Origin: Anaerolineae bacterium
GTDB taxonomy: Bacteria > Chloroflexota > Anaerolineae > Promineifilales > Promineifilaceae
Direction: 5' to 3'
DNA length: 36,905 nt
NCBI GenBank assembly: GCA_015486215.1
Contig: WFSA01000144.1
Location: forward strand, 1-36,905
The translations under genes were made by a program, and so were the position numbers. Below are positions 1 through 36,905 of this stretch, in pieces. Under the pieces are notes generated by a model, which saw nothing but the letters and a program-made list of their open reading frames with translations, was not told the DNA's origin and did no database searches. Numbering within the stretch: the stretch's first letter is position 1; each line of letters starts with the position of its first letter.

Positions 1-60
1 ATTTTACACGAGTACCATTAGGAAAATTTGTCAAGTCTCCCCAGAATACTGAGAAGATAC
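1..60 (+). repeat. Family-1 MITE, copy A (cut by window edge)
   Basis: Right part of a short palindromic element found seven times in the window. It contains the internal AAATTTGTCAAGTC arm and ends in the terminal repeat TGAGAAGATAC. It interrupts the ACCACAAAG-type repeat that continues directly after it. The left end is outside the window. Confidence 0.85.
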
Positions 61-118
61 AAAAACTTCGTGTTCTTCGTGTCTTTGTGGTTAATTTGGA
101 CAATGGCTGAGTAGTTAC
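61..118 (-). repeat. ACCACAAAG-type repeat, partial
   Basis: Partial copy of an element whose full form at 24363-24482 has ends GTAACTACTCAGCC / GGCTGAGTAGTTAC. Only one half remains here, cut by the family-1 element at 1-60. A third copy lies at 21312-21434. Confidence 0.75.
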
Positions 119-123
119 CATAA

Positions 124-440
124 CTTTAGGAATGAAAATTTATTTAACTCCCAATCTTGTCATTCTCGCCCCCACCTTCGTGAGGGTAAACTCTTTTAAG
201 CGGGAGTTCATTTTTTTTTAAGGAGTGTGGATCCCTGCCTTCGCAGAGCCTGCCCCCATGAAGATGCGGGAATGACAATTGGAAGTTTCGACATGGTTCA
301 AATTAGGGTGAATCATCTTTACAGTTGCTGCCTGTAGGGGCGCGGCCTTGTGCCCGCCCTCAACCTGTAAAGATCATCTTGCGTAAAATAAACCATGTCG
401 AAGTTTCAGGTTTTATTTAATCTCCATTCCTTAACCAACA
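124..440. repeat. Family-6 (GTCATTC) element, interrupted by a family-4 element
   Basis: A GTCATTC...GAATGAC palindromic repeat with outer ends TTAGGAATGAAAATT and, inverted, TTAAGGAATGGAGATT. The core TCCCTGCCTTCGCAGAGCC recurs at about 22460 and 23320. Bases 290-399 are a later family-4 insertion. The stretch 1-456 before the first gene contains only such repeats plus the ribosome binding site of that gene. Confidence 0.7.
290..399. mobile_element. Family-4 MITE (GACATGG ends), copy a, 110 bp
   Basis: Starts GACATGGTTCA and ends AAACCATGTC, with an inner pair ATCATCTTTACAG / CTGTAAAGATCATC. It is flanked by the perfect 8-bp direct repeat GAAGTTTC (282-289 and 400-407), the mark of a transposition event. 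The target was a family-6 repeat. The interior carries the GTAGGGGCG / GTGCCCGCCC block seen in other copies. Confidence 0.8.
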
Positions 441-456
441 TTTACGAAGGAGAACG

Positions 457-2481
457 ATGTTATCACCCACTGAAAAACTCATATTTGCCCTGCTTGTCAT
501 TATCGCTTTCGCTGCCGCTTGGAATACCTTCGGCGAAATGATCGCCATCATCGGACGAGGTAAAGACAAGCTGCATTACGATAATTTTTTTAACCGTGTC
601 CAAAAAGGCATGACAGCGATGTTCACACAAGGTGAGATCATCCGTCATCGCAAATTCTCATCCACACTGCATCTAGGCGTAGCGTGGGGGTTCATTTTTT
701 ATTTTCTTGTCAACGGCATAGATATTGCCGAAGGGTTAGTAGAAGATTTTTCATTCTTTGAAGGCAATATCATCGGCGATCTGTTCCGCCTCTTTGCCGA
801 CGTATTCGGGTTTATGGTTCTCGTCGGCGTGTTATGGTTTATCATTCGTCGCTTTGCCCTAAAAGACCCTGTACTCGTCACCCGCGAAAATGTGATGTTG
901 AACGCACATGCCCGCGATGGCAGCATCCACAAAGACTCCTTAGTCGTCGCCATTTTCATCTTATTCCATGTCGGCTTTCGGATGATGGCAAGCAGTTCCA
1001 TACTGGTGATGCACGGGCATGGGTTCAGCTTTTGGGAACCATTCGCCTCAACATTGGCAAGCGTGTTCGGCATGGCACAATGGAGCGGGGCGGGATTGCT
1101 GTTCATGTGGCACTTTAGCTGGTGGACGGCCGTCGGCCTTGTCATCCTCTTCATCCCCTACTTCCCCTCCACCAAACATGCTCATCTTTTCATGGGGCCG
1201 TTCAATTATATGACCCGTCCCGACCGCACCTATTTGGGGCAGCCGTTCGGCTTAGATTTTGAAGACGAATCCATCGAACAATTCGGCGCAAACACGCTAT
1301 TTGATCTATCGCAGACACAATTAGTCGATGCGTATGCGTGCATCATGTGTAACCGCTGTCAAGAAGTTTGCCCCGCCTATAACACTGGCAAAGAGCTGTC
1401 CCCTTCAGCCATCGAAATCAATAAACGGTATTACGTCAAAGAGAATGGCGCATCCCTCGCCAACGGCGGCGAAAGTGTGCCCTTGATGGAGTTTATGCTG
1501 TCTCAAAGTGCCGTTTGGGCTTGCACAAGCTGCGGCCATTGCATCGAAGTCTGCCCCGTCGGCAACACCCCGATGCTCGATATTTTGGACATGCGCCGCG
1601 ATAATGTATTGATGGAAAGCGCCCCCTTCCCCAGCGAATTGAAGGGGGCATTTGTCGGGATGGAACGCTCTGGCAATCCATGGGGATCGACAGAGGGGCG
1701 GATGGAATGGGCGGCTCCGCTTGACTTCCCCGTGCCAACGGTGAGCGAAAATCCCGATTATGAATACCTCTTCTGGGTCGGTTGTGCGGGCGCGTTTAAT
1801 CCAGAATCACAAAAAACAGCCCGTGCTGTCGCCACCATCCTGCACGAAGCGGGGGTTAGTTTTGCCGTTCTGGGCGAAGCGGAAAGTTGCACCGGCGACT
1901 CAGCGCGGCGGGCGGGGAATGAGTACCTTTATTTTGAATTAGCGACGGGCAATATCGCCACCCTCGACGCAGCTAACGCCAACGAGCGCAAAATTGTGAC
2001 CAGCTGCCCGCATTGCCTGACCACCATCGGCAAAGAGTATGGCGAATTGGGTGGAAATTACAAAACGTACCATCATACGCAGCTCATCGCCGATTTGATC
2101 GGGCAAGGGAAATTGCAACTGAAAGGGAATGCGCTGGAAAAGGTGACGTTCCATGATCCATGTTACTTAGGGCGGCATAATGGCATTATTGATGCCCCGC
2201 GCTCTGTATTAGCCAATGCGGGAGCGACGTTGTTAGAGATGGATAGAAACGGCCGTGATTCATTCTGTTGTGGTGCCGGCGGCGCACAAATGTGGAAAGA
2301 GGAAGAAGAGGGGGACGAGTCGGTCAGCATGGTACGTTTCGACGAAGCGCGTCAAACAGGCGCGGAAACGGTCGCTGTTGGCTGTCCCTTCTGCGGCACA
2401 ATGATGCACGATGCCAATCAAGAGAACGGCTCACCCATGCAGGTAAAAGACATCGCTGAAATTGTGATGGAAGCGTTGTAG
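457..2481 (+). CDS. Membrane Fe-S oxidoreductase (NarI-like domain + dicluster + two CCG domains), EtfD-like
   Basis: The 674-residue protein has about five membrane helices in residues 1-240 with histidines that could hold heme b. Two 4Fe-4S motifs follow: CxxCxxCxxxCP starting at residues 295 and 356. Two CCG (HdrB/GlpC-type) domains come next, with cysteines around 436-520 and 565-650, including CCGAGG near 603 and GCPFC near 645. Proteins of this layout, such as mycobacterial EtfD, are thought to pass electrons from electron-transfer flavoprotein or other donors to the quinone pool. That role is inferred here, since no etfAB or acyl-CoA dehydrogenase gene is in the window. The ATG follows AAGGAGA at a good distance. 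It appears to be a single-gene unit. It could instead be a lactate or glycolate oxidase subunit-type protein, but the membrane domain argues against this. Confidence 0.85.
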   Translation: MLSPTEKLIFALLVIIAFAAAWNTFGEMIAIIGRGKDKLHYDNFFNRVQKGMTAMFTQGEIIRHRKFSSTLHLGVAWGFIFYFLVNGIDIAEGLVEDFSFFEGNIIGDLFRLFADVFGFMVLVGVLWFIIRRFALKDPVLVTRENVMLNAHARDGSIHKDSLVVAIFILFHVGFRMMASSSILVMHGHGFSFWEPFASTLASVFGMAQWSGAGLLFMWHFSWWTAVGLVILFIPYFPSTKHAHLFMGPFNYMTRPDRTYLGQPFGLDFEDESIEQFGANTLFDLSQTQLVDAYACIMCNRCQEVCPAYNTGKELSPSAIEINKRYYVKENGASLANGGESVPLMEFMLSQSAVWACTSCGHCIEVCPVGNTPMLDILDMRRDNVLMESAPFPSELKGAFVGMERSGNPWGSTEGRMEWAAPLDFPVPTVSENPDYEYLFWVGCAGAFNPESQKTARAVATILHEAGVSFAVLGEAESCTGDSARRAGNEYLYFELATGNIATLDAANANERKIVTSCPHCLTTIGKEYGELGGNYKTYHHTQLIADLIGQGKLQLKGNALEKVTFHDPCYLGRHNGIIDAPRSVLANAGATLLEMDRNGRDSFCCGAGGAQMWKEEEEGDESVSMVRFDEARQTGAETVAVGCPFCGTMMHDANQENGSPMQVKDIAEIVMEAL

Positions 2482-2496
2482 AAGAGTTTAATGGGG

Positions 2497-2660
2497 CGCA
2501 GATTTTCACGGTTATCAGGATAAACGCAGATTTCTTTTGATTTAGGCCATTTCTAAATTTAAATCACCCAAAATTTTGATTGTCATTATTTTTCATGAAT
2601 GGCCTTATCCGCGTTTATCCTGAACATCTGCGTCATCTGCGTTCTATTGTCTTCTACTGA
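2497..2660. repeat. CGCAGAT-type repeats around a family-3 element
   Basis: Degenerate runs of CGCAGAT / ATCTGCG lie on both sides of a 65-bp family-3 palindrome at 2543-2607 (ends TAGGCCATTT / AATGGCCTTA). The same family-3 sequence recurs at 36706-36771 and, interrupted, at 23871-24101. Nothing else is seen between the flanking genes, and no clear terminator. Confidence 0.7.
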
Positions 2661-2715
2661 TTGACAAACCATGCCCTAAACTCACTGTTTATCAGCGCAA
2701 TCCGTGTGCAAATCC

Positions 2716-3873
2716 TTACCGACTGCCCCGCGCTCCCCGTTGACGTAATTCCGTTGAGGAAATATCTTTGCGGAATTGCTGCATGGAGATAGAGCGGAAC
2801 AGTGTCGTGAAGGCGGGCGGAATGTCCAGATGGGTGATGTCGCGGAAGATGCCGCTGTTGCCGACGCGCCCCGCGACGAGAAATGAGCAGCCCCGCTCCC
2901 GAATGGCCGCCAAAGCAGCATGACATTTCTTGACGCTATTATCGTAATAACGCGGCTGTAAAATACGAACGGCCGTGTCGTACCCCACCACAAAAATGGC
3001 ATTCGGATACAGGGCCGCCTTCTCTACAAAAGTGGGGGCGCGGCTGGCAAAGATCGGCCATCGCCCCGCAAATTGTGCCATCCGATTATGGATGACGCTG
3101 GCCGACAGCGGCCTTTTATCCACATTACTGATAGATAGTTCAAAAGCGACAGTGTGGCCGACAATGCGGCTGGCGGCGCGTGCCATATTGAGATGCCCTG
3201 TATGTAATGGATTGAACGAGCCGGGCAAAATGACACGGGGCGGACTGCTGAGCAAACGGCCGTCTGGCGAAATACCAAAGTAGGAACGGCCGTTTTGCAG
3301 ATCCTCCTCTACAGCCGCAAAATCATGGACAGTCGTCTGCAAACGATCCCCGTCCAGCAAGGGCAAGGGCAACGCACGCTGCGGCTCATCCACCCCGCAC
3401 GCCGCCGCCAGCGTATTCAACATCAAACGGCTGACCAACTCCTCTTCGCCGCGCCGATCACGCGCCCCTTTTTGCAAATATAGCTCAACCTGCGTCAACC
3501 GTTTGGGATGCCACAGGGCAATATGGGCGCGATGCTCGCCGCGTTTAGGGCGGTCAGTGATAATCGTCGCCGTGCAGGAGAGGCCGAGCGTGGGCGACTC
3601 CCCCCCATTCTCCAACCATCGCGCACGAGTAAGCGCACGGCCTGCCAGCAGAGCGGCCGTTTTGCCGGCGACATATTGCTCTGGAGGCAGCTCCAGAAAA
3701 TCGTTAAACGCAGCTTGGCTATAGGGGATGATCGCTTCCAAAATTGTGCGCGTCGCCCCAGCCACACCGAGCAGGTCAGAAATCGCCTCTGTCCCCGCCC
3801 CAGCCGCCACCACAACGATACGGTGCGGATCGTCATGGATCAATTGGATAAATTGTTTTATTTTTGTGTCCAT
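2716..3873 (-). CDS. CinA-like / nucleotidylyltransferase two-domain protein (NMNAT-like)
   Basis: The 385-residue protein has two parts. The N-terminal half (about 1-165) resembles the CinA C-terminal (NMN amidase-type) fold, with a GAGTEA turn and TDRPKRGEHRAH. The C-terminal half is a nucleotidylyltransferase with LPGSFNPLHTGH (HxGH active site) and the closing motif DISSTELRQR. From memory, the whole layout and several motifs match a plant protein family annotated only as 'nucleotidylyl transferase superfamily'. NMN or related nucleotide adenylylation is likely, but the substrate is not proven. An upstream ATG at 3996 keeps the frame open, but it lies in repeat DNA next to a MITE. The ATG at 3873 starts the conserved domain and has a weak purine-rich AAGATAAG upstream, so it is preferred. 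Confidence 0.75.
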   Translation of the reverse strand: MDTKIKQFIQLIHDDPHRIVVVAAGAGTEAISDLLGVAGATRTILEAIIPYSQAAFNDFLELPPEQYVAGKTAALLAGRALTRARWLENGGESPTLGLSCTATIITDRPKRGEHRAHIALWHPKRLTQVELYLQKGARDRRGEEELVSRLMLNTLAAACGVDEPQRALPLPLLDGDRLQTTVHDFAAVEEDLQNGRSYFGISPDGRLLSSPPRVILPGSFNPLHTGHLNMARAASRIVGHTVAFELSISNVDKRPLSASVIHNRMAQFAGRWPIFASRAPTFVEKAALYPNAIFVVGYDTAVRILQPRYYDNSVKKCHAALAAIRERGCSFLVAGRVGNSGIFRDITHLDIPPAFTTLFRSISMQQFRKDISSTELRQRGARGSR

Positions 3874-3975
3874 CTTATCTTTTGAAGCATTGATTGGAAT
3901 CAGCGGCGAAATAGGTAAGGCCGAGTCCGAAAAAGAATGATCCGCGGACAATTTCTTATACATAGTGCAAGAATA

Positions 3976-4170
3976 TAGGGCGATTGCAACCTCCAAATCG
4001 CACTGTTAAATTCCAAATTTACACCGTTTTTAGCAACTCCGTAATTGACATAACATGTGAATTGCGGGGAATTTATGCGTCATGATTGTCGTGATCGTAT
4101 TTCGTGATCGGTTTTTCGATTTTCGATCACGAAAACGATCACGAATTAAGGCGAGGTTGCAATCGCCCTA
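3976..4170. mobile_element. TA-flanked MITE, copy 1 (about 191 bp)
   Basis: The perfect inverted ends TAGGGCGATTGCAACCTC / GAGGTTGCAATCGCCCTA include a TA dinucleotide on each side, as left by IS630/Tc1-mariner-type transposases. An inner palindrome is built of CGTGATCG / CGATCACG. A near-identical copy in the opposite orientation lies at 24163-24346. It has no coding capacity. It fills most of the gap 3874-4194. Confidence 0.88.
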
Positions 4171-4194
4171 TACAAGGATATTATTGATAAGGTA

Positions 4195-7100
4195 TTAATC
4201 GTGTTCAATTATGTAATAGAGTGCGCCAGTGTCGATCAGATCATTCCATTGTGATGTCTGCCCTAAACTACCGCTATTATGCGGCCATTCGGTCAGCGCT
4301 ATCGCGCCCGCGTCTTGGTTATTCCCAGAATTATCTGGTTCATGCTGTACGCGATTGACATCTTTACCCCAATTCGTAAATAGGCCGCCTTCAGCGTTGC
4401 CGTTCGTACTTCCTGTCCAAAAATGCGCGTTGTTATTTTCCCATCGCCACATACCTTCGCTTCCCCTATCGTTCGCGCCGATCCAGACATAAGTCGCGCC
4501 ACCGCCATTCGCCGACGATGTGCTACCATACTCCGCCTCACTAATATACCTATTGAGCCGTGAATATATCTCATGGTTTTCAGCGATGCTGCCGATATGG
4601 GGCAGATAGCCGCCTCCCGCGAGGGCTGCATCTGAGGCGGCTTGCCATGATAATGCGTTTTTCACTATTTCATAAGTATGCCCATCGTATGCAAAAGTCG
4701 CATAACCACCTCTGGTCGCCGTTATGATATTGTCTATACGGCCGTTACTGCCACGCATACGGAACCCCAAAATCGCCTCGATCTCCTCATCTGGAAGAAC
4801 TCTTTTTAAGTCAGCTTCCAAATCCCTGCTGAACGTATGCCATGTGCCATCAAGCATATCTGAGCCTAACGCATTGTGAATATAATGATTGCCATTGCTT
4901 AATTCATATCCGCGATCTAAATCATCAGGTGCATAATAGATATATAGAGGATCATGGGTAGTTGTGCGTACTTTCACCATAAATTTGAATGGCACGGCGT
5001 ATTTCATATCCCATGATGTAACAAACCCGCCGCTCACTTCTGGTGTTAAGTCAAATTTATATCCATTATCCACACCATCAGTACCAACGAATGCAATCGC
5101 CCGTCCACCGTTATCAGCAACATTACTAACCGCAGAGTTGGCTGCTACCCAGTAACGGCTCCATCCAGTGATATTACCATCTTCAGCATCTTCATGTTTT
5201 GCCATCCCGTCTACAACCTCCACCACGCGAGTCGTAAAGGCACCATTGCCGCTGCTATCGTGTACGCCATATGTCACTTCATAAGAGGCGGCGACAGCGG
5301 TATTAACGGGATTGTTCACTGTGATCCGATTGGTAATGTCACCGTCGGCATTATCGTTGGCGGTCGCACCCGCATCTGTATACGTTGAATTTAGGGGGAC
5401 GATGACAGAAGCAGCACCGTTGCGCGTGACGGTTGGCGGAATTTCGTCGCCAACCGAGTCTGTCGCCAACATAACTTTAATATCATCAATCCGCCCAGAC
5501 CCCCTAACAGCGATTCCATAGATGAACTCTATCTCATTACCGGGATCAAGTGATGCTAAATCAGCTTGCAAATCACGGGTGAATGTATGCCAGTTTCCAT
5601 CCATAGCGGCTGAACCGAGACTAAAACGATAACGCACGCCGCCATGAGTGATTTCGTTGCCGTTGTCTGTCGGTTGATAGTAGAAATATCTAAATCCGTT
5701 TGTCGTCTCTGCTCTTATGAAAAATGTAAACTCTTCGCTGTAGTTCATGCTCCATGAGAGAACATGTCGTTCTGTTTCATGCCAATCATCGCCAAGACTA
5801 AAGCCGCCGTTCGTTCCGTCAGGCCCAATCAAACTTATGACACGACTGCCCCTCTCATAATCTATGATATTATGGGCAACGCCGCTGCCTGCATAACGTG
5901 ACCAGCCAGCAATATCGCTGTCTTCGGCATCTTCGTGGGCAAACACGTTGGGAATAACTTCAACATATCGTGTGACTTGTATCGCATCGTTACCGCTGGC
6001 ATCGGTGACATCATAGGTGATGGTGTAATTTCCAGCTGCGTTACTGTTCACACTGCCATTGACGACGATGGCATTTGTCAAATTAGCACCCGTATCATCT
6101 ACGGCCGTTGCCCCCGCATCTACAAACGCCTCGCCAGCTCTCAGCGTCACCCAATACCCCCCATTGAGCGTAATCGTGGGAATAACCCGATCATTAGTGG
6201 TACTGAATTGCTCACATAAGGCGTGATCTGGCAGTTCGCAAGCGAGTTCTTTAATCCATCCTGCTAATTTTCTAGCCCCTTGCGGCTCATAATGAATACG
6301 ATCCATCCGCTCACTAGCCGTGCCGGGATTGCCAATGCAATTTCCAAACTCAACCTGCAATGTCTCGTCGGCATATTTGCCGAACTCCTGCAAGGTTTTC
6401 GCGTGCAAGTCTAATAGTTGAACATTCTTCTCAGCCGCTACCTCACGCACATAGCCCGGAAACACGCCGCGATCATCACGATGCGTACCGTCTGCATTTT
6501 TAGTACGGCCGACAGGTGTTGTCACGAGTATCGGTACGATGCCCATACTGCGTGCTTGATCGACGTAAAAGCCAATCGCATTTTTGAAATCTATCTTTGT
6601 CCATGCAACTCTATTTGCATCTGTTTCATTGGAGTAACGGCCGCCTGTCCAATGCCCATCAACCCAGTAGCCATAATAAAATTGTGTTTCGTTGCTGCTA
6701 CCAAACTGGATCAGCAAAAAACCGCCATCGCTGGCCGCCATCATCCCGCTAGTTGAGTCCCAATAACGAGTGAGCGGGAGGGGATTCTCTGCAATTTCTC
6801 TATACAGTTCGTCAAGTTGACCTCCGGGAGGGGCATCACGGTAGGTTTCGGCCGATGCACCTTGACGCGCTTTATTAAATTCTCTGCTAGGATCTGCTAA
6901 ATAGAGTGATACATCATCACCCCAGCCACGCAAAGTATCGGTAGGGTCATCATCCCCGCACTCTCTATTGCTCCAAGAGACGGTGTGGGCGCGCACTGTT
7001 GAATCACCAACGATAAAAATATCCTGTGCATCGCTTGGTACTGATTGCCCGTTCATTATTACAGGCAGGAAAGTCATACTATCCTGCTCTGCGTAGGCAC

Positions 7101-7197
7101 GCATATTGGCATAGGCTGCGCTGCCTGATCCAAATAATAAGATAAATCCAAATAAAATAACGGCTACTTTTTTGCTCGAATAGATTGTTTTTTTCAT
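4195..7197 (-). CDS. Secreted SGNH hydrolase with two Ig-like/jelly-roll-like repeats and a C-type lectin domain
   Basis: The 1000-residue protein has a Sec signal peptide (hydrophobic stretch about 10-29, then AYA). The SGNH esterase domain (about 55-330) carries GDST (nucleophile Ser), GSSNE in the block III position and DRIHYEPQG as the Asp-His block V, and resembles rhamnogalacturonan acetylesterases. Two matching modules follow. Each is an Ig-like (DUF5011/HYR-type) domain with VTxxGxx...DAGATAxD...YxVTYxVxDxSGN, then a segment opening HEDAEDxxIxGWSRY. The last about 165 residues form a C-type lectin-like domain (YEIV...WQAAS, WIGANDRGSEGMWRWE, WNDL). It probably de-esterifies plant or algal polysaccharides outside the cell. 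FLPVI lies just after the signal peptide, as in the glycoside hydrolase at 9759. ACGGCCGT is sparse here (two copies in 3 kb). The ATG is preceded by AGGA. Confidence 0.82.
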   Translation of the reverse strand: MKKTIYSSKKVAVILFGFILLFGSGSAAYANMRAYAEQDSMTFLPVIMNGQSVPSDAQDIFIVGDSTVRAHTVSWSNRECGDDDPTDTLRGWGDDVSLYLADPSREFNKARQGASAETYRDAPPGGQLDELYREIAENPLPLTRYWDSTSGMMAASDGGFLLIQFGSSNETQFYYGYWVDGHWTGGRYSNETDANRVAWTKIDFKNAIGFYVDQARSMGIVPILVTTPVGRTKNADGTHRDDRGVFPGYVREVAAEKNVQLLDLHAKTLQEFGKYADETLQVEFGNCIGNPGTASERMDRIHYEPQGARKLAGWIKELACELPDHALCEQFSTTNDRVIPTITLNGGYWVTLRAGEAFVDAGATAVDDTGANLTNAIVVNGSVNSNAAGNYTITYDVTDASGNDAIQVTRYVEVIPNVFAHEDAEDSDIAGWSRYAGSGVAHNIIDYERGSRVISLIGPDGTNGGFSLGDDWHETERHVLSWSMNYSEEFTFFIRAETTNGFRYFYYQPTDNGNEITHGGVRYRFSLGSAAMDGNWHTFTRDLQADLASLDPGNEIEFIYGIAVRGSGRIDDIKVMLATDSVGDEIPPTVTRNGAASVIVPLNSTYTDAGATANDNADGDITNRITVNNPVNTAVAASYEVTYGVHDSSGNGAFTTRVVEVVDGMAKHEDAEDGNITGWSRYWVAANSAVSNVADNGGRAIAFVGTDGVDNGYKFDLTPEVSGGFVTSWDMKYAVPFKFMVKVRTTTHDPLYIYYAPDDLDRGYELSNGNHYIHNALGSDMLDGTWHTFSRDLEADLKRVLPDEEIEAILGFRMRGSNGRIDNIITATRGGYATFAYDGHTYEIVKNALSWQAASDAALAGGGYLPHIGSIAENHEIYSRLNRYISEAEYGSTSSANGGGATYVWIGANDRGSEGMWRWENNNAHFWTGSTNGNAEGGLFTNWGKDVNRVQHEPDNSGNNQDAGAIALTEWPHNSGSLGQTSQWNDLIDTGALYYIIEHD

Positions 7198-7239
7198 TTA
7201 TTGTCCTATACAGTTATGCACACATTATTAATACACAAG

Positions 7240-7341
7240 GTATCTTCTCAGTATTCTGGGGAGACTTGACAAATTTTCCTAATGATACTCGTAAATAAAG
7301 GCTGATGAAATTTGTCAAGTCTTGTCCACAATATTAAATAC
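7240..7341. mobile_element. Family-1 MITE, copy B, decayed right end
   Basis: Begins GTATCTTCTCAGTA and carries both inner arms GACTTGACAAATTT / AAATTTGTCAAGTC. The expected end TTGAGAAGATAC has decayed to ATTAAATAC. No target duplication can be seen. The rest of the gap 7198-7724 is AT-rich. It holds the only ACGGCCGT copy outside genes (about 7528) and presumably the fhs promoter, which I could not place. Confidence 0.75.
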
Positions 7342-7710
7342 AAACCATCTCCATTTTAACAGGTTCTGAACATGGTGCATAAGTCAAATTTTTTGCTTTA
7401 CCGATCTTGGATACATTGTTTTATTTTTATGTCCATAGGGGCGAATTTGTAACGCGAAATGATGGGGCTGCCAGTTCGATACTTTCGGGTAAATTCGTCC
7501 TGTTTTTGACAATTTAATTCGAGAAAACGGCCGTTTCCTTTACAAAAATAAGGCAGATATATCACGGGACAAAACAGGAAAAGTTGTATATCATAATGTC
7601 ATACTTTACGGATAATTTTGTCCGCAATCCATCAATTTATCTTCCATTTAGATATTAATTAAATGGCTGCAAAGCAGGCTGATAACTGGCTTTGCTCAAA
7701 TCATACATCA

Positions 7711-7716
7711 AGGAGA
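7711..7716 (+). promoter_or_regulatory. Ribosome binding site that fixes the fhs start
   Basis: AGGAGA lies 8 bases before ATG 7725. An in-frame ATG at 7692 has no such site and adds 11 residues unlike the family, so 7725 is taken as the start. Confidence 0.75.
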
Positions 7717-7724
7717 CCCCTACT

Positions 7725-9623
7725 ATGATCGTACCTACACCACTTACATTGTTGAAACCCGTCCCCAGCGATATTGACATCGCGCAGGCGGCAACATTGA
7801 AACCGATTGCACAAGTCGCCGAAGAGATCGGCATTTTGGCCGAAGAGCTAGAACTGCACGGCGAATATAAGGCCAAAGTACGCCTTTCCGTCCGCGAGCG
7901 TCTGGCCGATCAGCCAAACGGTAAATATATTGACGTGACCGCCATCACCCCCACCCCACTGGGCGAAGGCAAAACGACAACGACCGTCGGTTTGAGCCAA
8001 GCGTTGGGCGCACATTTGGGACAAAATGTAATGACCTGCATCCGTCAACCCTCACAAGGGCCGACCTTTGGCATCAAAGGCGGCGCGGCAGGCGGCGGCT
8101 ACTCCCAAATTATTCCGATGGAAGATTTCAACTTGCATCTGACTGGCGACATTCATGCTATCACCGCCGCCAACAACCTATTGGCCGCCGCGATTGACAC
8201 ACGGATGCACCATGAATCGTATCAAAAAGATGCGTCGCTGTTCAAACGTCTTTGCCCCACAGCCAAAGATGGCAGCCGCAAATTCTCCCCCGTCATGCTC
8301 CGTCGTCTCAAAAAATTAGGCATTGATAAAACCAATCCTGATGAGTTGACCGACGAAGAGATCACCCGCTTCTCCCGTTTGGACATTGATCCTGAAACGA
8401 TCACTTGGCGGCGCGTGGTAGACATCAACGACCGCTACTTACGCGGCATCACCGTTGGTAAAGGTGCAAAAGAAAAATTCGAGCGCGAAACAGGGTTTGA
8501 CATCACTGTTGCCAGTGAAATTATGGCAATTTTGGCATTGACCACCAGCTTGACCGACATGCGCGAACGCTTGGGCGCGATGGTCATCGGCCAAAGCCGC
8601 GCGGGTGATGCTGTCACGGCTGATGATTTAGGCATTGGCGGCGCATTGACGGTGTTGATGAAGGATGCGATCACCCCCACTTTGATGCAAACATTGGAAG
8701 GAACACCCGCGCTGGTACATGCCGGCCCCTTCGCCAATATCGCACACGGCAACAGCTCCATCATCGCTGACCAAATCGCTTTAAAATTGGTCGGGAAAGA
8801 TGGGTATGTGCTGACAGAATCTGGCTTTGGTGCTGATATTGGGATGGAGAAATTCTTCGACATCAAATGCCGGTACAGCGGCCTCGTCCCCGATGCGGTG
8901 GTGTTGGTGGCGACGATTCGTGCCTTGAAAATGCACGGCGGCGGCCCCAAAGTTGTGGCAGGACGGCCGTTAGCCCGCGAATATACCGAAGAAAACCTCG
9001 AATTATTAGATGCGGGAACCGTCAACATGACCGCCCATATCAAAAACGCATTGCGTTTTGGCATCCCCGTCGTCGTCGCCATCAATCGGTTCACCGATGA
9101 CACCGATGCCGAAATCGAACTCGTCCGCAAAGCGGCCATCGCAGCTGGTGCAGAAGATGCGGTGATGTCCGACCATTGGACAGAAGGCGGCGCAGGTTCC
9201 GTCAAACTGGGCAAAGCGGTAATGGCAGCGTGCGAAAAACCATCCGATTTCAAATTCTTGTACCCGCTTGAGGATTCAATCAAAGAAAAAATCGAAACCA
9301 TCGCCAAAGAGATTTATGGCGCAGATGGTGTGAGCTACTCCGAACAAGCGGAAGAGCAAATCGCAACCTACAACCGTCTTGGATTTGACGGATTGCCAAT
9401 CTGTATGGCAAAAACACATCTCAGCCTCAGCCACGATCCCAAATTGAAAGGCGCACCGACTGGGTTCACCGTTCCGATTCGTGAGATTCGTGCCAGCGTT
9501 GGTGCAGGATTCCTCTATCCGCTCGTCGGTCAGATGAGTACGATGCCAGGCCTGCCCACACGGCCGTCTTTCTACGACGTTGATCTTGATTTGGAAACAG
9601 GTCAGGTTGTCGGCTTGTTCTAA
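7725..9623 (+). CDS. fhs: Formate-tetrahydrofolate ligase, eukaryotic (MTHFD1-like) type
   Basis: The 632-residue cytosolic enzyme makes 10-formyl-tetrahydrofolate from formate, ATP and tetrahydrofolate. The ATP loop [12 protein letters not shown] is near residue 80, and the family signatures [20 protein letters not shown] and [14 protein letters not shown] are intact. Most bacterial enzymes are about 555-560 residues. This one is longer and, compared from memory, follows the C-terminal domain of human C1-THF synthase closely over its length, including [19 protein letters not shown] and the final VVGLF. It stands alone, ends at a strong terminator, and may feed purine and formyl-Met synthesis or formate use. 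No other one-carbon gene is nearby. Confidence 0.95.
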
Positions 9624-9704
9624 AAAGCGGCCAGTTTGCATTGTTAGACGGGCGTGTAAGTTTTGTGAATTTACAGGTCTGTCCGTTGCCTAGTTGAAAA
9701 TATG

Positions 9705-9740
9705 AAGGGACAATTCCTTATTGGGATTGTCCCTTTTTTT
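9705..9740 (+). terminator. Rho-independent terminator of fhs
   Basis: A strong stem AAGGGACAAT...ATTGTCCCTT is followed by a T run ending at 9740. It overlaps an ATG at 9702, which is therefore an unlikely start for the next gene. Confidence 0.88.
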
Positions 9741-9758
9741 GTGTACCGACCTCCTTCT

Positions 9759-11486
9759 ATGAAAAAACGATACCCGTTCTTCCTCCTATTACTCTTTTTT
9801 ACCAGCAGCATTTATGGTGATGAGATCGCGTCTAAATCTTATCTGCCTATCGTTACCAGTCAGAACAGCGGCGTGCCTGCCTATAAAACATACCTGCCCA
9901 TCATCAGCAAACAGCCAGTGGATGGGATGGTAGAAGGGCCAATCTGGGGAGTGAACTTCATCAATTCAGCGGAGGATTTGGCGGATGAGCAGCAGTTTCA
10001 AAATGGGTTATCGACAGGCGCGGCGTGGAATCGGTTTCCGCTTTATTGGCACTCTATCGAAACAAGCCCCGCCGTTTTTGAATGGACAGACCAAGACAAA
10101 GCGGTTATCAACGACATCACGCACGGCTTAAAGAGTGATGTGATCCTTTTAGGAACACCCGTCTTTTATTTGACTCATGCAGTGACAGATGAGGGAGGAG
10201 AAACGGCCGTTACCGCTCCTCTCCAATTAGCCAGCCCACAAGCGGCCGCCCCCATCGGTCTTTACGCCCCCATCTTCACCGATGGCAGCGACATTCCCGG
10301 CGCAGGCAAGCAGATCAATCCTGATAATAAATGGGCGCGGTTCGTGGAAACGGCCGTTAATCGGTACAAACCAAACGGCGTACTGGCACAAAGCGAAGGA
10401 TGGGCGACAGGCGTTGGCATCACCCATTGGGAGATGTGGAACGAGCCAGATTTAGATATATTCTGGAATAGTAGCGTAGACGAGTACGCCCGTCTGCTCA
10501 AAATAGGGTATACAGCCGCCAAACATGCCGATCCACAAGCGCAAATCATCTTTGCAGGATTAGCAAATAATTACGCCAAACTCAATTATTACAACGATGT
10601 GATGGCCGTCTACGATGCCGATCCGCAAGCCGCTTCTCACGCCTACTTCCACGATATTTTCGCCACTCACAGCTACTTTTACGCCCATAATTCATGGTAT
10701 CACGTCTACCGAGCCAATAATACCTTAAAAAAGAGAGGACTCGATAAACCAATCTGGCTCAACGAAACTGGCGTACGCGCATGGAATGATTATCCCGGCC
10801 CGCTATGGGATAGTCACAGCGGCTACAGTGCCACAATAGCTGAGCAGGCAGATTACACCATTCAAACCGCCCTGTACGCGATATATGCTGGAGCCGATGC
10901 AATTTTCCATTTCCAACTGTATGATGGCTGCGGCAACCAGCCACAAGGAACTGATTTCCCCGTCCATCATGGCGAACTTTGCAACGCAGAAGGCAATCTC
11001 ATCGACAATCCCGCCTTCCCCTGCGGTGGAGATGCGAATGGATTATTCAGCAATCCCACCGATGCCGCCTGTTTCAGACAGCATCCATCCCCTGAATCGC
11101 CGCGCAAAAACTTCGCCGCCTTCACTCTATTAACAACCTATCTGCAAAATGTAAAACCAATATGGCGATCACGGCCGGGTGGGGACGATCCGTATAATGG
11201 GCCGCAGGAACTCATCGCCTTTTACCGTCCAGAGACGAATCAACGCATTATTGGCATGTGGGCACGCTTTGGAGAGGCGCAAACGGCCGTCATCACCACA
11301 ACAAACGCGGACGGCAAAGGGATGCTCGTCTCGGTAGACGGAACGACGCAGGAGATAACGGCCGTCAATGACGTGTTCACCATCGACCTCCCCGCCGCAA
11401 CCAACCAAAATATGCCCGGCAATCCCGATCTGTATGCCATTGGGGGACGGCCGTTTTTGCTCATCGAAACGGACACCCTGGAATGA
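9759..11486 (+). CDS. Secreted clan-A glycoside hydrolase (GH39/GH5-like)
   Basis: The 575-residue protein begins with a classic signal peptide (MKKRYPFFLLLLFF..., cleavage near SIYG-DE). Two short motifs, SYLPIV and TYLPII, follow within 35 residues. The TIM-barrel part has WEMWNEPD (acid/base Glu) and IWLNETGV (likely nucleophile Glu), the pair typical of clan GH-A enzymes. The spacing and the YTAAKHADPQAQI stretch resemble GH39-like proteins. The sugar substrate is unknown. The in-frame ATG at 9702 would place the start inside the fhs terminator, so 9759 is chosen; no clear Shine-Dalgarno site precedes it. The gene has five ACGGCCGT copies. Confidence 0.8.
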   Translation: MKKRYPFFLLLLFFTSSIYGDEIASKSYLPIVTSQNSGVPAYKTYLPIISKQPVDGMVEGPIWGVNFINSAEDLADEQQFQNGLSTGAAWNRFPLYWHSIETSPAVFEWTDQDKAVINDITHGLKSDVILLGTPVFYLTHAVTDEGGETAVTAPLQLASPQAAAPIGLYAPIFTDGSDIPGAGKQINPDNKWARFVETAVNRYKPNGVLAQSEGWATGVGITHWEMWNEPDLDIFWNSSVDEYARLLKIGYTAAKHADPQAQIIFAGLANNYAKLNYYNDVMAVYDADPQAASHAYFHDIFATHSYFYAHNSWYHVYRANNTLKKRGLDKPIWLNETGVRAWNDYPGPLWDSHSGYSATIAEQADYTIQTALYAIYAGADAIFHFQLYDGCGNQPQGTDFPVHHGELCNAEGNLIDNPAFPCGGDANGLFSNPTDAACFRQHPSPESPRKNFAAFTLLTTYLQNVKPIWRSRPGGDDPYNGPQELIAFYRPETNQRIIGMWARFGEAQTAVITTTNADGKGMLVSVDGTTQEITAVNDVFTIDLPAATNQNMPGNPDLYAIGGRPFLLIETDTLE

Positions 11487-11515
11487 TCCCATTCGCCCGC
11501 CCGTCGCCCGCAACG

Positions 11516-11521
11516 TATAAT
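11516..11521 (+). promoter_or_regulatory. -10 box TATAAT placed for a leaderless murJ mRNA
   Basis: TATAAT ends 7 bases before ATG 11529, so transcription would start at or next to the start codon. No Shine-Dalgarno sequence is present. No good -35 element was identified. Confidence 0.45.
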
Positions 11522-11528
11522 CCCGCCA

Positions 11529-13112
11529 ATGTCTACCCCCAATGAACAACACACACGCCGACAAGTTTTCCGAGCGGCAGGATTAGTCGCAACGGCCGTT
11601 CTAATCAGTCGCATCATCGGATTAGTGCGCGATATGGTCACCAAAAATTATCTCGGCGCACTCACGCTCGAAGCGACCGCGTATGATGCCGCCAATCGTC
11701 TGCCCGAAACAATATTTTTCGTCATCGCGGGCGGGGCGATTGGATCCGCCTTCATCCCCGCCTTCACTGGATATTTCACCCGTAAGGATGACACGGGCGG
11801 ATGGCGGCTCTTTTCAGCCATCATCAATCTGCTCACCATCACCGTCGCCGTGATCGCGGGCATCGCCATCCTTTTTGCCCCCCAATACGTCATTTTTTTC
11901 ATGGGCGATCTCGTCGCTGACAATCCAGACTTATTACAAATGAGCGTCAAATTGATGCGGATTATGCTCCTCTCCCCCATCATTTTTGCCGCCAGCGGCG
12001 TGATTATGGGCGCATTGAACGCCCGTCAACATTTCCTGCTGCCCGCCCTCGCCCCCATCGTTTACAATGTGGGCATTATCATCGGTGCAATCTCATGGGC
12101 GGCGATGGGACGCGAGCCAGTCGTCGGCTTGGCGATCGGCACGGTGGGAGGGGCGATGGCACATTTGCTCATCCAATTACCGGGATTACGGCAAAAACGA
12201 GCGCGGTACACGGCCGTTTTTACCCTCCGCGACAAAGGGGTGCAGCAAGTCCTACGCCTGATGGCTCCACGCGTACTCGGCCTCTCATTCAGTGAGCTGA
12301 ATTATTTCATCATCCTCTACCTCACCGACAGTATGCCGATAGGCAGTTACGTCGCCGTCATCACCGCCTCCCGCCTCATGCGGCTGCCGCTCGGCATCAT
12401 CGGCCAAGCGATGGGCATCGCCGCCTTCCCGACGATGGCAACGCTGGCCGCCAAAGGCGCGTTCGACCAGATGCGCCAAATCCTGAGCGATTCCCTGCGC
12501 CTGCTCCTCTTTTTCGGGCTGCCCTCCGTCATCTGGCTGGCACTGCTTTCCAAACCGCTCATCACACTGCTATACGAAAGGAACAAATTCGGTGCAGACG
12601 ATACGGCCATCGTCGCCCCCGTGTTGACGCTGTTAGCGTTCAGCATTCCCGCGCTGATGACGCTGGAGATTGTCAACCGTGCTTTCTACTCGCTCAACGA
12701 CACCATCACCCCCGTCGTTGTCGGGCTGGCGCAAATGATATTGATGTGGCTCTTTAGTTTTGGGTTGGCAACGGCCGTTTTTCCCTATTTCGGCTGGATG
12801 CCAGTCAATGGACTCTCGTTAGCCTTCACTCTATCCAATTATGTCGAAGCAGGGCTTTTGCTCTGGCTGCTACGGGGCAAAATGGGAGGGATCAACGGCC
12901 GTTCCCTCCTCAACGGCGCGTGGCGCATGGGCACATCTGCGGCAACGATGGTGATCGCGATCCTATTAACCAATACGCAGCTCCCCGCCGCCGCCCCGCT
13001 ATTCCACCTTCTAATCGCTGGCAGTATCGGCGGTCTCACCTATCTAACCACCGCCCGCCTCCTCCGTACCACTGAGCTAGAACAACTCATCACCCTATTA
13101 CGCCGCCGATAG
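11529..13112 (+). CDS. murJ: MurJ/MviN-family lipid II flippase
   Basis: The 527-residue multi-pass membrane protein has about 14 helices. The N-terminal signature SRIIGLVRDMVTKNYLG, then AYDAANRLPETIFFVIAGGAIGSAFIPAF, is typical of MurJ, which flips lipid-linked peptidoglycan precursor across the inner membrane. VNRAFYSLNDTITPV in the second half fits as well. The gene starts 42 bases after the glycoside hydrolase gene but probably has its own promoter (TATAAT at 11516). It carries four ACGGCCGT copies. Assignment to the MOP superfamily is firm. The physiological role in peptidoglycan synthesis is inferred from the family. Confidence 0.92.
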   Translation: MSTPNEQHTRRQVFRAAGLVATAVLISRIIGLVRDMVTKNYLGALTLEATAYDAANRLPETIFFVIAGGAIGSAFIPAFTGYFTRKDDTGGWRLFSAIINLLTITVAVIAGIAILFAPQYVIFFMGDLVADNPDLLQMSVKLMRIMLLSPIIFAASGVIMGALNARQHFLLPALAPIVYNVGIIIGAISWAAMGREPVVGLAIGTVGGAMAHLLIQLPGLRQKRARYTAVFTLRDKGVQQVLRLMAPRVLGLSFSELNYFIILYLTDSMPIGSYVAVITASRLMRLPLGIIGQAMGIAAFPTMATLAAKGAFDQMRQILSDSLRLLLFFGLPSVIWLALLSKPLITLLYERNKFGADDTAIVAPVLTLLAFSIPALMTLEIVNRAFYSLNDTITPVVVGLAQMILMWLFSFGLATAVFPYFGWMPVNGLSLAFTLSNYVEAGLLLWLLRGKMGGINGRSLLNGAWRMGTSAATMVIAILLTNTQLPAAAPLFHLLIAGSIGGLTYLTTARLLRTTELEQLITLLRRR

Positions 13113-13136
13113 CCAACGGGTAAAATGCAGATGAAC

Positions 13137-13243
13137 GTAACTTCTCAAAAAGTGCTAATTAGGAAAGGAACGAATTTACTCGACTGACATAATTTGTTCC
13201 TTTCTTAATTAGGTGTACTCACCCCGAAATACTGAGAAGATAC
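13137..13243. mobile_element. Family-2 MITE, copy a (107 bp)
   Basis: Starts GTAACTTCTCAAAAAG and ends ACTGAGAAGATAC, nearly the same ends as family 1. Its centre is different: AATTAGGAAAGGAACGAA, then an inverted TTGTTCCTTTCTTAATT. No target duplication was found for this copy. Confidence 0.75.
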
Positions 13244-13372
13244 AATAAAAAGATCAAAATCAATGAAATTCGCGTAATCAGTGTCCAACTCCAAAACAAG
13301 ATCATCAATTTTCTATAAAAGATGCGGGTACAATCGCCCTGTTGCAACTTCGCCACTTTGCCCACTTTGCTT

Positions 13373-13378
13373 TACAAT
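13373..13378 (+). promoter_or_regulatory. -10-like TACAAT for a leaderless kinase mRNA
   Basis: TACAAT ends 6 bases before ATG 13385, and there is no Shine-Dalgarno sequence. This is the same geometry as at murJ. It supports 13385 rather than the in-frame ATG at 13322 as the start. Confidence 0.4.
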
Positions 13379-13384
13379 TTCCCC

Positions 13385-14518
13385 ATGCACGAAGAACCAA
13401 TTATTCTCAACGGCCGTTACGAACTTTTAGAACGTATCGGTAGCGGCGGTATGGCTGTCGTTTACAAAGCGACCGACCACACTTTAGGGCGGACAGTTGC
13501 CATCAAGCTGATGCACCAAAGTTTGACCAACGACCCCGATTTCCTGCGCCGCTTTCAACAAGAGGCTCATGCCGCCGCCAACCTCACCCATCCGCGCATC
13601 GTCACCGTTCACGACACCGGGCAAGACGGCCGTCGTCACTATATCGTGATGGAATATGTAGCTGGGCGGACACTCAAAGATATTATCCGCAGCTACAATG
13701 CTGACAAGAAGCTACTGCCCGTCAACCGCACCCTCGCCCTCATCCAACAAGTATGTGAAGGGATTGGCTACGCTCATCGTTCCAAAATTGTTCATTGTGA
13801 CATCAAGCCGCAAAACATTCTCATCACCCCTGATGATCGAGTCAAGGTGGCTGATTTTGGCATCGCCCGCGCTCTCAGCAAAATGAATAATGAGACGAAC
13901 GACAGCATGGTATGGGGGACACCCCAATACTTTTCACCTGAACAGGCGATGGGCGAAGCGGTCACCCCCGCCAGCGATGTATACTCCATCGGCATCTTGC
14001 TTTTTGAAACATTGACCGGCGTACTGCCCTTCACAGGTGAAGATGGAAGATCCGTAGCAATGAAGCATCTGCAAGAGCCGCCGCCGATGGTTGATTCGCT
14101 CAACACGGCCGTCTCCCCCCATCTCTCCCAAATTGTCAATAAATTATTATCAAAGGAGCCGTCAGCACGGTATCGCACGGCGGGGCAGCTCGCCCGCATT
14201 CTGCACAGTTACCGCCAAGCGCATCCGCACAGCGTCGTCACCCCAATGCGCCAATCCACCGCCAAAGAGCGCGTCGTTTCCCCCTCCATCTCTCTCAAAG
14301 CAGAGACTCGTCCAACAGCTGTCGCTGCGCCTAAAGTGACCAAACGGAAAAAGAAAAATAGGGTGACAGCCGTAAAAAAACCAATCATTTCTAAAACGAC
14401 GGCCGTTGACCAAACGGCCGTTGACCAAACGGCCGTCATACTAGGCCTCATCACCCTCGTTGCCCTGCTCGGCCTCATTCCACTCTGGTTTATGGTATAT
14501 CAGGCATGGAGTGGATGA
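13385..14518 (+). CDS. Membrane-anchored Ser/Thr protein kinase (PknB-type)
   Basis: The 377-residue protein has a kinase domain (about 10-270): glycine loop GSGGMAVVY, ATP-binding Lys41 in VAIK, catalytic HCDIKPQN, DFG and the SPEQ segment. The usual HRD arginine is Cys, so by the usual rule it is a non-RD kinase; activation-loop control may differ. A basic, low-complexity linker (KRKKKNR) leads to one C-terminal helix (VILGLITLVALLGLIPLWF) with almost nothing outside, so no PASTA sensor is present. The linker contains TAVDQTAVDQTAV, coded by a 15-bp tandem repeat. Its position between murJ and an acetyltransferase hints at envelope control, which is inference only. It has six ACGGCCGT copies. 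Confidence 0.9.
   Translation: MHEEPIILNGRYELLERIGSGGMAVVYKATDHTLGRTVAIKLMHQSLTNDPDFLRRFQQEAHAAANLTHPRIVTVHDTGQDGRRHYIVMEYVAGRTLKDIIRSYNADKKLLPVNRTLALIQQVCEGIGYAHRSKIVHCDIKPQNILITPDDRVKVADFGIARALSKMNNETNDSMVWGTPQYFSPEQAMGEAVTPASDVYSIGILLFETLTGVLPFTGEDGRSVAMKHLQEPPPMVDSLNTAVSPHLSQIVNKLLSKEPSARYRTAGQLARILHSYRQAHPHSVVTPMRQSTAKERVVSPSISLKAETRPTAVAAPKVTKRKKKNRVTAVKKPIISKTTAVDQTAVDQTAVILGLITLVALLGLIPLWFMVYQAWSG
14399..14436 (+). repeat. 15-bp tandem repeat carrying the ACGGCCGT octamer
   Basis: The unit ACGGCCGTTGACCAA occurs twice, followed by a third ACGGCCGT, inside the kinase gene and in frame (T-A-V-D-Q). It probably arose by slippage or local duplication in a tolerant linker. Confidence 0.85.
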
Positions 14519-14571
14519 ACGAGCGGCCCGTTTGCAAACGGGCATGTTTGCAGATTTATAGGATATGTTTG

Positions 14572-15147
14572 ATGAGTTTATTTATTCGTCCAGCAACGCT
14601 TGATGATCTGCCCCACTGTATGGAGATTGAACGGGGGTACGAAACGTCTGAAATTTGGCAGATAGAGCCGCGACGGGGAAACGGCCGTCTCTCCATCACC
14701 TTCCAAGAGATCTATTTACCCCACCCAGCCCCTATCGCCTACCCCTACAGCCGCGAACAATTACATGAACGATGGCAGCAACGGGTAGAAAGTTTTTTCG
14801 TGATAGAAAAAGAGACGCGCGGGCAGGATGAAAACCCGCTTTGCGGCTATGTCAACGGCTGGGCAGACAAAGTAGACAGCATCATCTGGATAGGTGACCT
14901 CATCGTTGACCCCGCCTATCGACGGCAGACGCATGGAAGCGCATTGCTAGCCGCGATCCGTCAATGGGGGCGCACACAAGAGACAAACAGCGGGCGGCGT
15001 GCCAGCCGATTAATGGCCGCTTTGCAAACTCAAAACAGCCCCGCCATCCATTTTTACCGTGAACAAGGATTCTCCTTCTACGGCTTCCATGAGCAACAGT
15101 TCCAATCAGGGGATGCAGCTCTCTATTTTGGCATCAAACTAAAGTAA
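14572..15147 (+). CDS. GNAT-family N-acetyltransferase
   Basis: The 192-residue protein has an acetyl-CoA-binding core: IIWIGDLIVDPAYRRQTHGSALLAA (motif A, residues about 103-127), then AIHFYREQGFSFYGF (motif B), as in GNAT enzymes. The acceptor (protein N-terminus, amine or antibiotic) cannot be told. Two upstream in-frame ATGs overlap the end of the kinase gene; ATG 14572 begins exactly at the family-typical LFIRPATLDD and follows AGGA. The next gene starts 2 bases after its stop, so the two are likely co-transcribed. Confidence 0.85.
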   Translation: MSLFIRPATLDDLPHCMEIERGYETSEIWQIEPRRGNGRLSITFQEIYLPHPAPIAYPYSREQLHERWQQRVESFFVIEKETRGQDENPLCGYVNGWADKVDSIIWIGDLIVDPAYRRQTHGSALLAAIRQWGRTQETNSGRRASRLMAALQTQNSPAIHFYREQGFSFYGFHEQQFQSGDAALYFGIKLK

Positions 15148-15149
15148 TA

Positions 15150-17078
15150 ATGATTGAATTTCTCGCCCTGTTAAACGACGTTTTACAAGCTGTTATCGTC
15201 ATCTTCGGAACTGCCGTCGTCCTCTACCACCTCAGCCGCGCCGCACGCTCTGCCATTATCCGCCCCTTCACCGGCTTGATCGGCTTTGTCGTCATCGTCT
15301 ATCTAGCTGAACTACTCGTCAGCCGCATCCTTAATCCACAATCCGCCCATAGCTGGCTGCGGCTCGAATGGATCGGCATCACCCTCGTCCCCGCCGCCCA
15401 ATTCCACCTCTCCTACGCCCTGCTGGCGACGACAGGAGAGCGAGGCCGCCGCTACTCCCTTTTCGTCTGGAGCAGCTATCTGCTCGGCCTTTCCTTTCTC
15501 ATCCTCGCCCTCTTTACCGATCTCATCGTCGGTGACATCGTACCGTCAAGCCGCGCTCCTCACCTCAGCCGCAGCCCGTTCTTTTGGACATTTACCCTTT
15601 ATTTTTGGATCGTGGCCGCGCTCTCTATGCGAAATGTCTGGCGGGCGCGTGAACGGACATTAACCAGCCTGACCAAACAGCGAATGAGCATCACGCTAGC
15701 CGCCTTTTTAGCTGCTCCCTTAGCCGTTTTTCCCTATCTCATCATCACCGACAGCCGCGGGCAGGACGAATCCGTCTTCTTTTGGATCATCGTCATCGCT
15801 GGCAATTTGGCGGTGGGCGGCATGTTCGCCCTGCTCACCTCCCATCTCGTCTATTTTGATGCCGATTCGCCCGACCGCGTCATCCGCGTACGCCTCTTCA
15901 AATATATGGCACGTGTGCCATTGACAGCGACAACCGTCCTGCTCGTCTACGTCCTCGTCAGCCGCAACGATCCAGTGATGGGGCTGCCGCTGGAAGTGGC
16001 ATTAGGCTTTGCGATGGTGGCGACGGTGATGTTGATGGGATGGGGGATCAATGAGTGGAAACGGCCGTTGGAACGGCTCTTCGCCCTCAACGACAACCCT
16101 GATGTGCGCCGCATACAACAGTTGAGCGAGCGGCTGCTGACGACGAACGACCTGCACCAATTCTTAGAAAGTGTATTGGCCGCAGGCTGTGAAGTGATAC
16201 GGACACCGACCGCCTTTGTCGCCGCCATCACCGCCGAAGGGCCTCAGTTGGAAGCGGTCGTCGGCCATCTCGTCCATCCTGAGACGGCGTTAAAAACGGC
16301 CGATTTGCACCACCTCGCCCAGACAGGAGCGGGCAACGGCGACTATCCTAATTTACGCACGGTCGGCAACTTCATCATTTGGCGCGATTTTTGGCTGCAT
16401 CCGTTATATAATAAAAAGCAGGATTTAATGCTCGGCATTTTTGGCATCCGCGCCCGCGCTGAAGAGCCGGATTTGAGCGAAGAAGAGACGGCCGTTTTTA
16501 GTCGGCTCATCCACCAAGCGGAGTCGGCCTTAGAAGACCGCATCCTGCAGCAAGAGGTATTCGTCACCGTCGAAGGGTTGTTGCCCGAAATTTCAGCCTT
16601 GCAGCAACGGCGGCGCAAAGCGGCGTTTGGCGGCCTGCCCATCCTCACCGCCGAAGATACGCCGCATGACGATTTGCTCACAGATGATCCCGCCTTCAGC
16701 AAGATGGTCAAAGATGCGCTTTCCCATTATTGGGGCGGCCCCAAATTAACGGACAGCCCACTCATACGGCTAAAGATCGTACAACGGGCGTTGAAAGATC
16801 ATGATACGCCGCAGAACGCGCTCCGCGCCACGCTGGTAGACGCGATAGAGCTGCAAAAGCCTGAAAGTCAGCGCAGTATGACCACCAGCGAGTGGATTTT
16901 GTACAATATATTGGAACTGAAATTCCTACAAGGCAAACGGGTACGGGATGTCGCCCGCCGCCTAGCGATGAGTGAATCCGATCTATACCGCAAACAGCGG
17001 ATAGCGATTGAAAATGTAGCCCAAAGCATGAGCCAAATGGAAGAGGCGATCATTAATAATGAAGCATCTTCTCAATAA
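15150..17078 (+). CDS. 7TM-GAF-like-HTH membrane regulator without a kinase domain
   Basis: The 642-residue protein opens with seven to eight membrane helices (residues 1-315), similar in style to the N-terminal 7TM sensor region of some histidine kinases. A GAF-like part follows (about 325-470; YNKKQDLMLGIFGIRARAEEPDLSEEETAVF). The chain ends with a helix-turn-helix-like segment (about 598-625; VRDVARRLAMSESDLYRKQ), similar in style to sigma-70 region 4 or LuxR-type DNA-binding helices. There is no H-box or ATPase domain, so it may be a membrane-bound one-component regulator; this is inference. Its stop codon and last four residues (ASSQ) come from a MITE inserted at 17064. Without the insertion the gene would end ...INNEQ. 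It is likely in an operon with the acetyltransferase. Confidence 0.7.
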   Translation: MIEFLALLNDVLQAVIVIFGTAVVLYHLSRAARSAIIRPFTGLIGFVVIVYLAELLVSRILNPQSAHSWLRLEWIGITLVPAAQFHLSYALLATTGERGRRYSLFVWSSYLLGLSFLILALFTDLIVGDIVPSSRAPHLSRSPFFWTFTLYFWIVAALSMRNVWRARERTLTSLTKQRMSITLAAFLAAPLAVFPYLIITDSRGQDESVFFWIIVIAGNLAVGGMFALLTSHLVYFDADSPDRVIRVRLFKYMARVPLTATTVLLVYVLVSRNDPVMGLPLEVALGFAMVATVMLMGWGINEWKRPLERLFALNDNPDVRRIQQLSERLLTTNDLHQFLESVLAAGCEVIRTPTAFVAAITAEGPQLEAVVGHLVHPETALKTADLHHLAQTGAGNGDYPNLRTVGNFIIWRDFWLHPLYNKKQDLMLGIFGIRARAEEPDLSEEETAVFSRLIHQAESALEDRILQQEVFVTVEGLLPEISALQQRRRKAAFGGLPILTAEDTPHDDLLTDDPAFSKMVKDALSHYWGGPKLTDSPLIRLKIVQRALKDHDTPQNALRATLVDAIELQKPESQRSMTTSEWILYNILELKFLQGKRVRDVARRLAMSESDLYRKQRIAIENVAQSMSQMEEAIINNEASSQ

Positions 17079-17175
17079 ATCGTGAACAAGACTTGACAAA
17101 TTTCATCAGCACCTTATTTTACACGAGTACCATTAGGAAAATTTGTCAAGTCTCCCCAGAATACTGAGAAGATAC
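17064..17175. mobile_element. Family-1 MITE, copy C (112 bp), supplies a stop codon
   Basis: A full-length element from GCATCTTCTCAATAA to TACTGAGAAGATAC, flanked by the perfect 8-bp duplication ATAATGAA (17056-17063 and 17176-17183). Its first 15 bases encode A-S-S-Q-stop in frame with the upstream gene. Confidence 0.9.
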
Positions 17176-17192
17176 ATAATGAACAATAAATA

Positions 17193-17221
17193 ATGTGACT
17201 GGTACTTACCGGGTGCCAGTC
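17193..17221 (+). promoter_or_regulatory. Hairpin upstream of lysA
   Basis: GTGACTGGTAC and GTGCCAGTCAC pair over 11 positions (one T-G) around a short loop, ending about 20 bases before the lysA start. It is far too small for a lysine riboswitch. It could be a leader hairpin or another dispersed repeat. Confidence 0.4.
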
Positions 17222-17240
17222 ACCTGACGGATACTTAATT

Positions 17241-18464
17241 ATGTTCAGATATCAAGATAATATTTTACATTGTGAGAAGGCGGCGTTGACGGCCGTTTCG
17301 TCCCAGTTCGACACCCCGACATATATTTATAGCCAAGCCGCTTTGCGCCAAAATGCACAGGCGTATTTGGATGATAATCCAGCCCTTGTCTGTTACGCCA
17401 TCAAAGCGAATGGCAATCCAGCCATTATTCGTCTATTAGGCAACTGGGGAATGGGAGCCGATGTGACCAGCGGCGGCGAACTGTTTTTGGCGCAACATGC
17501 GGGCATTCCGGCCGAAAAAATTATCTACTCTGGTGTGGGCAAGCTGGAGAGCGAAATTGAGACGGCGATCAATGCCGGCGTTCGCGCTCTCCATGTGGAA
17601 TCGGAGATGGAATTGCATTTGATTGCGGAGACGGCGGCACGATTGGGACGGAAAACGGCCGTCGGCATCCGTATCAACCCCAATATCTACGCCAAAACCC
17701 ACCCCCATATCAGCACGGGCACGCACGGGCATAAATTTGGGGTGACGTGGGAAGTCGGTCACCGTCTCTACCAGTTCGCCGCCGAACATGAATGGCTCAC
17801 CCCAGTCGGCATGGCGGTACATATCGGTTCCCAAATTCAGGATGTGGAGCCGTATGTGAAAGCGTCCCAATTTCTGGTCAAACAGGCGGACAGCTTGGCG
17901 GCTGAGGGGATTCAACTCCGCTATTTAGACATCGGCGGCGGTTTGGGGATCAAATATGATGATCCCTTCGCCTCACCGCAAGAATTGATTTTGGAGTGGA
18001 AAACAACCGTCTCTGCCCCAATTTTGAACGGGGGATATGAATTGGTCATGGAACCCGGCCGTTCCATCGTCGGCACGGCCGGCGTGCTGTTGACAGAGGT
18101 CATCTACACAAAAAAACAGGGGGAAAAGATGTTCGTCATCGGCGATGCGGCAATGAACGATCTGCTGCGCCCCAGCCTGTACGACGCTGTCCATCCGATA
18201 TTGCCCGTCGAGCAGGCGGCTGAAAAGGTGGAGACGGTCATCGATCTCGTTGGCCCCGTATGTGAAACGACTGATTGTTTAGCGAAAGATCGCGCTATCC
18301 CCCTGCCCCAGCGAGGTGACCAATTGGCGTTGATGCACGCGGGCGCATATGGGTTCAGTATGGCTTCTAATTATAACGGCCGTCTAAAACCAGCCGAACT
18401 GCTCATCAACGGCGACGAAATCCATCTCATCCGCAAACGGGAAACGGTGGAGGCGTTGCTGTAA
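17241..18464 (+). CDS. lysA: Diaminopimelate decarboxylase
   Basis: The 407-residue PLP enzyme of the alanine-racemase fold makes L-lysine from meso-diaminopimelate, the last step of lysine synthesis. The PLP lysine is K55 in CYAIKANGN. Other family motifs are HIGSQI, DIGGGLGIKY (phosphate binding), EPGRSIVG, CETTDCLAKDR (active-site Cys from the partner subunit) and GAYGFSMASNYNGR. The length is normal. No other lysine gene is adjacent. A MITE and a small hairpin occupy the 162-base leader, so the promoter context may have changed recently. Confidence 0.95.
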   Translation: MFRYQDNILHCEKAALTAVSSQFDTPTYIYSQAALRQNAQAYLDDNPALVCYAIKANGNPAIIRLLGNWGMGADVTSGGELFLAQHAGIPAEKIIYSGVGKLESEIETAINAGVRALHVESEMELHLIAETAARLGRKTAVGIRINPNIYAKTHPHISTGTHGHKFGVTWEVGHRLYQFAAEHEWLTPVGMAVHIGSQIQDVEPYVKASQFLVKQADSLAAEGIQLRYLDIGGGLGIKYDDPFASPQELILEWKTTVSAPILNGGYELVMEPGRSIVGTAGVLLTEVIYTKKQGEKMFVIGDAAMNDLLRPSLYDAVHPILPVEQAAEKVETVIDLVGPVCETTDCLAKDRAIPLPQRGDQLALMHAGAYGFSMASNYNGRLKPAELLINGDEIHLIRKRETVEALL

Positions 18465-18779
18465 TGGGACACGGATTGCGCTGATGAACACGGATAAAAT
18501 CAGGGGATGGTTCATTTTGCTTTACAGGCCGTAGAGTAGAAGATGATAGAACGCAGATGACGCAAAGTATCAGGATAAATCAGAAATAATCCGCAAATTT
18601 TGCAGATTAGCGCAGATTGAATGTTTTTATCTGCGTTAATCTGCGAAGTCTACGGACAATTTCTTGTACATGGTACAAAAATATCGCTGATAGGGTGGTA
18701 TTCATAATCCTGAAAACTTGCATCCTATTAATCAGCGAAATCAGCGCAATCCGTGTACCCTTTCATAAAATAACCAATT
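18465..18779. repeat. Intergenic block of CGCAGAT-type degenerate repeats
   Basis: This 315-base gap is mostly runs like GATTAGCGCAGATTG, ATCTGCGTTAATCTGCG and AATCAGCGAAATCAGCGC. It also contains ACAATTTCTTGTACATGG, which recurs near 3950 and, inverted, near 21170. TAAAAT at 18766-18771 ends 8 bases before the next ATG and could be a -10 box for a leaderless mRNA. Confidence 0.6.
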
Positions 18780-19328
18780 ATGTACCCAGAAGATAGAGTT
18801 CTCATCGCCCCATTACCCGATCCAGCTGATTTTGCGCTTTTAGTGAAGCATGGCTGGTATCGCATCCCGCAGCGGCATATGCCAAAAGGGGTGTATGCTG
18901 AGTATTTTGCTTTCTATTTCAACGGCCGTTTTCACGATCAAAAGTGGGCAATCCATTATTACGCGCCCCGTCTGGGGCATGAGTTGACGACACGACGCGC
19001 CCTTCTTCCCCATCAGCCCGACCATCCCCGCGCTGATAATCTGTATTATAAAGTGCAATTGGGGGAACTACGGCCGTTGTCTACTCCCATCGTCAGTCTC
19101 CATTGGCGGCGTATCACCTTTATTCACACCACTTGGGATCGGTTTCAAGATGCAGCCGAGATCAACGACCTTTATCTTGATGGAGAAGAGTATGTCAACC
19201 GTCAATTTGCCGCCTTGAAAGAGGGTGTGCATCCTGCCAATTTGTATAAAATCAAAGAAAATAGATCACCATATTATAGTAATGGTAGCTATAATGCGGA
19301 CAGCTTCGCACGCGGATTATATTTATAA
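18780..19328 (+). CDS. Conserved-looking protein of unknown function
   Basis: I do not recognise a family for this 182-residue protein. It is soluble, with no signal peptide or membrane segment, and rich in aromatic residues and histidine. Striking stretches are WAIHYYAPRLGHELTTRR, HWRRITFIHTTWDRF and AAEINDLYLDGEEYVNRQF. The last stretch is compact and charged like a conserved core. Codon use and two ACGGCCGT copies match neighbouring genes, which supports a real gene. It has no visible Shine-Dalgarno site. It lies between lysA and a P-loop kinase, with repeats on both sides, so it is probably transcribed alone. Confidence 0.65.
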   Translation: MYPEDRVLIAPLPDPADFALLVKHGWYRIPQRHMPKGVYAEYFAFYFNGRFHDQKWAIHYYAPRLGHELTTRRALLPHQPDHPRADNLYYKVQLGELRPLSTPIVSLHWRRITFIHTTWDRFQDAAEINDLYLDGEEYVNRQFAALKEGVHPANLYKIKENRSPYYSNGSYNADSFARGLYL

Positions 19329-19370
19329 CAGCACCTCGTAAGGCCACCTTGTAAGGTCATCTTTATAGTT

Positions 19371-19462
19371 GATGGGATGCAGGTTTTCAGGATTGTCAGG
19401 ATGAACGCCGATTTTTTTATTTTATCTGCGTTTACCCTGACAATCTGCGTTATCTGCGTCCT
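19371..19462. repeat. CGCAGAT-type repeats
   Basis: GGATGCAGGTTTTCAGGATTGTCAGG-like and TTATCTGCGTTTACCCTGAC-like runs form an imperfect inverted pair between two genes, the same family as at 2497 and 18465. Confidence 0.55.
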
Positions 19463-19478
19463 ATTAACCGCTTCTAAC

Positions 19479-19562
19479 GTATCTTCTCAATAAATCGTGG
19501 ACAAGACTTGACAAATTTCCCTATGAAATTTGTCAAGTCTCCCCAGAATACTGAGAAGATAC
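19479..19562. mobile_element. Family-1 MITE, copy D (84 bp), next to a start codon
   Basis: A short form of the element, with GTATCTTCTCAATAAATCG at one end and TGAGAAGATAC at the other. The inner arms GACTTGACAAATTT / AAATTTGTCAAGTC surround a tiny loop. It is flanked by the perfect 8-bp duplication CTTCTAAC (19471-19478 and 19563-19570). The right end is 10 bases from the next ATG. Confidence 0.92.
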
Positions 19563-19572
19563 CTTCTAACTT

Positions 19573-20181
19573 ATGCAGTTCAACACGCTTATCAATGACA
19601 TTGATAAAAAGTTGCCCGCATCTCCGTTTATACGGCCGCATGGCAGTTTGCTCATCATGGCTGGATTGCCCGGCGCAGGCAAATCGTCCATCGTCAAACA
19701 GTTGGCCGCGTGGTGTGATTTCGTCGTCATTCAGACAGACAGCGTGCGGAAATGGACGAGCGACAACCCTAATTACAGCATCGGCGGTACCGCTTCCGTG
19801 TACGATATTTGTTATGCCCTCATCGCCAAACGATTACGGCATGGCGAGCGGGTCATCTTTGATGCCACCAATTATTTGCAAGCACGCCGCCAGCGAGCGA
19901 TGGATTTAGCCGGATTAGAAGGGTCAGCCTTAGCCATCTGCCGCGTGCAAGCGTCTCAACAGGAGACGTATAAACGGTTGGCGGCACGCGAGCAAGAACG
20001 GGAACTGTCAACCTCCGATGCCGATTGGGTCGTCTACCAATGGATGGTCGAACAGCAAGAGCCGTTGACCGCTCCCCATCTCATTCTCGACAGCAGCGAC
20101 ACCCCCGCACTCACCTTAGCGCATGAACTATACAGATATTGGATGAAAGCGGAAGAAGATACTCCACAAAAACAGAAATAA
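19573..20181 (+). CDS. P-loop nucleotide kinase (AAA_33 / zeta-toxin-like fold)
   Basis: The 202-residue protein has Walker A GLPGAGKSS at about residue 35, then a likely catalytic/Walker B-type segment VIFDATNYLQARRQRA and QQETYKRLAAREQ, as in polynucleotide-kinase-like and zeta-toxin-like ATP-binding proteins. The phosphorylated substrate is unknown, and no antitoxin-like gene is adjacent, so a toxin role is not supported. The start lies 2 bases after the target duplication of a MITE and has no Shine-Dalgarno site. The lipid kinase gene begins 43 bases downstream and may share its transcript. Confidence 0.75.
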   Translation: MQFNTLINDIDKKLPASPFIRPHGSLLIMAGLPGAGKSSIVKQLAAWCDFVVIQTDSVRKWTSDNPNYSIGGTASVYDICYALIAKRLRHGERVIFDATNYLQARRQRAMDLAGLEGSALAICRVQASQQETYKRLAAREQERELSTSDADWVVYQWMVEQQEPLTAPHLILDSSDTPALTLAHELYRYWMKAEEDTPQKQK

Positions 20182-20224
20182 CCTGAAAACCCGCACACTT
20201 GCTGCTTGCAGCCTTGCCCGCCTT

Positions 20225-21202
20225 ATGAAACAAGCAACCTTACTCTACAACCCAATGGCTGGACGATCCAAAATGATGGGGATCGCCAATTTAGCCGCCG
20301 ATGGGTGGCGGGTGGACGGCTGGAGTGTCACTATCCATCCCACAGAAGGGGCGGGACATGCAACGACGCTGGCGAGAGAGGCGGCTGAAGCAGGACATCA
20401 GCTATTGCTGGCGATGGGGGGGGACGGCACATTAGGCGAAGCGGCCAACGGGTTGATCGGCTCAAAAACAGCGTTAGGGGTGCTGCCAACGGGGACGGCT
20501 AACTCGTTTGCGGTAGAGTTAGGCTTGCCTCTGCCCCGTCGGTTTAATGATAATTCCTTATTGAAGGCGAATAATGCATTGCGAAACGGCCGTATTCACA
20601 AGATGGATGTCGGTTATTTAGAGAGCAGGACGGAAGAGGGAATTCATTTTTTGCTCTGGGTGGGGATCGGCATTGACAGTATGGTGGTTGAGCATGTCGA
20701 GCCGCGCTCCAAATGGTTACGCCGCTTTGGGCGCAGCGGCTATATCGCCAAAGGGTTGCTCGCCCTGCCTCATATTACCCCGTTCGAAGCTGAAATTGAG
20801 ATAGACGGCCGTTTTTACAACGGCCGTTATATGCAAATTTTGATCAGCAATTGCCGTCGGTACAGCGGCAGCTTCAATCTCAGCCCGCGTGCCGCTTTAG
20901 ATGATGGAAAGTTTCAGATATGGCTCTTCACTAAAGAGCAGCTTCCCCATCTGGCTGAATATCTGTGGCGAACGCGGACGAGCGATCTGGTCGATCTGGA
21001 AAATCTTACGATGATAAACGGCCGTTCCATCACCATCCATACTGCCGCCCCAACGCTCTGTCAGGCAGATGGAGATCAGCACGGCACAACCCCTCTGCGC
21101 TGTCATCTCAAACCGCAAGCGTTACGCATCCTCGTCCCCCCCTCCATACCAGAAGGGTTGTTCACCGTGTACAAGAAATTGTCCGCGGATTTTGCAGATT
21201 AG
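20225..21202 (+). CDS. Diacylglycerol/sphingosine-kinase-family lipid kinase (DagK/YegS type)
   Basis: The 325-residue protein has NPMAGRSK at the N-terminus, the ATP-binding GGDGTLGEAANGL near residue 70 and LPTGTANSFAVELGLP, all signatures of the DAGK catalytic family. It probably phosphorylates a membrane lipid such as diacylglycerol. The last ten residues (YKKLSADFAD) are coded by dispersed repeat DNA: the same GTACAAGAAATTGTCCGCGGA-type sequence is found near 3950 and 18660. The original C-terminus may therefore have been altered. The gene has four ACGGCCGT copies. Confidence 0.88.
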   Translation: MKQATLLYNPMAGRSKMMGIANLAADGWRVDGWSVTIHPTEGAGHATTLAREAAEAGHQLLLAMGGDGTLGEAANGLIGSKTALGVLPTGTANSFAVELGLPLPRRFNDNSLLKANNALRNGRIHKMDVGYLESRTEEGIHFLLWVGIGIDSMVVEHVEPRSKWLRRFGRSGYIAKGLLALPHITPFEAEIEIDGRFYNGRYMQILISNCRRYSGSFNLSPRAALDDGKFQIWLFTKEQLPHLAEYLWRTRTSDLVDLENLTMINGRSITIHTAAPTLCQADGDQHGTTPLRCHLKPQALRILVPPSIPEGLFTVYKKLSADFAD

Positions 21203-21233
21203 CGCAGATTGCATGTTTTTATCTGCATCAATC

Positions 21234-21317
21234 GTATCTTCTCAGTATACTGGGAAGACTTGACAAATTTCCCTATGAAATTTGTCAAGTCTTGTCCACG
21301 ATTTATTGAGAAGATAC
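21234..21317. mobile_element. Family-1 MITE, copy E (84 bp)
   Basis: Runs from GTATCTTCTCAGTATACTGG to TTGAGAAGATAC with the same inner arms as copy D. There is no target duplication; its right side joins an ACCACAAAG-type repeat whose first few bases are missing, so a deletion probably followed insertion. Confidence 0.85.
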
Positions 21318-21434
21318 TCAGCCATTATCCAAATTGACCACAAAGAGACGAAGAACACGAAGTTTTTTAAGATTTTCTTTGTGATCCTTGCTTCTTTGTG
21401 GTGAAATAATTGATAGGCTGAGTAGTTACCTTTC
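21318..21434. repeat. ACCACAAAG-type repeat, left end trimmed
   Basis: It matches 24363-24482 closely: TCAGCCATTATCCAAATT at the left, GGCTGAGTAGTTAC at the right, and an imperfect internal inverted pair ACCACAAAG / CTTTGTGGT. Confidence 0.75.
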
Positions 21435-21462
21435 ATCCGTTGTTGTCACCCCCAAATAACGA

Positions 21463-22377
21463 TTAAAAAATAGAAACCCCCGTTACTGTCGTGAACAACT
21501 CCAACGCCTTCGTCCCAGCCAGCGAATTCCCCGTATCATTTAACCCTGGCGACCAAACGCAAACGGAGAATTTACCCGGCATCACTGCCAAAATGCCGCC
21601 GCCGACACCACTTTTCCCCGGCAGGCCGACACGATACGCAAAATCGCCGACAGAATCGTAGGTGCCGCAGGTAAGCATAAGCGATTTGATATATTTAGCT
21701 TGATTCGCTTGGACAACCGCTTCCCCATTCTGCAATAAACGCCCTTTATTTGCCAAAAACAGCCCCGCCCGTGCCACATCACTACAACTCATCGCCAACG
21801 AACAATGATGGAAATACGCATCAAGAACGTCAACTGGCTCGTTTTGCAGATTGCCAAAACTTTTGATGAAATTTGCCAGCGCGATATTGCGATATCCTGT
21901 TATTTTTTCTGAATGAGCAACGGCCGTGTCAAACTCAATTTCCTCATTATCTGCCAATTGCCGCACAAAATCGCGCACTGTCCGCTGGGCATTATGCAAA
22001 TGGGAGAGAATGATATCCGTCACCACCAACGCGCCCGCATTGATGAAGGGATTGCGCGGAATCCCGTTTTCGTATTCCAATTGCACCAATGAATTGAACG
22101 CTGTTCCTGACGGCTCCCGCCCGATACGCTGCCAAAGGCCTTCCCCTTCAAGCTGCATTGCTAATGTCAGCGTGAACAGTTTTGAAATACTTTGGATCGA
22201 AAATTTCTCAGCCGCATCCCCAACTTGAAACAGATCGCCATCAGTCGTACAAACGGCCATCCCAAATTTTGTGATAGGGACTCGTGCCAATTCAGGGATG
22301 TAATCGGCCACACGGCCGTGTCCCAAAAACGGCTGCACCCGTTCATAAATATCCTCTATTATCGCTTTATAATTCAT
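21463..22377 (-). CDS. glsA: Glutaminase A
   Basis: The 304-residue enzyme hydrolyses L-glutamine to glutamate and ammonia. It has the serine beta-lactamase-like fold: the catalytic pair S63xxK66 in SIQSISKLF, then REPSGTAFNSLVQLE and NPFINAGALVVTD, with GLPGKSGVGGGI near the end. The length is that of the family. The ATG is preceded by AGGAT. It stands alone and converges with the lipid kinase gene across repeats. Confidence 0.95.
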   Translation of the reverse strand: MNYKAIIEDIYERVQPFLGHGRVADYIPELARVPITKFGMAVCTTDGDLFQVGDAAEKFSIQSISKLFTLTLAMQLEGEGLWQRIGREPSGTAFNSLVQLEYENGIPRNPFINAGALVVTDIILSHLHNAQRTVRDFVRQLADNEEIEFDTAVAHSEKITGYRNIALANFIKSFGNLQNEPVDVLDAYFHHCSLAMSCSDVARAGLFLANKGRLLQNGEAVVQANQAKYIKSLMLTCGTYDSVGDFAYRVGLPGKSGVGGGILAVMPGKFSVCVWSPGLNDTGNSLAGTKALELFTTVTGVSIF

Positions 22378-22411
22378 AATTCATCCTGCGGTTTATTGTG
22401 GAACAACTTCC

Positions 22412-22611
22412 CATAAATAAAACCCGAAACTTCCATCTGTCATCCCCCCATCTTCACGAGGGCAGGCTCTGCGAAGGCAGGGATCCACAGTCTGGAAAAT
22501 CACAGATTCCCGTCTAAAAGAGTTTACCCTCACGAAGTGCCTGTCCTCACGAAGGTGGGGATGGGGGACAGAATGACAACTTTTACAATTAAATAAATCC
22601 TCGTTCCTAAG
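22412..22611. repeat. Family-6 (GTCATTC) element, copy b
   Basis: Contains GGCTCTGCGAAGGCAGGGA and the inverted CCTCACGAAGGTGGGG, and ends CTCGTTCCTAAG. It is the inverse of the copy at 124-440. It is the first of several repeats filling the 1.05-kb gap 22378-23428, where I see no gene. Confidence 0.65.
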
Positions 22612-22732
22612 AGATTGTTTTAAGCTGCGCCAAAACGTTCAACAAAATAGTAGAACGCGGATTTTCTTTCTTTGATCCGCATTTATCCGCGTAATCTGCC
22701 TCCACCCACGTTATTTTGCAATGGTAATTAGG

Positions 22733-22890
22733 GTATGGTTCATTTTATGCGAGGCGATCTTTACAGTTTAAAGGCGACCACAAGGGTCGCCCCTACGATT
22801 TCCTTCCTGCAGGGGCAATTCGCTGAATCGCCCAACACAAGATAAATTGTAAAGATGATTCTCTCTGTTTTAAATCATGGCAACCAGTGT
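22733..22890. repeat. Family-4 repeat, decayed copy
   Basis: Keeps ATGGTTCATTTTATGCG, GATCTTTACAG, the AGGGTCGCCCCTAC block and TGTAAAGATGATT, but both ends have decayed and no target duplication is seen. Confidence 0.6.
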
Positions 22891-23002
22891 CCGATTTTCA
22901 AGAACTGAACAGCCCTGCCCAATCTACTAAAATTGGTAGATTATGAATGGATAAAACAGCCATTTTCCTTCATACTTCCCCTAGTAGTAAAAACAGATAT
23001 TC

Positions 23003-23145
23003 GACATGGTTCATTTTATGCGAAATAATCTTTACACTTTGTGGGCGGGCATAAGGCCGCGCCCCTACAATTTACTCCTATAGGGGCGATTTTTATGGTT
23101 GCCCAATCACGCAACAACTGTAAAGATGATTTTCACCATTTTGAA
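23003..23145. repeat. Family-4 element, inverted and cut by a family-2 element
   Basis: Begins CGACATGGTTCATTTTATGC and runs to CACCATTTTGAA, where the expected AACCATGTC end is replaced by the GTATCTTCTCAAAAAG start of a family-2 element. A reading frame open across it is made of repeat DNA. Confidence 0.65.
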
Positions 23146-23232
23146 GTATCTTCTCAAAAAGTTGGGGACATGAGTACAATGGATTGGGAAAAGAACAGAT
23201 TTACCCGACTGACGCAATTTGTTCCTTCCTTA
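23146..23232. repeat. Family-2 element, partial
   Basis: Shares GTATCTTCTCAAAAAGTTGG and the centre CCGACTGACGCAATTTGTTC with copies at 13137 and 29183. Its right end is missing; family-3 and family-6 pieces (GGCCATTCATG, then GTCATTCCCG to about 23408) follow. Confidence 0.6.
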
Positions 23233-23254
23233 AGGCCATTCATGAAAAATAATT

Positions 23255-23408
23255 ACACGTTTGTCATTCCCGTGAAGACGGGAATCCATATGTTTTCGAG
23301 GAATGGATTCCCAGACTGTGGATTTCTGCCTTCGCAGAGCCTGCCCTCATGAAGATGGGGGAATGACAATTTGAAGTTCCGCAAGTTATTAAATTCTCGT
23401 TCCTTATT
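23255..23408. repeat. Family-6 (GTCATTC) element, copy c
   Basis: Has CTGCCTTCGCAGAGCCTGCC and ends in AAATTCTCGTTCCTTA just upstream of the lipoprotein gene's AAGGAG site. Confidence 0.65.
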
Positions 23409-23428
23409 ATACCTGCAAAGGAGACAAA

Positions 23429-23821
23429 ATGTTCAAAAAATTACTCTTGTTTATCGTATTATTGATTTTACCCGCGCTCGCATGTAGTTACTCTTCAGCC
23501 AATATCTCCAGTGCCAAAATGGCACGAGATAGCGACGGTAACGATGTGACAACCGTTTTTAAGGGTGAGGATACCTTTTATGCTATTGTTGAACTGGCAA
23601 ACGCGCCTGATGATACATCAGTAAAAGTCGTATGGACGGCCGTAGCTGTTGAAGGTGCTGATCCAGACACCTATCTTGACGAGTATGTATTCGCCAATAG
23701 TGAAGACGGCATATTAACATTCAATATAGAAAATGACAGCTTGTGGCCTGTCGGCCGTTACAAAGCTGATGTTTATCTTAATGATGAATTAAACCAAACA
23801 CTCGAATTTGAGGTTAAATGA
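23429..23821 (+). CDS. Small lipoprotein, unknown function
   Basis: The 130-residue protein has a lipoprotein signal peptide: KK, a hydrophobic run, then the lipobox LPALAC with Cys19. The mature part is about 110 residues and looks all-beta, with alternating hydrophobics (TFYAIVEL, VKVVWTAVAV, YKADVYLNDEL), suggesting an Ig-like fold on the outer face of the membrane. No family could be named. AAGGAG precedes the ATG at good spacing. It carries one ACGGCCGT. It is flanked on both sides by dispersed repeats. Confidence 0.75.
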   Translation: MFKKLLLFIVLLILPALACSYSSANISSAKMARDSDGNDVTTVFKGEDTFYAIVELANAPDDTSVKVVWTAVAVEGADPDTYLDEYVFANSEDGILTFNIENDSLWPVGRYKADVYLNDELNQTLEFEVK

Positions 23822-23870
23822 CAGCCTCTTCATCTATGATCCCCATAAACGGCTCGGGACCGTAGTCACA

Positions 23871-24101
23871 ATAAGGCCATTTCTAAATTTAAATCATCCA
23901 AAACTTTGATTGTCATTCCCCATCCCCACCTTCGTGAGGATAGGGAATGACAAACATATAATTATTTTTCATAAATGGCCGTATCTTCTCAATAAATCGT
24001 GGACAAGACTTGACAAATTTCATCAGCACTTTATTTTACACGAGTACCATTAGGAAAATTTGTCAAGTCTCCCCAGAATACTGAGAAGATACAAATGGCC
24101 T
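23871..24101. repeat. Family-3 element with inner family-6-like block, split by a family-1 MITE
   Basis: The left end AAGGCCATTTCTAAATTT and the right end AATGGCCTA are those of the 65-bp family-3 palindrome. A GTCATTCCCC...GGGAATGAC insert widens the middle. The family-1 MITE at 23981-24092 lies within its right end. Confidence 0.7.
23981..24092. mobile_element. Family-1 MITE, copy F (112 bp)
   Basis: A full-length element flanked by the perfect 8-bp duplication AAATGGCC (23973-23980 and 24093-24100), which is the end of a family-3 repeat. It is nearly identical to copy C. Confidence 0.92.
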
Positions 24102-24162
24102 AACATAAATACGGCAATTATACCCATTATAATCATAGGGCAATTACACCCTCATCTTTTAC

Positions 24163-24346
24163 TAGGGCGATTGCAACCTCGCCTTAATTCGTGATCGAAA
24201 ATCGAAAAAACCGATCACGAAATACGATCACGACAATCATAACGCATCAATTCCCCGCAATTCACATATTATGTCAATTGCGAAGCTGCTAAAAACGGTG
24301 TAAATTTGGAATTTAACAGTGTGATTTGGAGGTTGCAATCGCCCTA
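24163..24346. mobile_element. TA-flanked MITE, copy 2 (about 180 bp, inverted)
   Basis: Same perfect terminal repeats as 3976-4170 but in the opposite orientation, with TA at both edges. It lacks one short CGATCACG-containing unit of the inner palindrome, so the two copies differ by about 11 bases plus a few substitutions. Confidence 0.88.
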
Positions 24347-24362
24347 ATTATAATCAATGGTG

Positions 24363-24482
24363 GTAACTACTCAGCCATTATCCAAATTAACCACAAAGAC
24401 ACGAAGAACACGAAGTTTTTTGAGATTTTCTTTGTGATCCTTGCTTCTTTGTGGTGAAACGAGTGATAGGCTGAGTAGTTAC
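24363..24482. repeat. ACCACAAAG-type palindromic repeat, full copy
   Basis: Ends GTAACTACTCAGCC / GGCTGAGTAGTTAC form a 14-bp perfect inverted pair, with inner ACCACAAAG / CTTTGTGGT. It completes the gene-free stretch 23822-24515. Confidence 0.75.
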
Positions 24483-24515
24483 TAATGGCGTTTTTCGGTA
24501 TTTTTCGTCTTGCCA

Positions 24516-25619
24516 TCAGCCGACGACACGCAACTCTCGTGTCATTGTGGTTAAACATTCCGCGCCAACGGCCGTTATCACCATATCATCCTCAATCCGC
24601 ACCCCGCCGCGACCGGGTAAGTAGATTCCCGGCTCAACCGTAAACAGTTCCCCCACCGTCAACGGCTCCACATTCCCCTCCATCATAAACGGCGGCTCAT
24701 GGATTTCTATCCCCAATCCATGCCCTGTGCGATGGATGAAAAAATCACCGTATCCCGCTTCGACGATGGCTGAACGAGCGGCGCGATCAACATCCCGCCC
24801 CGTTGCTCCCAATCCAGCGGCGGTCTTGCCACGTTCGTTAGCCAGTTGAACTGCGTGGTAAACGGCTGTCAACTCCTCATCAATCTCCCCCGCCGCAAAC
24901 GTGCGCGTAATATCCGATGGATACCCATCCACATACACCCCCCAATCAATCACCAGCAAATCTCCCTGCTGGATGGGACGATTAGTTGGCACAGCATGGG
25001 GAGAAGCCCCATTTTCGCCAGCAGAAACGATGGGGCCAAAGGCGATACTGTCGGCCCCTTGTTCAAAGAGAAATTGGGTCAACAATGCTGCGATCTGCTT
25101 TTCCGTCTGCCCGATGCTAATACACGGGATCAACAGTTCCATCCCTGCCTCAGCCACAGCGATGGCTTTTCGCACCGCCGCGATCTCATCCGCATCTTTG
25201 CGGATTCGCAAAGCGGAAAGGATTGATTCAGCATGAACGATTTGCATATCAGGCGCGTATCTTTGCAGCAACGATACCTCCATCACCCGCATATGCAACG
25301 CTTCTACGCCGAGTGATGCGCCTGATAATTGCAAATCGGCGCACGCTTTTTGGAACGCGCCCGCATATCCATCCTCATCCGTCCACTCAAAAATACGGTC
25401 AGCGGGAATGCCCGCCGCCTCCGCTTTCATCGCTTCTAAATTGGGGATAATAATAGCAGGATCGTCATCGGCGAAGTAAAACAAAATAATCGGCCGTTCG
25501 CTCAAATGAGAGTGAATTCCGCTAAGGTAAACCATATTAGGGCCGGGAACAACAGCGATCCCATCCAGATCATGCGCCGCAATCAGCCCTGACAATTTAT
25601 CTAATCGCAAAGTATTCAT
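24516..25619 (-). CDS. M24-family metallopeptidase (Xaa-Pro aminopeptidase/prolidase-like)
   Basis: The 367-residue protein has an N-terminal creatinase-like domain (about 1-125) and a pita-bread catalytic domain. The metal-binding residues are all visible: Asp in VIDWG, Asp in SDITRTF, His in HRTGHGLG, Glu in TVEPGIY and Glu in GVRIEDD. It should remove an N-terminal residue before proline or split X-Pro dipeptides in the cytosol. The frame stays open upstream to 25712, but that extension is AGAGAT low-complexity DNA overlapping the next gene's end. ATG 25619, beginning MNTLRLDKLSG, fits the family. Confidence 0.9.
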   Translation of the reverse strand: MNTLRLDKLSGLIAAHDLDGIAVVPGPNMVYLSGIHSHLSERPIILFYFADDDPAIIIPNLEAMKAEAAGIPADRIFEWTDEDGYAGAFQKACADLQLSGASLGVEALHMRVMEVSLLQRYAPDMQIVHAESILSALRIRKDADEIAAVRKAIAVAEAGMELLIPCISIGQTEKQIAALLTQFLFEQGADSIAFGPIVSAGENGASPHAVPTNRPIQQGDLLVIDWGVYVDGYPSDITRTFAAGEIDEELTAVYHAVQLANERGKTAAGLGATGRDVDRAARSAIVEAGYGDFFIHRTGHGLGIEIHEPPFMMEGNVEPLTVGELFTVEPGIYLPGRGGVRIEDDMVITAVGAECLTTMTRELRVVG

Positions 25620-25620
25620 A

Positions 25621-25656
25621 ATAGTAAAGATAGAGATAGAGGTAGAGATAGAGATT
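25621..25656. repeat. AGAGAT low-complexity tract
   Basis: About five imperfect units of AGAGAT/AGAGGT lie between the M24 peptidase start and the Coa1-like stop. A related tract lies at 35860-35930. Confidence 0.7.
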
Positions 25657-25671
25657 TTTCCCTCCAGTTTC

Positions 25672-26139
25672 TCACTCCGATAACAAATTGATGCGATCTG
25701 AATGGCCGTCAATCGCTACCTCTAAAATTGTGTATTCCCAATTTCCTGCCGTCTTTACGGCTTGCACATAAAGCGTCCCTTTCCCATTTGGGCCAGAAAG
25801 CGGAATGGAAATCTCGGCATCGCCAGAACTATCATTGACATTGACAGAGCCAGAAAAGAACATCCCCGTATCAATCGGTTGGCCGAGCGCGTCAATCACT
25901 TCGGCATTATTGCTGGCGGCGGTGACGGCATCTTGGTAAACGGCCGTTGACTTCATCGAGTTCAACCCAAACGCAATCGAGCCAGCGACAGCACCAAAAA
26001 CAAGTACACAACAGACAAATATAATAGCCGAAATACCAAAAACCATCTTGAGCAGTGAAGTTGTACCCTTTTTACTCTTCTCCTCAAACTGTTTCATATC
26101 ATGTTCAAATTGAATTTTATCATCCGAGAAATCGTTCAT
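25672..26139 (-). CDS. Coa1/Tim21-like single-span membrane protein
   Basis: The 155-residue protein has a charged cytoplasmic start, one helix (MVFGISAIIFVCCVLVFGAVAG, about 30-52) and an outer domain with ALGQPIDTGMFFSGSVNV, SIPLSGPNGKGTLYV and a final NWEYTILEVAI. This pattern matches bacterial members of the cytochrome oxidase assembly protein 1 (Coa1) family. The bacterial function is not established, and no oxidase gene is nearby. The start at 26139 follows a GAGGTGG site; an in-frame ATG at 26169 lacks one. Confidence 0.75.
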   Translation of the reverse strand: MNDFSDDKIQFEHDMKQFEEKSKKGTTSLLKMVFGISAIIFVCCVLVFGAVAGSIAFGLNSMKSTAVYQDAVTAASNNAEVIDALGQPIDTGMFFSGSVNVNDSSGDAEISIPLSGPNGKGTLYVQAVKTAGNWEYTILEVAIDGHSDRINLLSE

Positions 26140-26170
26140 ACGCCACCTCACATTATCCAATAAAAACATT

Positions 26171-26415
26171 CAATCTGCGCTGATCTGCGAAATCTGCAAA
26201 TCATTCTTTTCTGGTTTATCCAGATTAGGATAAACGCAGATAAAATAGAAGAAATCTACTTTGCACTATCCTGTCACATCATTTAGTACCGCAACTACAA
26301 CGCGGATATCTTCGCCCGCGGATTTTGCGGATGAACGCAGAGCGGGGAAAGAAAATCCGCATTCTATAAAAGAGTCTGCGCCCATCCTAAAAATCCCGAA
26401 AATCTGCGTCCCGTC
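26171..26415. repeat. CGCAGAT-type repeats between ClpC and the Coa1-like gene
   Basis: ATCTGCGCTGATCTGCG, GATAAACGCAGAT and GATTTTGCGGATGAACGC runs make up most of this gap. No terminator hairpin with a T run was found after clpC. Confidence 0.5.
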
Positions 26416-26421
26416 CCTCTC

Positions 26422-28962
26422 TTAAATCTCCACTGCCATCGCTCCTTCAGCGATAGAGACTTCCAACACAGCATCCTCACCGCGCAAAACGATGATATTC
26501 TCACCATCATCATCTTCAATGACATCGGCAATGATCGTTTCGCCCGTCTCGAACGTCCCTGACAGCACCGCATCCGATAAGCGGTCTTCAATGCTGGTTT
26601 GGATGAGACGACGCAACGGCCGTGCGCCAAATTCATCATCATGCCCATGTTCAGCCAGCCACGCCTTCGCCTCGTCCGTCGTGTCCAGCGTCAATCCATG
26701 CTCGGCCAAGCGCTCGTTCACCTCGCCCAAAATGATGTCCACGATATACCGAATATCTTCCAACTTCAATTGACGGAAAACGACAATATTATCTATCCGA
26801 TTGACAAATTCAGGCTTAAACGCCTTTTTCAACTCATCCATCAACGTTTTACGCATGTCAGCATAATTTTCATCTTCGGTCATCGCGCTGTTTTGTTGGA
26901 AACTAAAGCCCAAATTGGGGCCGTGACGGATCGTATCTGCACCGATATTGGAGGTCATAATGATGATCGCATTACGGAAATCGACCTTATTCCCTTTCGC
27001 ATCCGAAAGCTGTCCCTCTTCCATAATTTGCAAAAGCAGATTAAACACATCAGGATGCGCTTTTTCAATCTCATCAAAAACGACAATGGAATACGGCCGT
27101 CTACGCACACTTTCCGTCAATTGCCCCGCATCATCATATCCCACATATCCGGGAGGGGAGCCGAGCATACGCGAAACCGTATGCCGTTCCATAAATTCAG
27201 ACATATCCAACTGCACCAACGCCTCTTCACTGCCAAACAAGAATTTAGCCAATGATTTGGTCAACTCCGTCTTGCCCACGCCTGTCGGGCCTAAAAAGAC
27301 AAAGGAACCGATGGGGCGATCTGGGCTTTTTAGCCCGGCGCGGGCGCGACGGACTGCTTTAGAGATACTCTCAATCGCTTCCTGCTGTCCCACAATCGTC
27401 TTTTTCAACTCCTCTTCCATCTTCAACAGGCGGGCGGACTCTTTGGCGGTGAATTGATAAACAGGAATGCCCGTCCACATCGCCAATACTTCGGCAATAT
27501 CATCAGCGGTCACACTGATGTCGGAGCCGGTCGCGCCGCCGGCACGCAACTGATTAAGCTGTGCTTGGATTTCAACTTCGCGCCCTTTCACTCTCTCCAA
27601 ATCCGCTTCACGGCCGTCTTTCTTGGCTGCCACCCGCGCATCACGCAATTCGCGCAGCTCATCATACGCCTCACGAATATCGGCTGGCTGCGGCACGCGG
27701 TACATACGCACACGAGACGCGCCCTCATCGATCAAATCAATCGCCTTGTCAGGCAAAAAGCGGTCAGTCACATAACGGGATGAAAGGGTAACAGCCGCTT
27801 CTATCGCCTCATCGCTGATAGAAAGGCTGTGATGCTGCTCATACGCATATTTAATCCCTTTCAAAATCTGAACCGCCTCATCCTCATTTGGCTCCTCCAC
27901 CGTCACCGGCTGAAAACGACGTTCCAACGCGGCATCACTCTCGATGTATTTGCGGTATTCGTCCAATGTCGTCGCGCCAATACATTGCAACTCCCCCCGC
28001 GCAAGAGCGGGTTTGAGGATATTCGCCGCATCAACAGAACTGCCCGCCGCCCCTGCGCCGACAAGCATATGCAGCTCATCAATGAACAAAATGCTGTCGC
28101 TATTTTGTATCTCGCTGATGATCCGTTTCATCCGCTCTTCAAATTGGCCGCGATACATCGTGCCGGCAACAAGGCTACCCACGTCCAATTGAAGGACACG
28201 CTTACCATGAAGGGATTGGGGAACACGGCCGTTGATAATCCGTTGCGCCAACCCTTCAATAATCGCCGTCTTGCCTACTCCCGGCTCACCCACCAACGCA
28301 GGATTATTCTTCGTCCGCCGCGCCAACACTTGGATAACACGCTCGATCTCCATCTTACGACCAATAACAGGATCAAGTTTATTTTCATCAGCCAACGCCG
28401 TTAAATCAGTCGCCATCTGGTCAACCATCGGCGTGTCGCTCTTCTCTTTTTTCCTATTTTTCTTTTTCTTTTGCTTGCGCCCGCTACCGCCCGCCATCAC
28501 CTTCTCATGCGGGTCTTGCTTCAATTTAAGTTTCGTCTCCGTCCGCACCTTCTCAGCCGAGATATTGAATTCGCGCAGCACATTCATCCCCGCGCTGCTG
28601 CCCTGACGAACCATAGCCAACAAAAGATGTTCTGTACCGACGTAATGCTGCCCCAATTGACGCGCTTCCTCAACCGCCAACTCTAAAATACGTTTCATAT
28701 CGGGGGAAAGTTCCACATTTGTATACGGCGTGCGTCTGCCCGCTACTGACGACCTCTCAACAGCTTTTTGAACAGAAGTAACATCCAATCCCAACTTTCG
28801 CAGCACATCACCAGCAATGCCGCCATCTTCACGGAGCAAACCAGTGAGCAAATGCTCACTGCCAATATAGGTATGGTTCATCCGTTCCGCTTCCTCTTGT
28901 GCAAATCCCAGCACGCGGCGCGCCCGTTGTGTAAATCGTCCCCAATTTTTTGATGCATTCAT
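26422..28962 (-). CDS. clpC: ClpC-type AAA+ protease ATPase
   Basis: The 846-residue Hsp100 unfoldase feeds proteins to ClpP. Two Clp-N repeats (about 1-75 and 78-150) come first, then a very basic linker (162-175, lysine-rich), AAA-1 with GEPGVGKT at 225-232, and a coiled middle domain (about 420-470) containing [19 protein letters not shown], short as in ClpC. AAA-2 with GPTGVGKTE and the [20 protein letters not shown] segments follows. The C-terminal part has [10 protein letters not shown]-like [15 protein letters not shown]. The tail is long and acidic after this. clpP is not in the window. GAGG lies 9 bases before the ATG. Four ACGGCCGT copies are present. Confidence 0.95.
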
Positions 28963-29015
28963 GTATGATTACCTCAATGAAAATATGTGTAGAATCGTAA
29001 CGACTAAGGAATAAG

Positions 29016-29165
29016 GACATGGTTCAAATTAGGGTAAATCATCTTTACAGTTATTGCGTGATTGGGCGACCATAAAAGTCGCCCCTACGGGAATAAATTG
29101 TAGGGGCGCGGCCTTGTGCCCGCCCTCAACCTGTAAAGATCATCTTGCGTAAAATGAACCATGTC
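29016..29165. mobile_element. Family-4 MITE (GACATGG ends), copy b (150 bp)
   Basis: GACATGGTTCA to TGAACCATGTC, flanked by GGAATAAG / AGAATAAG (29008-29015, 29166-29173; seven of eight match). It is one layer of the nested stack upstream of clpC. Confidence 0.82.
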
Positions 29166-29182
29166 AGAATAAGGATTAAATA

Positions 29183-29304
29183 GTAACTTCTCAAAAAGTT
29201 GGGGGCATGATTACAGCTAATTAGGAAAGGAACGAATTTACTCGACTGACGTAATTTATTCCTTTCCTAATTGATTGTAATCACCCCGAAATATTGAGAA
29301 GATA
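29183..29304. mobile_element. Family-2 MITE, copy b, last base displaced by the next element
   Basis: GTAACTTCTCAAAAAG at the left. The right end GAGAAGATA is completed by a C at 29425, beyond the family-1 insertion. Its 8-bp target duplication ATTAAATA is found at 29175-29182 and 29426-29433, which spans both elements. Confidence 0.85.
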
Positions 29305-29416
29305 GTATCTTCTCAGTATTCTGGGGAGACTTGACAAATTTTCCTAATGGTACTCATGTAAAATAAAGTGCTGATGAAATTTGTCAAATCTTGTCCACGA
29401 TTTATTGAGAAGATAC
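29305..29416. mobile_element. Family-1 MITE, copy G (112 bp)
   Basis: Inserted into the right end of the family-2 element, with duplication AGAAGATA / AGAAAATA (29297-29304, 29417-29424; one mismatch). It faces opposite to copy F. With the repeats above it fills the 630-base gap 28963-29592. Confidence 0.87.
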
Positions 29417-29510
29417 AGAAAATACATTAAATACTATCCTAAACTTCAATTTGTCATTCCTAAATTGTCCAGCAATAAAAATTGCCTGAACGATGCCCCA
29501 TTAAAACACA

Positions 29511-29554
29511 AAACGTGAAACAAAACTACGATTTATCGCAGTTGTTTCACGTTT
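29511..29554 (-). terminator. Probable terminator of rpsA
   Basis: The 13-bp arms AAACGTGAAACAA / TTGTTTCACGTTT lie just beyond the rpsA stop and are followed on the minus strand by a T-rich stretch (GTGTTTTAA). Confidence 0.6.
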
Positions 29555-29592
29555 CACGCTTACTATTAACATTTACGCTTTATGCCAAGCGT

Positions 29593-30828
29593 CTATTCAG
29601 ATTGTTCACCTGATTCTTCAGCAACAACTTCTGCTTCCACCGCTTCAACTACTTCCACTTCTGTCTCTTCTGTTTGACCTATAGCCATGTTCCCAGCCGC
29701 TGCCATATCTGCTTCCAGATATTTGTCGGAGGAGACCTGCTTGATGCTCAACCCAATTTGACGTTTACGGGGGTTGATGCGAATGACGCGAACAGCGACC
29801 ATTTCTGATGCCTTTACGATTTCACGCGGATGTTCCACATGAGCATCAGACAGTTCAGATATATGAATCAAGCCGACCAATCCATTATCATCATTAATAC
29901 GGGCGAAAACGCCGTATGATGCAATTTTTGTAATTTTGGCTTCCACAAGTTGGCCGACTTTGTATTCATCAGCAACCAATGTCCACGGATCAGGCTGTAA
30001 TTTTTTGAGGCTGAGAGCAAGACGTTGTTTATCTTTATCAATGCTCAATACAGCAACTTTAATTTTATCGCCTGTTTTCAAAACGGCTGACGGGTGATTG
30101 ATACGTTTCCAGCTTAATTCAGAAACGTGGACAAGTCCTTCCATACCGCCAATGTCTACAAATGCGCCAAAGTCGGCCAAATGAACAACTGTACCTTCGC
30201 ACACATCCCCTTTGGAAAGGGTCGTCATCAAATCTTTACGTTTGGCGGCACGCAATTCACGCATCGCTGCCCGTTCGGACATAATAATACGGCGTTGCTC
30301 ATGGTCAACTTCAATAATTTTAACATCCATCATCTTACCAACGAGCTTATTGATCTCTTCTTTGCTCTGACGACGACGTTGTAATTGAGATTTAGGTAAG
30401 AATCCGCGTAAATGCCCGATTTCTGTAAGCAAGCCGCCGCGATTTACCCCCAACACACGACATTGACACAAGGTTTTGTTTTCCTTGTATTCAGCGATAG
30501 TCATCCACTCCTGCTCCTGCAAAGCCTGTGTGTACGACAGAATGATGCTGTTTTTCTTGCCTTCGGGGTCAACCACAAATACGGTGACCTCTGCATCCTC
30601 GCATAATTTAGCGCGTGTCTCCTCATCCATATCGTCTAATTCAGCAGCGGGAATGATCCCCTCTGATTTAGCCCCAATATCTATGAGTACTTCATTTTCG
30701 CGGTCACGGACGACGATCCCATCACGGAGTTCGCCAGCAGCGGGTACATACAACTCTTCGGTTAGGAGAAAGTCCATCGGATGGGCTTCCTTAATATCAA
30801 CGGTTTCTTCTAAAATTTCTTCACTCAA
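29593..30828 (-). CDS. rpsA: Ribosomal protein S1 (four S1 domains), TTG start
   Basis: The 411-residue protein has four S1 RNA-binding domains (about 32-100, 115-185, 205-275 and 290-362). The third and fourth are the best: GAFVDIGGMEGLVHVSELSW and GVFARINDDNGLVGLIHISEL. Four domains rather than the six of E. coli is usual for many Gram-positive-like lineages. It binds mRNA on the 30S subunit and aids initiation. The start is TTG, with AGAGGAA about 9 bases upstream. The C-terminus is an acidic E/V-rich tail. The gene contains no ACGGCCGT, unlike almost all its neighbours. Confidence 0.9.
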   Translation of the reverse strand: MSEEILEETVDIKEAHPMDFLLTEELYVPAAGELRDGIVVRDRENEVLIDIGAKSEGIIPAAELDDMDEETRAKLCEDAEVTVFVVDPEGKKNSIILSYTQALQEQEWMTIAEYKENKTLCQCRVLGVNRGGLLTEIGHLRGFLPKSQLQRRRQSKEEINKLVGKMMDVKIIEVDHEQRRIIMSERAAMRELRAAKRKDLMTTLSKGDVCEGTVVHLADFGAFVDIGGMEGLVHVSELSWKRINHPSAVLKTGDKIKVAVLSIDKDKQRLALSLKKLQPDPWTLVADEYKVGQLVEAKITKIASYGVFARINDDNGLVGLIHISELSDAHVEHPREIVKASEMVAVRVIRINPRKRQIGLSIKQVSSDKYLEADMAAAGNMAIGQTEETEVEVVEAVEAEVVAEESGEQSE

Positions 30829-31032
30829 AATTAAATTCCTCTTCTCTCTATTCTATTTTCTACACAAGGCAGAATTGGGGCAGATTATACTGGGTTTAAG
30901 GGGAGAGGCAAAAGATAAATGAGGCGCAGATTAAAGAGTAACTGATGTCCAGAAAATCGTTCTAAAAACAGAAAATGGGATGCGGTAATCGGATTTAGGG
31001 TGATTGGCTGAGTCGTCCCTGCAAAAAATGAA

Positions 31033-32163
31033 TTATCCTTGTTGAATTGGCAGCGACACCGTAAACATACTGCCCTCATTTTTAACGCTTTCCACCACAA
31101 TCGTTCCCTGATGTGCTTCTACTAACTGTTTGGCAATCGCCAACCCCAATCCTGCCCCTGCGCCGCCGGCGTGGGAGCGGGAAACATCTCCGCGCCAAAA
31201 GCGATCAAAAATATATGGCAATTCCTCTGGGGAAATGCCTTCGCCGGTGTCATGGATGGAGATAACGGCCGTCTCTCCCCCATCCCATCCAGCAAACATC
31301 TCAATCCGCCCGCCCGCAGGCGTATGACGCAACCCATTGGCGACCAAATTGCTAAACACCTGATCCAATCGTCCCGCGTCCCCTTCGATCATAAGCGGGG
31401 CTGTTGATTCATCAACAAACAGCCGCAACGCAACCCCTTTGCTCTCTGCCTGACCAGAAAAGCTCGTCCGTACATCACGTAGCACATCGATCACATCTAA
31501 CGACTCCATCTGTAAAGATAATTGACCTGCCTCCGCTTTGGAAAGCGTGTGCAAATCGCCCACCAGCCGTGCCAATGTGCGGGTTTCATCCAATGTGGCC
31601 TCAATATGGGCGGGGGATGGATCGTACACACCGTCCAAGATTCCTTCTAAATTGCCCTGAATAATGTGCAAAGGGGTGCGTAATTCGTGGGCGACGTCGG
31701 CCGTAAGATTGCGCCGTTGCTCATCGGCACGCTGCAACTCGATGATCATATGGTTAAACGCGCTGGCAAGATGGGCGAACTGTCCCCGTTTGCCCGTTTC
31801 TGGCACGCGAGTTGTCAAATCGCCGTCAGCGACCGCGTCGGCGGCACTCATCACATCAGATAACGGGGTAGCCACACGACGGAATGCCCGCCCCGCTAAC
31901 CCAATCGCCAATAACGGCAACATAAAGACCAAACTGCAACTGCCCAGCAAAAACATAGCTGGCGGGCGATGGTCTATCGTGCTGCCCTCTTTCATCCGCA
32001 TCAATACCATGCCAGCGATCCCCATCGCGCCCAACAACAGCACGGTCATCATGCCAAACAGGAACAGTAAGCCAACAAACATGCTCCATCGTTTGCGCTT
32101 CCAATCAGACGGGATATGTTTGCTCCAATCGGGGGGAGTGCATTTTTTGCGGGGATGTTTCAT
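31033..32163 (-). CDS. Sensor histidine kinase with a very short outer loop
   Basis: The 376-residue protein has two helices (about 28-54 and 68-93) separated by only about 13 residues. A HAMP domain (about 94-150) follows, then the HisKA domain with phosphorylated His159 in DVAHELRTPL, and the HATPase domain with N box NLVANGLRHTP, DTGEGI and GLGLAI. The short loop suggests that it senses within the membrane or through a partner rather than binding a solute outside. Its ATG overlaps the stop of the response regulator gene by 4 bases (ATGA), so the two are translationally coupled. Confidence 0.93.
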   Translation of the reverse strand: MKHPRKKCTPPDWSKHIPSDWKRKRWSMFVGLLFLFGMMTVLLLGAMGIAGMVLMRMKEGSTIDHRPPAMFLLGSCSLVFMLPLLAIGLAGRAFRRVATPLSDVMSAADAVADGDLTTRVPETGKRGQFAHLASAFNHMIIELQRADEQRRNLTADVAHELRTPLHIIQGNLEGILDGVYDPSPAHIEATLDETRTLARLVGDLHTLSKAEAGQLSLQMESLDVIDVLRDVRTSFSGQAESKGVALRLFVDESTAPLMIEGDAGRLDQVFSNLVANGLRHTPAGGRIEMFAGWDGGETAVISIHDTGEGISPEELPYIFDRFWRGDVSRSHAGGAGAGLGLAIAKQLVEAHQGTIVVESVKNEGSMFTVSLPIQQG

Positions 32164-32852
32164 GCGGAAACCTCATCATTAAAGCGATAACCGATGCCAT
32201 AAACGGTGAGGATATAGGTCGGATTGCTGGGATCAGGTTCCAGTTTGTGACGCAGATTTTTGATATGCGCGTCCACACTGCGATCATAGCCATCGTGGGT
32301 GTAACCGTGCAATTTGCTCAATAGCTGCTGTCGGCTGAGGGCTTGACCTGGATGTTGGGCGAAGATGGTGAGCAGGTTGAATTCAATACGGGTGAGCTGC
32401 AAGGTGCTGCCGTCTCTAAAGGCACGACGGCCGTCTATATCAATTTCCAACGCCCCTGTCCGAATGATGCTGCTATGGCGCACGCCCCCTTTCGCCCGCC
32501 GCAAAACTGCTCGCACACGAGCGACCAATTCACGCGGCGAAAATGGTTTGATGATGTAATCATCCGCGCCCAACTCTAACCCAATCAGCCGATCTGTCTC
32601 ATCCACGCGGGCGGTGAGCATGATAATCGGCACATCAGAATCGCGGCGGATATGACGGCATACGTCAAGCCCATCCATGCCGGGCAAATTCAAATCCAGC
32701 ACGATGAGGTCGGGCTTATCGCGGCGGAAAATGGATAGGGCTGTGGAGCCGTCAACGGCCGTTTGCACCCTAAACCCGCTCCGTTCCAAATAATCACGCG
32801 CCAGTTTACTGATTTTAGGTTCGTCATCTACGACGAGAATTAATTTATTCAT
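32160..32852 (-). CDS. OmpR/PhoB-family response regulator
   Basis: The 230-residue protein has a receiver domain with acidic pair DDE (9-11), phospho-acceptor Asp53 in LIVLDLNLPGMDG, the LTAR threonine and the KPFSPRE lysine. A winged-helix DNA-binding domain (about 130-230) with LTRIEFNLL, ALSRQQLL and RSVDAHIKNLRHKLE follows. It pairs with the kinase downstream. The frame is open to 32912, but the extra 20 residues are Cys/Lys-rich and unlike the family; ATG 32852 starts MNKLILVVDDEP. Targets are not visible, but the membrane protein gene just upstream is a candidate. Confidence 0.93.
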   Translation of the reverse strand: MNKLILVVDDEPKISKLARDYLERSGFRVQTAVDGSTALSIFRRDKPDLIVLDLNLPGMDGLDVCRHIRRDSDVPIIMLTARVDETDRLIGLELGADDYIIKPFSPRELVARVRAVLRRAKGGVRHSSIIRTGALEIDIDGRRAFRDGSTLQLTRIEFNLLTIFAQHPGQALSRQQLLSKLHGYTHDGYDRSVDAHIKNLRHKLEPDPSNPTYILTVYGIGYRFNDEVSA

Positions 32853-32917
32853 TGTTAAGTTTGCAGGTTTACAAGCAACATACCTGCAACCTGCATACTT
32901 GTTCACCTGCATACCTG

Positions 32918-33415
32918 CTACTTATCAGGTGACTTTTCGCTATCTTCATCATCAGCTACCCAACGCGGCTCTTGATTTTCATCATGCTTTTGATGCCACA
33001 TCCATGGCGGGCCGCAACGGCGGCCTGATTTGCCTTTGCCACATTTATGAAAGCCGCAGCGTTTGCCAAAAATTGCAAACAAACCGCCAATTAAGAGAAA
33101 CGGTATCAAACATTTCAACAACATCCCAAATAGGGAGAAGTGTCCCATCGAATGACGGCCGTAACCGTGTTCGTATCCATAACTGTGTCCATAACGGCCG
33201 TGTGATTCCATCCCATTCATATATGAAGGCGGCGCAACCCGTTCTACCGCGCCCTCTTCACCACTCACCGATTGTTGCCCTGCCATATATCCCTGTGTCC
33301 ACGCCTCTTGCGCCACCGAAGCTGAGTTGCCGTGATTGCGTCCCAAAAATACCATCGCCCCAAACAGATGGATGATTAACATAAACAATAGTCCGAATCC
33401 AATTACTTTTTTCAT
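32918..33415 (-). CDS. Two-helix membrane protein, His- and Cys-rich, linked to the two-component system
   Basis: I do not recognise a family for this 165-residue protein. The first helix (about 6-24) may be a signal anchor. The stretch between the helices (about 70-92) is rich in His, Gly and Tyr (HGRYGHSYGYEHGYGRH). A second helix (about 97-117) is followed by a Cys/His tail (KRCGFHKCGKGKSGRRCG) and an acidic end. This suggests metal binding on both sides of the membrane. It is the first gene of a probable three-gene operon with the regulator and kinase, so it may be sensor partner or target. AAGGAG lies about 10 bases before the ATG. Two ACGGCCGT copies are present. Confidence 0.7.
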   Translation of the reverse strand: MKKVIGFGLLFMLIIHLFGAMVFLGRNHGNSASVAQEAWTQGYMAGQQSVSGEEGAVERVAPPSYMNGMESHGRYGHSYGYEHGYGRHSMGHFSLFGMLLKCLIPFLLIGGLFAIFGKRCGFHKCGKGKSGRRCGPPWMWHQKHDENQEPRWVADDEDSEKSPDK

Positions 33416-33565
33416 CTAATTTTTACACTCCTTATCAAAATTTTAATGCGCTCAAATGCGCCATCCAATACTTGAGTATAATAATGACGCAAACCTGTGA
33501 AGAAATTATGAATTTGTGTGGGAGAAGTGATGCAGAGTTACAAAATCTACATCACCCTTTCCCGT

Positions 33566-33682
33566 TTATGCCGTTCTTCCCTTCACCCACGGCCACGCGC
33601 CAACGGTGATATTGCGCCGTTGGAAGAAAGCAATTGCCAAGCTGGGTTTTTGATTTCAATTATGCTCATTGCGGCGGTTAAT
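33566..33682 (-). pseudogene. Remnant of an ABC-2 permease gene 3' end
   Basis: On the minus strand this codes LAIAFFQRRNITVGAWPWVK, then a stop, clearly similar to the last residues of the intact permease at 34115 (LAIVFFQQRDITVGTWPWTK). Just upstream the frame breaks: a TGA appears, and the likely continuation (TAAMS...) is in another frame. Only about the last 35 codons remain. Confidence 0.7.
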
Positions 33683-33758
33683 TAAAAAACTGGACGAATT
33701 ATCGCGAGGTGATGTTGTCCTTTTGCGGCAGCTTATCACTGAAATGTATGGGGAGTGA
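33654..33758 (+). pseudogene. Possible gene tail on the opposite strand
   Basis: The plus strand reads ...KKLDELSRGDVVLLRQLITE..., then TGA at 33756-33758. The composition is protein-like but there is no start codon or domain, and it overlaps the permease remnant. It may be a fragment or chance. Confidence 0.2.
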
Positions 33759-33793
33759 GGGGTAAAAGAATACGCACTCCCTCTCTGTTATTT

Positions 33794-33855
33794 GTTGCGG
33801 GAATCGGAATTCCCGCAACGCTCCACCAGATAGGTATCAAGAATTCCGATTCCCG
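33794..33855. other. Two alternative hairpins sharing one arm
   Basis: TTGCGGGAAT / ATTCCCGCAA (33794-33817) forms a 10-bp stem with a 4-base loop. CGGGAATCGGAATTC (33798-33812) also pairs perfectly over 15 bp with GAATTCCGATTCCCG (33841-33855). The two cannot form together. No gene follows closely, so it may be a repeat rather than a switch. Confidence 0.5.
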
Positions 33856-33876
33856 ATACAGGCGGCGTAAAATGCC

Positions 33877-34040
33877 GACATGGTTCAAAATGGTTGAAAA
33901 TCATCTTTACAGTTGTTGCGTGATTGGGCGACCATAAAGGGGCGACCACAAGGGTCGCCCTACAGGAGTAAACTGTAGGGGCGCGGCCTTGTGCCCGCCC
34001 ACAACCTGTAAAGATCATTTCGCATAAAATGAACCATGTC
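33877..34040. mobile_element. Family-4 MITE (GACATGG ends), copy c (164 bp)
   Basis: GACATGGTTCA to TGAACCATGTC with the perfect 8-bp duplication AAAATGCC (33869-33876 and 34041-34048). This is the clearest copy. It is the main content of the gene-free stretch 33416-34114 besides the gene remnant and hairpins. Confidence 0.9.
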
Positions 34041-34077
34041 AAAATGCCATTATTTGCGTCATTATAACACACGCACC

Positions 34078-34111
34078 AAAGTGCGACGCACCTGAAGGTG
34101 CGTCGCACTTT
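34078..34111 (-). terminator. Perfect 16-bp hairpin after the ABC permease gene
   Basis: AAAGTGCGACGCACCT / AGGTGCGTCGCACTTT with a 2-base loop starts 3 bases beyond the permease stop. It ends in only three Ts on the minus strand, so termination is likely but not certain. Confidence 0.6.
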
Positions 34112-34114
34112 ATA

Positions 34115-34948
34115 TCATGTCATTTTGGCTTTTGTCCACGGCCATGTGCCGACGGTGATGTCGCGCTGTTGGAAGAAGACAATTGCCAAGCCGAAAGAGA
34201 TGAGCATAACGGCCGTCAACAACAACACATCCCCCGCCGCCTGCCCTTCCACAAGACCATGTTCTGTGGCATCGAAGTAATGGAAAAGGGAGAACGTCTG
34301 CACCAATTCCAACGATTCGACCATGCCCGCTAAATTATTGCCCAAGTAGCTGACGACGATAATGACCGTTGCTATCATCGAAGCGATCCGCCGTCGCGGA
34401 GTGATCGTGCCTAAAAAGAGACTGATCAATGCCAATGAGGTGACGAGCGGCCACATACTTATTACCGCAAGGGCAAGATCGAGCGGCGTAACGGCTATAT
34501 CCGTTTTCACCTTGCCCTCAATCGCTATCAGTGCCGCCGCCGACCCAGCAGACACAACCAGTATAATCAAGAAAAGCGAGAGTGCCATTGCCGCCGCTTT
34601 TACAGTCACAATCTGCCAACGGGGGATGGGCAGGGCGACGATGAGTTCTAAACGGCCGTCTTCCTCTTCACCCGCCAGCGTCCCCGTGCCGTTGATTACC
34701 GCATAAACGCTCATGACAATAGGGATCATATTCGTCGTCGAGGAGGCCATATACGCCTCAAATGTTCCCATATTCATCCCCATTGCCTGATAAATTGCCA
34801 AATCCATCAACTCCTGCATATCCTCCATCAAGCTGGCAAATTCAGGATACATCCCAATATACACCACTGGCAGCAACATAAGCCCAATTCCCCAGCCGAT
34901 GATGCCGTTGCGCCGCACGCGCATTTCGTGCAAAAATAACCTAAGCAT
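34115..34948 (-). CDS. ABC-2-type exporter permease
   Basis: The 277-residue protein has about six helices and a GEEEDGRLELIVALPIPRW segment after helix 2, typical of ABC-2 permeases of drug or peptide exporters. The start is ATG 34948, with AAGGAGAG a few bases upstream; this overlaps the ATPase gene by 8 bases. An in-frame ATG at 34966 would place that site inside the gene. With the upstream ATPase it forms an exporter whose cargo is unknown. A broken copy of its 3' end lies at 33566-33682. Confidence 0.85.
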   Translation of the reverse strand: MLRLFLHEMRVRRNGIIGWGIGLMLLPVVYIGMYPEFASLMEDMQELMDLAIYQAMGMNMGTFEAYMASSTTNMIPIVMSVYAVINGTGTLAGEEEDGRLELIVALPIPRWQIVTVKAAAMALSLFLIILVVSAGSAAALIAIEGKVKTDIAVTPLDLALAVISMWPLVTSLALISLFLGTITPRRRIASMIATVIIVVSYLGNNLAGMVESLELVQTFSLFHYFDATEHGLVEGQAAGDVLLLTAVMLISFGLAIVFFQQRDITVGTWPWTKAKMT

Positions 34949-35840
34949 GTCCCTCTCCTTTGCCATAATACGCGAGGAAAATATCTTCCAGCGAGACGGC
35001 TTCTATGTCGATATTGGTGACGGTGTAAGCAACGGCCGTTGTCAACACCGCGTTCAAATTTTCCCGAATCTCCAGCATGACAACATTGCCGTCCCGCCTA
35101 AGCTCCGTCACCCCGTCCAGCACGAACGCATCGGCGGGGGGGATGGTTCCAAACGTGAACTGCACCCGTTGGAACTGCTGCCTTATCAACTCTTCCACCC
35201 GCTTCACAGCGACCAATTGCCCTTCGCGGATGATGCCCACACGGTCGCAGACGGCTTGTACTTCGGGCAGAATATGGGAGGAAAAGAAAACAGTCGCCCC
35301 TCCTTCTCTCGCCTCGCGCACCAGTTCTATCACCGTTTGCTGCACCAATGGGTCAAGCCCGCCCGTCGGCTCGTCCAGAATGAGTAGTTCGGGTTTGTTC
35401 ATAAAGGCGGCCACGATGCCCACTTTTTGCTTATTACCGCGTGATAAATTGCGGATTTTACGGCTGCTGTCCAGCCCCAACCGGTCGGCCAGTGTCTGCC
35501 AATAGGTATCGTTCCCGCCTTGCAAAGCGTGATACATTTTGAAGTACGCGCTGGCCGTCATGTCGGCATACAAGCTCAATTCACCAGGCAGATAGCCGAT
35601 CCGTTGGCGTGCCTCTACCCCATCTTTGCGGCTGTCCAAATTGCCAAAAAGCAACGCCTCCCCCGCGCTGGGGCGAATGATGTCCAGCAATGTCCGCTCC
35701 ATCGTCGTCTTACCCGCCCCGTTTGGGCCGAGAAAGCCGAACACTTCCCCCTTCTCTACCTGCAAATCCACATTTTCTATACCGCGATGACGGCCGTAAT
35801 ACACCGTCAACCCCTTCGTCTCAATCACATATTCACTCAT
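34941..35840 (-). CDS. ABC transporter ATPase (ABC-2 exporter)
   Basis: The 299-residue protein has Walker A GPNGAGKTT at about residue 38, the signature LSRGNKQKVG (with the usual SGG replaced by SRG) and Walker B LLILDEPTGGLDP. A C-terminal extension of about 80 residues is typical of drug/antibiotic exporter ATPases. It powers the permease encoded just downstream. GAGGAG precedes the ATG. The TetR-type gene lies upstream on the same strand with an 86-base gap that contains a repeat hairpin. Confidence 0.93.
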   Translation of the reverse strand: MSEYVIETKGLTVYYGRHRGIENVDLQVEKGEVFGFLGPNGAGKTTMERTLLDIIRPSAGEALLFGNLDSRKDGVEARQRIGYLPGELSLYADMTASAYFKMYHALQGGNDTYWQTLADRLGLDSSRKIRNLSRGNKQKVGIVAAFMNKPELLILDEPTGGLDPLVQQTVIELVREAREGGATVFFSSHILPEVQAVCDRVGIIREGQLVAVKRVEELIRQQFQRVQFTFGTIPPADAFVLDGVTELRRDGNVVMLEIRENLNAVLTTAVAYTVTNIDIEAVSLEDIFLAYYGKGEGHA

Positions 35841-35859
35841 AAAATCTCCTCAAAGCTAG

Positions 35860-35915
35860 AGTGTAGAGATAGAGGAGGGCTATATTCCACACTCTACACT
35901 CTGTCTCTACACTCT
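35860..35915. repeat. AGAGTGTAGAGA inverted pair
   Basis: The 12-bp arms AGAGTGTAGAGA (35860-35871) and TCTCTACACTCT (35904-35915) lie between tetR and the ABC ATPase gene. CACTCT tandem units surround it. It could weaken read-through from the TetR-type gene into the exporter genes. Confidence 0.5.
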
Positions 35916-35926
35916 GCACTCTATCT

Positions 35927-36607
35927 CTAGCTCGCAAACCATGCGATCAATGCCGCCTCATCAACGATTGGCAGGGAGCCGACCGCCGCGTCCAGCACGC
36001 GCTCGATGGCGGTTTGCATGGCGGCGTAAATACGCCGTGCTTGCTCTACGGGATTTTCAAAACGGGCTGGCTCAAGGATGAGTGCCGTCACCTCATCGTT
36101 GAACGATGTCATAATGGAAACAACGATTACGGCCGTTTCCTCCACGCAATCTGTATGGAATATCCCCTCATCCACGCCCTGCGCGATGATGGCGGCAAAT
36201 TCAACGGCCGTTACCAACTTTGTCTCCTCTTGCAATTTATGCCGCAGCAAACGATTTTCTTCCTGTTGCAGCATCCGCATGAGGGCGACAATTTCCGCTT
36301 TACGCTCCAATTTCCAACTGCCCGTCACCCGCAATGCCCGCTCCCATTTGCTGCGAGCATCCAGCGTCTCATCAGCCGCGATAGCACGGAATACCGTCTG
36401 TATTCGCATCGCCATGCCGGCAACTACTGTTTCGAGAACGGCCGTTTTCGAGTCAAAATAATAATAAAACGTCCCTTTGGCAACACCGACTTCTTTCACG
36501 ATGTCATTAACAGAGGTGCGCTCATACCCTTTTGTATAAAAAAGATGTTGTGCCGCAGCAAGCAGCTCGCTTCGCCGTTCGTCTGGGTCTTTCACAATTC
36601 TTGCCAT
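35927..36607 (-). CDS. TetR-family transcriptional regulator
   Basis: The 226-residue protein has an N-terminal helix-turn-helix (about 31-60: TSVNDIVKEVGVAKGTFYYYF), the hallmark of TetR repressors; the rest is an all-helical ligand-binding domain. It is the first gene of a likely operon with the ABC exporter and probably represses it until an inducer binds. A perfect palindromic operator lies 21 bases upstream of the start. AAGGATA precedes the ATG. Three ACGGCCGT copies are present. Confidence 0.93.
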   Translation of the reverse strand: MARIVKDPDERRSELLAAAQHLFYTKGYERTSVNDIVKEVGVAKGTFYYYFDSKTAVLETVVAGMAMRIQTVFRAIAADETLDARSKWERALRVTGSWKLERKAEIVALMRMLQQEENRLLRHKLQEETKLVTAVEFAAIIAQGVDEGIFHTDCVEETAVIVVSIMTSFNDEVTALILEPARFENPVEQARRIYAAMQTAIERVLDAAVGSLPIVDEAALIAWFAS

Positions 36608-36627
36608 TATCCTTACCTATCGCTTAC

Positions 36628-36644
36628 TGACTGACCGTCAGTCA
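36628..36644. promoter_or_regulatory. TetR-type operator
   Basis: TGACTGAC-C-GTCAGTCA is a perfect palindrome of two 8-bp arms round one base, the form typical of TetR/AcrR operators. It lies directly upstream of the TetR-type gene, consistent with self-repression and joint control of the exporter. Confidence 0.82.
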
Positions 36645-36705
36645 TATAGAAATAATAAATGATTTGGAGCGGGGTGTCAAGGCATACTCAGCGCAGAAAC
36701 GCAGA

Positions 36706-36771
36706 TAAGGCCATTTCTAAATTTAAATCACCCAAAATTTTGATTGTCATTATTCTTCATGAATGGCCTAA
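36706..36771. repeat. Family-3 palindromic repeat
   Basis: A near-identical copy of 2543-2607 (TAAGGCCATTTCTAAATTT ... CATGAATGGCCTAA). CGCAGAT-type repeat pieces flank it to about 36838. No gene is visible from 36645 to the window end. Confidence 0.75.
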
Positions 36772-36905
36772 GAGAAAATTATCTTTACAAAGATAACGCG
36801 GACGAGGCGAATTACGCGTGCGAAGCATCCGCGTTCTATTTTTTATATTAAGGGAAGGTTCGTAAACAACTTTGGAGTTTCGTCATCGCCCCCCCACCCT
36901 AACCC

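Follow-up and report, generated by a model that had tools for sequence, protein, structure and literature searches.

Family-1 elements in the window

The window, by which we mean the whole 36,905-nt stretch of DNA analysed here, contains seven copies of a short palindromic element that we termed family 1, located and sharing ends as the original prediction had claimed. The end motif GTATCTTCTCA occurs 27 times in the window when up to two mismatches are allowed, compared with 7.1 expected from shuffles. Copy c3 (17064–17175, plus strand, 112 bp) lies between two copies of ATAATGAA (17056–17063 and 17176–17183). Copy c4 (19479–19562, plus strand) is an 84-bp form with a shortened loop, flanked by CTTCTAAC at 19471–19478 and 19563–19570. 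Copy c6 (23981–24092, plus strand, 112 bp) has inserted into the end of a different repeat; its left duplication, AAATGGCC at 23973–23980, is the end of a TCAT(A/G)AATGGCCT repeat, and its right duplication, also AAATGGCC, occupies 24093–24100. Copy c7 (29305–29416, minus strand, 112 bp) is nested in the right end of a different element, f2c, and its duplication carries one mismatch (AGAAGATA at 29297–29304 on the left, AGAAAATA at 29417–29424 on the right). The three perfect 8-bp duplications (c3, c4 and c6) and the single imperfect one (c7) are those originally described. Among the remaining copies, c5 (21234–21317, minus strand) is an 84-bp form without a duplication that borders a GTAACTACTCAGCC element from which the first 8 bases are missing, c2 (7240–7341, minus strand) has one decayed end, and c1 (1–60, plus strand) is represented by its right part only, the left being cut by the contig start, and adjoins a GTAACTACTCAGCC-type element. 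A Pfam scan of the 18 long open reading frames in the window detected no transposase, again as predicted.

The 15th base of c3 completes the stop codon of the reading frame at 15150–17078 (GCATCTTCTCAATAA), so that this gene apparently owes its 3' end to the insertion. Between the end of copy c4 and the ATG of an AAA_33-type reading frame there are 10 bp (19563–19573), leaving little space for the ribosome site of that frame.

Three further elements, absent from the original prediction, have the same terminal 11 bp as family 1 but a different interior; we termed these family 2. The element f2c (29183–29425, plus strand, consisting of 29183–29304 plus C29425) has the same ends as family 1. The element at 13137–13243 (plus strand) has the ends GTAACTTCTCA / TGAGAAGATAC and no duplication left. 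For the one at 23146–23250 (plus strand) the left end alone is recognisable and the right limit is approximate.

Copy number and placement in the genome

The assembly from which the window was taken consists of 4.13 Mb in 341 contigs. Searching it with GTATCTTCTCAGTAT, allowing up to two mismatches, gave 632 matches on one strand and 642 on the other, whereas the reversed control gave 2 and 1. Because either end of one copy can match GTATCTTCTCAGTAT, the strand counts fit approximately 640 copies. Sixty contigs picked by number, without regard to content (606 kb), contained 103 similar loci, which extrapolates to about 700 copies per genome. Family 1 is thus estimated at about 640–700 copies, or approximately 1.7% of the DNA. 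A 970-kb sample of this genome yielded 156 two-ended copies, of which 120 are 112 bp long, 13 belong to a divergent 114-bp subfamily and few measure 84 bp. The two sizes originally reported, 84 and 112 bp, therefore describe the window; genome-wide the 112-bp form dominates and the 84-bp form is rare. At 84–114 bp, gene-free and bounded by the terminal inverted repeats GTATCTTCTCA / TGAGAAGATAC, the copies have the form of a MITE.

The copies are mostly intergenic, with 154 of the 156 outside long reading frames, though such frames cover 80% of the sequence. Their orientation with respect to neighbouring genes is unbiased (26:26 and 16:16 in tandem gene pairs). Approximately ten family-1 copies lack their first 19–20 bases (L032, L041, L042, L047, L226, L239, L244, L272). 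This recurrent left truncation falls at position 19–21 and several such copies are fused with neighbouring repeats, for which deletion near the abutting ends is likely. An exact-pattern scan of viral contigs gave no match.

Direct evidence of insertion

Perfect flanking repeats of 8 bp are present in 89 of the 156 two-ended copies, compared with 0–3 copies for any of the other lengths between 3 and 13 bp, and 23 of the 156 have 8-bp duplications with one mismatch. Empty sites were identified by comparisons within this one genome. Removing c7 together with one duplication restores the f2c end TGAGAAGATAC and exposes f2c's own perfect duplication, ATTAAATA, at 29175–29182 and 29426–29433. Copy c6 splits the end of a AGGCCATTTCTAAATTTAAATCA...ATGAATGGCCT repeat (23874–23985) whose intact copies (2544–2605 and 36708–36769) also stand in the window. 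Four elements are inserted in the loops of family-1 copies, with the duplication AGTATCAT, and 146 loops are uninterrupted. These empty sites inside other repeats show insertion directly. The target is AT-rich, with T at positions −6 to −4 (0.53–0.62) and A at the mirrored places, and with G adjoining the duplication (0.42).

Duplications thus abound in the genome outside the window, and together with the empty sites they bear out the original claim of mobile MITEs with 8-bp target duplications. Nor do distant relatives all carry copies at the corresponding places: in ten genomes of the same taxonomic family, the end motif was found in 1/10, 1/9 and 1/10 genomes at three orthologous neighbourhoods, counted as presence rather than same-site position, the genes compared being 40–73% identical.

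The inner palindrome covaries

The 15-bp inner helix was analyzed in 20 representatives, 18 of them distinct, and is paired in 99.3% of cells. Five of the 15 pairs are changed on both sides. Double changes occupy 20 cells compared with 6.1 in shuffles (0 of 500 shuffles reached this number) and slid controls collapse. The shuffle figure should not be read as a probability, because the representatives were chosen to cover the subfamilies and related rows lack independence; what stands independently is the five different double changes.

The covariation could reflect selection on a hairpin, selection on a protein site, or hairpin-templated correction. Quasipalindrome repair is a known mutation mechanism, and correction of this kind during replication, rather than selection, is quite possible as the source of the matched arms, though we lean against it. 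The half-changed forms are as it would leave them, 14 copies with GAGTTG/CAAGTC standing beside 5 with GAGTTG/CAACTC; however, private mutations in single copies are mostly uncorrected. Templated correction also leaves unexplained why a MITE family with other ends should have a near-identical arm motif. This second family, found in the related genome G010 (72 pattern matches), has arms AGATTTGTCAAATTT, identical to those of family 1 at 13 of 15 positions, and ends GTAACTATTCAGG / GTAACTATACAGC, which are those of a canonical IS66 element (L062); 8-bp duplications flank L352, L353 and L354. The arm motif common to the two families weakly favours selection on a hairpin or protein site over correction. 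A bolder reading, which we consider rather improbable, is that the inner palindrome AGAYYTGWCARRTTT is a separate functional module (hairpin or protein-binding site) that helps MITEs to spread and has become joined to the ends of two different IS66-like helpers. If so, helper recognition and amplification would be separable.

Age of the burst and distribution among relatives

The 117 copies of 112 bp analyzed differ from their consensus by 2.3% on average, or 1.3% without the subfamily columns. Comparing the two members of each duplication gives a divergence of 3.1% of sites, approximately 1.5% per copy. The rough agreement of these two clocks suggests a burst about 1.5% substitutions ago followed by near-neutral decay. 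The movement that the original prediction called recent is so in a relative sense: the two divergences indicate that the burst does not belong to the last few generations.

Genomes of the same taxonomic family carry these ends in other MITEs. The whole family-1 element is present in G010 and G012, which belong to other genera, with best copies 84–90% identical (84–87% in G012), and in G014 at 72%. The copies in these relatives have their own intact duplications. The proteins of G010, G012 and G014 are 40–73% identical to those of the window, and noncoding identity of 84–88% exceeds what simple vertical descent would be expected to preserve. Judged from these identities, transfer between lineages or constraint on the element is likely.

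These data also bear on whether the copies are domesticated repeats, such as terminators, promoters or REP-like sites, held by selection rather than recent transposons. Their intergenic placement, the covarying hairpin and a TTGACA in most arms are all compatible with such a role. Against it, they show no strand bias, which argues against a promoter or terminator function; their consensus divergence is close to the duplication-decay prediction, so that single copies look close to neutral; and they are not retained at orthologous sites in the three neighbourhoods compared. We regard domestication as very improbable.

An IS66-like transposase as the probable helper

The original prediction had left the driver unknown, listing ISL3, IS256 and IS66 as families that fit, and had proposed a search for a full insertion sequence with these ends. 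A PF03050 search of the genome itself gave no match over threshold, and the lack of a canonical IS66 at first spoke against this family; a relic was later found with a query derived from G012. In G012, a truncated IS66-type C-terminus lies approximately 30 bp from TGAGAAGATAC, and contig edges carry its N-terminus. The corresponding relic in the window's own genome encodes 119 C-terminal residues of a transposase (C263:1862–2218) and is followed by TGAGAAGATAC; its end, of the GTATCTTCTCAAAAA.. subtype, resembles family 2 more closely than family 1. A full 528-aa transposase query detected the relic alone in this genome at E values up to 10, so that the helper appears lost or unassembled. An intact helper may be missing from the assembly or may have been lost since. 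Assembly collapse of a many-copy helper was considered and rejected: repeats stand at 68 of 144 contig ends, family 1 at only 4, and no fragments were found beyond the relic, though one unassembled copy stays compatible with the data. In G012 and G065, many contigs break off within IS66-like elements bearing these ends (for example L080, L092 and L109), suggesting that multi-copy helpers collapsed in those assemblies.

Complete single-ORF elements were found in other Chloroflexota. They are 1.84–1.87 kb long and have the ends of family 1 and perfect 8-bp duplications. One of 1866 bp is flanked by duplicated AGTGACAT, has ends GTATCTTCTCAATA...GGGG and contains one transposase frame; another of 1835 bp is flanked by duplicated TGCAGATG, with the same ends and a broken frame. 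The MITE thus shares its ends with autonomous elements (L128/L137 and L134/L142), the family-1-type end pair being GTATCTTCTCAATAAATCG / GTATCTTCTCAGTATTCTGGGG, and the likeness does not extend beyond about the outer 22 bp. When named genomes were scanned, relatives were located in Anaerolineae, cyanobacteria, Proteobacteria and others. Records of Nostoc, Dolichospermum and Okeania contain related elements that have perfect 8-bp duplications and GTATC..CTCA ends, and Bacteriovoracaceae elements with GAATCTATTCA ends were counted as distant relatives only.

The transposases score 49.4 and 42.5 bits against PF03050, over the cut-off of 23.1, as expected of an IS66-type DDE enzyme, and in alignment with canonical IS66 the helper has the conserved D (position 208) and E (449). 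With one transposase gene, ends beginning in GTA and 8-bp duplications, the complete elements resemble the single-ORF, ISBst12-like group of IS66. In contrast, the NCBIfam IS66 model NF033517 gives 120 bits against a cut-off of 180, and the transposase forms a branch separate from canonical IS66 in a quick tree. The ends of IS66 are usually given as GTAA. The helper has GTAT (GTATC..CTCA), compared with GTAACTATACAGG, GTATTTGTTTA or GTAACCGTTCAG for canonical IS66 in the relatives, two of which likewise begin with GTAT or GTAC. We therefore name the helper IS66-like and assign it to a divergent branch. Of the candidates first listed IS66 stands, and the driver can now be named as IS66-like; the complete elements proposed for the search exist in other Chloroflexota, with the relic alone in the genome itself.

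We consider it highly probable that family 1 is a non-autonomous miniature transposon moved in trans by a divergent IS66-like transposase. The element is gene-free and has terminal repeats of the 22-bp class (GTATCTTCTCA, then GGGG after a short spacer) enclosing an inner palindrome with a short loop. The transposase, supplied in trans, would bind these ends and excise or copy the element. The target, AT-rich and mostly intergenic, would be cut with an 8-bp stagger, preferably where TTT...AAA stands mirrored on the outer sides of the cut, and gap repair after insertion would produce the 8-bp duplication. We infer that an IS66-like class of transposase moved these copies; the helper has presumably since been lost or is unassembled here, and the chemistry would be as proposed. 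ISL3, IS256, IS1595 and IS6 also make 8-bp duplications, but that one of them drives the MITEs and the IS66-like ends are coincidental is hardly credible, even with no intact IS66-like transposase in the assembly, as the ends match over approximately 22 positions including the spacing to GGGG, the duplication length is equal in independent complete elements of several phyla, and these terminal 11 bp recur on the single relic detected.

Comparison with known elements

Like ERIC of Photorhabdus luminescens and the Correia elements of Neisseria, family 1 is short, gene-free, palindromic, intergenic and present in hundreds of copies. ERIC reaches 711 copies in P. luminescens, a high count (2024 review, PMC10969869), and that review does not mention IS66. 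Unlike these two, family 1 keeps intact 8-bp duplications in most copies, and the class of insertion sequence supplying its ends is identified. MITECca01 of Cardinium cOegib, derived from IS982, has 169 copies and makes up 3.5% of the chromosome (PMC9769881). It too outnumbers its parent and lies mostly in intergenic DNA and in other mobile elements; its parent IS982 is still intact, whereas the IS66-like parent of family 1 is apparently lost. No link between an IS66-like helper and MITEs was found in the open-access literature searched, and we provisionally regard the link as new. With about 650–700 copies in a 4.1-Mb genome, family 1 is in the range of the largest bacterial counts that we found reported. 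Its insertions can be dated by duplication decay, and with its many empty sites, its target consensus and its naturally varying arms it is well suited to studying how a bacterial MITE comes to amplify and what follows the loss of its helper.

Other repeats in the window

Elements with GTAACTACTCAGCC ends, IS66-like in form, are located at 24363–24482, 21315–21429 and 61–118; the first is flanked by CAATGGTG/TAATGGCG. A repeat family of the form GACATGGTTCA...TCTTTACAGTT...CTGTAAAGAT occurs at 290–404, 23003–23154, 29014–29170 and 33878–34045, and its members, up to approximately 150 bp long, are palindromic with a variable middle. A long inverted pair (3976–4179 and 24154–24346) contains GGGCGATTGCAACCTCGCC and matches over 141 bp at 95% and 44 bp at 91%; 25 bp of it have 28 near copies in the genome sample.
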